64,000 nt of DNA, taken from contig CM069875.1 in NCBI GenBank assembly GCA_036172665.1, positions 18,383,806 to 18,447,805 of the forward strand. The letters run 5' to 3'. Made by a program: the position numbers and the translations under genes. Source of the stretch: Prosopocoilus inquinatus. Taxonomy: Eukaryota; Arthropoda; Insecta; Coleoptera; Lucanidae. The stretch's first letter is position 1; every line of letters begins with the position of its first letter. Shown here in pieces: positions 1 through 64,000 of this stretch. The notes beneath the pieces are model-generated. The model was not told the DNA's origin. It saw only the letters and a list, made by a program, of their open reading frames with translations, and searched no databases.

Positions 1-370
1 AATGACTACTCAATTCGTAGGTTAAACATGATTTTTCACAGTGAATTTATAAGAGCGCTATCATCTCATCACAATTGAGGTTACCTAATCAAATTATAAT
101 GATTATTACATGTACACATGCGATCAAAAGATGTCATTCCAGCTGTCCTCAAGCTGTTCTGTAAATAAGTTATTTCATATTAAACGAAGAAAAGACCGTC
201 AATTACTTATTTGCTAGAGAAATAAATCGCAATTAAGGATCTTTGTTGTTGAGAGAGAGAAAAAAGAAGCTCTAAACGTAAACGTAAATACACCCTTCGA
301 AGAACATGTGCCACACAAAAACTTAAACTAATATTACTTTTGAGAATTGATTAGAACGTATGGGAAACGT
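1..370. other. Unassigned AT-rich DNA
   Basis: No open frame, inverted repeat or RNA gene is visible. A short GA-rich run near 251-266 is the only low-complexity sequence. Confidence 0.5.
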
Positions 371-1808
371 ACAATGTGGAAAAAAAGTAAGGAACAAATT
401 TAATAAAAAATAAACTGTTGAGTTATAACAAAAATCCAAAAACAGGTTTGTTTTAAATTATACACTTTTTGACAATGAACTTAAATATGCAAGGTGATAC
501 ATGAAAAAGTTACGATATCATCGACCTTTTTTCTTAAAGGAGAACCTCGTGTATTTTAGTAGGTCGCGTATCTGTCAAAATAGTAAAAACGTTAAATTTT
601 TTTACCTCTTTCACAAGAAAATTATTGAGAAAAGTTTAATTGAAATCCATAAAAATTAACTTTACATTTTTAAACATAAACGCTAAAAGATATCGGTTAA
701 ATGTAGAAAAATATCTAATACCTAACAAAACAACTAAAAACAACGTTATTAAAGCAAAATTATAAAAACTAAAGTAATTGCCTGTATACGTCTAATTACG
801 TATCTTATTTTTTTTAACTGTTCTACGTTTTCTGGTTTCTCTTTGTACACCTGATTTTTTACGTAACCCCATACAAAAATCTAATGGTGTCAAGTCAAGG
901 GAATCTTGCTGGCCATTCTACATATGATTCCTCTTCGTCCAATTTACCGTTTGGGAAAAACGTTATCTATTTACTCCCGCAATTGCCCCGCGTAATGTAG
1001 AGGGGCTCCATCATGTTGGTACCAAAACGTATTATTGGGGATTTTCACGAAACTTTATTTCTATTTTGGTTACAGGATTTCTTTCGACATGATTGTTAAA
1101 TAAATGACAAACTTGTTCATGTGTTCTATGGCCTACAGCCGTACCCAATCATCATTAAAAGGCTTCAATTCTTTCTTGCTCACTTAATTTAAACAGATTA
1201 ATAAATTAACTTGCAGAAACGAACTGTTGAAAACTCGAAACAATTTCAATTAACTTAGTTGACAGTTTCGACTACTCCCTTTTTTTAAGAAAGAATAAGG
1301 CTCGTAATTAGAAGTATACAGCCGGTTACTATTCAAAATGTGTTCCAAGTTTTAGATGCGATTGGCACATTATCAAAAAGTTGGGGGAGGGGAGGGCATT
1401 TCGAGCAGTCTTTATAATTTTGCTTTAATAACGTTGTTTTGAATTAGGTATTGGATATTTTTCTGCAGTTAATCGATAACTTTCATTATTTATGTTAAAA
1501 ATGTAAAGTTAATTTCAATTAAAATTTGCTTAAAAATTTTCCTGTGAAAGAGGCAAAAATTTTACACAGCTATTTTGATCGATACATGACCTACGAAAAT
1601 ATACGGGGTTCTTATTTAAAAAAAATGTCAATGACATCATAAATTTTTCATGTATCACCCTGTATATTTAAGTTCAATGTCAAAAAGTGTATAATGTAAA
1701 ACAAAAATACACCTGTTTTTGGATTTTTGTTAAAACTTTTTGTTAAAAACTCGATAAAAAACTAAATAGTTTTTTATTGAATTTGTTCCTTACCTTCTTG
1801 CACACTGT
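371..1808. mobile_element. Tc1/mariner-type element with 398-bp terminal inverted repeats
   Basis: Positions 371-768 and 1411-1808 are imperfect inverted copies of each other over about 398 bp. The outer ends read acaatgtgg and, on the other strand, acagtgtgc, each next to a TA dinucleotide, which is the mariner-type target. The 640-bp interior keeps a decayed transposase fragment on the minus strand. Very long inverted repeats around a short dead transposase suggest a foldback derivative rather than an autonomous copy. The arms differ by many substitutions and small indels, so the copy is old. Confidence 0.85.
780..1030 (-). pseudogene. Decayed mariner/IS630-type (DDE_3) transposase, C-terminal part
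   Basis: Translation of the minus strand gives the signature QHDGAPLHYAGQLRE near 1013-966, then a match to the usual 'DLTPLDFF-WG' block ending VWGYVKNQVYKE, and a charged helix-rich tail. This is the second catalytic aspartate region and C-terminus of a Tc1/mariner-like DDE transposase. Stop codons interrupt the frame (for example after QLRE). It lies between the two long inverted repeats and is presumably their former transposase. The first catalytic aspartate and the DNA-binding domain are missing. A relative of the same family lies at 23246-24095. Confidence 0.75.
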
Positions 1809-2816
1809 ATCACTAAAATAATATAAATTATGAGTAGGTTGCGGATTTAAATATATTTTCTTATATATATTTTCATCGTGGCCAGAAAATGCTGGGTCAA
1901 GCAACTATTTTATCAATTGAACTTTCATTAATGGATTTACCTGCCAAAATATATCAATACACGAAAGTTTTGAAAGTTTCCGTACTTGTAGCAAGAACAA
2001 GAAGCAGTTGTTGCTAAATTTTATTGTGGTTTTATCATACGAATAATCTCAGATGAATTAAGAATAAGTAAAAACACTTTTATTGTCAAAATAAGAACAC
2101 GACAAGAAACTTTTGTTCAAAGTTGGGTTTAAATCATAACATTTTATTTGATTTTCATCAACATCTGCTTTATCCCAGTATTTTCTGGCCGATATGGTGC
2201 GTGAGTGTTACGTAATAACAGGTTCTTTTAAAAATTCTCAATAGGAATAAGCCATGATTTTACAAAAGTTGTGGATAAATCTGAAAAGACAAAAGAAATA
2301 TTCCTTTGAGTCATTTGATTATATTATTAGACAATTGGCATTAAAGTAATTAAGGACGCAAGATTAGTTTAATTGTTGGTTTATTCCCATGGTGACTAAA
2401 CTGAAAGTTAAAGTTAATTTATGATGAATAAACCGAATCTTCTTGTTCTTCTTCATCTTAAGCTATGCGCAGTACCCGCCCATTTTTACCTTATCGGTAA
2501 CAACCATTCCAGGCAGTTACATGGTACGTAATAAGCTGGATCTAAACTTAAGACAACACAAACATCCAGGGCCCTGGTGGGATTGCACGTCGACGGGTGA
2601 CACGATTTATATAAGTCGGCTAGGTTACCCGTCTGTCCAAACCGAACATACATGTAATTAAATGTTACGCATTCAATTAGTTATTTTAAAAATGACCCGG
2701 TATGTTACTCATACATACGCAAGAGAAAAAGCGGTAGCCGGTTCACGTACGAGAAAATATATTTAAATTCGCGGTCTATTACAAATAAGCATAAATTTTA
2801 TTTTAAAATTTATTCG
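1809..2816. other. Unassigned AT-rich DNA
   Basis: An open frame of 72 codons at 2443-2661 has no recognisable motif and is not supported. No repeat pairing was seen. Confidence 0.45.
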
Positions 2817-3263
2817 TATACAGGGTGTTTCAGAATAAGTATGCGACCCATTAGGAGCTACTTACGAAGGTCATTCAAGTATAAATTGCAAGAAATAAAT
2901 TTAGCAGAGACATTTCAGAAGTCAATCTCCTTTGAGTCCAAAATGCAAATTCTGATTCATTTCTTATGTATGCATAGACAAATTCGATGTCCGAAAGGAT
3001 GAATTGCGTGTTATATACTTTCCTGCAGAAAGCCATAAACAAAAACGTTTTAGAGTTTTGTTTCAAGGTAAACGATAGTGTTTCTTTCTACTTCGCGAGG
3101 GTTCATTGCGGTCGTGACGCAATACAGCTGCATCATCTTCAATGTATTTTACCTTGAAAACTATGCATACTAGACCTTTTACGCAGAGGGACTTTTTGTT
3201 TTGCTTTTCCATGTACTACTTGTGGTTAATGGGTCCGACATTTATTTTGAATCACCCTGTATA
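2817..3263. mobile_element. MITE with mariner-like tatacagggtg ends
   Basis: The left end reads tatacagggtgtttcag and the right end, read on the other strand, tatacagggtgattcaa. The inverted identity then fades. The size is 447 bp with no transposase. A 63-codon minus-strand frame inside has no known motif. It is a non-autonomous element of the tatacagggtg class, whose ends recur through this window. Confidence 0.7.
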
Positions 3264-3824
3264 TCTACAGAAGAGAAAAATGACAAAATTCTATTAATTA
3301 TATCGAGTAAGAAGATGCAGTTTCGTAATTTATAATAAAATTGTAAATTAAATTATTACAGGAATTCATTCAAAAAATGTTTACATATCGCCTTAAAATA
3401 AGCTGGTCTAGGTTGATGTGAAAGCTTTAGTATTTCTGTCCAAAATTTTGCTGAAATCAGGCACGTGTCTCCACTAAATCGATGTAAATATATGTGTCCC
3501 CACTCTCGCACATGGAGTCGTCTCGTTAATGTGGGGTTGTCCGGGGATGTTTATCACAGGAACGATCAATTACAGATGCTATTACAGATGCTCAGCATTG
3601 ACAAGTCGATAATTATTACTAAACGCTTGTCCTGATGTTCTCACCGTATCGTAATTTATATAAATCACGCGCAAAATCCTTTAGATATATAGGTATATAT
3701 GCATTACTATATCCGAAATTGTTACTATACCTTTAAGGGAAGTTACATTTTAAAGCAACAGCCAATTTATTTATTTATTCCAAAAAAATAATAATAATAA
3801 TCGTTATATTTTTGCCCATCTAAC

Positions 3825-4342
3825 GAAGTCATTACTGAACAGATAAAATAGCGACATCTTACTATCGCTTTTTGACCTGACATTGCAGTAGGATAGAAAA
3901 ATTGAAGCGGGATTTGCTCCTAATAAGTCCCCCATGCAGGGCGGCCATGCTTGCTGTCAAAGCATAATGTTAAGGTTTTCACTGCAATCAAGAACGATTT
4001 GCAAAACATTTTTCTAAAAACTTTCATTATGCTTTGACAGCAAGCATGGCCGCCTTGCATGGAGGACTTATTAGGAGCAAATCCCGCTTCAATTTTTCTA
4101 TCCTACTGCAATGTCAGGTCAAAAAGCGATAGTAAGATGTCGCTATTTTATCTGTTCATCATTCTTACTTCGCAATTGCGAATAAATTGGGCAAGTCGTT
4201 TTTGGTCTGCAGTGGGAATGTCGAGCTACGTCTCTGCTGAAGAAGCCCCAAGCAGGGCTGAAACAGCTGTCCAGAGGCTGCTCGAGGTTTTCACTGCAAT
4301 CAAGAACGATTTGCACAAAATTTTTCTAAGAAGTCATTACTG
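3825..4342. mobile_element. Retrozyme-like retroposon with 5' inverted copy, flanked by 13-bp direct repeats
   Basis: A 13-bp direct repeat, gaagtcattactg, occurs at 3825-3837 and 4330-4342 and looks like a target-site duplication of retroposition length. Inside, 4025-4329 is a unit of about 305 bp in forward orientation, containing a complete hammerhead ribozyme. Before it, 3838-3969 is an inverted copy of the unit's first 133 bp (two or so mismatches against 4025-4157), followed at 3974-4020 by a forward copy of the unit's last 45 bp. So an internally deleted, 5'-inverted copy precedes an intact one between a single pair of target repeats. Animal retrozymes are small non-autonomous retroelements with type I hammerheads. 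Assignment to that class is inference from size, ribozyme and duplication. Confidence 0.75.
4230..4278 (+). ncRNA. Type I hammerhead ribozyme (complete core)
   Basis: All conserved core bases are present. The CTGAAGA box is at 4237-4243 and GAA at 4260-4262. The A15.1-U16.1 pair is 4263/4270, and the cleavage-site base C17 is at 4271. Stem I is 4230-4236 with 4272-4278 (GTCTCTG/CAGAGGC, one G-U pair). Stem II is 4244-4248 with 4255-4259 (AGCCC/GGGCT) and a 6-nt loop. Stem III is only three pairs (ACA/TGT) around a GC, so the segment is the palindrome ACAGCTGT. That minimal stem III is typical of retroelement hammerheads that cleave as dimers. Cleavage is predicted after C4271. Decayed relatives lie at 41335-41525 and 34485-34720. 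Confidence 0.85.
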
Positions 4343-7300
4343 TTTTACGGCCCATCTAATTAAACATTTCGATCAATAGCGTGTACTCAGTGAAGTGTGT
4401 ATTTAATTATGTTTAATATCAATTTTAGATACACATCGCATAACGCGAAGCGCTTCCACAAATGGCTCAGCCGGTTAAAATGATAATAATTTCCTTTATG
4501 TGCATTTTTATTACATAATAACGCCATACCATAGGTAAACGCAAACATTTCCATAACGTCTGCTTAATGGATTGTTATGAAACGTGCCATGACGACGTAT
4601 TTCATAAACTTAAACAATTTTTGAAATTTTTATTCATACATATACTTAACGATTTTAACAAGCAACCATTTACTTTCAATAATAATTCTTGTTTCATTAA
4701 TTGATTTAAATTTATTTTTTTATTTTGCACTTGTGTATTATAAAATATGAACAAGTGTTGGTTGTATTTAAAAAAAGAAACATAACTAGAATGAGACCAG
4801 TAAGAATTGAGGTTGAGAATTTAAGAGAATTTAATTAGTTTTATACAGTCTGTTTGATTTTTGCCGTCACGGCATTTATGTCGGCTAGTCTTAGAAATAC
4901 GACAAAATGTTATGGAAGGAAAGTTATTCTACATTTAATTTTCTATTATCTGCATTCATCTGAAAAACAGTTGAGCATTAAATGTGTTAGATGTATCAAA
5001 TACATTCAAAATTTTAAATAGAATGTACCCAATCTTATTACGTTTTCTAAAACTACAAAGAAATCTCTTTACGATATATCAAATGCGATAGTTATCTAAT
5101 CAATTAGCAACATATATCGAAAATTAACAAATGTATGCTTACGTTGATTACAGCTTTATTAGAAAAAGTAGGCAATGAAACAAATGAAATTATTTTTCAG
5201 CTTGCAATTGAACAATGTTCCTTAATACTTACTGTCTTGCCAATATATGCTATTCAACGTAATGCCACATAACAACATAAACAAAGTGACAATAAATTAA
5301 TTATCACGAAATGGCTGACAATTGCAAAGAACGGAGGTCACTTTGAACAAAAACTCTAGATATTATGAACTGAAATTTCAAACTTAATTTACGTATTAAC
5401 GTTTTGTAAGTACCTTTAAAACTTGGAAATTCTACAGTAAATTTTTATTTAGTGAGGTATTTCGCACTACACGTTTTGCTTTCCACGGCCTCTCTTTATT
5501 TAAAATTTAAAAAATCATACGGTATAATATAGATACGCCCGATTTGTGAAACGGTACATAACTTTATGTAGAGATAAATTCACCATCACGTTTAAAAACA
5601 GTTTCTCTACTTTTTATCCGTCGATAAAACGTATACGTACGAACGTAAACAGTTTATACTTTTCATGAATTATCTGTCAATAAAAATTTATCTGTACATA
5701 AAGTTAAAATGTTGGCACTGCATTTCTTCTTAATACTCTCTTGCCATCAACTCTTGCCTTTCTCCACGTTTCAGGTGTAAAATGTAACTAAAAGATACAC
5801 ACTTTGGTTAGTTTCATATTTTTAATAATGTTACAGTGTTTATTGTAAAGGTTCAGTTATCACTTTTCACGCAATGCAAAGGAGATAAATTACATTGAAA
5901 ATTAACTCTTTTTAGTATTCCTGGATAACTGGATCTCAGGTGTAAACATAGCAATCATATAGCTTCAGTATTTTCAGTTCAGTGCTTCTGAGAAATCATC
6001 AATATATTTGACTATTTGAATGAACAGTTATCTTTTAATATATTTTGAATACATTCAAATCTTACTATAGATTTTTATGGAATATCTGTAAATATCTACA
6101 AATTAAATTGTTAACGTCGCAACATTTACAGAAGTAAACTAGCACTTACAACATCGTTGGTTTAAAACTACTTTATGCTGAATAAGTTTGTTTACATTTA
6201 CATCTAGGATTACTTTATTAATCTATTAATTAATTAATAATGTTCTTTATTGCTGCACATATATCATCACTAATTCTTTGATTACTTTCAATATATTGGT
6301 AAAAGTCTTACCTCACACAGCTGTGAATAATTTGTGGGCTCCCAGTCCCTTCAATTTACTTGACCAGTCCACTGATTCCTCCTTACAGGATCTCGAGGAA
6401 AAGCATTCTTCAGAAATCCCTGCGATGACTGATTCGAACAACCAATTGCAACACGTGCATATTTTGATACCATACTTATAAACTTCATTAACGTTAATTT
6501 GCAGGATCAAAAAAAAACTAATTTTTTGTAACTTTTATTCATTAATAAATGTATATTGCCCAAAAATAATTTACGAGGTTATAAGAATACTGACGTCCTA
6601 TCTTTTTATTTGTTGTTACACGATACTGTACTTCTGGGCTCGGATTTTTAAAAAATGTTTGTATTTAATATTAAAAGAAATTTTTACCTTTATGCCACAC
6701 TCAATAAATAACAAAAATTCTTGTCCACGAATTTTACAACTAATTTCTTAGTCATAATATACACTATTAACAAAAACAATTAACTGATTAATCAACAACA
6801 CTATTAAACAGTCACAATTGTCTCAATGTAGGTTAAATTAACGAATAACTGCAAATAACAATATGAATAACATTCCTCTTACCGGACTTAGAACAAATAT
6901 GGCTACCAACCTTGGTAAGTAAAGTCGAAAATCGCTCGCGACCAATAGAAATCGACTTCACGTACTACGTCACACTCTATTTTAAGGCACTCTACTTAGA
7001 CTAAACTACCTGATTAATTTTTCCAATCGCTGATTGTTCAGATGGTTTGGTATGACTGTGGACTTGACGATTGTGTGTAGTTGACTACGGACTTAACTCA
7101 ACCCTGTATTTGTTGCCATCTCAAATTATAAACATAACCTCCAAATCAACATTCAATTGAAATTTTAATCGCTAATTAATGTAACGAAACAGAACTTCCC
7201 TACATTTAAAATTCAAAATGACGCAGGTTCTTAAGACTTTCTTGCATCTCAGAATAAGGCACATAACAGAAAAGACAACGTGCATAAGACTTTCCTACTG

Positions 7301-7517
7301 GAAAGCTCACCGCACAGTTGCTCCTTTCTGAGCTACCCAAATGATTTATACAGGATGAATCAGAAGGAACGTACCAAGCGCGGGAGTATGTTTGAACACA
7401 GATTATAAAACTGAAAAAAAAGTTGTAATCCGATGTTTATTTGTTTTCAAACTACGATGTTTAAAATTCTAAAGATCTATGTGGTAAACAGTTTCAAAAT
7501 ATTTGATTAAAGAAACT
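4343..7517. other. Unassigned AT-rich DNA
   Basis: Short overlapping frames on both strands at 6278-6510 have no known motif. No transposon ends pair up. Nothing supportable was seen. Confidence 0.4.
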
Positions 7518-7800
7518 TCGAGTCGAGTTGATTGAGCGCTCTGGAAACACGTTTGACGCTTGGTTGGGCAACTATTAGGTGAGGGTTTGAATCCCTTCCT
7601 GGTGCGTATTCTTTGTGAGAGATGTGACTTGTGACATTATTTACTTCGGTTACTTCGAACTTGGATTTCCCCAGTTTGTAAGGCGAATGTCGAAGGAGAA
7701 ATAACAATTGTAAGGCGACCGCAGCCGCAGCCGGCAATACAAATAATCAGCTAACACGGCTCTCCGACAAGCTTTGGAAGCTTGAGGCTAGAAAGGTGGT
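7518..7800 (+). mobile_element. Probable tRNA-derived SINE
   Basis: A box A-like stretch (ttgattgagcgctctgg, near 7529) and a box B-like gggtttgaatccc (near 7585) lie about 55 bp apart, the spacing of an internal RNA polymerase III promoter. A GC-richer unrelated body follows and then an A/T-rich tail after about 7800. The box B consensus is GGTTCGANTCC and this copy has T for the first C. A 76-codon frame on the other strand covers the same stretch and is a by-product. No flanking target duplication was established. Confidence 0.5.
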
Positions 7801-9539
7801 GAAAAAAATTTATTAATCTTATCAATCTCTTTCACACATTGTGCGTGACTGGAAAATGTTCCAAATGTTCCTGCACATTTTGTCAAGACAGTATATGTAT
7901 CTTTGAAACAAATAAATACCGAATTACAACTTTTGGGTTTATTGTCTTATATGTGTATATACGTAAAGTATGATACGTTTGATGCGTCTCTCCTTCCAAA
8001 GAGTAGAAAATCGGTAACTTAATTATTATTACTTTATACTTTACCTTCCACTAGAGTGTATGTTCCATTATGGCAAGTCATGGTAATCATTAAGATTTTT
8101 AATGCACCAGCCAAGCGATTAGTTTGTCTAAGACCAGCAGTATACGGAGGTAATTAGAACGGTTGCATAAAAAACAATTGCGTGTGTATAACGACTTGAG
8201 TAATACATTTGGTGTAATAAATTAAAGCTGGCGTTCGTATCACGTTTTCCGTTAATATAATTTCGCTTTTCATCTTCCTAAGTTAATTTCTCAGGAGAAA
8301 CAGAGACATAAAATATGGTATTACCTCATGGTATATCATTCATTCTTGCCACAGAGTATATATTTATAATGGCTTTATTAAGTTATTAACTTATACCAAC
8401 TGTGATGATCGTTTCAGTAAATTATATAGCACCAAATTACAAGTTAGAGAGTTATAGCATACCTAAATAACCACACCGTTGTTAGAGGTTAGTGGACCGT
8501 ATATTGTATTATAATTTAGTTAGAGAACACTCAAATTGAACCGGGGGCGTAATCATTGGCTTCAAAATTACATATTTACATACTTATACGAAATGGGTGG
8601 GTTGAATTGTGTACTTTGTTTTCTTGGACCAATGCACATTAATTTTAAATAGAATAGGCACTAAAGGTAACGCTAAGCGACGCAAGTGCTATTATTATTC
8701 CTATGCCCTGCCGCAATTAATAATTCTGCGTTGTCTTTTTTATTAATTTAAACCACTTAAGGCATGCCTATTTTTCATGTGACTAAGTTCCTTAAATTAT
8801 ACTCTGCCCACCGTCATGAACAATTTTAACAATTACATATAGTACGCTACTAAACTTCTTTAAAGTTGTTATGGTTAAGTATAAACTACAGTCGAACCTC
8901 CATAACTCATAGTTTAAGAGGCCTTAAAATTACTTCGAGCAATAAAGCTTTCCGATTATTCCGATTTGACATTCAATAAGACAAAAAAGTAAATTTTGTA
9001 AAATTTTCTATCGTTTCCTGTAAGGGCGCGTATACATATGCGGGCTAAAACTTTCACGAAAGGTGCGCGAACAGTTCGTGGAAATTATTTTTACAGCGAC
9101 TTTGAGCAATCCAAGGGAAAGAAACGAACCATTTATTTGATCTAGAATGTTAGCGCCTGGCGCCTGAATACTGAATACCTTTTATACCAAGGGTTACAGA
9201 AAAACTATATGTAGCTGTTAGCAGTATTTTTAATTGAATAAAGGGTGTTGAGAGTCCGGAGGTATCGAAAAATCGGTAGATGAGGCATGTAACGCAAATT
9301 AATATAAACTATGTCCACATTTCGATGCTCACCAATGGCATTTCGGTTATTAGAAGACATAGAGCAACGGTTAGATGTGGAATGTTTTGCAGAATTCAAT
9401 GCTGGCAAAAAATCTCATTTCAAATTCACCGTAACTTTTTAAAATAATTGAAGAAAACTAAAATTTGATTTTGAAATGTTGGCTTCTGTGGGTCAATATA
9501 AATCAACTTGGATCAATTTATCATAATATAATACAATTT
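7801..9539. other. Unassigned DNA with one pogo/Tigger-like end
   Basis: At 8888-8912 the sequence cagtcgaacctccataactca matches the usual terminal repeat style of pogo/Tigger elements (cagtcgaacctcgataactcg), next to a TA. No matching opposite end was found, so it is a fragment. The stretch 9024-9120 is GC-richer and holds short self-complementary words such as gcgcgaacagttcgtg. Nothing else was identified. Confidence 0.35.
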
Positions 9540-9790
9540 CGTTAAGGATTACAAAAAATATTGGTGTCTGCACTAAGCATTTCTGTGAAGAGTTTGTGCT
9601 ACAAGAAAATAAAATTGAAAGACTTGATAGTATGTTCAGCATTAGTAAATCCCAGAAAGAAATTGGATTTAACAAAAAAAGATTTCACCATCTTCAACAG
9701 TATCTTACTTCCATTCCACCTGCCCAAGAAACAGACACGGAAAAGAGAAGAGCAAATTCAAAAAAACAAGGCTCGCTTCTTGCGATAAGA
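9540..9790 (+). pseudogene. THAP zinc-finger domain relic
   Basis: In one forward frame the translation reads VCTKHFCEEFVLQENKIE, the second half of a THAP finger (the conserved C-x2-H followed by F). It is followed by a stretch matching the usual 'A-P-x-I-F-P-N-x-P-x-Y-L' tail, but with the AVP-type ending lost and a probable frame change near 9690, because the basic KKQTRKREEQ segment continues better in the neighbouring frame. The first zinc-binding cysteines are not recognisable. THAP fingers occur in P-element transposases and in host regulators. The decay and lack of a surrounding gene favour a P-like transposon relic. Confidence 0.5.
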
Positions 9791-9940
9791 TTCAGAACTT
9801 AAGCGACATTTTATTGAAGAAACAACAAGAAAATATTTTTTGTAAGGACTGGATCAGAATAAAAATAATATTGACTTTTCTTAAATTAATTACGTAAATA
9901 TCAACTTTAGAACTTATTATTATAATTTTATAAGTAAAAA

Positions 9941-10030
9941 TTAACCGGACAGAATAATAAATAAATGGAAAAGCACTTAACGTTTCACCATCGATTGATA
10001 ACTTCGTCAATTTTCCCAGCAAAATCCTCA
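9941..10030 (-). ncRNA. Hammerhead-like motif of a Penelope-type repeat
   Basis: Read on the minus strand, TTGACGAA (10010-10003) is followed by a 6-bp stem GTTATC/GATGGT (three G-U pairs) closed by the loop AATC, then GAAACGTT. This has the layout of a hammerhead core with one extra A after the first box and C3 changed to T. Upstream GGAAAA can pair with downstream TTTTCC to give an outer stem. The following ttctgtccggtt is shared with the palindrome at 27137-27305, which has the same motif. Self-cleaving motifs of this layout are known from Penelope-like elements. Activity of this copy is doubtful. Confidence 0.5.
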
Positions 10031-10734
10031 GTTTAACCCAAAACAGTACGTCTTATTTAATTTCCATCCGTTTCATTTTGACTATGCATTTGTTCATAAT
10101 ATAGTTGATATCTCTAACGTCGTAATATCTGTACAACAAATTTGTGAACCCTAACGATAAATATTACTTAACACTTATAAGTGACGTTCTTTCAATATTT
10201 CAATATTCCTCAATAACTCGATAACGCCTAATGTGACTTCTTTTAAACTTTTACATTGTGCAGATACTTTTTTAAGACAAAGTTTTTGATGTAATCAAAA
10301 ACTACCAATTGTCATTTGTTTTCAATTTATTAGTGCTAACTTTTGTTTTTTATTTGGCACCCATATTAGGTTTTCAGTTAGTTAGACAGTCTTTAAAAAG
10401 AGTTTTTCAACGATGTATGACATATCCGAAAAATTTTTACTTTTAAAAAACAGATTATTATGTATAATAGAGAAAACAGGTTTTGCCTAACATTCATCAT
10501 TTGTTTGACTCCTGCAATAAACAAAAATATTTTGTATAAATGCGACTTTTGGCCGAGTTTTTGTGATAAATTCTTCTATGTACCCCGTCTAAATCTTGGG
10601 AATTTATGTTTCGCGAATGGTTCGGCAAATGCATACGCATCTTAAGAGTCGTATATTACCCTGTTCTTCTACTTCTTATAAACTAGTACTAGCAGTTGTT
10701 ATTCCTCATTTTCGAAAAAATCTGTTCAGTATTT
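10031..10734. other. Unassigned AT-rich DNA
   Basis: A 61-codon frame at 10460-10645 shows no recognisable domain. No repeats were seen. Confidence 0.4.
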
Positions 10735-11090
10735 TTGTTCCATATATTAGCTGACCTTCCTTTTCATACCTTTTCTTGAGTTCTCGCCTCTCAAACCAAC
10801 TTGAGCAGTCTATTCATATTCATACTCCTCAAGTGCTCAAACCATCTTATCTGGTTTTTCGATATTTTTTCTAATTATAATTCTACCCCTACTTCTTCTC
10901 TTACTTTCGTGTTTCTAATTGTATGTGTTTCTAATGCCCCTCTTACATATTTCATCTCTGAACTGTATTTTACCTGTAGTTGTGTTTTGCCATTTATTTC
11001 TACGTTTACATGTATGCTTTCTTTCCTACTACCATAATTTTTCCATTAACTTTAACAGTTACTCCTTGTAAGGAGTTATTCCATTCCTCT
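10735..11090 (-). pseudogene. LINE relic, C-terminal end of ORF2
   Basis: The minus-strand translation contains EMKYVRGALETHTIRNTKVR, then EEVGVE, then QIRWFEHLRSM. This is the pattern typical of the region after the reverse transcriptase in many arthropod non-LTR retrotransposons (R-x-x-x-I-R-E-E-x-G-V ... Q-L-R-W-F-G-H-x-x-R-M). Stop codons interrupt it (after GVEL and after LLKLV). The reverse transcriptase itself is not present upstream on this strand. The forward frames over this stretch are shadows. Confidence 0.6.
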
Positions 11091-12034
11091 ATATTTTTCT
11101 TTAGGTTGATTTATTTCATTTTGTACAAAAAATACCGATCGATAAGAAGAAGTGGAGCAAACTTGTTTATTGACGAAAGGATTAGTAAAATGAAACGTAG
11201 TTTGTTAGATACATACTGTATCTTACACCTTTGCGTTTTATAAGATTAAGATTATATGTTTGTATGCTGTGTGACTCACAGAATTGTTTTTCTGAAATTT
11301 TCCTTTCAGAAATAATCATGATTAATTAATTATCAGAAGTCAAAACTAGGTACAATAAATAAATTTTTCTATTTTGCGTTCACAACAAGCTCATTGTGAC
11401 ACCAAAACCGATTTCACAAAGAGGTTCATTGTTTTTGGTTGAATGTTAATCCTGAGAGTGGCACATTGTTCAATCATGAAATGTCAAATGAGATTTTAAA
11501 TTGAAGACATTTAATAGAATTTACAAAATAATTCATTATTTATTGAATGAAATCAACAAACATTTCATAAATAATGTATCCGAATCGACGAAAGATTTTT
11601 CACAAATCTTAAACGATTATAACAATTCTACCTATCAAAACTGTTGTGTATTCACTCGTGATTTAAGTGAATAATTATTTCTTGTTGAATTAAACACACA
11701 TTTAATAAAAATCACTTTAATAAGATAATTATTGATATGACACTGTATGATGAGTTGGAAAATGAATGTATGTGGCTCTTTGGTGAGCTTGAAATGAAAT
11801 GTGTTGTCGCTCTTTGACGAGCTTCAGATGAAATGTGTTGTAATAGATAAATTGTATTGGTTTTAAACACCCTTAAATGTGAGCAATCTTCACAGAAACC
11901 AAGTTTACCAAGCGTAAGCGAAGAGTGCCCACGTTCGATAAATTCAAAGAAGGTCGGGGTGACAAATATTTTGTTGAAAAAAGCTGTGTGGGTCACATTA
12001 ATAATAGCTTAAATAATACTTAATATTAAACAAA
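11091..12034. other. Unassigned AT-rich DNA
   Basis: A 94-codon minus-strand frame at 11712-11996 has no known motif. Nothing else was recognised. Confidence 0.4.
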
Positions 12035-12061
12035 AACTTTGATATTAATTTCTATTTTCTT

Positions 12062-13500
12062 TTAGTTGATCCAAATACTGTGCTAAGACATATGTTGAGT
12101 ATTAAAAGTAAGGCCAAGGGATATGATGGAATTAATGTAGCAATGATAAAACTATGTCTTCCTCCCATCCTCCCTTTCATCACCCGTATTATCAACTCGT
12201 GTTTACATGAGCATACTTTCGCGCAAGCATGGAAGACAACAACTGTTCTACCTCTTCCCAAAATCGAATCACCTTCTGATTACTGCGACTTACGTCCCAT
12301 AAGCATACTACCAACTTTAAGTAAAATTTTAGAGAAAATTATGTTTAAGCAAATTTATAATCACTTCACAGAAACATATAACCTATTACCCGACTGCCAG
12401 GCTGGCTTTAGGAAACACCACAGTTGCACCACAGCTCTTCTACGAATTTCAGACGACATTATGGAAGCCACAGGCCGAAATAAACTTATCCTGTTAATTC
12501 TGTTAGATTATAGCAAAGCATTCGACACCCTTAATCACCAAATATTAGTAGCTCTTCTCCATCACACCGGCTTCAGTAAAGACTCTTTGTCTCTCTTTGA
12601 ATTGTATCTAGCTGAACGGCACCAATATGTTGAGCTAGCACAAGGCAACTCAGAATTGCTGCCTCTAAAAAGGGGAGTTCCCCAGGGTTCTATTTTAAGC
12701 CCGCTGCTCTTTAGCATTTATACTTTACTTCTCTCCCGTAGTTTCAAATACTGCAATGTACAGATGTATGCAGACGACACTCAAATATACAAATCTTTCA
12801 AGTTTGAAGAGGCTAACAATGCTATCAAAAAAATCATTGAAGACCTAAAAAAGAATTCCAACTTTTTCCACCGGTCACTCTCTTATTATTAATCCTAATA
12901 AATCTACTGCAGTTCTTTTCGGTAAGAAAAATGACGTCCATATCTTACAGGATCACTTGCATATTGAACTAAATAACGTAAATATATCTTGTACTGGCCA
13001 AGTGAAGAACCTAGGGCTTTTGATGGATAACACTTTTCGTTTTAGAGATTATATATCTAGGAAAATAGGCAACGCATACGGCAATATTAGTAAATTACTA
13101 TACAATTTCCGATCAGAGCTCAGCCTCAAAACAAAAATATTATTACGCGAAAGTATGATTTTATCTTTATTTAATTTTGGTGCACCACTCTACGGCCCTT
13201 GTTTAGATTCGTATGATTCAACTCGTATCCAAAAGGCTCAAAATTCCTATATAAAGGTCATCTACGACCTGCGGAGACGTGATAGAGTGTCCCAAAAATA
13301 TTATTAATATCAGAAATAAAAATCTTATCACCCCTTCGTCTCACAAAACAAGCTTTTTCGAACGCTCTTATAAATAATCTGAACACTGATATTAAAAATA
13401 TGAATCTCCCTCTTTCAGACGTGCCGTCCGCAGAAGTCTTTTTGATCAGCAACAGTCAACAATGTGAAATTTATCATCGCCATTACGTCAGTGTCTGACA
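12062..13500 (+). pseudogene. LINE reverse transcriptase, frameshifted
   Basis: The main open stretch runs to 12892. It holds the standard palm motifs: LRPISILPTLSKILEK, QAGFRKHHSCTTALL, LLDYSKAFDTLNH (first catalytic Asp), GVPQGSILSPLLF and MYADDTQIY, with YADD encoded at 12767-12778. The polymerase core therefore looks intact. Near 12868 the frame changes, and 12893-13307 continues in another frame with the expected thumb and C-terminal sequence (NPNKSTAVLFGKK, later IQKAQNSYIKVIYDLRRRDR). Another break near 13300 leads into remnants such as SFRRAVRRSLFDQQ. No endonuclease domain is present because the copy is 5' truncated. It is related in style to Jockey/CR1 group LINEs; the exact clade is not settled by eye. 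Confidence 0.85.
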
Positions 13501-13590
13501 CTTAAGTTTTGAAGTAAATTCCAATTTATCTCAATTATTTCAGCAAACTAATAACAATTAAATCGTCTATTCAATTACGATTGCAGAACA

Positions 13591-13845
13591 TTAAAATAAT
13601 AATAGTAGGTTAACGTTAGGTTAAGTATTAGTCTCTGTCTAAGTAGTTTTTCTCCCCTTTGGTTTTAAGGGTCTCGTGGAAGAACAGGGGTGACATTAAT
13701 TAATTAATGTCAAAATGTTATGTTAAAATAATAATAGTAGGTTAACGTTAGGTTAAGTATTAGTCTCTGTCTAAGTAGTTTTTCTCCCCTTTGGTTTTAA
13801 GGGTCTCGTGGAAGAACAGGGGTTAATTAATTAATGTCACTAATC
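13591..13845 (+). repeat. 132-bp tandem duplication in LINE 3' UTR
   Basis: Units 13591-13722 and 13723 to about 13845 match almost base for base from ttaaaataataatagtagg to agaacagggg. The first unit ends with a perfect 22-bp palindrome at 13691-13712 (tgacattaat and its complement). The second has lost its first five bases. Confidence 0.9.
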
Positions 13846-14160
13846 TGAACAAACCCTTAGGACTTTTCTTTTTCTTTATGTAATTATGTCATTAGTTGTC
13901 TAATTCGCTAAACTGTAAAAAAAGAAAAGAGAAAAATAAATACATTAGATTAGATATTTAACAGAATCATGAACAGAAAACTTACAAAAGCTGGGAAAGA
14001 AAAATTTGTCAATTTGATTTTTGTTTAAAACAAAAGGTTGCCAGTGTTGCTAGACCTTACAATTAAAATTCCGCATGTATTATTACGTATTTACTAAACA
14101 GATCCAATTTTTAAAAATATTTTTGTTCAATAAATGACGCAAAGTAGAGAAAAAAGTAGA

Positions 14161-14281
14161 TATATTATACAAGTTTCACAAGAGGCATTGTAGCACGAGT
14201 GGAGCTTTTCGCTACGTTCGTCGAACGCCAATCCCACTCGTGCTACAATAAGCCTTCCTGTGAAGTTTGTATAATAATATA
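14161..14281. mobile_element. 120-bp MITE hairpin
   Basis: Arms 14161-14202 and 14234-14281 are inverted copies (tatattatacaag ... agcacgagtgg), with two or three small indels. A right-half fragment of the same family lies at 39822-39866. Confidence 0.7.
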
Positions 14282-16189
14282 TTATTCTATACTGAAGATT
14301 TGTCGTTTCAAATATTATTTAGAATTTTTTGTTCATCCTAAAATATTGTAATTATTGAATTTGTGTTTAATTGATGTTATTAACGAACAAAATTGTGTGG
14401 TATATTTAAAAAATTTAGTAATTTGTTAAATGTTTCTCACTTAATCCGTGATAAGAATTTACGGGATGTGGTTTTTGTGTTGATCCTGATCGGAGTTAAT
14501 TAATTCTCGACACTCTTTAAGTATCACGATAACTTGTTCAGTTTCTCACCAGGTTACTAAACCTGAATTATAGAAAGATAATTTAAAACTGAGTAATTGC
14601 TGACGTGTTGCATAAGTGCCCAAAAATAACATAATTGTTTTACCGGTTTCTAAAGAGGCTTTCGCATACACGTGCAACGGCACTCAAAAAAGCCATATAA
14701 TTTAAGGTAATTGATGGAAAATTACGTGAATTCAAAGTACCCGTCAATCAGCCTGGTAATAAAATTTACAAACATCCTCTCATTTATATGAAAATGAATC
14801 CTCACCTATTAAATTAAAGCGAGTGCAGCTCAATTTCTTTGAAATATAGATGTAACTCATACTCTGACGCGAATTATGCACGGTTATTGTGAAAGAATTT
14901 TTAATTTTCTCCTCCGGAGCCGGGCCGTCGCCGATAATGACATAAATTTTTGGTTCTTTTTAGTTACGGCCGCATTGTTATATAACAGTAAATATATAAC
15001 TTAATTTATGTCGAGTTGATTTGAAACGATTATTGCCCGGGTTTTTGTTGCATCGATTTTGAATGCGCACGGTCGAAAGTTTCTCGAGAATTTGATACAG
15101 AATTTATCGGTTGGTTCTAAAACCACCTGTGGCGTTTTATATACACACTTATTGAAATCTCTTAATGACACCACGTGAATGTCGCAATAAAGGCACACAA
15201 AATTTAATTTGAACCACATTCACGATATATTTCTAAATTAGTTTTATTAATACAGTGAATTAGATGCGTCATTGTACAAAGTTATGTGCCACCATTTTGC
15301 TATCTGAATGACGCACATCTTAGAAAAAATTGAACACTTTTTGTATGCGGCGAATAAATAAATAAAAGAGCTTTTTCAATTCTACCAGGAATACGCTCTC
15401 TTTATACTTATACGATTTAAATTATATTCGCTTTATTAGGAACACGTTCCAGGAACTTTAAATCGGCTAAATATTTCTATTGTTGGTCTTGTTACGTTTT
15501 CCACGAAAGATATACCGATTTTATTAAACTTCATCAAAAGAACTGCTAGTAAAAGAAGATATATATTTATTCTCTCCAAGAAATGCTTTGTAAGTCATAT
15601 TAAAATGTCTATTCACAATACAAGCATTATTTTAAATAAAACAATTCCAGAGAAGATATTTTGATTGCTTTGAAATTCAAATTTCCATTCATAGTATTGT
15701 ATTTGAATCGGTATTAATATAAAAAACTGGAGTGGCTACAACAAGATCTTACTTTTAGTTCATTCACAAAATTTTAATAAAGCGAAATAAAAATAAAATG
15801 GACGAAACTAAAACCAATACCATCATTATCATCCGCGGATTATAAAATGACAACTTATAACGTTTTATTTGAACTTACTTTCTCTAAAAATATTAAGAAA
15901 ATACTTTTTAAACAGTTGTTATCCACAAGTGAAGAAAAAGATTATACAGACAAAATAAAATCAATTGTGCGACATAACTTAATAGCCAAAAATTTAATGG
16001 TAAAATTATACACTTTAATAGCTACCAAAATGTTATTGTCTCACATAAATTCAACAAAAGGTAACATAGTGGACATTACTGAAAATATAAGAAAAAGTAT
16101 GACAAAAGAATAACAGTAATTTTAATATTTTGAATTTAATTTAATGGAACAACAGGAGGAATCTCTTCAGCTTATTAATCGGTATTACA
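14282..16189. other. Unassigned DNA with one 88-codon frame
   Basis: An open frame at 15847-16113 encodes 88 lysine- and isoleucine-rich residues without a motif I recognise. It may be 5' sequence of the LINE relic that follows but cannot be assigned. A GC-richer patch at 14915-14975 has no coding signal. Confidence 0.35.
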
Positions 16190-17815
16190 TCAACCAAACG
16201 TTCAAACAGCAAATACATTTCAGAAAAATACAACTTGAGAAAGCTTAAAAATCCAGCTGTAAATCGTGAATTTAGGAAAAGAATCCAAGAAGCAAATAGC
16301 GATCAAGAAGGTTGGAAAAATAATGAACAGCTTGTAAAATCGACAGCATATACTAATAACCTACATAAAATAGCAACCCAGACACTAGGAGTTTAGAACA
16401 GCACAAAGGAAGAATGGATCACAGACGAAACATGGGAACTAATAACACGAGTAACTAGAGTTAATATGGCAACAACATCAGAGGAAAGAACACTTCTGTC
16501 AAATCAATTGTACATAATAAACCATAGAGTTAACTGCTCAGCGCGGAGATATAAAAGAGAATGGATGGAAACGTTAACACAGGAAGCGCAAACAGCTGTC
16601 CAGAGGAAAAATTTCGCAGTACTGTACACAATAACAAAAAGACTCGGAAACAAAATGACCAACTGTAACAAACCATTGAGAAAAAACGACGGTACACTGA
16701 CAACAACGGATGAAGAACTAATGTTAACATGAGAAGACTATCTTTCCTTTATATTGAGCAGACCAGTAGAAGACGCATATACTGAAGGCCCACAACTACT
16801 GGTATTACAAATCAACAGTAATCTATCGTGTATCCAGAAGATTAAAAGGGCCATTAAGAAATTAAAGATGACAAGAATACTGAGCCTGACAAACTCCCAG
16901 CAGAATTGCTGAAGATAGACATCTCGGAAACAGCTACCGTCCTTGAATCAACCATTCGGGAAATATAGACATCAAGAGAAATTCCCTACTGTCTGGAAAG
17001 CAGGCCTAATTGTAACACTACCGAAGAAAGGAGATCATACAAGACACAGCAACTGGAGGGGCATTACGCTATTTAACATGACTAACAAATGCATCGCCCA
17101 TATTATAAATGATAGACACTCTGAAATAATCGAGCCCAGATTAAGAGCCGAACAATGTGGATTTAGACCCAACAAATCGTATGTAGACCTTATAAATACA
17201 CTGCGTATAATAATCGAATAATCAGTGGAATGAAGAATATCTTCTGAATATCTTATGGGATTGTGACGGCACTATGGAGAATATTGCATCTTACTGGCAT
17301 ACCCCCCAAGTTAATAATACTGATACAAACACTTTATGAGACAGCAAACTGTAAAATTATGGATAGAGGACGAATTGGTAAAGACATCCCGATAATAAGA
17401 GGAGTCAAACAGGGATGCTCACTTTCCCGTTCTTGTTCAATATCACTACAGATTGAATCATGTCCAATATCAACCTTGACACTTTCGCATTACCTGGACT
17501 CTCAATAGTCAACTACACGAATTGCAGATGACATCTGTCTTAAAGCTAACAGCCACACAGACTTACGAACAAAAGTTAATAGACTTCTAGAATGTGCTAC
17601 ACAAACAGGGTTGGAAATAAAAGTAGAGGCAAAAAAGTTAATTAGGATTACTACGCTATGACGACCAATACAAAAAGGCAACAAGCCTGTTGAAGGTGTG
17701 GTAAAATTCTGTTACCTAGGAAGCATAATCAGCAGAGAGATGAATATTTACGGGATTGTAACGGCAACGTTCAATGCATGGGCGCCCAGTAGTAGTCCGG
17801 CGAATACATAGATTA
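16190..17815 (+). pseudogene. Second LINE relic, linker and reverse transcriptase with many stops
   Basis: It starts with EKYNLRKLKNPAVNREFRKR near 16225 (the linker after the lost endonuclease). It continues through STKEEWITDETW, a long helical segment (16466-16732), and the reverse transcriptase: VWKAGLIVTLPKKGD, SNWRGITLFNMTNK, RAEQCGFRPNKSYVDLINTL, IIRGVKQGCSLSR, and IADDICLKANSHTDLRTKVN with IADD at 17521-17532 (normally YADD). The segment carrying the first catalytic aspartate (near 17221-17262) is deleted or garbled. At least five frame breaks or stops occur. The last recognisable piece is the FCYLGS block near 17710-17730. This is an old, dead copy of a LINE family different from that at 12035-13945. 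Confidence 0.8.
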
Positions 17816-18339
17816 ATTTAATATATCAATGCAATATATATATATACATATATATATACATTTATATGTTGAATCTTTCTGTTCGAGTAATACGTTGGGT
17901 GTGCCAATTTCATGCTTTTAAATATCTGGTAACGTCCTACCGTCAAAACTTTCTATACTCCGTACTTTCTTTTAGCAACTGTTATCAGTTGTGATGTGAC
18001 AAAGTCTTTTTCAAGATCTAAAGAACTTCTAAGCACAAAATGGAATCAGTTTCTTGAGAACAATTTACAGAAATACAAAATTATGCAAGCTTATTTCTTA
18101 GGTTTAGTAAAAACTATTAATTCATTCCAAGTGTTAAATTAAGTTAACATTTAGGCTTATTTGATAACTAATTTTTAAAAATGTCATCTTTAATTTCAAT
18201 AAGTCTGAACACCGAGGGATCTACTATAATGCATGTGTTACAGTGAACTACGTACGGACACGCAAAGAATCTCGGCATAGTGCTTCGTTGTGTCGGCTGG
18301 CCGATTATGCGTGCTTTCATCATCCCGTAGAATTTCTGC
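17816..18339. other. Insert or junction between LINE fragments
   Basis: AT-rich sequence with a short (TA)n run at 17835-17866. It separates two LINE pieces that overlap in the part of the protein they represent, so they may be two insertions and not one interrupted copy. Confidence 0.4.
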
Positions 18340-18860
18340 ACCCTGTTAATCACAAATACCGGTGGCACTGAAAATGACATATATAACCGAATCAGCAAAG
18401 CCGGGGTTGCCTTTGCAATTTTAAGAGAGATACCGAAAAGCCCTCATTTTACGAAAAAAGTAAAACTACGAATCTTCAACATCAATGTCAAATCCGTACT
18501 CCTTTATGCCTGTTAAACATGGAAGTCTCGAAGTGTCTGAGAAAAATAATGAAGATCCGACGGACTGAGTTTATAACAAACGAAGAACTATGGAGACGCA
18601 CAGGATAAAAGGAAATAAAAACTGAAATAAAAACTCGCAAGTGGAAATGGAAATATTGCCTAAGACGGGAAGAGGTGAACATTGCAAGAAAGGCACTCGA
18701 TTTGAATCCACAAGATAGCAGGAGAAGAAGTCGTTCAAGGATAACTTGACATTTGACAGTATAACAAGAGGCGCAAACAGCAGGAAAATCATAGCACCTG
18801 GACAAAGTTTGTTGAGTTAGAGAAGAAGTCATATGAAGTTGCAAAAAAATATGTAGTAAC
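18340..18860 (+). pseudogene. LINE C-terminal fragment
   Basis: The translation includes NTGGTENDIYNRISKAGVAF, then KVKLRIFNINVKSVLLYAC, then pieces matching the 'E-L-W-R-R-T-G' and 'R-K-W-K-W' blocks. This is the C-terminal part of the same broad LINE group as 16190-17815. It starts upstream of the point where that copy ends, so it is more likely a second copy than a direct continuation. Minus-strand frames over this stretch are shadows. Confidence 0.65.
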
Positions 18861-18891
18861 AAAAAGGTATATGAGACATTTAATGAAGATA

Positions 18892-19595
18892 TAACTATCT
18901 TTCAAGGTCAACCGGAAGTAGGTGTATCAGAGACCAACAAAAAAATTTTAAATGGGAACATATATCGAATTCAGTATGATTAAATAGAATTCTTAAAAAG
19001 AAATAACTTTTACTTGAACAAATTTTTAATATCTTAGTTTTCGAGAAAAAAATTAAAATGCTCTAAAAACGACAAAATATTTGTTTTTTAATTGTTTTTT
19101 TTTGTTAGTTTAAAACGTTACAACGGTCGATAAGCCTCAGAGAATCACAAGTTTGACATTTCTAAATCTCAGATTTTTTTTATTTTCATAAATGTTCTAA
19201 ATGTCTGTCATTTTAATAAATAAATTTTTGTATTCGACTTTTCACGCTCTTAATAGCTTTACTACGGTGTAATAAGTGAGAGATAGTTCAAATTCATCTG
19301 TACCAGACATTACTTTTGATTATTCATAATAATAATTCATAATAATTGAGAAAGTTAGATAGTTTTTAAAATTATACTCCTATTATTGTTGTAACGTATG
19401 ATTAAGATTACAGATTGTCATATTATTAACAAACTTCAATTTCTTTCGAAAACTACTCAGATATTAAAAATTTGATAAAGTAAAAGTTGTTTTTTTTTTT
19501 AAATCATATTGAATTATACCCAATTCGATATATGTTTCCATTTAAAAGGTTGGTCTTTGATAAATATACTTCCGGTTGAATTTGAAAGATAATTA
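18892..19595. mobile_element. MITE-like element with inverted ends taactatctttcaa
   Basis: The left end (taactatctttcaaggtcaa, then ccggaagtaggt) and the right end (on the other strand taattatctttcaaattcaa, then ccggaagtatat) match over roughly 150 bp with small gaps, including gaccaac and tatatcgaattc-like blocks further in. The size is 704 bp. No transposase is present. Confidence 0.75.
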
Positions 19596-20299
19596 TTGCT
19601 AATAAGTGCCCCATATAGCCTTTTGTTATTATATTTCTTTTTAGCAACTTCCAACGACTTCTAATTTTCCAGAAAAAGGGGTTAAAAATTACATGGTAAT
19701 TTTAACTATAATTTGTTTTGTTGTATTGTTTATGCTATCGTAACTTACTTTTTAGTCAGAGAACTTGACGCCTATAGTTATAAAAACTGCTTTAGAAATT
19801 CCATTGCGCTTGTTAGTTAGTTAGTTGTAGGTGTTTCAGTTGCATAAAATAAAAATTTAGTTATTTCTGCCTCTTTATAACCTGTCATTACTTTTTTCAC
19901 TGTTAAGAAAAATTAGTTTTTGCAACTTTTATTTTATTGCTGAAAACAAAAATCATCACCAATATTACACTGTTTCCACAACTAACACACCATCAGCTGG
20001 GACTATTTTCACTAAAAAATTAGTTGTGACATAAAAAATTTAGTTGGGATTTTTAAGCGTGCAAGTAGTCTGAAACAGGCTGTATATTAATTGATAATTA
20101 TCAATACCTTGTTATTCGCTTTTTTTGGTTCAGTTGATACTTCGTTGCTATCTTACAGTTATTTTAAAACTCTTAATAATATCTCCCTTTAACTAATCTT
20201 CAGTTGATTAGTTAATGATAAACTACAATCCACTGATGTGACTAATGTATTTGCACAATTTGCTCAATTAAACTCCCACTGCATAGTTTGAAATACTAT
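19596..20299. other. Unassigned AT-rich DNA
   Basis: A short (ttag)n-like run lies near 19812-19826. Nothing else was recognised. Confidence 0.4.
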
Positions 20300-20635
20300 T
20301 GTGGCGCGCCACTCAGATCACTACGTCACACTGAAGGCGTCAAGAAGTCGGTTCGTTATTGTGCGTCATCGGCCGCCGCGCCGCCGAGGTCTGTACCGAA
20401 CAAACTCGACTTTTCCAGCGTGGAACAAACGAGAAAGCAGCGTAGAATATAAAATCGGCCGAGGTGAACCCAGGAGACAGTCGAGTTCTAATTAGCGATC
20501 GTCGAAGTTGGATTTAGTGTGTAAATAAAATTGTTTCAAATAAATTAGATTGTAAGCATTATTAAATTACGGTTAAGTTTTTACCGAGTGTTTTATTCAA
20601 TTAAATTAATTAATTTAAACCCTAGAAACGTAACA
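20300..20635 (+). repeat. 5' LTR of a truncated LTR retrotransposon
   Basis: The block starts TGTGGCGCG and ends GTAACA (TG...CA ends). It has a TATA box, TATAAAA, at 20448-20454 and AATAAA signals near 20524 and 20541. It is followed at 20637 by a TGG-starting primer-binding-site-like sequence and then by a gag start. It is markedly GC-richer than its surroundings in the first 200 bp. The 64-codon frame at 20301-20495 inside it is not a gene. No second LTR was found in the window. Confidence 0.7.
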
Positions 20636-20636
20636 G

Positions 20637-20653
20637 TGGTGTCTGTGTGCGGG
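20637..20653 (+). promoter_or_regulatory. Putative tRNA primer-binding site
   Basis: TGGTGTCTGTGTGCGGG starts one base after the LTR end. TGG complements the CCA end of a tRNA. I could not identify the tRNA. Confidence 0.5.
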
Positions 20654-20732
20654 TTTGTGCAAATAAATAAACAATTTAAAGTAAATTAAATTTAATCAGA
20701 TTATCAGATAAGTACAGTATCGGAAAAAAACA

Positions 20733-20927
20733 ATGGCTACGAGAAAAGTGTTGTTGAAAGAGTTAAGAGTGGCCGAATTAAAAACCGAATTGGAAGAACG
20801 AGAGTTAGAAACCTGTGGTTTGAAAGGCGCACTTCAACAGCGTCTTCGATGCGATTTGTTGACAGCTGGTGAAGATCCAGAGACGTTCCTTTTCGAAATT
20901 TCGTGTGGTCCCGCCGATTTTAATTAA
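20733..20927 (+). CDS. Gag N-terminus with SAP-like domain, truncated
   Basis: The frame of 64 codons starts with ATG about 100 bp after the LTR. Residues 8-40 fit a SAP motif (LKELRVAELKTELEERELET, then CGLKGALQQRLR), a short helix-turn-helix DNA-binding fold that occurs at the start of Gag in some insect LTR elements. After residue about 55 (FLFEI) the sequence becomes non-coding and a stop follows, so the rest of gag, and pol, are missing. Context (LTR, primer site, leader, ATG) makes gag the best reading. A host SAP protein is less likely. Confidence 0.65.
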   Translation: MATRKVLLKELRVAELKTELEERELETCGLKGALQQRLRCDLLTAGEDPETFLFEISCGPADFN

Positions 20928-21058
20928 TACCACACCCGGTATATCTGTAAACATTTGGATCCCAAATTAAATTCGATAACAATCTCTCTAAATAATTTTT
21001 CAACAAAACGAAAAGTTTTCAAGATATTCGTATTTAATAGTATAAGTTCTGACACGTG

Positions 21059-21589
21059 CAGGGGTTTCCAACTTTTTTTTAAACCACCCACCCCTTACAA
21101 GAAAATAAAAATTTCTATCGACCCCATTCAGATTTAAATAATATTAAAAAAAAAAAAACAGCAAGTGTGGATATACTAATAATGTTTTACGCAGATATAA
21201 AAATTTTGTTAAATCGTGACAATTTATTATTCTATTTGTCTTTATTTTATCTTATTTTTTAATAATACTATCGTCTTTTTTCTTTTCTGATTCGATTTCA
21301 GTTTGTCGATTTGAATTTATGTTAATTTTATAGAGTTTTTCATCTTCGTCAACAATCATCTTTTCCTAATTCCTTATTCGAATTTATTTCATTTAATTTT
21401 CAATATGATCAATTGATCGAGTTTTGTTTTGTTTTTTCACTATATTTTATTCAATATTTACTCAATAGAGAAGACTCAACAACTCCGACCCCCTGAAAGA
21501 CTCCTAGCGAATTCCTAATAAAGGTTCATCGATCCCTTTCAAGTCTTCATCGACCTCCAAGGGGTCTATACCGATCCTGTTGGAAACAC
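21059..21589. mobile_element. hAT-like non-autonomous relic
   Basis: The left end caggggtttccaac and the right end (other strand gtgtttccaacagg) form a short inverted pair. Internal phrases such as cgaccccctgaaag and gacctccaaggggtc are the kind seen at hAT termini. No transposase and no clear 8-bp target duplication were found. The extent is uncertain. Confidence 0.35.
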
Positions 21590-22151
21590 GCGGTATAAAA
21601 TGTGAATAATCGTCTCTTAGACAGAATGTTAGGTTTTAATTAAAACAAGTTTTAAAAAATAAGAAAAAGAGAGGCGTTTACTATTTCAGATTTCAAATAA
21701 GTATAAAAATACCAAGTGATTCGTTTAAAAAATTAAAATTTCGGCTTATATCAGTTATACGATGTTCGTTTTTCTGTAAACATCAGCAGAAACTTTGAAT
21801 CAGTCTATATAAGTTTTATTATAAACACTTCTTTCTAAAATTAAAAATAAAGAAGTTAAAGGGGGGTGGGGAATTCTCACTTAATAACCCTGTATAAGCA
21901 ATTTCTTGTAAAAAAATAAGTTGATAAATTAGTTGCAATTTGCGTTCAATTTCTTTATATTTATTCTGTTGCGCCCCCCTTTGAAGACTCCACAGTTTAG
22001 GAAACGCTGCTGTAAATTGTCTTATATGTGTTTTGTTTAGAACCTGCTATTTACAGGATCGGAACATTTTATTTTTTTTGTACTCTGAAAATAATTTGAA
22101 AATTAAGAAGCCTTTAATTTAATAAATATATTTAGAAAATTTTTTTATTTC
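21590..22151. other. Unassigned AT-rich DNA
   Basis: A possible second hAT-like end (gcgcccccctttgaagac, 21972-21989; ggaaacgctgctgta, 21999-22013) lies here. Nothing else was recognised. Confidence 0.35.
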
Positions 22152-22206
22152 CCTACTGCAATGTCAGGTCAAAAAGCGATCGTAAGATGTCGCTATTTTA
22201 TCTGCT
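22152..22206 (+). repeat. Fragment of the retrozyme-like repeat family
   Basis: The 55 bp from cctactgcaatgtcaggtc to tattttatctg match 4100-4154 with about one change. Other fragments are at 33061-33110 and 39717-39797. Confidence 0.85.
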
Positions 22207-22364
22207 AATAAATATAATAATTTATTTTAATAACTTGCGGAATGCCTTAAAATATAATAAACAAATAATTTATTTATTTTAATAACTTGTGGTATTTCTG
22301 TTTAATTACTAAAACAATTTTGTTCCATCATTTATTTTGTTTTATTTATTTTTTGATTTTGTAG

Positions 22365-22585
22365 CCTTGAGTCAGTCGTGTTCGAGATGTTCACGTCGTC
22401 AAGTCGCCCGAATCATCTCAAAGCAAAAGCCCATCGTTACCGATGCCGGCATGGATGATAGCCGGTCCCGCTCCGTGCCCCCCGTTGACTCCCCGGGGGG
22501 TAACACCTGCCCCCAGGATTATTTAATATATTCACATTCCGGCGTTAATCATCCCAACACCTCTTTGTTGTGGTCCGCCGACTAA
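22365..22585 (+). CDS. Candidate terminal exon of an unrecognised host gene
   Basis: A polypyrimidine-rich stretch ends in tttgattttgtag at 22364, a strong splice-acceptor shape. The frame starting at 22367 then stays open for 72 codons to TAA at 22583-22585. Codon third positions are strongly G/C-biased (runs such as CCC CCC GTT GAC TCC) in an otherwise AT-rich region, as expected for a conserved host gene and unlike the transposons here. The translation is serine/arginine-rich, then has PPVDSPGGNTCPQDYLIYSH, then ends LLWSAD. I do not recognise the family. No upstream exon could be paired with it. Another frame over the same DNA is open for about 50 codons but shows weaker third-position bias. 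Confidence 0.45.
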
Positions 22586-23245
22586 CACCCGCCATAATAA
22601 TACGTGATGTGTCTATTACTGTTCGTACACTTGCTCCGACTTCATTGTTTCGCGTTCTCTCTGTTATGAACTAAATTATTTCAATTTATTACTTCGAGTA
22701 TGTCTACATTAAAAATAAGTTTCAGCTAATATTACACAGGCTTTCAAAAAATAGAACAACCTTAAAACATTAAGATTTTGTTTACCTTCGTAATACACTG
22801 TCTAGGGACTTTCTGCAATAGAGAAAAAACATTTTTATTTCATGTTTTAGAAAAGGTTATTCTTTGTAAAAGATTTGCTTGCCTTAAAATCGACAAAAAT
22901 GTTTCGTTTATGGCTTTAAATTTGGAAAACATGCTTACTTACTCTCGAAAATTTGAATTATCGCATTACCCATAGGCTTTTCAAAGTGATTAATCATACT
23001 TATTCATTAAGTGCTTGTTGATAATGAATATCTTTAAAGTTATGCTCATGATGCGGCGAATTTAATCAATACACTATCACGCAATCGGAGAAACGACTTA
23101 CCAAACGATCATCGATAAATTTAATGTAAGCTAGAAGGAAAAAATAAGAAAGCAATACAATGAAGAATATACGGTAGCTCTGCTAGGCTCTGGTATCAGT
23201 ATACGGACATTCAAAATTGTATTTGCATAAAAAAAGCTGCAGATC
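22586..23245. other. Unassigned AT-rich DNA
   Basis: Short frames only (for example 22778-22975), with no motif. Confidence 0.4.
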
Positions 23246-24095
23246 TTGATGTTATACAAACCTAAGTTTCTTCATACTTTGGATCCTCAAGAAAATGCGT
23301 TTAAATTAGATTTTGCTTGTGGGTTAGAGAAAATGTTAGGAACAATCGACTTTTTCATCATGGACTTTTTCATCATAAAATTTCATTTTCATATGAAGCT
23401 AGATTTCACATATAGGACAGTATTATCTAAAAATTGCAGGTATTAGTTAGAAGAAATCCAAATTAATTTAAGAATTAAAACAAATTTAATCAAAGATCTA
23501 AGAAAATAAATATGCGGGTTGTGATTTTGTTAGACAAAATTATTGGTCCAAATGGCTTGTTTTTCACCAAAGAAATCAATGACCACTTCGATTTTGTTCC
23601 TGAAATAACTGGCAGGGAGAATTTGGATTGGTTTGGGACTCTAATTAATGAAGATAATGACAGCTTTGGTTTTTGAACCAGCTGAAAAATTCTAAAAAAA
23701 TCTCGTCTTCCTCTCAGACTTCAATTCTGCCTAGTCATGCAATCTTTATCTCTGCAATCCCTTTCTATTTTAACGAAGAAAATTTGAATGAATTCAATTA
23801 TTTGCAAATGTTAGCAAATTTTGTTTTGCAATTACTGGCGGACGTTTATTTTCAACAGGATGGATATCCTGCACATTCCACAAATTTAATTAAAGGGCTT
23901 GATGAATATTTCCCTGGAAAACGGATCGGACGTTTTGGACCAATGCATTAGCAGGCTCGCTTATCTGATTTAATGGATGGACTTTACTTTTGGAGATATG
24001 TGAAGTAAAAAGTGTATGAAAATAATAATTTTGATACAAATCTACAAATTTTAAAACAAAAAATACGAAAGGTAATTAGTGAAATATAAATTGAA
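23246..24095 (+). pseudogene. Decayed mariner/IS630-type (DDE_3) transposase
   Basis: In forward frames the core reads VYFQQDGYPAHSTN (second catalytic Asp), then YFPGKRIGRFGPM, then LYFWRYVK, stop, KVYENNNF. This is the conserved order of the Tc1/mariner-like DDE_3 transposase also found at 780-1030. Upstream pieces such as ILLDKIIGP (23524-23560) match the region before the catalytic Asp. The N-terminal part is hard to follow. Stops and frameshifts are frequent. No terminal inverted repeats could be paired around it. Confidence 0.7.
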
Positions 24096-27000
24096 ATGTT
24101 AAGAAATGTATAAAGGGAATTTAGATACAGGGTAGAAAAGTGTATAAAGGTGGACGGGGATTACATTGAATAATTTTCCCCTTATTTAAAACTAATAAAA
24201 ATTTTCGTATTAAGAAATGTGTAAGTTATAATGCCAATTTAACTGCAGTTTCAATTTTTTAATAAAGAAAACACTTAAAGCAATTGAAACATTGAAGTTA
24301 CAGGGAGGGTCATTGGTACTGATTTCTTCAATAGCGCCTTAACTATTAATTATAAAAGAAAATTTCTTATACAGAAGTTATCACCTATAACAAGTTCTAT
24401 ATCAACAAATTACTTTTACATATACAGCATGTTCCACGAGTGAGTTATCTACCAAACTTACACTTTTTTAAATGGAATGTACCCATTTTTATAGCAGATT
24501 TCGATAAATCTCTTAAAAGTAAGCATTTTTTATTCATCAACTATAGCCCTAAATCGTAGCATTAGTACCTAACTAATTATAAATATAGTGCGGAATAATT
24601 TTTATGAGTAACAGTAACATATTTTATGTACGTTTGCTTGCGTTCCCTTTAAAACATTTGAAACTTTAAATTTATGTCTGTTTGTTATCCCCCCTAGTGT
24701 ACACTAAAGTATTTTTGTCTTGTTCTAACCTCATATATTAATACAAGATGAAGATACTCGAGTGTAACAGACTTTTTTCAAAAAAATTATATAGCTCATT
24801 AAATTCTGATTCTAACATATGAAACTTGTATTGGTTTAAAGCTTAGGGTTTTTGAGATATCTGCACTTACAGTTGCAACTTCTGACAAGAACCTTATGTC
24901 CTTATGTCAAGAAAATAAAAAAAAGAAAGGGCACAATTATGTTTACTATTAAATCTCAAGGAACTACTGACATTTATAAATAATCCGAGAACTTAGTTCA
25001 CAAAGATCTGTTTACAGCTGAAAATAACTAATTGTTTTAAGCTTTAACATAGAAATTTAAAATGTAATTTTCATTTTATTTTAGTTATTTTTAGCTCTAA
25101 GAAAAATATTTTCGATTCAAATATAATTGATACTTAAGCTTAATATAAGCTATTATTAAATATATTTTTGTCGTTACAGGGTGACAATGGTGTAAGAATC
25201 CGAAGGTTTCAACCTGTATATTGTGAAAAATATTCAATTTCTTTCCTGCATCATGTAGACATTAAGAACTGTGAGATCTGCGTCGACAGTTAGTTTTCAC
25301 GAGAAAAATAATATGATTGCTTATCTTTCGCGTATTCAATGTTATACAATATTTTAAAAGAACCTTAAGTTACATTTTTAAGTTTAATTAAGCACGTACT
25401 GTTAACTCAGCATCCTATCTGAGAGCGTCGGAAGTTTAGAAAGATATTGCAAAATGACATTGTTACGCCATCTAGTTTTGAGAGCATCTTGAGTAGAAGC
25501 TCAACCCTGGAACGCAGGGAGGAAGACGCAAGATAATTCATAAAAAACGTTAACATTTGATTTTTCAGTTATTTAAACCGTAGACCTTCTTCAGCTTGTG
25601 AAAAGTTCGCGTTTCTTCCCGTTCCGGGCGACTTCAATTTTAATTTTATTTTTATTTCAATTAAGATTCAGTAAATTTTCTCCAAGTTTGAAATTCGCGA
25701 ACGGAAGGCAGAAGCTTTCCCCGGGTAGTGGTATTTGTGTACTTAAAAACCGTCCGAAATTAGTTTTTATTTGCTTTATATAAAGTCATTGTGTTTTCTT
25801 AATTTTTGGATTACGAGAAGATGTTTCGATTCAGTTTGCTAAGCTAACAGACCGCTTAAAAACTAATTGCTACAATCGAAAGTGCTTCCTTGTCTCTCTC
25901 TCCCGCTTTTTTGTTAATGTTATTTTTATGGGTAAATTTTGACATTTTAATTTTTTTTTTTTTACTTTAATAGACTGGTTAAATTTATCAAACTATTTTT
26001 CATTAATTATAAGTTCACCCCTTTTACCTTCTCCAAGAAGAAGAGGAAGTAATTTCTCAAACGGTAGCTACCGAACAAGAAAATTGCTTTCCACAGTGGC
26101 CCGTTGGTCAAAAGAGCAGGTTGGGTTTTCTATTAGACGCGGGGGTGGTTTCGGGTTGTTCAGAGTGAACGAGTTGCGAGTAAGTAAAAGGCTGACCACC
26201 CCTCTAAATTCAAAAGAAAAATAACCGGCGTCCGTTACAATGGTATTAAACAAACTGACAGGAATTTCAAAATAACGAAAGTTATGTAAATAGCATATCC
26301 TACAATTTTTTTATTGTAAGTTGTTCGTTTAATAAAGTATTTTAATTTTTGTGTCTATCTGCAATATTTTTGACAGCTTTAGATCTATTTGAATTATATG
26401 TAATTTTGAAACGAATAATTGTCTAAGGCGGCCGTGGAAAACAATACCGATTAACATTGATAATAGTATTCAGTTTGTCTGTTTTCTACCGTCACCTTAA
26501 TCAGTTATCCGTTTTAAAAGAAATAAGAGAGGCGTCCGGCAAATAAATACAACCATCGTAGCTGTTATGTTATCATGGTGGGGGTACACTTTCGCTCTAG
26601 TACCCATCTCTGTTTTAAAAAATCAACTAAAAGTGGTTTTTTGAGCTTTCTGTTGATTAGTCCACGAACTGATAGCCGTAAAATTTATTTCGCAAAAAAT
26701 ATAATAATATAATAATCTTTCCACAAGTTACGATTTTTATGAATCACACTATACCTTTACAGACGATTTAAAATGATATGAGTCTTATGATAAAAATTTC
26801 AAAAACAAAATTTAGCGTAAAACTGAGGGAGATGCACTCTGCTAAAAGAGAATTCTTAACTTAAGAACTTTCTATAAAGTGGTTTCTTGTACAAAGAATG
26901 TATTAATTTTAAATTAAGCGAACGAGTATAACTATTTTGCAAATTTTTGAGTAAAATTAATACATTAAATTACTCGCTTATTTGAATCTAAATACAAACA

Positions 27001-27136
27001 AAAACATATGTTTGTATACACTATTTTTTTTTCTATAAATCTTTCATAATTTGCAAAATTTATTCGTAATTTTAAATAAGCATAAATTTATTAATATTTT
27101 GAAAATTAAATTATAAATCTATTTCTCTGAATAAGA
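24096..27136. other. Unassigned DNA, no gene seen
   Basis: A lone transposon-like end occurs at 24421 (tatacagcatgttcc). The word acaagatgaagatactcg (near 24745) recurs near 62365. Frames of about 60 codons at 25598-25783 and 26068-26253 have no motif. Confidence 0.4.
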
Positions 27137-27305
27137 CAAAGTTTTTTTAATCCCAAACCTGACAGAAAAATGAAAGGAACACACTCAACGTTTCGCTATA
27201 GATTTATAGCTTCGTCCATTCTCCTGACGAAGCTATAAATCTACAGCGAAACGTTGTGTGTGTTCCTTTCATTTTTCTGTCCGGTTTGGGATTAAAAAAA
27301 CTTTG
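27137..27305. repeat. Palindrome of two head-to-head hammerhead-like repeats
   Basis: Arms 27137-27216 and 27226-27305 are 80-bp inverted copies with few differences, separated by 9 bp. Each arm, read outward from the centre, has GACGAA, a 6-bp stem (GCTATA with TATAGC in the left arm, TACAGC in the right) closed by the loop AATC, then GAAACGTT, then a conserved ttcctttc...ttctgtccggttt block. The motif has the order of a hammerhead core with one extra A. The same block is present at 9941-10030. The layout fits fused termini of Penelope-like elements. Confidence 0.7.
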
Positions 27306-31995
<4,690 letters not shown>

Positions 31996-32549
31996 TATAT
32001 ACAGTGTGCTGCATTTTGGAACGCAACATAGGATATTCGAATTTTGGCTTCCCTAATTCTTTTGCAACAAAACTCCATTTAGGTTTTTAAAGCGTTTTTC
32101 AAGACGAATCTGTCCGTGAAGTTTGAGAATTTTTCATTCGTTCAGTTTTAAGATACGTAAGAAAGATCAGTGACAAAATTCTATATATATCAAACTATCA
32201 GCATGGCCTTGATCAGTAAATGTTAAAATAAATTACTGGAAAAGCTTTTTATATCAATATCTTTCAAAAACTACTAGATTTATTAATTATCTGTCCACTT
32301 TTCACTATCATTGATCAAGATTGTGCTGATAGTTTGATATAAATTGAATTTAATTACAGAATCTTTTTTAAATATCTTAAAACTCGGCGTATGAAAAATT
32401 CTCAAACTTTACTGACCTATTCATCCTGAAGATCATCCTTAAAAAACCTAAATGAAATTTTGCTGTAAAATAATTAGGGAAGCCAATATTCTAGTACTTT
32501 TAAACTAACATTCCTATGTTGCGTTTCAAAATGCAGCACCCTGTATATA
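31996..32549. mobile_element. Foldback element with tatacag ends
   Basis: The left arm starts tatacagtgtgctgcatttt. The right arm read on the other strand starts tatacagggtgctgcatttt. Matching continues through cgcaacatagga, ccctaattctt, ttaggtttttta and catcagcac-type blocks almost to the centre. The element is 554 bp, nearly all inverted repeat, with no coding sequence. Confidence 0.85.
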
Positions 32550-33060
32550 AGAACGATAAAATATTGCAGTTGAAGAAATGACATTTGGTTTTATATGCTG
32601 GAATTCCCATTTGCATAGTTGCACTTAAACTGTAAATAAATTTGCCATACACGAACGTTTCAAAATATTAATTAAAATATCATAAGCCCGTGAAACAAAT
32701 TATCGGAAATAATATTTCCTAAATTAAGCAAGGCGTTTTATAATGAATATTTTAAATTACAAATATTAATATTATTTTGTTGCTATTTGAATGATTTTCC
32801 ATTCTGAGTTTTACTGGTCTTCTTTGGATTCTTTACCGAATTATAAAATATTAAAGTTTACTTCTCACAGTTTACCTTTTTCTACAATAAACAATTTATT
32901 ATTTTCAGAAGTGCCGAAAGAAGCATGGAAAAGTGGGAACGATTAATTCTTTATATTCAGAAATATTTTGCAAGAAATTGGACGGAATGTTAATAAAGAA
33001 ATAACTTTTTTTCCAATTTTGAACTGCAATCGTATTTTAAAAATGTTAATTAAAAGTGAT

Positions 33061-33110
33061 GAACAGATAAAATAGCGACATCTTTCGATCGCTTTTTGAC
33101 CTGACATTGC
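33061..33110 (-). repeat. Fragment of the retrozyme-like repeat family
   Basis: The 50 bp from gaacagataaaatagcgaca to cctgacattgc match the outer end of the inverted arm at 3837-3886. The fragment is in reverse orientation and nothing else of the unit is nearby. Confidence 0.85.
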
Positions 33111-34484
33111 TTTAATGATCAATCGTTAAAAATTACAAGGCAGGATATTAATCATTTTTTTTTTGATAAACTTCACTTTCATGAACGTTTTACAAGAAAT
33201 ACAAACTTTAATACTGCGGTGGTGATAAGTAAAAAACAAAATTAATAATCGCCTTAAACGTGCACATATTTACCGATGCAGCAATTTATTCTTAAAACAA
33301 TTTCAGAAAACCCTCGCAAAGCATTGTGGAAGAAAACAATTGAGTTTACAAGTTGCCATAACACCGGCAACTAAAGAGCCCAGACATGTAATTAGGTGAT
33401 TAAAACTCCATTGTTCCCTGCGGCTGACAGCTCAATCAACTGGCTTTTTGTTGCTCGGAAAATTAAAAAAAAGCGGTGATTATTATTTAAGAATGAACCC
33501 CGCATTAAAAAACAATTTTTATCTGGACCTTACCACGTCTAAATAACACCGCAACAATACGAAGAATTAGTTACATCATATCCCCGTCCTGCTGGCTTTT
33601 CATCATGAAATGAAATGCGGTACAGGTAATTATGTAGAGGTATATAATAACATATCAATCAGAATATAATTACAGGTCGTTTTGACGTACTTTGAATGTT
33701 GTCCGTAAATTTCAGACTATGAAATCACAGGTTGTTCGCTTGATGCCTTTATAAGATACAAAAAAAGATCTAGTTCCTCACAAACTTACTGAATTGTTAA
33801 TAGAAATTTATTAAGAGCGGATGCATGAGTAGCTATAACCTAACTTGCTCCTTTTGGTTTATTTCGCAAGGAATTTTATTAGCAGCAATCGCTCTCGTAA
33901 ATCTGCACGAAACAGAATTTTTTAGATTTTTAATCAATTTTAATTAATTAAGGAGCTACTTTGGAGGAAATCTGATTCGTAGTACTACGTTATTAACCGC
34001 ATACACAAGCCAAATCTGCACAATAAAAAACATGAATGAAAAAAAAAACCGTAATAGTATTGAAAGTGCTAACCACATTTATGTCTCATGTCACTGTTTA
34101 AAGCAACTACAATAAAAGAAAACTCAAGAGTAACAACATTATTACCTAGCATTCTGAAAAATGATTCTCCTATTATTGGAAACGTGAGATTAAAGATAAC
34201 AGCTTAATCAAAACTTTTAATTAATTGGAGAAAAATAATTTGTCTTAAACAGGGACCGGAGAAAGTTAAAATAAGTAAATAAGCAAATATGAAAGCAGAA
34301 AATTCTTAAAAGAAAATCTGTTTATAATAACATTTTACAGTTTAGGACCATCTTAGGGTCAATTTACTGAGCTAAAATTGTGTCAGGATAATGAATAGTA
34401 ACCAGATTATTATCTAAAATATTATCCCTTACGAAACGGCCAAATCACGTCATTGCGGTGACTTTTGAACTACAAAAAAATTAG
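33111..34484. other. Unassigned DNA
   Basis: No motif-bearing frame. The mixed-composition stretch 33350-33470 may be host non-coding sequence. Confidence 0.35.
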
Positions 34485-34720
34485 TTGCAACTTAGTTTCA
34501 ATTTGCTGTTTCCAAAAATGGGCCGCAAGATAACGTACATAAACTTAAACTGTTGTCTACATTTTCTCTCGTTAGTCCGGACAGGTCAGTTTGATTGCGG
34601 TTGGAACTGCAGCTGTTTCGTCGCTGAAGAGGTACCAAACAAAGATGAAACTGCTGTACAAATGATGCTTAGGAAATCCACTGTAATCGAAACTGACTTC
34701 CGACTAATTTATAATAATAA
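34485..34720 (+). repeat. Diverged relative of the retrozyme-like repeat
   Basis: Around 34600-34700 the sequence follows 4215-4310 loosely: a CTGAAGA box at 34624-34630 and GAAAC at 34647-34651, followed by tgctgtac. The stem II arms between the two boxes no longer pair, so any hammerhead is lost. The 88-codon frame here is incidental. Confidence 0.45.
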
Positions 34721-34751
34721 TAGTTTTATTAGATCGTTACGAAACAAATAA

Positions 34752-35596
34752 ACGAAACAATATATTTTTTTAATCTGTGGTGTTTGCCTAATTAATTAAA
34801 GTATTTAAAATAGATGCGCAACGAACCAAATGGAATACTATCAGTGATGCTAAAGACTTACTAAACTAAAATTAAAACTAATAGCTAAAAAAGATATGAA
34901 AAAACGAAAAAAATAGTGAACAAAAGAGGAAAGAAGGAAGTGGCCGTGGCAGAGATATGCACTTGGAGGCATATACAGAGCGTTAATAAATTATTTAGAC
35001 AAAATCTTGCTATGAAATTTTTAATGTATGTTAATTTCTTATGATTAGGAGCATGTCAAAAAATAATAAAGAAGTTGAAGAATTGAAGAAGTAACGGAGA
35101 TTTCGACAATAAAGCTAAATTGCATAGCAAGAGTTAATCTAAATAATTTAATAATGCAATATACAATGTATAATGAAACTATTGAAAATTGAAAATGTAA
35201 GGACTATTTATCTCATTTGAACACAAATCAAACAACTTTTTAACTTAAGTTTGAAAGATGCAGGGGGTGAGTGTTTTAAATAAGGTTCAAAATCATTGAG
35301 ACACTGAGCAGCAATATAGGTAAAAGATCTTTTGTAGAATGTGGTGTGATGTAGCGGAATATCTATTAAATCTTTACATCGGATGTTAATACTGTGAACA
35401 TCAGTACGATACCCAATTTTGGCGAAAAGATAAGGGGGGGTTTTAAAAAAAATAATTTTCTGACAAAAACATGCAAGATGGAGATTACTAATTTCATTTA
35501 AAAATAATAAAAACTAGTCTTGAAGTACAAGAAAAAGAAATTACAAAGTCTCTAATTTTTTACCCTTCTTGTAAATGACAGAAACATTTATTTGTA
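34752..35596. other. Unassigned AT-rich DNA
   Basis: No gene, repeat or structural feature recognised. Confidence 0.4.
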
Positions 35597-36679
35597 CAAA
35601 GTGTCTCTAAATTCCATAGACATGGCTTAACCACAGATTCCTGACCTCAAAATAAGATGATTTAACCAAACTTATCTATATCCAAACATGTTTCGTTAAT
35701 CCGGTATTCTCCTTCAAAGTTCTTGAAGACAAAATTAATTTTTTTTATAACAAAGAAGCGCCTAAACCGTATGAGGTCCTATAAGAAGGTAAGTCTCGTT
35801 TACATGTCGTTTTAGTTAGTTGCAGTGAACCGTTAGCGTACAAAACAGGGTTGCCACGACATAGATCTAGCTATAACTTTTTCGAGGTTAGGAGGGTAAC
35901 TATAGTTAAATTTTTAGAAAGAAGCTCTTAATAGGAAACTTTTTCGTGGCTTCATAACGTTCGATATTTCTTACGGTTTGGTCACAAAATAAGAATACCT
36001 AAGTGACTGCAGCATTTTTTAATGAAAACAGGTATACTTTACTGCCTTTTAACTGCTTATTTTTTTTATTTTCAGAAAATCATTAATTTTATTAGGCATT
36101 TACTTTTCTATGTAGAGAGTGTAACTTAAAATTGTAAATTAAAACAATTTGCAAAAAAAGTCAATTTAGCGACTTAGATTTTGCTATTTTCTGACTAAAC
36201 CCTGATAGATAGTAAAGTTGGAAAAGATACATAAAAGGGTACTGATGAATAACTGTTTCTGAAAATAAATTAATTCTACACCTAGAAAGCACTAGAGTAT
36301 ACCCATTTTCAATAAGTAAGTCCGCAGCCATTTAAATTTTCTTATTTTGTGGTTAAACGGTAATAAATATCAAACGTCACAAAGACACAAGAAATGTTTC
36401 CTATGGAATGCTTCTTTCTAAAAATTTATTAACTAAACCTATGTTTCTAACCTCAAAAAAATTATAGGAAGATATGTGTTGTGGTAACCCTATTTTTCAC
36501 GCTAGCGGATGACTTACCTTCTTTTAGGACCATACCAAATATGATCCAAATCGGTTCAGGCGTTTCTTTGTTAAAAGAAAAATAACTTTCTCTTCAAGAA
36601 CTTTAAAGAGGAATTGGTTGGTTAAATCGCTTTATTTTGAGATCAGAAACCCATGTCCACGAAATTTAGAGACACTCCG
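35597..36679. mobile_element. 1.08-kb foldback element, TA-flanked
   Basis: The left end TA-caaagtgtctctaa and the right end (other strand TA-cggagtgtctctaa) begin arms of about 500 bp that pair to near the centre (about 36140). Recognisable paired blocks include gatttaacc, cttgaagacaaa/tttcttcaagaac, aagaaggtaagtc and cttattttgtg. No transposase is present. The ends and TA flank fit the mariner-type foldbacks elsewhere in the window. Confidence 0.88.
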
Positions 36680-36839
36680 TATATTCCATTTTAGAAAACT
36701 ATTTATAACGTAAAAAAAAATTATAGTCTGTAAATATTTATCTTGATTTCCTGTTTTTAAATGTTAATGTCTGGTTTCTAGAAATTTTAGAAATTCTTGT
36801 TCACTAAAGTTCCAATCCCCGACACCATTACTCTTCAGA
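36680..36839. other. Sequence before the Penelope-like relic
   Basis: No identifiable content. It may be the decayed 5' part of the next element. Confidence 0.3.
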
Positions 36840-38064
36840 CCCCATAACCAACCCGAGGACTTAATCTCCTTAATAAAATGTTGTTTAACCTCAACTTATT
36901 TCATGTTTCCTGATCAATATTATGGGCAAGTGTCAGGCACAGCCGTGGGTTCCCCTATCTCCCCAATAGTAGCAAATATCTTTATGGAGGCATTCGAACG
37001 ACAAGTCCTTACTTCTTTCCCCCTTAAACCCAAGTGTTGGTTCAGATTTGTAGATAATGTCTTCGCAATTTGTAAGGAATCCCTGAACAACTTCTTTGAA
37101 TATCATAATCTCCAATATCCTGCATCCGTTTCACTTTGAAATACGAAATACTTACCTTTGCCTGCTATCCTAGTAAGGCGTCTCCCGAACGGTGGGTTAG
37201 GATACCCTGTTTATCGCAAACCGACTCACACTGACCGCTATCTGAACCATCTTTCGCAAAAGCAATCGATCATTAACTTACTAGTTAGAATCAGAATCCT
37301 CATCACTCGAAGCTGAACTCAACTGCGTAAAAAGTTTTACTCAAAAACAATTATAACAAACACTACAGCCAAAGATCCATTGCCCGTCTTCTCACCCCAA
37401 CTCCACCGCGCCCTGAAACTGATACACCGCCAGTTACTACAGCTACATACCTACTTTATATCCAGACCATAACAGACCGAATAGACAAAATCCTCAAACG
37501 ACAAAACATCAAATCCATTTACTTATTTGTGACAATATTTTCAAGTATCTGCCCTCTACAAAAGGCCATATTCCCTTACAATCCGAAGGAGTGTATCGAA
37601 TATTCCTGTTCATGAATGCTGTAGCGGACTACTACAAACGTCTGGCTCCGCCCTAGCTGAACACAAATTAGAAACCGGCCACCAAATATAGTTTTCCGAC
37701 ACAAGACTCCTAGCCTGCTCATTTCATTTTTTTAACCGTAAAATCCGTGAATCTATAGAAATTTTCAAAGACCCGAATAACCTAAACCGTAGTAATGGTT
37801 TCTATTTTCACAATACCTATAAATATCTCACTAACGATCCAACAGCAGATCAATTCCCTCCCAATGTTCCGCCCCACTGTCGCCACCGACCACTATAAAT
37901 ACCACGAAGACGGACAACCTACTCATTTAAAGGTGATCCGTAATGATCTTTTGACCATATCGTCACCAATTAATGACGTTTCTAATACGTACCGTTACAA
38001 CGTTAATATGACGATCTTTGCTAACGTCTTTTTGCCGTCATTTCTAGGTGATAAGTTATTATGA
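36840..38064 (+). pseudogene. Penelope-like element: reverse transcriptase and GIY-YIG endonuclease, decayed
   Basis: The reverse transcriptase part contains YYGQVSGTAVGSPISPIVAN (20 residues near 36918-36977) followed by IFMEAFE, then CWFRFVDNVFAIC, where FVDN replaces the usual YVDD, so the second catalytic Asp is lost. It continues with GYPVYRKPTHTDRYLNHLS near 37200, a block peculiar to Penelope-like elements. Beyond 37560 lies the GIY-YIG region: EGVYRI, then SALAEHKLETGHQI (37655-37690), then HFFNRKIRESIEIFKDPNNL. Stops and frameshifts split the coding sequence into frames such as 36903-37139 and 37795-38064. The N-terminal half is missing. Penelope-like elements prime on target DNA with their GIY-YIG nuclease and carry hammerhead motifs in their terminal repeats. 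Confidence 0.85.
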
Positions 38065-38219
38065 ATAAAATTAAAATATTTTGTTTCAATTACTAACTGG
38101 CGTTTAAAGGTTTGTTCGGACCATAGCATGTGAACAGTTCGGAATGGCTCAAAACAATCGTTCAGATATTTTGTTAAATGTTCGTATCATAAAATAACTG
38201 AGTGATTACTTTGAAGCAA

Positions 38220-38335
38220 CCCACGAGAAGCAGCAGCACCATCAGCAGCAGCAGCCCTAAGGAAGTTCTTCTGCAATGAAGAATTCAATCATGGACGACG
38301 ACCGCGGAAGCCTTCAAGTTAATCTAAATAATTTA
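38220..38335 (+). repeat. 3' end of the first Penelope-like copy
   Basis: A cag-rich stretch, then ctaaggaagttcttctg and ggacgacgaccgcgg, parallel the end of the second copy (38835-38963) with several changes. The hammerhead-like core is damaged here. Confidence 0.55.
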
Positions 38336-38579
38336 CCCGGAGTGTCAAGATTGTAGAGATCCAATTGTTAACATATGGAGCCATATTGGATTTTCTCAGT
38401 TTAAATAAACTGGCAATTTTGAGCAAGGAACGTTGAATATTGTATTTACTATGTTCGATGATAACGGAATCTAAATGGAATAAATTATAAGAAGGCAAAA
38501 GAAGATTGAAAAGTAGTATGCACACAATACGGAGTCAAATTTAACTTCTTTCTAAAATATTTTGGTAGTTCTCTCGGGT
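38336..38579. other. Spacer between Penelope-like copies
   Basis: Nothing recognised. It may be the start of the second copy. Confidence 0.3.
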
Positions 38580-38963
38580 CCATCCAGACCGGTTATCAAA
38601 CCCAATTTTTCGACACAAAACTAACGTAAAATGCGTAAATCTATAGAAATTTTCAAAGACCGCAATAACCTAAACCATAATAATGGCTTCTACCTTCGCA
38701 ATACATACTTCTCACTAACGATCCGTCAAGCACCAACAGACCAATTCCCACCCACCGTTCCACCCTGCTGCCCTCACCGACCACTATAAATACCACGACA
38801 ACGGATATGTCAACTCAGTCTCAACAAGACCACTAGCAGCAGCAGCTCTGAGGAAGTTCTATGGAGAACGAAACGGTGGCAGTAGAAGAAATCCGAGACA
38901 CGCGGTTCCTAGCGGAATCCAAAAATTCAACTGTGGACGACGGCCATAGAAACCTTTAAGTTA
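38580..38963 (+). pseudogene. Second Penelope-like 3' end, partial
   Basis: From 38634 the DNA repeats 37745-37915 (gaaattttcaaagac, ataacctaaacc, taataatggcttctac, gaccactataaatacc) with substitutions. It then carries the element's 3' terminal sequence. It represents the last part of the endonuclease region and the 3' UTR, lying in direct orientation downstream of the longer copy. Partial tandem arrangement is a known habit of Penelope-like elements. Confidence 0.7.
38850..38876 (+). ncRNA. Hammerhead-like motif in Penelope-like 3' end
   Basis: CTGAGGA (38850-38856), one extra A, a perfect 5-bp stem GTTCT/AGAAC (38858-38862 with 38867-38871) and loop ATGG, then GAAAC (38872-38876). The base after the short stem III is G where a hammerhead needs A, C or U, so cleavage is unlikely in this copy. 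Confidence 0.45.
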
Positions 38964-39716
38964 AGGTTTACTACAGTTTTTGACAGATATTTGTGACAAC
39001 GAAGTCACATTTAAAGCCTTTTTTTTTCTATGCACCCGATGGTGCCTTAATGAAAATGGATTTCAGTATTCAGAATTGGTACAGAGTAATTCGTACCAAA
39101 TTCAAGATTCATGTGAAAGATTTCGGCTAAAACAGTTATGGCAATATCTGTCGTCTCAGTGAATAAGTCGAAACTTGTCTATATGAGTTGAGTTGCTTAC
39201 GAGAAGCAGAGATGTGTTTTCTTTCCTGTGTAGTGTATACACTGTGTCCACGGTTTAGGTCCGCAATAAAAAAAAAAACTTTTTTATTTTTGAGTTCTTG
39301 GACAAAAATTATTTCTTAAACGAGTTTTTGCTTGTCCTAAACCCTCCAAAAATGTTATAGGAAACGATGAATTCCTTTTGACAGCTGAGAAAAATTGAAA
39401 ATTCTGTTTCAGTTTTCATCAAATATTGCCAAGTTCAACGATTTTGAGTAAAATAATGTTAGCTAGTATTGTCAGTTTTAAGCTTCGGTTTCCTAGGATA
39501 ACGTCACCATAATGAAGCGGCCGTAATATGACGGTGAATGACCACATGTAGCGTTGAAATATAAATAAGTAAAATAAACAAGAAAAAACGACGATATGTA
39601 TTTATTTTATATATTTCATAATGGTCTATTTCGATTTGTCGTTACTAACACATTTAGAAAATGGGGAATCACCAAAAGAGGATTCCAAACGTTTAAAATA
39701 CTAAAAAAAAATTGTA
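38964..39716. other. Unassigned DNA
   Basis: A 60-codon frame at 38980-39162 has no motif. Nothing else was recognised. Confidence 0.35.
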
Positions 39717-39866
39717 GCAAATCCGCTTCAATTTGTCTATCCTACTGCAACGTCAGGTCAAAAAGCGATCGTAGGATGTCGCTGCTTTATCTGTTTAAAA
39801 TACCCTTTACCTATACCCCAACCCCACTCGTGCCATAATAAGCCTTCTTGTAAAACTTGTATGTAA
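39717..39866 (+). repeat. Retrozyme-family fragment followed by MITE half
   Basis: 39717-39797 matches 4078-4157 (gcaaatccgcttcaat ... gctttatctgtt) with several changes. 39822-39866 matches the right arm of the MITE at 14234-14281 (ccactcgtgc, ataataagccttc). Confidence 0.75.
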
Positions 39867-41334
39867 TGTACTACTGTTCGAGTATTTTACATATTTTTAG
39901 TATGCCTACTGTGTAAAATATGTATAGTAAAATATTATTAATATAATATGTAACATTGTCAATTAATATGTAATCCTGGGCAATAAATGAAATTAGGAAA
40001 TATTCAGTGCAAGGTAGCGTATCTTAAAAACTAGGATAAGTTATACGAAGCATTAGCCTAAAACCCATAAAAAAATTGGAAATAAGAAAAATATCTTTTT
40101 ATCCCAGTATAATTCATAATATATTATAATGAATAGGTAAAAGAATGTGCGAATAAAGTTATGATACTATAATAATCTAACTGAAACTTCTAGAAATAAT
40201 TTTTCTTGCTTTATTTAAATTACTCTTAAAAAAAGTATGAAACGTATTTATATGTGTATATAAATAAGCCTTTACTTTAATTTGTTCGACTGGTAAACCA
40301 ATACCAATAACTACGAACGAAGAAAATGCGATTTATATGTAGATCAAGTAATAGAGTAATGAAACTACTGACCTCGCATAATAAAATCAGAGGAGTAGAG
40401 AAGCGCGATTTATCTATTTTTCGGATGAGAACCTGCAATCTAATAGACACGTTTATTTCTTTCGATTTATTCGCGCTGACGCAGCCGCCGTTCCCGGGTT
40501 GGTAAGAATTTACATATATTTCCTTCCACCTCATATTTACATCAAGAACGGCAATATGTTTACTAGTAGCTTCACGTTGAGACTTCATTGCCGGCTGTAG
40601 GGTGGAAGCTAGCTGAAAGCGAATAAAAAATTGCCGGATTTAACTTTTCCATTTCGGATTCTGCTTTAAAATACAGCCGGCGTTTCGCTTAAACTTGTGA
40701 ACGCTTGCGGATTTCAGATTTCCGGATATTTTTATTTCCACTCCGTCTATTCAATTTTATAACGATAATCTTAGATTTTGAATTTAATTTTATTATTACC
40801 TTGGAATAGATTTCTATTGAATGACTTTTTTCAAATTGTATATTATCAGAAAGTACATAATTACGAAAATAATTAAACGTATTTGGAAAAAAGTGTCAGA
40901 AATTATTTCAATTAGCCATCCATACTTTCATTTCAATAATTTTATTTTCAAAAAATCATCGGTTATTATGAAACACGGGTATCTCAAGTTAAGTCGCCTA
41001 TTAAAAGTTTTAGGGGAAAGAAACATAAACGTTTTTAACATTAATACACTGATCTCCAAAGAAATGATCTTTCAGAATAAAATATTTTCACTTTTATATC
41101 ACTTCCAGTTATGCTGGAACTCGCCATTGACTTCATTATTTTAAAAAGAATGCTATATTTTTTATTGCAAATTTAAAATCTACACGTTATTCTATGTAAA
41201 AATTGTTAAGGCTTCCCTACACTTAAATGATATTTTTTCTAATTTCTTAAAAAAATATTTCGTGAATGTACTTACACTTTCAAATTTCAATATTCAAGTT
41301 ACTTGGCATTTAAGAGAATAATTAAACATATTGT
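39867..41334. other. Unassigned DNA
   Basis: A minus-strand frame of 103 codons (40277-40588) covers a GC-richer patch at 40430-40580 but has no domain I recognise and no clear codon bias. I do not call it a gene. A forward frame at 40821-41144 is AT-rich and unsupported. Confidence 0.35.
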
Positions 41335-41525
41335 TGCAAATCGTTTTTGATTGCAATGAAAACCTCGAGCAGCCTCTGTACCTGTACAGCTGTTTTAGCC
41401 CTGTTTGAGGCTTCTGCAGTAGATACGTAGCTAAAAATTTCTACTACAAACCAAAAACGACTTGACCAATTTATTCGCAATTGCGATGTAATAGTGATGA
41501 ATAGATAAAACAGCGACATCTTTAT
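41335..41525 (-). repeat. Decayed retrozyme-like copy with inactive hammerhead
   Basis: The minus strand matches 4140-4315 across the unit (gataaaacagcgacatc, ttcgcaattgcgat, aagtcgtttttgg, ctgctcgagg). In the hammerhead region (41373-41432) A6 is C (CTGCAGA) and G12 is A (AAAAC), and 6 bp are inserted beyond the cleavage site. These core changes would abolish cleavage. Confidence 0.8.
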
Positions 41526-42375
41526 GAACTCATTGTGCTTAATGCAACGCTGGAATGTAGCGTAAAAATACCGCGCTTGGCTAATGGCGGCCGCTTCAAG
41601 AAAGCGCTGCAAGCAATGATGTCACATGCACGTTCAGGCTTACGCTTTAGAAAAACGCTTCAGCGCTGCGGCTACCTGAACGCGACCTTCCAAATCATAT
41701 CCTAATTAACTCTGAAAAATTGACGGGGTGGTCAAAATATGGTGTCGAACCTTGTTATGTTTAAGTGCCCAAAACTCAGTTTTTGCAAACGGAACACTGT
41801 ATATTTTTACATTATGAGTTACAATTTCAAATTCTGCATCCATAAGAAGTAGATTCCGTTTACCTTTTAGTTTTCTTGTTATCGATAATTGTTTCTTATA
41901 ATGTCATATTTGGGTAGCAATTTCTTGCAGTAAGTTTTAACAAAACAAAAATATTTATTAAATTACATAGTTATTATTAACGGATATGTATAAATAGAAA
42001 AGAAAGAAATTGACAAAATTAAGAAAACAAATAAATAATTATAATGTTCTAAAACCCTTTAAAGTAAAGGGTTTTCAAATAAGCCACACGTTAGACGTTA
42101 AAAACATATGTCTTCTAGACAGTTAGGTCTATTCTGTGAGCATTTCGTATATATTGTTATGCTGATATGTAACAAGTCTTACAATTGATTTCCTAAAAAT
42201 CGTATTTGCTTCAATTATTTGTTACTGCATGTTGAAGTCTGATTGGTGGGTTTCTGTGATTGCTGTAGTTACATATTAGTTACATATCAATTGAAATGAG
42301 TTGGTGCGTACAAATAGACTTGATTACGTCCAAATCCCGTTAACCTTACTTCCGTTACGATAATTACAAATACAT
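41526..42375. other. Unassigned DNA
   Basis: A GC-richer patch at 41525-41690 carries a short inverted pair cgttcagg/cctgaacg (about 41629 and 41673), perhaps the end of a small DNA element. Otherwise nothing was recognised. Confidence 0.35.
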
Positions 42376-42382
42376 ATAAATT

Positions 42383-43390
42383 AGGATGTGGCTAGAGACC
42401 CGAAGGCGGGATCGTTTCCCAAAAATTAAAATCCCGAACGGGCGTTGTTTAATGGATTTGTTCGGGATTTTATAAAATAGTATCGATATCGACCATTGAA
42501 TCGACTTTTATCTCGATTACACGAATGCATGTTCCAATGACATGATCTGCCTGACTTTCTTTCTTGTACCTTGTAATATCCTTAGAAAGTATTGTCGATA
42601 CAATTGTTTGTAAGTAGTTTGTGGGATAGATAAAATTAAAAGGAGGTGTATATTTATATTGATTTATTCCCATAGTTACAATTATAGAGATAATTGTTTC
42701 TGTAGGAATTAATCAACGGTCAAAGTTAATTAGAGATTAAAAATTTGTACAAAGTGAGAGAGGCAGACTACCACAGTTAACGTTAATTGTTTGAATCGAT
42801 ACTTCTCTGTCACTTTGCGCAAGAAATTGTAACAAATATTGATAGACGTAAAACGGTTCTAATATCCTAAACACATCAAAGATGTACCATCATGCTCAAT
42901 TGAAATGATTCCTCTCGACAATTACAGCAATTAAGAGAGGAGATGGTTATAATATTTATTGTTTTAAAGTTTTACAAGTTTATGCGTGTGTATGCTTGTT
43001 TTTATCAAGCACGATACTACATGATTCTTAGAAGATAACTGTTACCACCGTCTTATACAATACACGTTGAGGACAAGATATTTTGTATACTTTATTGTAT
43101 TGGCACATCTTTTCCAAAATTAGAGTTTGTTTTGTCTTTCAAATTTGTCTATAGCATTTTGTATTCTTTATAAACCTCAAATTCATGTCAGAAAACTAAT
43201 TTTGCTCATAATTTTGAAGGCAATCAAATCAAATGCAGCGTGCGCAAGTGACATGTAATAATTCCAAAAATTTTACATTCGGGATTGTTGCAATTTTCTG
43301 TGAATGCCGAACGATTATTAATAAATGAAGTCCGTTCGGGATTTTAATTTTTTGGATGCGATTCCGCGTTCGGGATTCTAGCCACTTCCT
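42383..43390. mobile_element. DNA transposon-like element with 7-8 bp target duplication
   Basis: The ends aggatgtggctagagacccg and (other strand) aggaagtggctagaatcccg begin inverted repeats of about 60 bp, which share ttaaaatcccgaacgg. The flanks carry ATAAATT on both sides (42376-42382 and 43391-43397), 8 bp if the next A is included, a length usual for hAT elements. The 1-kb interior has no recognisable transposase. A 67-codon minus-strand frame at 42470-42673 has no motif. It is probably non-autonomous. Confidence 0.75.
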
Positions 43391-43489
43391 ATAAATTATA
43401 TTAAAGAATCCACCATGAACGCTTTTTGCTCTATCGTGAAAACCATTTTATGAATGATATAACAGAAATTAAGGTTTAGATTTACATGT

Positions 43490-44254
43490 GCAGGGTGGCC
43501 CAACGTTGCGTATTTCTTCTGTGAGGCCCATAGGAAAAAATCGATAAAGAATTTTATACTAGATAATACGCGGCATATTGTATAATTATTTTGAAGTATA
43601 CAGAGTGATCAGAAAAATAGTGGTTCGTGGAAACTAATTTTTTTTTAATGGAACACCCTATATATTTTTAGATATTTCGATGCGCCGCAATCAGCAGATT
43701 ACAATGGTATAAAGATATATAGATTTCATTGAATAACTTTCGTAAAATAATTTTCTTTTCTTGAAGAATTTTGCAAAAATTCAGTCAGTTTGAATATGAA
43801 TTTCCGATTACTGAGGTAATACAGACGAACGAAAATCTAACACGATATTTTTAGGACTTTGGCCTTTATAAAAATGTGAACAAAATTAAGATATCTTTTT
43901 GCATTATACCGAGCGATCAATACTTACGAAACATTCGGTATCTAATTTTTTTTTAATGGAACGGCTTACTTTTTATTTCAGAAATGGATAGCACTTAAAT
44001 GTAGCTTTCTGCTGATATAAGGTTATATACCTTTATTTTTAATAATTTCGTCACTAGAAATTTTCTTTTTACAAGTATTTCAATGGTCTGTTTTTAAATT
44101 ATTTTTGGTAAAATAAATCCTATCGCGGGGGTATTCAAATTAGAAATCTTTGACAGTAGAATCAAATGATCGAAAAATGACTTCGAATGATTGAATTTAG
44201 GTAGGAAAGTAGCAATACTGGGTGTATAGTTTAAAACGCCGACCATTGAAATAC
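43490..44254. mobile_element. Left part of an interrupted foldback element
   Basis: It starts cagggtggcccaacg and pairs with the right part ending cgttgggccaccctg at 55807. The retroelement at 44255-55205 was inserted close to its centre, beside the words tttcaatggtc/gaccattgaaa. Arms match through many blocks, such as acagagtgatcag, catattcaaactgac and ggtatataacc. The insertion is younger than the foldback element. Confidence 0.85.
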
Positions 44255-44630
44255 TGTCACGACCCTGGTAAGATCAAGGGTCGCAAAGGGGGGTTGCTCA
44301 GAGGGAGCAGTCGCTAGCTAGTAGCGGAGGTACCTTAATGGAATGTTGGAAAGTTAAAAATAAAAATAACCATACCTTTCAGAAGCGGTTTATTTGCAAA
44401 AACTCAAAGAATCCCTTCAGCAAGCAGAGCCCGGTAACCGCCAGGTGACGTCCACGGCACCGCACACACACACCCGTCTGTCTGTCTATCTATCTCCCCG
44501 CGACGCGTTTTCCTAGCGGTTTTATTATGCCTGCCTGCTGAAGTCAGCAAATCATTTATCCAAATCTATAACTAATTAATTAAAACAGTTATAACAATAA
44601 TTGATACCTACCTTAGCATCATTTGTGGCA
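44255..44630 (-). repeat. 3' LTR
   Basis: 376 bp, in element sense TGCCACAAA to GTCGTGACA. A polyadenylation signal AATAAA lies at 44389-44394. A perfect 7-bp inverted repeat (CGACCCT, 44260-44266, with AGGGTCG, 44277-44283) forms a hairpin at the U5 end. Confidence 0.97.
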
Positions 44631-44643
44631 TTTCCCCCCCTCT
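44631..44643 (-). promoter_or_regulatory. Polypurine tract
   Basis: In element sense a run of G followed by AAA abuts the 3' LTR directly, as needed for plus-strand priming. Confidence 0.85.
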
Positions 44644-44925
44644 GGAGAAAAAAACGTCTCCTGACCGTTTCTTAATGGATACAATTACCATATCGTTTTT
44701 ATTAAAAAGGTAACGATTGAATAGCCACAAATGATACTAGGTTTACATATACGAATCAATCTAAAAGTAAAAAAGACATATGAAAAACTGTAAACTATCT
44801 ACATAAAACACGTATGTAAGTGAAAAATAAACGCAATACAAATTAATTTTACTCAAAACCGCACTCACAGTTTTAGTTTTAGAGTTCGGACGGATACTTT
44901 AGCAGTTTGTGGAAAGGGAATCCCT

Positions 44926-45380
44926 TTACGTTAGTTTGTCACAGGACAATCCACCAAAATCTTCTACGTAACCACCAAGTTCTCCGGCGTTGTTGACCAG
45001 TGGCTTTTTAGGCTCCCCGACGTTAGTGTTTACGGGTTTTTGCTCAGTGGCCTCTTCAAAAGCAGCAAGCAGTTAAATTGGACCTTTTGATGGTAGTTGG
45101 TAATGAGTTCCTCAATGGCCTGTCCCAGATTTGCTGTTGATGAACTTAGGCTCTTGTAGTAGAAGTACTCTTGTCCTTTGGTAAATGGTGTGAACAGGAC
45201 CAACAAGACCCTTGCACGCCCTACTCAATTCAGGCGTGGCATCTGCAATGTGCTGGAGATTCTTGAGGTTGTAGTTGATTGTCCAGTTTCGTGGAACAAT
45301 TTTGGTCAAATTCTGGAGGCTCTGTTTCATCCCCATGTTTTTTTGTGACGGTCGGGTGTATCCCTTTCCCTTGTAATTTG
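44926..45380 (-). pseudogene. Host-like coding fragment inside the retroelement, three frames
   Basis: Between env and the 3' LTR, open stretches follow one another in three frames: 45336-45169 (starts MGMKQSLQNLTKIVPRNW), 45187-45075 (contains GQEYFYYKSLSSSTANLGQ) and 45069-44926 (contains EEATEQKPVNTNVGEPKK, stop at 44926-44928). Third codon positions are much richer in G/C than in gag, pol or env, and the amino acid make-up is that of an ordinary soluble protein. This looks like part of a host transcript captured by the element and then frameshifted. I do not recognise the protein. Alternatively it is a lineage-specific accessory gene in decay. Confidence 0.5.
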
Positions 45381-46178
45381 TCCGTCTCCGTACGGTACAT
45401 GCAAAATTAAAGCAAAAACAAAAGTAAATAATAATAAAAATTAATATTAATTAATACTAAATAAACTTCTAATGAATTTACACACACATTTATTATTGTA
45501 TTTATACAATTTAATTTTTTTTTTTTATTATAATCTAGGATTCATTTAAAGGTTCTGTTATAAACGACATTAAAATACGTATTTGGATAGTTTGAATAAT
45601 GTTAGTGTGTGCAATTTATATATTCATACAACACTTTGGATTAAAACATTGGGTAGCCTTGTTAATATGTAGATTATTCTAATAAACATGTAGTGTACGT
45701 ACTTTAACTTATGTCATCGAAAATTTCATTCTTTACTCTTTTCGAGCATACAATACATATTTAATACTTTCAAACAATTAGTCCATATGGCTAATACATA
45801 AGATATATTTTGTCTTACGTAACATAATATACTTTTATAAAGTTTCATTCTCTTTCATTTTCTTTCTTATAGTACTAACTTAGTATTAATGTAATCGAAA
45901 ATTTCATTCTTTACTTTTTTCGAATATACAAAATACTTGTTGCAATTTTGCAGTTGAAAATTTCAGTTCTTACTCTTTTCAACTACAATTACTCACTGTA
46001 AAATATTTAATAATTAGGCCATTTCATACTTTCAAGTGTTATTACTTTAATATTTAACCCATTTAATCATTTCTTTTACTATTAATTTACATAAATTGCG
46101 TACCCACTCATTTGCTTTCTAATTATTTACAGGGGGCCCTTACATCTTCGATTCTAACTTACTAGGCTGCAGTCCTAG
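45381..46178 (-). other. AT-rich tail between env and captured fragment, with three hairpins
   Basis: No coding sequence. Three hairpins sit at 45717-45745, 45895-45923 and 45952-45984. Each has a 15-nt loop of similar sequence (tttcattctttactc on the plus strand) and stems that differ by compensating changes. Confidence 0.6.
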
Positions 46179-47600
46179 TTAATGTAGACTCGACTCTGAT
46201 GTAGATGCTTTAAGATTAATCTTACAACTTCTCCCGTCTGGCAGGACAAAGATTCCCTCATCGTACTGTTTTGAACCAACAATTCCTTGCGAATCCCTTC
46301 TTGTCACTTTATTTGCACAACATGTTCTTACTTTTAAATAACACCAAATTATAATAACTATACCAATTACAGTTAATACCGTGCCCGTGGTAATGAATCC
46401 TATGTGTGTGTTTTTTCTGAAATTAAAATCTAAATCTAGATCGTCAATATCTTTTAACACCTCATCTAAATTTCTACTGTTTTCTTTTAGCCTACTTCCT
46501 TTAACTAAGTCTTCCAACTTATAAAAATTTATTTTGTCAAGGTCAGCAATCAATGGATTTATTAAATTTCTTTCTGTTGTGTTGAAATGAAAGAATTTCC
46601 AGCGTGATGAATATTGAATACTTTTTGTAAACTTAACTGAATGAACTGGATTTAAAATTATGTTTTTGGAAAACCCTTTGCACTCTTCAGATAGTGTAAT
46701 TCTTCCTGTACCCCATAATTCTATATACTCAATTTTTTGGTTATTTTTGCAATTAACAGTCATTGTTTCTCTGTTTGGTGCTACGAAAATCCACGAGTTA
46801 TAAACGCCTGACTCAATAAATTTTGTTCTATTCAAATAAATGATATGTCTTTCACATACATTGGGCAATTCTTTTACTGGCCGAAATAACTGAACTTCAC
46901 ATGATTGTTGTGAGTCAGATAAAATTGGTTTTTCATAATTTAAAATGTAGTTTCTGTTTTCTGAAATAAAACAATTCTGAAATTCACTTTCATCTAAATG
47001 AAAATATTTATTGTGCAGTTCATTAATTGCTAAATATCGAAATTCATTGTTAATAAATATAAAGTTGTTGTCATGTAGTCTGATTGGAACTGATACAGTT
47101 TTAAATAAAAGGTAAGGATTTACATGAACTAATGGAATTTTTAAAGCACAATTCAATTTTGATTGTAGAATAAAAACGTTTACCTTTAAAATTCGCCACA
47201 AAACTGTATTATCCTCATGATCTAAAATATTAAATGGTAATTTTAGCCCTGGTGGAATATGGTTAATAATTGTATTTAGTTGTTCCATGATAGTCGTGGG
47301 TGTAATTAATAAGGGGTGCAAAATTCCTTGCTTCGCAGCAACTAATACATTTACAAGATTCGTTGTTTCTAACTGATATTGATCAATTAATAGAGTTAGC
47401 AAAGCTACATGATCCTTCAGTCGTCTATCTATTTTATAAATAAAATCGATGTCGGTTAAAGTATTGTTTACCAAAAATTTTAATTTTTGAAAATTTTCGA
47501 GAATAATTTTTTCATTGTGCTGAAAATGACCAATAGTATTATTTAAAGAATCCAAAGTTGATTTAACGACAGAAGTTTGTTTGGCTAAAATTTTACTCAT
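46179..47600 (-). CDS. env: Env, C-terminal open frame (transmembrane subunit)
   Basis: The frame has 473 codons. Residues about 10-60 are heptad-like helix after the presumed fusion peptide. Several N-x-S/T sites and cysteines (210, 234, 249, 284, 307) mark an ectodomain. Residues 400-423 are a single hydrophobic membrane anchor, followed by a cytoplasmic tail of about 50 residues with a CC pair. The layout is that of insect errantivirus and baculovirus F-type fusion proteins. The frame overlaps the preceding env frame by ATGA (47597-47600), and the two frames differ by -1 right after an A12 run (47604-47615 on the plus strand as T). Either translation or transcription slips there, or this copy is mutated. 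Confidence 0.85.
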   Translation of the reverse strand: MSKILAKQTSVVKSTLDSLNNTIGHFQHNEKIILENFQKLKFLVNNTLTDIDFIYKIDRRLKDHVALLTLLIDQYQLETTNLVNVLVAAKQGILHPLLITPTTIMEQLNTIINHIPPGLKLPFNILDHEDNTVLWRILKVNVFILQSKLNCALKIPLVHVNPYLLFKTVSVPIRLHDNNFIFINNEFRYLAINELHNKYFHLDESEFQNCFISENRNYILNYEKPILSDSQQSCEVQLFRPVKELPNVCERHIIYLNRTKFIESGVYNSWIFVAPNRETMTVNCKNNQKIEYIELWGTGRITLSEECKGFSKNIILNPVHSVKFTKSIQYSSRWKFFHFNTTERNLINPLIADLDKINFYKLEDLVKGSRLKENSRNLDEVLKDIDDLDLDFNFRKNTHIGFITTGTVLTVIGIVIIIWCYLKVRTCCANKVTRRDSQGIVGSKQYDEGIFVLPDGRSCKINLKASTSESSLH

Positions 47601-48079
47601 TTGTTTTTTTTTTTTGTCAATGCTCCTATTGCTTTCTCGAAATGTTCTTCATCTTCTGTAGTTAAGGTTCCAAACAAAACTTTTGAAGCTTTACCTACAA
47701 TATCAAAATACCCTCTTTTTACTCGAACGTGGCCAATGAAACTTGGTATTACATTTCTTTCCCAAGTGACCCGATTCATAGTTTGATTTATTAAATTAAT
47801 GTAATTGCCACATAGTTCATTTTTCTCAAGCAAAGGCTCATTACAGATTTCTGTTGTTTCCCTAAACATATTTTTCAGTTGAACAAATTTATCATCGTAT
47901 GACTCTAAATCTATGTAAGTAATAATATTCCAAAAAGTATTAGTCAGATATAAATTACCTACATCTTCAAATAAAATTCCTGATGTCTTTTCTAACGATT
48001 CGACTTTATATGGAATTTTTACGTCTTCTTCATATCCAAATGTGAAAAATATCAAGTATAAGAAATAATATAACTCCAT
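47597..48079 (-). CDS. env: Env, N-terminal open frame (surface part and cleavage site)
   Basis: The frame has 160 codons. Residues 1-16 are hydrophobic and act as a likely signal peptide. RVKR at residues 119-122 followed by GYFDIVGKASKVLFG is a furin-like site and the start of a fusion-peptide-like segment. The frame stops at residue 160 in a lysine run encoded by A12, where the next frame takes over. The surface part before the cleavage site is short, as in errantiviruses. A splice-acceptor-like TTGTTACAG lies about 25 bases before the ATG (48102-48110), fitting the spliced env mRNA known for gypsy-type elements. Confidence 0.85.
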   Translation of the reverse strand: MELYYFLYLIFFTFGYEEDVKIPYKVESLEKTSGILFEDVGNLYLTNTFWNIITYIDLESYDDKFVQLKNMFRETTEICNEPLLEKNELCGNYINLINQTMNRVTWERNVIPSFIGHVRVKRGYFDIVGKASKVLFGTLTTEDEEHFEKAIGALTKKKNK

Positions 48080-48101
48080 TTCAATTTTCTTGCTTATGAC
48101 C

Positions 48102-48110
48102 CTGTAACAA
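48102..48110 (-). promoter_or_regulatory. Candidate splice acceptor for env mRNA
   Basis: In element sense TTGTTACAG precedes the env ATG (48079) by some 22 bases, after a pyrimidine-rich stretch upstream. Gypsy-type env is translated from a spliced RNA. The donor was not identified. Confidence 0.4.
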
Positions 48111-48235
48111 TTCTTTATTTATATATACAGTCTACACTTCAATTGGAGGAAAAAAAATCCAACGTATGATAAAAATACTTAATTATATCCCTTTAAAATT
48201 AAACTTATTATTTATTTGTTTATTTAAGTAAAAAC

Positions 48236-49264
48236 TTATGGCGTCCATTTTTCGTAATAAGGAGCTAAACGCGAAATGTGAACTGTCTCTCGTTTGGCCT
48301 TTTTGCCTTTTCCCGATTCTATAACGTAATTTAAGTTATTTCGTTTTTCAACTATCGTATATGGGCCAAAATATTTTGGTTGTAACTTGTCGCTCTTTCC
48401 TACTTGTCTGATGAACATTTTTAATTTTACCTTATCTCCTACTTCAAAACTCGCATTACGATGTTTTTCGTCATATCGTGTTTTATCAATTTTTTGTTGT
48501 TTAATAATATTATTACGAGCTTCTTCTCTTAACTTTATAATTGCTTTTTGATTACGCAATGCAAAATCAGTTGTCATTAATTGATTTATTTGAGCATCAG
48601 ACGGTAAAACAGGTTCTCTGCCATAAACTAAAGAGAAAGGGCTACATTTTATAGTTTCCTGACGAGTGGTATTATACGCAAATACGCAATGAGGAAGGAA
48701 GACATCCCAATCCTTTTGAGACGTGGAACAATATTTACTCAACATGTCTGCCAACGTTTTGTTTAGCCGTTCGGTGAGTCCGTTGGTAGAGGGTTTGTAA
48801 GCTGTAGTAAAACTACTCCCTGTGCCTAGCAACCTTAATAACTCTGTGACGAGACGTGACATGAAGACAGCTCCCCTGTCGCTGAGTAACTTTTTTGGTG
48901 AACCATGTCGACAAATGATCTGCTGCATGATAAATTTTGCAACAGCTTCTGCTTTACCATTAGGAAGGGCTTTGGCCTCCGCCCACCTAGTCGCATAATC
49001 TGTCGCCACAACGATAAATGTACAACCAGAATTGCTTTTTCGAAAAGGGCCTAGAAGATCTATACCAACCATTTCGAAAGGATTTCCTACTTCGATCGGA
49101 TTTAATAATCCTGCAGGTTTTTGATTTAACCCTTTACGCATTTGGCAATCAGGACATCCCTTAATATATTTTTCTACATCGCGCTTCATACCTTCCCAAA
49201 AGTATTTTTTTCTAATTTTGTCTAATGTTCGAGAAATTCCTAAATGTCCGCTTAATAGGTTCAT
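48236..49264 (-). CDS. pol: Pol, integrase part (separate frame)
   Basis: The frame has 342 codons. The HHCC zinc-binding domain is incomplete in this frame: H7 and the pair C37/C40 are here, the first His is in the previous frame. The catalytic core has D69 (GIDLLGPF), D129 (LLSDRGAVF) and E165 (NGLTERLNKT), giving exactly 35 residues between D129 and E165. The C-terminal GPF/Y-type module is at YFGPYTIVEKR. The core therefore looks functional. The frame overlaps the previous pol frame by 53 nt and is shifted by +1. Programmed shifts are not expected inside integrase, so a single-base indel in this copy is the simplest reading. Confidence 0.93.
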   Translation of the reverse strand: MNLLSGHLGISRTLDKIRKKYFWEGMKRDVEKYIKGCPDCQMRKGLNQKPAGLLNPIEVGNPFEMVGIDLLGPFRKSNSGCTFIVVATDYATRWAEAKALPNGKAEAVAKFIMQQIICRHGSPKKLLSDRGAVFMSRLVTELLRLLGTGSSFTTAYKPSTNGLTERLNKTLADMLSKYCSTSQKDWDVFLPHCVFAYNTTRQETIKCSPFSLVYGREPVLPSDAQINQLMTTDFALRNQKAIIKLREEARNNIIKQQKIDKTRYDEKHRNASFEVGDKVKLKMFIRQVGKSDKLQPKYFGPYTIVEKRNNLNYVIESGKGKKAKRETVHISRLAPYYEKWTP

Positions 49265-52200
49265 CGTGATTATTATATAAAATTTCTGCGCGCATATCTG
49301 CTGGTATTACTAATAATTTCGTTTCTGTGTTTGGTTGAATTTTATATAAAATGCCATTTATAATTTCAAAATTTTTAGCTGCCCTTTGTAAAGCCGGTCC
49401 ACCGAATTGTTCATCGTTAATAGCTGCAATAATCTCTTGTATTTGTGCATCCTTAGATTGTAAGTTGATTAATTCCTTTGTTGAAATTAAAAAAGATGGA
49501 ACCTCTAAAGCTTTAGATTGATCGAATGTAGTTGCCTCCGTACAGGGATATCTAGAAAGAGCATCTGCATCCTTATTTGCGGATCCTTTTTTATGAAAAA
49601 TTTTATACGAATATTCCCTCAATTTGAGTGCCCATCGAACTAACCTGCTACCGGGAGTTTTTAATGATTGAAGCCAGCAAAGAGAATGGTGATCAGTTAC
49701 TATTATGAAATTTTTTAAGCCCCAAAGATACGATCTGAAGTACTCAACTGCCCAAACTGCAGCCAAACATTCTAATTCACTTATTGTATAATTTTTCTCA
49801 TACGGAGTTAGAGTGCGAGAAATATAAGACAAAGGATGAAGTTTACCAGATATATGATCTCTTTGAAGTAGAACAGCTCCAATACCCACACCACTAGCAT
49901 CTACGTGTAATTCTGTATCCGCCAATGGATTGAAATGATGTAAAAGAGGTGGACTTGCAAGCTTAGATTTCAGTATATTAAATGCAGTTTCTTGAGATCT
50001 TTCCCAGATGAAATTCGACTTGGATCCGATAATATTATAAAGAGGTTTAGCTATAATTGAGAAACCAGGAATGAATCTTCTGTAGTAATTGCATAAACCT
50101 AAGAAACTCTGCACATCTTTAACCTTTTTTGGAGTTGGAAAAGAAATTACCGCCTCAACTTTTCGATTGTCTGGTTGAATACCATTACCAGAGATGTTAA
50201 ATCCTAGAATATGTATGTTTTTATAAGCGTACTTACATTTAACAGGTTTTAGAGTTAGACCTGCATTTCTGATGCATTGGAAAACGTTATTTAAGCGATC
50301 TAAATGTTCATCAAAAGTTTTACTTACTACTATTATATCATCTAAATAAATAGCGACCTCTTTCCATTTTAGATCTTTAAAAACTGTATCCGTTAATCTC
50401 TGGAAAGTTCCCGGAGCATTACAGAGACCGAAACTAAGTCTATTAAATTCAAATAATCCGTCATTCGTTATGAACGCTGATTTATGCTTATCCTCTTCTT
50501 TAATCGCACACTGCCAATAACCGCTATTTAAATCTAAAGTTGTAAAATAACTATTGCCGCCGAGAAAATTTAAAATGTCATCGATTAGGGGCAGCGGATA
50601 AGCGAATTTGGTTGTAATTGCATTTAGTTTTCTGTAGTCGACACAGAAACGGTAGGTGTTGTCAGGTTTTTTAACTAAGACCACTGGGCTTGCAAACTGA
50701 CTATCTGAAGGACGAATTATACCTAACTCCAACATTTCTTGAATTTGATTTGAAATGATATTTCTTTCTTTAAGGCTCACTCTATAAGGACGCGATTTTA
50801 CCGGTGCATTATTTCCAATGTCAATTGTGTGTTCGGTTAAATGTGTCAGTCCTAACATTGATGAATCCCATGCCATAATGTCGTTATTATTTCGAAGTAA
50901 TTTACTTAACCTTTGTTTTTCTTTATCGCCCAATTCAGCACTAATATTAAAGTGTTGTTCACTTTGTACATTACAAACAAAGTTTTTGTTAAAATCAAAA
51001 TTTTCTTCATTGTAGGCTGTGTCATTAACAAAGTCATCAGTTTTGTATAAATAACCCAATACTGTTCCTTTACGTAATGTGGAAGCAAAGTTTCCATAAT
51101 TAAAAATATTTATTTGATGGTCACCTAGAACTTCAAAAGGATCGTTTAATTCTAATTTATTTTTATTCAGAAACTCCATTCTAGGAAAGAAAGTGTAAAA
51201 TGTTACTTTCTCATTGTTATTTAAATTATCTATTGTAACGTGACATTTTTTATTACATTTTCGTGCAATAACTACGTCTTCACATAGTTTAATTTTAATT
51301 ATTTTATTGTTCGAAATTTCATTTACAATTTCTTGATCAGGTAATGTATTCCATAGATCAACGCTACTATTTTGTATGGTATTGGATGCTTCTGTTTCCG
51401 TTTCCTTGTTTAAATGATATATTTTGATATTAATATTGGAATTTTTGAAGACATACAAGATCATATTTTTTATTATATCCCATTTACATCCATCTAACCC
51501 ACAGGCAATTTTGGGTATAGCTAATTTATTGATCTCGTTTATTGTCATGTGTTTTTTCAAATTGCATAAGCTATTAAAAATTGCTTCATAAGTAGGTTTT
51601 TCATTTGACTTGTTTTTTGTGACTAAATAATATATAAAACGCTTATTGATTTTGAGGAATGCTAAACCTCCCACTTTAGGATTTTGTTTTTTAAGTTGCG
51701 TAACATTGTTAAATTTTTCTTTAAAAACCCTTGCGATTCCCGAGGACATTTGAAAATCTCGCGCCACACAATGAGCTAAACTGTATTGTTTCGATATTTT
51801 AAATAAATCTCCGCATTCTTCCTTAATATTTGAATACGTTAACGTTGATTGAGAATGCTTAACAAAATCTGAAAAACATTTTTCGTAACTAATGGAAAAA
51901 TCTTCATTTTCTTTGAAAATATGTGGGGTATCCTGACCTATGCTAATACTAGAACGCTGCTGACCGTCGTTCGCTATCGTGTTACTTCCAAAGTCAACGT
52001 CCGTGTCGTTCTTAAACATTTTTATGCGGTCTTTTTTAAAAGTTACAGTGTTATTAATGAAATTTATGTTGGCCTGATTGTCCTTCAAAAAGGGATACCC
52101 TAAAATAATATGTGGTGCTAATTTATCAACAACTAAAGCTTTTATAGGATAGCTTTCTTCGTTTATGTTAATTACGATTTCAGTTATACCTATAGGATAA

Positions 52201-52478
52201 ACGTGATAATTATTTATTGTATTTAGGATTAATTCCTCTTTTAAAGGAGAAATTTTATTGGCAAAACAAGGTCTTACTAAATTGTATGATGAACCAGTAT
52301 CTAATATCGCTGTTATATATTTATTGTTTACTTTTCCTTTAATTTTAAGTATATTCGTATCTTTTAAAAATACAGGCGCTACGGTGGCTGGCGTTGTATT
52401 ATAAAATGTCCAATTTTTACTGTGACCTTTATTAACATTTTTATTATTATTACTTAGGCCCTCGCCGTTTGATTCCAA
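49212..52478 (-). CDS. pol: Pol: protease, macro domain, reverse transcriptase, RNase H
   Basis: The frame is open from the gag overlap and 52478 is a TTG, not a real start; translation enters by -1 frameshift. Numbering from TTG: protease DTGSS at 60-64 with ILGYPF near 125; macro domain 213-356; linker 357-555; reverse transcriptase about 560-765 with LDLNSGYWQ and YLDD at 711-714; RNase H about 850-970 with D860 (VDAS), E901/E903 (SELE) and D929 (TDHH); then the start of the integrase zinc finger. The polymerase and RNase H catalytic residues are intact. The frame ends at 49212 after a +1 shift that separates it from the integrase. An extra domain between protease and polymerase is unusual for Ty3/Gypsy Pol. 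Confidence 0.96.
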   Translation of the reverse strand: MESNGEGLSNNNKNVNKGHSKNWTFYNTTPATVAPVFLKDTNILKIKGKVNNKYITAILDTGSSYNLVRPCFANKISPLKEELILNTINNYHVYPIGITEIVININEESYPIKALVVDKLAPHIILGYPFLKDNQANINFINNTVTFKKDRIKMFKNDTDVDFGSNTIANDGQQRSSISIGQDTPHIFKENEDFSISYEKCFSDFVKHSQSTLTYSNIKEECGDLFKISKQYSLAHCVARDFQMSSGIARVFKEKFNNVTQLKKQNPKVGGLAFLKINKRFIYYLVTKNKSNEKPTYEAIFNSLCNLKKHMTINEINKLAIPKIACGLDGCKWDIIKNMILYVFKNSNINIKIYHLNKETETEASNTIQNSSVDLWNTLPDQEIVNEISNNKIIKIKLCEDVVIARKCNKKCHVTIDNLNNNEKVTFYTFFPRMEFLNKNKLELNDPFEVLGDHQINIFNYGNFASTLRKGTVLGYLYKTDDFVNDTAYNEENFDFNKNFVCNVQSEQHFNISAELGDKEKQRLSKLLRNNNDIMAWDSSMLGLTHLTEHTIDIGNNAPVKSRPYRVSLKERNIISNQIQEMLELGIIRPSDSQFASPVVLVKKPDNTYRFCVDYRKLNAITTKFAYPLPLIDDILNFLGGNSYFTTLDLNSGYWQCAIKEEDKHKSAFITNDGLFEFNRLSFGLCNAPGTFQRLTDTVFKDLKWKEVAIYLDDIIVVSKTFDEHLDRLNNVFQCIRNAGLTLKPVKCKYAYKNIHILGFNISGNGIQPDNRKVEAVISFPTPKKVKDVQSFLGLCNYYRRFIPGFSIIAKPLYNIIGSKSNFIWERSQETAFNILKSKLASPPLLHHFNPLADTELHVDASGVGIGAVLLQRDHISGKLHPLSYISRTLTPYEKNYTISELECLAAVWAVEYFRSYLWGLKNFIIVTDHHSLCWLQSLKTPGSRLVRWALKLREYSYKIFHKKGSANKDADALSRYPCTEATTFDQSKALEVPSFLISTKELINLQSKDAQIQEIIAAINDEQFGGPALQRAAKNFEIINGILYKIQPNTETKLLVIPADMRAEILYNNHDEPIKRTFRNFSNIRQN
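51411..51842 (-). other. TARG1/OARD1-like macro domain embedded in Pol
   Basis: Residues 213-356 of Pol. The order GDLF (223-226), SLAHCVARDFQMSSGIA (233-249), FKEKF, IYYLVTK (282-288), KPTYEAIFNSL, IPKIACGLDGCKW (321-333) and IKIYHL is the ALC1-like class of macro domains typified by TARG1/OARD1, which removes ADP-ribose from glutamate or aspartate side chains. TARG1 uses Lys84 and Asp125. The equivalents here are K288 and D329, with the same spacing of 41. The catalytic pair is therefore intact. Function in the element is inference: protection of its proteins or particles from host ADP-ribosylation is possible. Confidence 0.9.
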
Positions 52479-52480
52479 CA

Positions 52481-52526
52481 GGACAGAATTTAGGGCCTCG
52501 TGAAATTCTGTCCGTTCCGGTTTCCC
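52481..52526 (-). promoter_or_regulatory. -1 ribosomal frameshift signal at gag-pol junction
   Basis: In element sense the heptamer G GGA AAC (52526-52520) is in the gag frame. A 6-nt spacer follows (52519-52514), then a perfect 11-bp stem (52513-52503 with 52491-52481) with an 11-nt loop. The gag stop codon (52492-52490) lies at the base of the 3' arm. A -1 slip on the heptamer puts the ribosome in the pol frame, which has no stop from there on. This matches the standard retroviral architecture. Confidence 0.88.
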
Positions 52527-54268
52527 TGCGCTTTATTATATTGTTGATTTTTGTTAAAATATTCAGAATTTTTATTACATATCAATTCATTGTAACGTGA
52601 CGGATAATTAGCTCTATGAAAATTGTTTTGGGTTTGATAGCAAATATTAGCAGTATGGCCACTTCGATGACATAATTGACAAATAGGTCTGCCGTTCAAT
52701 GTTCTACTGCGATTTTGTAACGTGAAAGAATTATTTGGAATTCTATTTATGTTATTAGTAACTGGAGCTGGTTTTTGGTTAACTCCCCCACGGTGACTCT
52801 GATAATTTTGCCTATATTGATATAAGTTGTTATAGTTCCGTTTCGTGAAATTCTGATTGTAGTCAGGATAAAATTTCTGATTTTGATTAAACTTGATCTT
52901 AGTAAGCTCTAATTTAATTTGCTTCAATTGCTCTGCAATGTCTGTTACAGTATTCTGTAAAACTTGTGAATTTTGTAGAAATTGTGAATTTTGTACCGAA
53001 TGTGAGTTCTGTGACGTAGAACCATTCAGTTTACTTATGGTTTTCGGCAGTATCTCTGTTTTGAAAGAGTGACCTTCTCGTTCTGTTTCAGCTACATATT
53101 CAATGAAATTTTCAATTTCCCCGAGCGATGAAGGACGCGTTAAATTTATCATATATCTGTGATATGGTAATAACCCTGCAATAACTCGTTTAATAATGTC
53201 CGTTTCGGCCATATTTGGGTTAACCTCGTAACATAAGTCTAAAATATCGTAGTAATATGTTATTAATTGCTCATCTGTTTGTTGTCTGCGAGAAATTAAT
53301 CTAGCTTCAATATCTGTATCGTAACTCGGACCGATAAATTTGTTTTTAAATTCTTTTGTTGTCAATGTCCAGTCGGCATTTGGATGTCTTTTAACAAATT
53401 CCCGGAACCACACTGCAGCCGAATTTCGTAAAGAATTACCAAAATAACATAATTGAAGTGTATCATCCCACGCGTTCGACTGTGCAGCTAATTTATAATT
53501 TTTTAAGAAAAAAATTGCGTCATCGGAGGACGGATCAAAAATAGGTGGTGGGAAATATTTCGGTTTTGTAGGAGTTCGATTTTGAAGTAACATTGATAAT
53601 GTGTTATTGACTGTAGCAGGATTACTGTTTGAGAAATTATGAGATTCTTGTGATTCTAAAATAAAAGTGTCCGCTATGTGAGCATCCCTAACTGGTTTAG
53701 AACTTTTTCTAGAATTAGCTTGAGGAAATCTCACAGATTCATTAATTGTTTCTGTTGGCAACTGGAATCTTGTTGATTTTGGAATGGCACCGGTTTTTTT
53801 GATATTAGAATTTGGGGTAATTTCTGAGCCAACCACCTCGTCATAAGAGTTATCATTTGTCATACGAACTGACTCGAACATTTTTGATGAATTATTATCT
53901 CGGTCAAAAGCAATTTCGGGGGGTAGTACACTGTTAATAGAGAAACTTGAGGGCGGCGGCGGCGGGGGTATTTCTGAATTATCGGAAAGGCATTTAAATT
54001 TATTTATTTCTGGAGGAGTACTTTCCGGAAGAACTGTAATAGTGGTCGGTTCATTAATTGTAGTAACTATCGATGAAATTGGAGGAACCACGGGTTCTAA
54101 ATATTCACTTGCGGCAGGAACGGGTGTTTGACTAGGAGAACGCGGAATTAGCGAGCTCCTCGCGCTAGGGAAAAATACATCCTTTTCCAAATTTATCTCT
54201 ATATCGTATTTATTTTTGTCGTCTTCTTTGCTTTGTGAACGAGTCTTAGGTTTTTGTCGTTTATCCAT
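52490..54268 (-). CDS. gag: Gag
   Basis: The frame has 592 codons from an ATG. The first 230 residues are low-complexity and rich in Ser, Pro and Asn, with six consecutive Pro at 101-106. Residues about 235-395 form a Retrotrans_gag-type capsid region (LQLCYFGNSLRNSAAVWF, later YYYDILDLCYEVNP). Residues 410-510 are Gln/Asn-rich with a helical segment. A zinc knuckle C-x2-C-x4-H-x4-C lies at C530, C533, H538 and C543. The protein builds the particle and binds RNA. It ends at the stop inside the frameshift stem-loop. Forward-strand frames here are shadows. Confidence 0.93.
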   Translation of the reverse strand: MDKRQKPKTRSQSKEDDKNKYDIEINLEKDVFFPSARSSLIPRSPSQTPVPAASEYLEPVVPPISSIVTTINEPTTITVLPESTPPEINKFKCLSDNSEIPPPPPPSSFSINSVLPPEIAFDRDNNSSKMFESVRMTNDNSYDEVVGSEITPNSNIKKTGAIPKSTRFQLPTETINESVRFPQANSRKSSKPVRDAHIADTFILESQESHNFSNSNPATVNNTLSMLLQNRTPTKPKYFPPPIFDPSSDDAIFFLKNYKLAAQSNAWDDTLQLCYFGNSLRNSAAVWFREFVKRHPNADWTLTTKEFKNKFIGPSYDTDIEARLISRRQQTDEQLITYYYDILDLCYEVNPNMAETDIIKRVIAGLLPYHRYMINLTRPSSLGEIENFIEYVAETEREGHSFKTEILPKTISKLNGSTSQNSHSVQNSQFLQNSQVLQNTVTDIAEQLKQIKLELTKIKFNQNQKFYPDYNQNFTKRNYNNLYQYRQNYQSHRGGVNQKPAPVTNNINRIPNNSFTLQNRSRTLNGRPICQLCHRSGHTANICYQTQNNFHRANYPSRYNELICNKNSEYFNKNQQYNKAQGNRNGQNFTRP

Positions 54269-54814
54269 ATGTCTTCAAGTCAATGTCCGTTATTTTATGA
54301 AGAAGGAAAAAAAAGAAATTAAACACGTGTCATTTGTAACGCAATTACGGAATCTTATTACGTAAAGTAAAAATGCAAATAATGTAACTTCACGCATTTC
54401 CTGTTACGTTCGCGGTTTCAGAATTCGACACCATCCGCTTGCCTCCGTCATCAGAAAAAAAATATTTCATTAACGTAAATAATTAAAATATTACAATAAA
54501 TTATTTTATTTTCATTCCCGCACATATTATTATTATTATTATTAAATTTTGTTTAAAACAAGTCATGATTATAAATAATCGAAAACATATATATATAAAT
54601 CGGAGAAATACTATTAACATTGTATTAAAATTACTTGAAAATAGTTACCGTTATTTGAAACAAAATAAGTAACAGAATAATATCATCCTAAATTTTTATA
54701 TATAAGTACACGAAAAAGTGGTGCTTAAACGAATTCAAAAAAACTTTTCAAACAAATTCGTTAAATTACATTTTTGCATTACAAAAAAAAAATAAAATAA
54801 AATAGATCGCTTAA
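54269..54814 (-). other. 5' untranslated leader of the retroelement
   Basis: About 550 bp of AT-rich sequence between the primer site and gag. No frame of note. It presumably holds packaging signals and the env splice donor, neither of which I can point to. Confidence 0.6.
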
Positions 54815-54827
54815 GGCGCCTCCACCA
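54815..54827 (-). promoter_or_regulatory. Putative primer-binding site
   Basis: In element sense TGGTGGAGGCGCC begins two bases after the LTR end. The initial TGG fits the CCA end of a tRNA. The tRNA was not identified. Confidence 0.6.
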
Positions 54828-54829
54828 CT

Positions 54830-55205
54830 TGTCACGACCCTGGTAAGATCAAGGGTCGCAAAGGGGGGTTGCTCAGAGGGAGCAGTCGCTAGCTAGTAGC
54901 GGAGGTACCTTAATGGAATGTTGGAAAGTTAAAAATAAAAATAACCATACCTTTCAGAAGCGGTTTATTTGCAAAAACTCAAAGAATCCCTTCAGCAAGC
55001 AGAGCCCGGTAACCGCCAGGTGACGTCCACGGCACCGCACACACACACCCGTCTGTCTGTCTATCTATCTCCCCGCGACGCGTTTTCCTAGCGGTTTTAT
55101 TATGCCTGCCTGCTGAAGTCAGCAAATCATTTATCCAAATCTATAACTAATTAATTAAAACAGTTATAACAATAATTGATACCTACCTTAGCATCATTTG
55201 TGGCA
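54830..55205 (-). repeat. 5' LTR
   Basis: 376 bp, read as identical to the 3' LTR throughout. It carries the same AATAAA (54964-54969) and the 7-bp hairpin (54835-54841 with 54852-54858) next to the primer site. Confidence 0.97.
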
Positions 55206-55807
55206 ATACTTATAAAAAGAAAATTTCTAGTGACGAAATTATTAAAAATAAAGGTATATAACCTTATATCAGCTGAAAGCTACATTTAAGTGCTATCCAT
55301 TTCTGAAATAAAAAGTAAGCCGTTCCATTTAAAAAAAATGAGATACCGAATGTTTCGTAAGTATTGATTGCTCGGTATAATGCAAAAAGATATCTTAATT
55401 TTGTTCACATTTTTATAAAGGCCAAAGTCCTAAAAATATCGTGTTAGATTTTCATTCGTCTGTATTACCTCAGTAATCGGAAATTCATATTCAAACTGAC
55501 TGAATTTTTGCAAAATTCTTCAAGGAAAAAAAATTATTTTACGAAAGTTATTCAATGAAATCAATATATCTTTATACCGTTGTAATCAGCTCACTGTAAC
55601 GCATTAAAATATCTAAAAATATACAGGGTGTTCTATTAAAAAAAAATAAGTTTCCACGAACCACAATTTTCTGATCACTCTGTATAGTTCAAAATAATTT
55701 TATAATATGTCGCGTATTGTCTAGTATAAAATTCTTTGTAGACTGTTTTCCTAATTTTTTTCCCGTAAGCCTCACAGAAGAAATACGCATCGTTGGGCCA
55801 CCCTGCA
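55206..55807. mobile_element. Right part of the interrupted foldback element
   Basis: Begins with the ATAC target duplicate and pairs inverted with 43490-44254, ending gccaccctgca at 55807. Confidence 0.85.
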
Positions 55808-57462
55808 CAACAATACATATAACTTTGCTGCACAAATCATCGCGTCGGTACACAGTAAAAATATGTAATTATACTATTTTCATAAATATAAAATTACTCA
55901 GATTATCTATGTAAAATTAAATAATATGTATATATATACTCTTTTGTGTATTAATACACATGGTGTGACTATTTCCAGAAGTAACTTGTGTAAAGCCACC
56001 AAAACTTATGTGTTTTTACAACAGATATTTTAAATTCACAAAAAATATGTGCAAGTACATTTAAATAGGGAAAATTCCATATTATGATAATCGATACCAA
56101 ATATTTTACATACACAATCTTGTAATTTTACGTTGGTACTTCAGGAATATTATTGCGCAATATTATAATTTCTTGGAAAATATAAATTTTAGAAACGCTT
56201 GAAGAAACTCTCTTCAAATGACACAAGACAGAAACATTTTTAATCGAAAACTATGCTCAGAAGTGAATTTTAACGTGGATATGTGGATGGTTGTGCACGG
56301 GAGCTGTTTACGCGCTTGCATTATAGTTTGCAGGTTAGTAGTTAATTGCTAAGCAGATACAATATAAGTAAATTGTAACGGTAAATAAAACTTGAAGCAT
56401 TTTCTTACCCGTTAATACTTATCACAACATTTTAAATCACTATCCTGAAGGAATTGCACATAAAAGGTGAATCTGGTTATAATTATTATTCGGCTTCAAA
56501 AACCTGTACAAAAAATAATTATAATCTCAAAGAACGTAGAAATTATAGGTGAGTAATACTATCTAATAATTACAAAATATTTTAGAGAAGGTAAAATTTT
56601 ATATTGTGGTAAGTAAGTATTAATTGACTATTATTGAAATAAAGAGGTTCAAGTTTTACTTATAATAAATATGAAGAGTGAGATTTATAAAGAATGTAAA
56701 AAAAACGTTACCGGCTAGATAGGCAGGCCATTTTAAGTAAATGTTGTGAAAAATGTTATGTGAATATAGGGTCTTGTCTCAATTTGTTACAGAAATATAA
56801 GAGACCACAGTTTCAGTACCATACTGATAAATTTTTAGTTTTATGACGTTGACAATTAGTCGTCAGTTAAAAACATTATGGTATTATCGTGGGTGTCATT
56901 GTTTGGATGTGAAGTTTGCTAATGTGACTCCAACAACAAGTTGGTGATTTTTGTGCACTCACTATGAATTACTCTGTATAAAAATAAAATAGGCAAATAA
57001 GAATATTTATTTAACATTTATAATTTATTCTAGAATGGATCATTTGAGGTATTATAACCTGAGCCTTATATTTTTAGAAATGGTAAGCTTACCGTCAGTT
57101 TCTTTTTTAAGAAATTATTAATTTTACTACTTTCAGATAAAGTTAATAAAAATATATGACGTTCATCTGCTCGGAATACAAGTGAGAGATGGTTGTGACA
57201 TGATGCATTTGAATAAATTCATATTCAAACAAAAGATAAATATTAGTAAATTAATAATGTATAATAACTATTAGGAACCAGAATTTTATATTTTGTTCGA
57301 TTAATTACAAATGAGGCAGCAACGATGCTACAACCAAGAAATGCATGTTGCCTTATTCGAAATTGCCTGAACAAAGTATAAAATTCCGATTCCCAATTAT
57401 TGCATACATGAATGGTAATAAAACGTAAATAAAGTATGTAATTTATTACATTGTAACATGTA
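55808..57462. other. Unassigned AT-rich DNA
   Basis: No gene, motif or paired repeat recognised. Confidence 0.4.
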
Positions 57463-58327
57463 TACAGGGTTACAACTAATTAAAGGGCCACTATGGGGAT
57501 CTCTTAAACTATAAAAGATACAAAGATGGTTAAATTACAAAAAAGTTGCGCTATTTTGGAGTCTAATGAAATATTCAAAAGAATCTTTTCTACCTTCATT
57601 AGTTTCTGAAATATCTTCAAAAAACTGAAAATTCTATTTTTCGAAAATCTCGGATATCTTCCTTACTTATTAAAATAGATTCATGAAATTCGATATTTTT
57701 ATATTAAATTCGAAGAGCAATCGAATAGAGTCCGAAGAAATAGGGTAGGATTGACACTTGGGTATTATTATACCCCGTGATACAAAAGCAAAATGTGAAT
57801 ACGACCATACGACACACTTATGTTTTTCTTTTAAAACAAAATATCAAGATACTACAGAAGATTTTGAAAAAATATATCTAGTAGACGGATGCGTGTAAAC
57901 ATTCAGAACTAAAATTATTATTAAAATAATAAATCTTACTCAACTAGGTACTTATTTACATTTGTATTTAAAAAATTACTTTTTAACAAAATTCTTAGTA
58001 ACCTAATATTTTGTTTCAAAACAAAAACATAAATATTCATATAGTCGTATTCAAAATTTATTTTTGCGTTACGTGCTATGAATATCTAAGTAAAAACACC
58101 GAATTTTATGATTCTATCTTAAGAAATAAAGAAAATATTCGAGATTTTCTAACATGAGAATTTTCAGTTTTTTGAAGATATTTCAAAAACTAATGAAAAT
58201 AAAAAAGACTTTTTTCATTTTTTTTAGACATAAAAATAACGCAACTTTTCTGTAATTTAACCATCTTTGTATCTCTTATAGCTTACGAGATCCCCATAGT
58301 GGCCCTTTAATTAGTTGTAACCCTGCA
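57463..58327. mobile_element. 865-bp foldback element with cagggttacaac ends
   Basis: The left arm from tacagggttacaactaatta and the right arm read on the other strand from tgcagggttacaactaatta pair over nearly the whole element (blocks gccactatggggatctc, agatacaaagatgg, atatcttcaaaaaactg, tacgac). The centre is near 57895. No coding sequence. Confidence 0.9.
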
Positions 58328-58368
58328 GATACAAATGAGTGTTGGAATATTATATCAAAAATATGTAC

Positions 58369-58816
58369 ACTGTAAAAAGAAATATGTAAATTTACACAAA
58401 AAATAAATGGCTACCCAGTAACCACTTATTTATAGTGTAAAATAACTATAAATGTGTAATTATTTTTAGGATTGTAATTTCACAAAGTAAATTGTAAAAT
58501 TACATGAAGCTGTAGTAATTGAATTTTCTTTTTACAAAATGGTAATGTAATATTTCAAATGTGAATTGTAATTACACACATTGCATTGTAACCGAAGTAG
58601 ACATTCTTGATGAAATATTCCAGAGCTACATGTAATATTATATAACCATTGTGTAAAAAAGTTCAATTACTGTAGCTTCATATAGTTTTACAATTTACTT
58701 TGTGAAATTACAATCCTAAAAATAATTACACAATTATGAGTAATATTACACTACAAATAAGAGGTTACTGGGTAGCCATTTATTTTTTGTGTAAATTTAC
58801 ATATTTCTTTTACAGT
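58369..58816. mobile_element. 448-bp foldback element with actgtaaaa ends
   Basis: Arms of about 200 bp pair from actgtaaaaagaaatatg inward through aataaatggctacccagtaa and cacaaagtaaattgtaaa. The spacer is near 58575-58610. It lies 41 bp after the preceding foldback and just before the Harbinger transposase, to which it is not obviously related. Confidence 0.88.
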
Positions 58817-59132
58817 TAGTTTACTGACAAGTTAGGTATGATCGAAACAAATTTAAGTACCTACATGTAAAAAGTGAGAACTTCAAAACTTGCAATTTTT
58901 GCACTTAAGAAAGTTTGATTTCTCTTGTCTTTTCATAATAATCGTGATGGAGTATTATAGTACCCCATTACGAAATATTTTTACACTCCTTACTCTTCGA
59001 AGAAGTGCAAAATTTGCAAATTTTGAATCTGTTACTTTCCACCATAGAACACTCAAGAGGAGAAATGAAACGTCTATGTTAAATTTTGGCACCACGAATT
59101 TGCGCGCCGCTGGATGATCGATACCGGAAATT

Positions 59133-60128
59133 TTGTTTAGAAATATTTTTCGCTTTAATAAGGACACCGCCCTTGCAATTGTAAATATGATAAATGATCA
59201 TATGAGACATCAACGAAAAATCACCGGAATACACTCCCACGTCAAAATTTTAGCAACATTACATTTCTACGCCACAGGGAGTTGCCAATCAAGTGCTAGT
59301 CAAGGGTACCATTTCGCCCTGAGTCAAGCTAGCATGAGTCGTTGTATAAACGAAGTGACAAATGTTATAAATCGACAGTTGGTTGCTAATTGGATTGTTT
59401 TTCCGAAGGCAGAAAATGAAAGAAATAAAATCAAAGAAGCATTTTACGAAATGTTTCATTTTCCTAGATGTTTAGGTGCAATCGACTGTACGCGTATTGC
59501 AATTATTTCGCCACCTGAAGATTATCCTGCTTTGTCATACTGCTGTCGAAAGGGATTCTTCAGCATTAACTCCCAAATTATCGTAGACAGTAATTTAAAA
59601 ATATTAAACATGAACGCCAAATTTCCTGGTTCTACTCATGACTCAGCTGTCTGGCAATCATCGAACATAAAGGCTATTATGGAGAACTTATATCTTCGAG
59701 GACATCAGTCACTTCCAATAGAAGATTCTGGATATTCTCTACAACCCTTTCTAATAACACCTTTTGAAAATCCTGAAGAAAATACACCTGAAACTCGTTA
59801 TTACTACAACTTTATTAGAGCTAGAAATGTTATTGAAAGATTAAATGGTATCTTGAAATACAGAGTTCGCTGCTTACTAAAACACCGGGTTTTGAATTAC
59901 AGATCTGTAACTGCAGTAAAAATTATTATAGTTGTGATGTTATTTATAAATATTGCCAAATATTACAAAGACGATTTACGTGAAAACGAAGTAATCGAAG
60001 TGGAGAACGAAGAAAACGATAATAATGAAATCATTCTAAGAGATGGAAATTGGCAGAGGAAAGGTCATGAAGTGCGAATCCAAATAGTTGATAATTTTTT
60101 TATTTCAAAAAGTATTGTATTTTTTTAA
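59133..60128 (+). CDS. HARBI1: HARBI1-like PIF/Harbinger transposase
   Basis: The frame has 331 codons. HARBI1-type nucleases cut and join DNA for PIF/Harbinger elements with the help of a Myb-like partner. The DDE_Tnp_4 signature is present: D118 in LGAIDCTRI, D170 in FPGSTHDSAVW, the EDSGYSLQPFLITPF block at 197-211, and E235 in ARNVIERLNGILKYR. All three catalytic residues are kept. Upstream, the same frame continues back past a TGA at 59115-59117 (SIPEILF lies just after it), so the true N-terminus is either in another exon or cut off by a nonsense mutation. The tail beyond residue 285 is acidic. Terminal inverted repeats of the element were not identified. It may be a dying transposon or a domesticated copy. 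Confidence 0.85.
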   Translation: MFRNIFRFNKDTALAIVNMINDHMRHQRKITGIHSHVKILATLHFYATGSCQSSASQGYHFALSQASMSRCINEVTNVINRQLVANWIVFPKAENERNKIKEAFYEMFHFPRCLGAIDCTRIAIISPPEDYPALSYCCRKGFFSINSQIIVDSNLKILNMNAKFPGSTHDSAVWQSSNIKAIMENLYLRGHQSLPIEDSGYSLQPFLITPFENPEENTPETRYYYNFIRARNVIERLNGILKYRVRCLLKHRVLNYRSVTAVKIIIVVMLFINIAKYYKDDLRENEVIEVENEENDNNEIILRDGNWQRKGHEVRIQIVDNFFISKSIVFF

Positions 60129-60171
60129 TCGTTAATACTACATCGCTAATAAATAACTAAGTATCAGACAA

Positions 60172-60384
60172 TCTACAATTTTCTTGCTATTTTATTTAAA
60201 GCCGTTGCCAAAGAATGAATAGATTGTGCTAATTTGTAATTCGATTTTGCAAGTTGATTTAAAGTTCTGTCGTGCTCTTCGAGGACCATTCCCCTTCTAT
60301 TATATATATTCTTAAGGTCACCACGTTTTATTTGCTTACTTTTAATACTACGCCCTACTGGTAGCGTTACGTCTTTTTGCATAG
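60172..60384 (-). pseudogene. Possible last exon of the Myb-like Harbinger protein
   Basis: After an acceptor-like tttttag, an open stretch encodes a basic, helical segment (MQKDVTLPVGRSIKSKQIKR ... LATALNKIARKL) with a coiled-coil-like end, the usual shape of the C-terminus of Harbinger Myb-like proteins. A possible small exon lies at 60445-60513, but the frames do not join cleanly with the upstream exons, so the model is unsure. Confidence 0.4.
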
Positions 60385-60602
60385 CTAAAAATTTGTTATA
60401 ACTTGCCATTAAAAGTGCTCAAGTAACATAAACGATTATTATACCTGTAACATTGACATTTGGTGAATTTTCTTTTCCCAGCTAATTGTAAGTCAGACTT
60501 TAGTATTGTCCGCCTAAAAAATAACAAAATATTGTTATGAAATTTCTGTGTTAAAACAATTTAAGTCTCTAATTTCACCTCTTGCGGTTCGATATCTTCT
60601 AA

Positions 60603-61053
60603 CTATACTGGCATATTTTCAATGTCAAATTGTTGCACGATGACTCCAGCTTCAGGTAGGTCGTCTCCTTCCACAGTCAAATACGACAAGAGTGAAAGAA
60701 GTCTCTCTTCTAAATTTGATAGAGGTTTTACTGCTGTACCTCCACCAGTACCAGTTGTGCCGTACCGGACATCTCTGGCCCGTCTACGAATGTTGATTTT
60801 TATTTCGCTGATAGTCTGCAAACATTGATATTAAAATAATGATTACTTAGCATTAAATGCATACCTCTTTCCATTGTCTGATTGTTTTAGGAGGGCCAAT
60901 TTCATTCGCTGCTTTTGTTAATTCTTCCCAAAATTTATTAACCTTAGGCAGCTGTACAGGATTAATTTTTCCTCCTAACAAAACTTTATTTTCACTTAAG
61001 AAATTAATAATAAATTCCTTTTGCTTTTTGGTAGTTATAGCCGAACGCGACAT
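60603..61053 (-). CDS. Myb/SANT-like DNA-binding protein of the Harbinger element, two exons
   Basis: Exon 1 (61053-60865) starts MSRSAITTKKQKEFIINFL and has the SANT-like tryptophan pattern (KFWEELTKA, IRQWKE). A GT...AG intron of 49 bp (60864-60816) follows, and exon 2 (60815-60603) begins TISEIKINIRRRARD and contains GTTGTGGGTAVKPLSNLEER, the conserved end of this family's Myb domain. The phase is kept across the intron. The coding region ends at a TAG that may be premature, because related sequence follows (LEDIEPQE to 60579). These proteins bind transposon ends and carry the transposase into the nucleus. It faces the transposase gene tail to tail, as is common in Harbinger elements. Confidence 0.75.
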
Positions 61054-61452
61054 TTTCGATTTGGAATGACTTCCTTTTATTAAATGTCATCAAACGCATT
61101 TTTTTTTTTCTTAAATATAAATCGTTGTCTAGGTATCAGGTTTACATTTCGCGCCGAGTGAGATGTTGTCAAATATGAACTCAACAACTCAACAATTTTA
61201 GAGGGTCTGATAAAATAGTATTGTTTTAGTAGCCCTCTAAAATATGACACTGCAGAATTGTATTTAATGATCAATAGTATCAATACTGATCGCTGAATAT
61301 GTGGAAACTTAAGAAATATACCCAAATTTTTCAATATAAACGTTACGGGAGTTTCAAGAACGGATAATACAACCATTTGACGACTGATTTGAATTAAATA
61401 TGTGCCTGCTTGTTTTCCCGTTACCATGGAGTTGGCAGTTGCTTTCCCCTTA

Positions 61453-62186
61453 CCCACGATCACGATATAGAGAACACTGGTACACTCACTCGCTGCCATT
61501 TTCAGTTTAAAATTTTGAGCAAGTTGAGTAGTTCGTAAAAATTCGCCAGATGGCAGAACCGTATCGCGGACTGTCATTTTTATTAAATTCCGCAACCGGT
61601 TCTTCTGAGGAATTTTAAATTTTAACCATGAATTTAAAGCGAAGTTGTCAGGCGCACAAATTTTAATTTAAAGAGGGTATGTATTGGCGAATAATTTAAT
61701 TCGTTTCGTAATTTAGTTACATTGCAGTCAAAATAGAAAGACTTCTCAGAGTTAATTTGCATCGAAGCAAGGAGATTTTAACATAAACATGAACTCATCG
61801 TAAGATTGCTATCTAACCTAGAATATCCACCAATCCATCTGGCATTAAACTGACCGATGTACTGATTAAAATGTACTCAATATAACGAGTGGATATAAAC
61901 TCACAAAAGTACCTATCTAGCAACATCAGTTCTGCATGCAAGTGACACCAAAAGTGCATAAAGTTAAAACACCTAAAGGTTACTGCAGCTTGTTTCCTTC
62001 AAGTTTGATGACCTTGCAAACTAATTCCATCGAAGCTGAAAATATCAAGTGTTATGTGAGAGGCTCATAACCTTCTTTATATTATTTCTAATTTAATAAA
62101 CATATTGTTTAATCTGATTACATCCCTTATTCCAAGATTACCGTAAGAGTAGCACTTGTCTTCATTTGCATCACAAGTTTGAAAAA
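61453..62186. repeat. Dispersed repeat, copy A
   Basis: It matches copy B (63155-63943) from cgatatagagaacactgg through agcgaagttgtcagg to cacaagtttgaaaa. Copy A lacks about 120 bp that B has after the ccgcagccgg region. B lacks about 40 bp near its end. A minus-strand frame (61080-61595, 171 codons) begins in the repeat with MTVRDTVLPSGEFLRTTQLA and also occurs in B. I do not recognise it and it leaves the repeat after about 50 residues. Confidence 0.85.
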
Positions 62187-63086
62187 ACTGATGATGATGA
62201 CCAACGTAATGAAAATTTATCTACGTTTCACTCTGGCTCTTTCAGAAAATAAAATGATTTATTAATCTCGAAGAAATTGACAAAGAACAGTGAAGCAAAT
62301 AGCATCTTCGATTCATTTGCACTGGTTGCAGTCAGAGTGCAGAGTGTTTGCATCTTGTAATAACACAAGATGAAGATACTCGTTGTGCGTTGATTCAATG
62401 CCAGTGAATCAAAAACATTAGTAGATATTTAAAGCATCATTAAATTTTCAGTTAACCAGAATAAACTGCTGTCAAACCAATTTGGGTTACAGATGTAGAC
62501 TTACGATTCATACCATTAATTATGAAATAGTGTTAATTATAGATTTTGGAAAGGCTTCAAGAATGAATCAAAATGCAGGTGTCACAATATTAAAGCAACA
62601 TTTTGTGTGCTTGATACATTTTCAAGAAAAAATTGTAAAAAATCGTTAAGTCAGTGGAAATGAAATCATTCGAAGAACACTGACAGATGATGCTATTCCT
62701 CAACTAAATGTATGCTCCTACTAAAGCTAATCTCACATCTGCCCTTTCTTCCACCACTACCAAACAGATACAAGAAACAAATAATACCATAGCCTCTGAA
62801 AGGTTTGTAAAAATCACAGCAAAACGTACTTGCTCGTTACATTAGTAAATATCTTTCTACATCTGTTTGATTGCTTGCTAAATTTGACAGTCGCCATTTA
62901 TTCTTTATTTCATACACACTAACCAAAGTTTGCCATTAATACACACGTAAATACTGAATATACGTCGCCTACAACCGTGCCAACAACACGTAATATAACC
63001 TACAGGAGTACATTAATGACGTTTAGTGACAGTCCTTCATACATTGGTGTCATCTAGCGGTAAAATTTAAATCACGTAACTAGGCA
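62187..63086. other. Unassigned spacer between repeat copies
   Basis: No gene. The word acaagatgaagatactcg (near 62368) recurs near 24745. Confidence 0.4.
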
Positions 63087-63154
63087 CTACTTTTGACTTC
63101 CTCGTTTTGTATGGAGAAGATAGGGAAGTGCGCGTACCAGTGTTCTATATATCG

Positions 63155-63943
63155 TGCCCACGATATAGAGAGCACCGGTGCGCTCACTCGCCGCCATTTT
63201 CAGTTTAAAATTTTGAGCAAGTTGAGCAGTTTTTAAAAATTCGCTAGATGGTAGAACCGTATCGCGGACTGTCATTTTTATCAAATTCCGCAGCCGGGTC
63301 TTGTGGGGCTATTGTTCTATATGAGCTCTTGTGGTAAACACAAAAGACATGGGCAGAGATAAACAGAGGTCAACAGTATGCAACAAACTGCTTTGAGGTT
63401 AAATACTGCATTTAAAATGCTTACTATGAATTTAAAGCGAAGTTGTCAGGTGTAGAAATTTTAATTTAAAGAGGGTATGTATTGGCGAATAATTTAATTC
63501 GTTTCCTAATTTAGTTACATTGCAGTGAAAATAGAAAGACTTCTCAGAGTTAATTTGTATTGAAGCAAGGAGATTTTAACATAAACTTGAACTCATCGTA
63601 AGATTGCTATCTAACCTAGAATATCCACCAATCCATCTGGCATTAAACTGACCGATGTACTGATTAAAATGTACTCAATATAACGAGTGGATATAAACTC
63701 ACAAAAGTACCTATCTAGCAACATCAGTTCTGCATGCAAGTGACACCAAAAGTGCATAAAGTTAAAACACCTAAACGTTACTGCAGGTTGCTTCCTTCAA
63801 GTTTGATGACCTTGCAAATTAATTCCATCGAAGCTGAAAATATCAAGTGTTATATGAGAGGCACATAAAATTCTTTAAATTATTTCTAGTTTAATAAACA
63901 TATTGTTTAATCTGATTGCTTCATTTGCATCACAAGTTTGAAA
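63155..63943. repeat. Dispersed repeat, copy B
   Basis: Direct-orientation partner of copy A, 1.7 kb downstream, with scattered substitutions. The minus-strand frame 63087-63284 starts like that of copy A (MTVRDTVLPSSEFLKTAQLA) and then ends differently. Confidence 0.85.

Positions 63944-63944
<1 letters not shown>

Positions 63945-63979
<35 letters not shown>
63945..63979. repeat. (AAT)n microsatellite
   Basis: About eleven AAT units near the end of the window, directly after repeat copy B. Confidence 0.95.
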
Positions 63980-63980
<1 letters not shown>

Positions 63981-64000
63981 GTCTTTATTGATTCCCCACA

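Follow-up and report, generated by a model that had tools for sequence, protein, structure and literature searches.

Through analysis of the window, i.e. the whole stretch of 64,000 nucleotides of Prosopocoilus inquinatus DNA that was studied, an LTR-bounded Ty3/Gypsy element has been identified on the minus strand, running from position 55205 to 44255 (Table 1). The affiliation with Ty3/Gypsy is indicated by (i) the two LTRs, which start with TG and end with CA; (ii) a target duplication; (iii) a gag frame; and (iv) the order protease (PR), reverse transcriptase (RT), RNase H and integrase, with the integrase located in a second frame. Behind pol lies an env of the Baculo_F type, recognised on its first piece (PF12259, 8.9e-9), by which the element is judged, at the sequence level, to be an errantivirus-like, env-bearing Gypsy. 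The identical 376-nt LTRs and the ATAC duplication agree with the initial annotation, which had taken the window copy for a recent insertion. In this copy a frame break in Pol separates RNase H from the integrase, and env is likewise divided between two frames; a longer open Pol frame of 1,430 aa is present at another genomic copy (L008). Elsewhere in the window, on the plus strand, open frames resembling a LINE reverse transcriptase (12017-13307) and an open frame resembling a Harbinger-type transposase (59118-60128) have been noticed by eye.

Table 1. Features of the Ty3/Gypsy element, in window positions.
Feature	Position	Strand	Remarks
5' LTR	54830..55205	-	376 nt
3' LTR	44255..44630	-	376 nt, no difference from 5' LTR
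Target-site duplication ATAC	44251..44254 and 55206-55209	.	4 bp, flanks both LTRs
Candidate primer binding site	54815..54829	-	by eye; TGG starts two bases past the LTR end
Candidate polypurine tract	44631..44645	-	by eye
gag	52490..54274	-	Retrotrans_gag, Ty3_capsid
Pol open frame, first part (protease, macro domain, linker, RT, RNase H)	49212..52532	-	
Aspartic protease region	51999..52388	-	
TARG1/OARD1-type macro domain in Pol	51375..51854	-	160 residues; TARG1-alignable core about 51411-51842
K288 codon of macro domain	51615-51617	-	
D329 codon of macro domain	51492-51494	-	
Linker, macro domain to RT	50799..51374	-	
Reverse transcriptase core	50169..50798	-	
RNase H	49524..50078	-	
Pol second part: integrase (H2C2 zinc finger, core, C-terminal domain)	48236..49306	-	other frame
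env, N-terminal part	47597..48118	-	Baculo_F
env, rest	46179..47648	-	other frame; by place and by eye

Identity of the macro domain

The initial annotation had proposed that a TARG1/OARD1-type macro domain is placed in frame between the protease and the RT of this Pol, with a catalytic Lys-Asp pair at the spacing of TARG1. Both statements have been borne out. Comparison with PDB sequences by phmmer returned five distinct entries of human TARG1/OARD1 (C6orf130), with E-values from 2e-33 to 3e-33, and the best alignment spans 138 residues, covering positions 9-146 of the 146-residue TARG1 chain. K288 and D329 of the window Pol correspond to K84 and D125 of TARG1, at a spacing of 41 residues; the TARG1 numbering was verified on a mammalian OARD1 (P0116). 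In TARG1, D125 is the catalytic partner.

An AlphaFold2 model of the window domain, based on an alignment of 42 rows, reached a mean pLDDT of 92.7 and a pTM of 0.87. Its top match in Foldseek is TARG1 (4j5s; TM 0.89, 139 columns, 44% identity to the human protein in the structural alignment), on which the predicted macro fold superposes at an rmsd of 0.6 A. A chance resemblance to TARG1 is excluded by the E-value of 2e-33 and by the Foldseek match. The Pfam comparison which the initial annotation had suggested turned out differently: the Macro family PF01661 scores 16.3 bits on the window Pol, below its curated cut-off of 22. Routine annotation would therefore miss the domain; its assignment to TARG1 here is based on sequence and fold, and it is not counted as a PF01661 member.

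Distribution among elements and the RT tree

The genome searched comprises 650 Mb in 173 contigs. With the window domain as the query, 152 matches were obtained on scoring 150 of 1,322 candidates; Anastrepha OARD1 (P0042) and the OARD1-like protein P0108 gave 151 matches each, on scoring 150 of 1,299 and of 1,294 candidates, respectively. The genome holds at least about 150 macro-domain loci, and their true number is likely several times higher. Sixty loci (L001-L060) were read, 20 as returned and 40 picked to span families, and the counts among them do not stand for frequencies. Pol domains lie beside the macro domain, on the same strand, in all 60. Three positions within Pol have been identified: the PR-RT side (46 loci), behind the integrase (10), and between RNase H and integrase (4). 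The neighbours found at the 46 PR-RT-side loci are PR and linker (38), linker only (4), PR and RT (2) and PR and RNase H (2). A further PR-side family is represented by L067-L069, and the RT beside L067 (L077) falls with lineage B of the RT tree described below. At L070 an apparent integrase tail was seen by eye upstream of the macro domain, and L066 carries a macro domain with no neighbour detected. The domain is carried by long open frames, e.g. of 1,575-1,953 aa, those of lineage B reaching 1,914-1,953 aa.

Since the domain lies beside or within Pol in 60 of 60 loci, and inside long open frames in many of them, an assembly chimera, or an OARD1 gene adjoining an element, is ruled out. The initial annotation had described the domain as captured inside this Pol, in a recent insertion, and had recommended a search of related Gypsy elements for the same insertion. 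Other lineages were found to carry the domain at two further Pol positions; the sister families examined, with an RT about 75-81% identical to that of the window, carry it too, and a unique recent capture by the window element is ruled out by these families and the other loci.

The protein search with the Pol domain region revealed six proteins. Three are Pols (P0001, P0004 and P0005); the others, two from Diabrotica and one from Ephemera, possess no Pfam Pol domains. A search from P0004 added the Pols P0007, P0008 and P0009. In all six of these assembly Pols the macro domain is located between RNase H and integrase. No relative turned up in scans of IMG/VR with the macro domain and with the RT. 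P0001 (about 946-1033) and P0009 (about 914-1042) contain, between the first macro domain and the integrase, a further macro copy that is degenerate. The Diabrotica proteins P0002 (975 aa) and P0003 (969 aa) carry a macro domain and a second macro-like stretch identified by profile. Near the N-terminus of P0002 there is a PAM2-like motif, found by eye. In the element next to and upstream of L018 and L020 (L018:1-1125, L020:3-1094), the post-integrase macro domain has a CCCH zinc-finger motif behind it, recognised by eye in translation. The same combination of macro domain and CCCH finger occurs in Brassicogethes aeneus P0055, which is likely a piece of an element and not a host gene.

The RT tree comprises 23 rows, with near-copies removed at 96% and RT matches of fewer than 170 model positions dropped. 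Clade A, which contains the window element and bears the macro domain between PR and RT, is monophyletic (100/99), and the domain is common to the families examined in it, which have the RT identities given above. Its sister is L061 (RT about 62%), which possesses PR, linker, RT, RNase H, integrase and env frames; its linker follows directly after the protease, and the 5.8 kb retrieved revealed no macro domain. The post-integrase families, C, branch next after clade A and L061. Lineage B, also with the domain between PR and RT, is located in the other half of the tree together with L073 and the D families, and the RT tree does not settle the branching order among these three. No macro domain was found in L061/L062 or in L073/L074 (RT about 65%), L062 having the same RT identity as L061, and the macro profile gave no match at E up to 10 on L061, L062, L065 and L073-L076.

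In AU tests a single RT clade was rejected for lineages A and B together (p 6e-7), for A plus C with L061 left out (p 0.006), for the D families (p 2e-6), and for all 19 macro-bearing RT rows against L061, L073, L075 and L078 (p 1e-62), L078 being represented by an RT piece alone, irrespective of a macro domain. The first of these results rules out one clade for the two PR-RT lineages. The rejections indicate that the macro domain was gained, moved or lost several times. As a minimum, reached by argument and not as a tree count, we assume that A, B, C and D each gained or moved the domain separately, because each is set apart either by its own position or by relatives without the domain. L075 and L076 share the RNase H-integrase spacer of the macro-bearing L035 (the spacer of L076 is 40% identical to it) and give no macro match, the difference being the presence or absence of the domain alone.

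Origin and conservation of the domain

For the macro trees, near-copies were removed at 93% and domains of fewer than 120 model positions were dropped (11 of 72 matches). In the tree of 130 rows the window domain groups with Diabrotica, Brassicogethes P0055 and P0108 (98/83; the bootstrap had not settled); this group is nested in one that holds fly OARD1s, and the six assembly Pols group elsewhere. In the tree of 60 rows clade A forms one clade (99/91), beside a post-integrase family with P0055. An AU test on 24 element domains and 17 named host sequences did not reject a single clade of all element macro domains (p 0.31). Judging from these sequences, the domain likely descends from an animal OARD1, in agreement with the host-derived enzyme that the initial annotation envisaged; the tree with host OARD1 proteins proposed there to time the capture leaves one element clade unrejected. 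The search for the host OARD1 gene of this genome with P0042 and P0108, where 150 of 1,299 and 150 of 1,294 candidates were scored and a spliced gene could escape among the remainder, yielded nothing above 53% identity, and its top matches were elements.

A single capture from a host OARD1, followed by exchange between elements, has somewhat less than an even chance of being the true history, the alternative being several host captures. Exchange after one capture accords with the unrejected single clade and with the mosaic appearance of the Pols, but wider trees scatter the element macro domains among animal OARD1s. Likewise, two RT-sister post-integrase families (98/95) have macro domains which do not group, that of one (L063) having been assigned to its family from its genome-search row alone. 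The mosaic appearance is seen between L026 and L028, for which dS amounts to 0.24 in RT, 0.46 in PR, 0.70 in RNase H, 1.32 in the linker and 1.35 in the macro domain, as if recombined.

Conservation was analysed on 69 aligned domains: 61 locus domains which passed the length filter (of 72 model matches), the six assembly Pols and two non-element proteins. The filter removes broken copies, so that the counts describe only copies whose domain is open. K84 is present in every one of the 69 and D125 in 68, the exception being L020, in which D125 is replaced. The position of TARG1 S35 is occupied by Ala in 50 of the 69, and that of D20 by a residue other than Asp in 12; substrate choice may therefore differ from that of TARG1. 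Among 24 non-redundant domains, consisting of 18 from the genome (including L066, without a detected neighbour) and six from assembly Pols, the invariant columns number 16 of 144 and include K84 and D125. The catalytic residues are unchanged across domains that are about 40-50% identical.

Macro dN/dS was calculated for 12 pairs (Nei-Gojobori). In two of them macro dS is saturated, and the other ten gave 0.06, 0.14, 0.15, 0.15, 0.20, 0.21, 0.22, 0.27, 0.33 and 0.71. The six diverged pairs, with a finite dS above 1, lie at 0.14-0.22, rough values with dS near saturation and with shared members (L026 in two pairs, L022 in three, L005 in two). The linker in the same pairs is similar, at 0.14-0.29, and macro dN is several times RT dN. 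The three close pairs have 0.27, 0.33 and 0.71, the last resting on 13 non-synonymous against 5 synonymous changes. Of 16 loci of the window family, 13 have full-length gap-free copies, 9 of them distinct and the window copy included. Here 20 non-synonymous changes, 8 synonymous changes and 1 stop correspond to about 0.59, which by eye is not separable from neutral. On these codon comparisons the domain is constrained between element families. The suggestion of the initial annotation that the activity is selected is compatible with this constraint, and the changes within the window family give no clear sign of it.

Proposed role and comparison with known systems

Several features, namely the presence of the domain, its predicted fold, its catalytic residues, the between-family constraint and the three Pol positions in separate RT lineages, point to a working TARG1-type ADP-ribosylhydrolase, built into Pol by several Ty3/Gypsy lineages and protecting the element, which is likely. 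That the domain is an active hydrolase useful to the element appears quite likely. It would be made as part of Gag-Pol and would presumably be carried in the particle, where the Lys-Asp pair could strip ADP-ribose set by host PARP-type enzymes on Pol or Gag, on cDNA or on integration intermediates. Such removal would keep reverse transcription or integration running against a host ADP-ribosylation response. The occurrence at three Pol positions fits an activity that is needed in the particle and is not tied to one site.

Reverse transcription and integration yield single strands, nicks and gaps, and such DNA is sensed by PARP1. According to the account in PMC8501950, TARG1 removes ADP-ribose from Glu/Asp and also from thymidine in DNA, and the K84A variant gives no rescue; ADP-ribose made by PARP1 on single-stranded telomeric DNA is described as removed by TARG1 in PMC11102865. 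The main substrate of the element enzyme might be element or host proteins, which we put at slightly under an even chance, and a nucleic acid or integration intermediate as the main substrate is proposed more tentatively. Several observations stand against the hydrolase reading: the replaced D125 of L020, the changes at S35 and D20, the value of about 0.59 in the window family, the higher ratios of the three close pairs and the saturated dS of two pairs, and L075/L076, whose spacer without a macro match indicates that some lineages do without the domain.

A further-reaching proposal is that of convergent capture, according to which several Ty3/Gypsy lineages independently installed the hydrolase at three Pol places in response to ADP-ribosylation, which would be a main, hitherto unrecognised insect defence against reverse-transcribing elements; the enzyme would undo this modification on cDNA or integration intermediates. 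In this full form the proposal is rather unlikely. Alternatively, the domain may act as an ADP-ribose reader by which the integration complex is steered to damaged or open chromatin that bears ADP-ribose, in the manner of the chromodomain of chromoviruses, with hydrolysis incidental. Two of the three positions do border the integrase (RNase H-macro-integrase and integrase-macro), and one post-integrase family has its CCCH zinc finger behind the macro domain. The macro domains of the window clade and of lineage B are, however, far from the integrase and beside the protease, and binding alone would not clearly require the nearly invariant catalytic Lys and Asp; a reader function is improbable. 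That the domain is a captured host fragment of no importance to the element is very improbable, since the frame breaks of the window copy, the within-family changes that are not clearly constrained and L075/L076 without the domain are outweighed by the dN/dS between diverged families, similar to that of the neighbouring linker, by catalytic residues that stay invariant in such dissimilar domains, and by the occurrence of the domain in separate RT lineages.

That abundant elements with recent activity have a TARG1-type domain built into Pol, constrained between families and placed at different positions, suggests that retroelements are under pressure from ADP-ribosylation. Many natural macro sequences are available for testing substrate and mechanism, and the presence of macro-bearing and macro-lacking families in one genome makes the question testable.

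No report of a macro domain in Ty3/Gypsy Pol was found in the open-access literature searched. The element is regarded as a retroelement with a captured host-type domain, of which subscription papers, preprints or repeat libraries may contain an earlier mention. Chromoviruses likewise have a host-type domain added to Ty3/Gypsy Pol, a chromodomain behind the integrase which guides integration; it is a different domain, a histone reader and not an ADP-ribose enzyme. TARG1/OARD1 itself resembles the window domain in predicted fold, in identity and in the spacing of the Lys-Asp pair; however, it is a free-standing cellular protein, whereas the window version forms part of the polyprotein of a retroelement.

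Endogenous retroviruses of fish that contain macro-domain ORFs (Basta et al. 2009, cited in PMC4977317) are also retroelements encoding a macro-domain protein. As presented in PMC4977317, these are additional ORFs, in contrast to Ty3/Gypsy, where the domain is in frame within Pol and at three positions. The macrodomain of the DarG antitoxin has a similar fold (TM 0.80) and performs lysine-dependent DNA de-ADP-ribosylation, as stated in PMC8501950. It is, however, only 17-18% identical and belongs to a bacterial toxin-antitoxin partnership. Macro domains are counter-defence enzymes of RNA viruses, and those of alphavirus nsP3 and Kadipiro virus VP8 are, like the window domain, carried by a replicating element, although these viruses are not retroelements and the alphavirus domains are only 16-18% identical to that of the window. 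The structure search of viral models (BFVD) revealed macro domains in insect-associated viruses, the best being Kadipiro virus VP8 (A0A8E0KJF2), the model of which is 49% identical to the window domain and so nearer than human TARG1 (44%).
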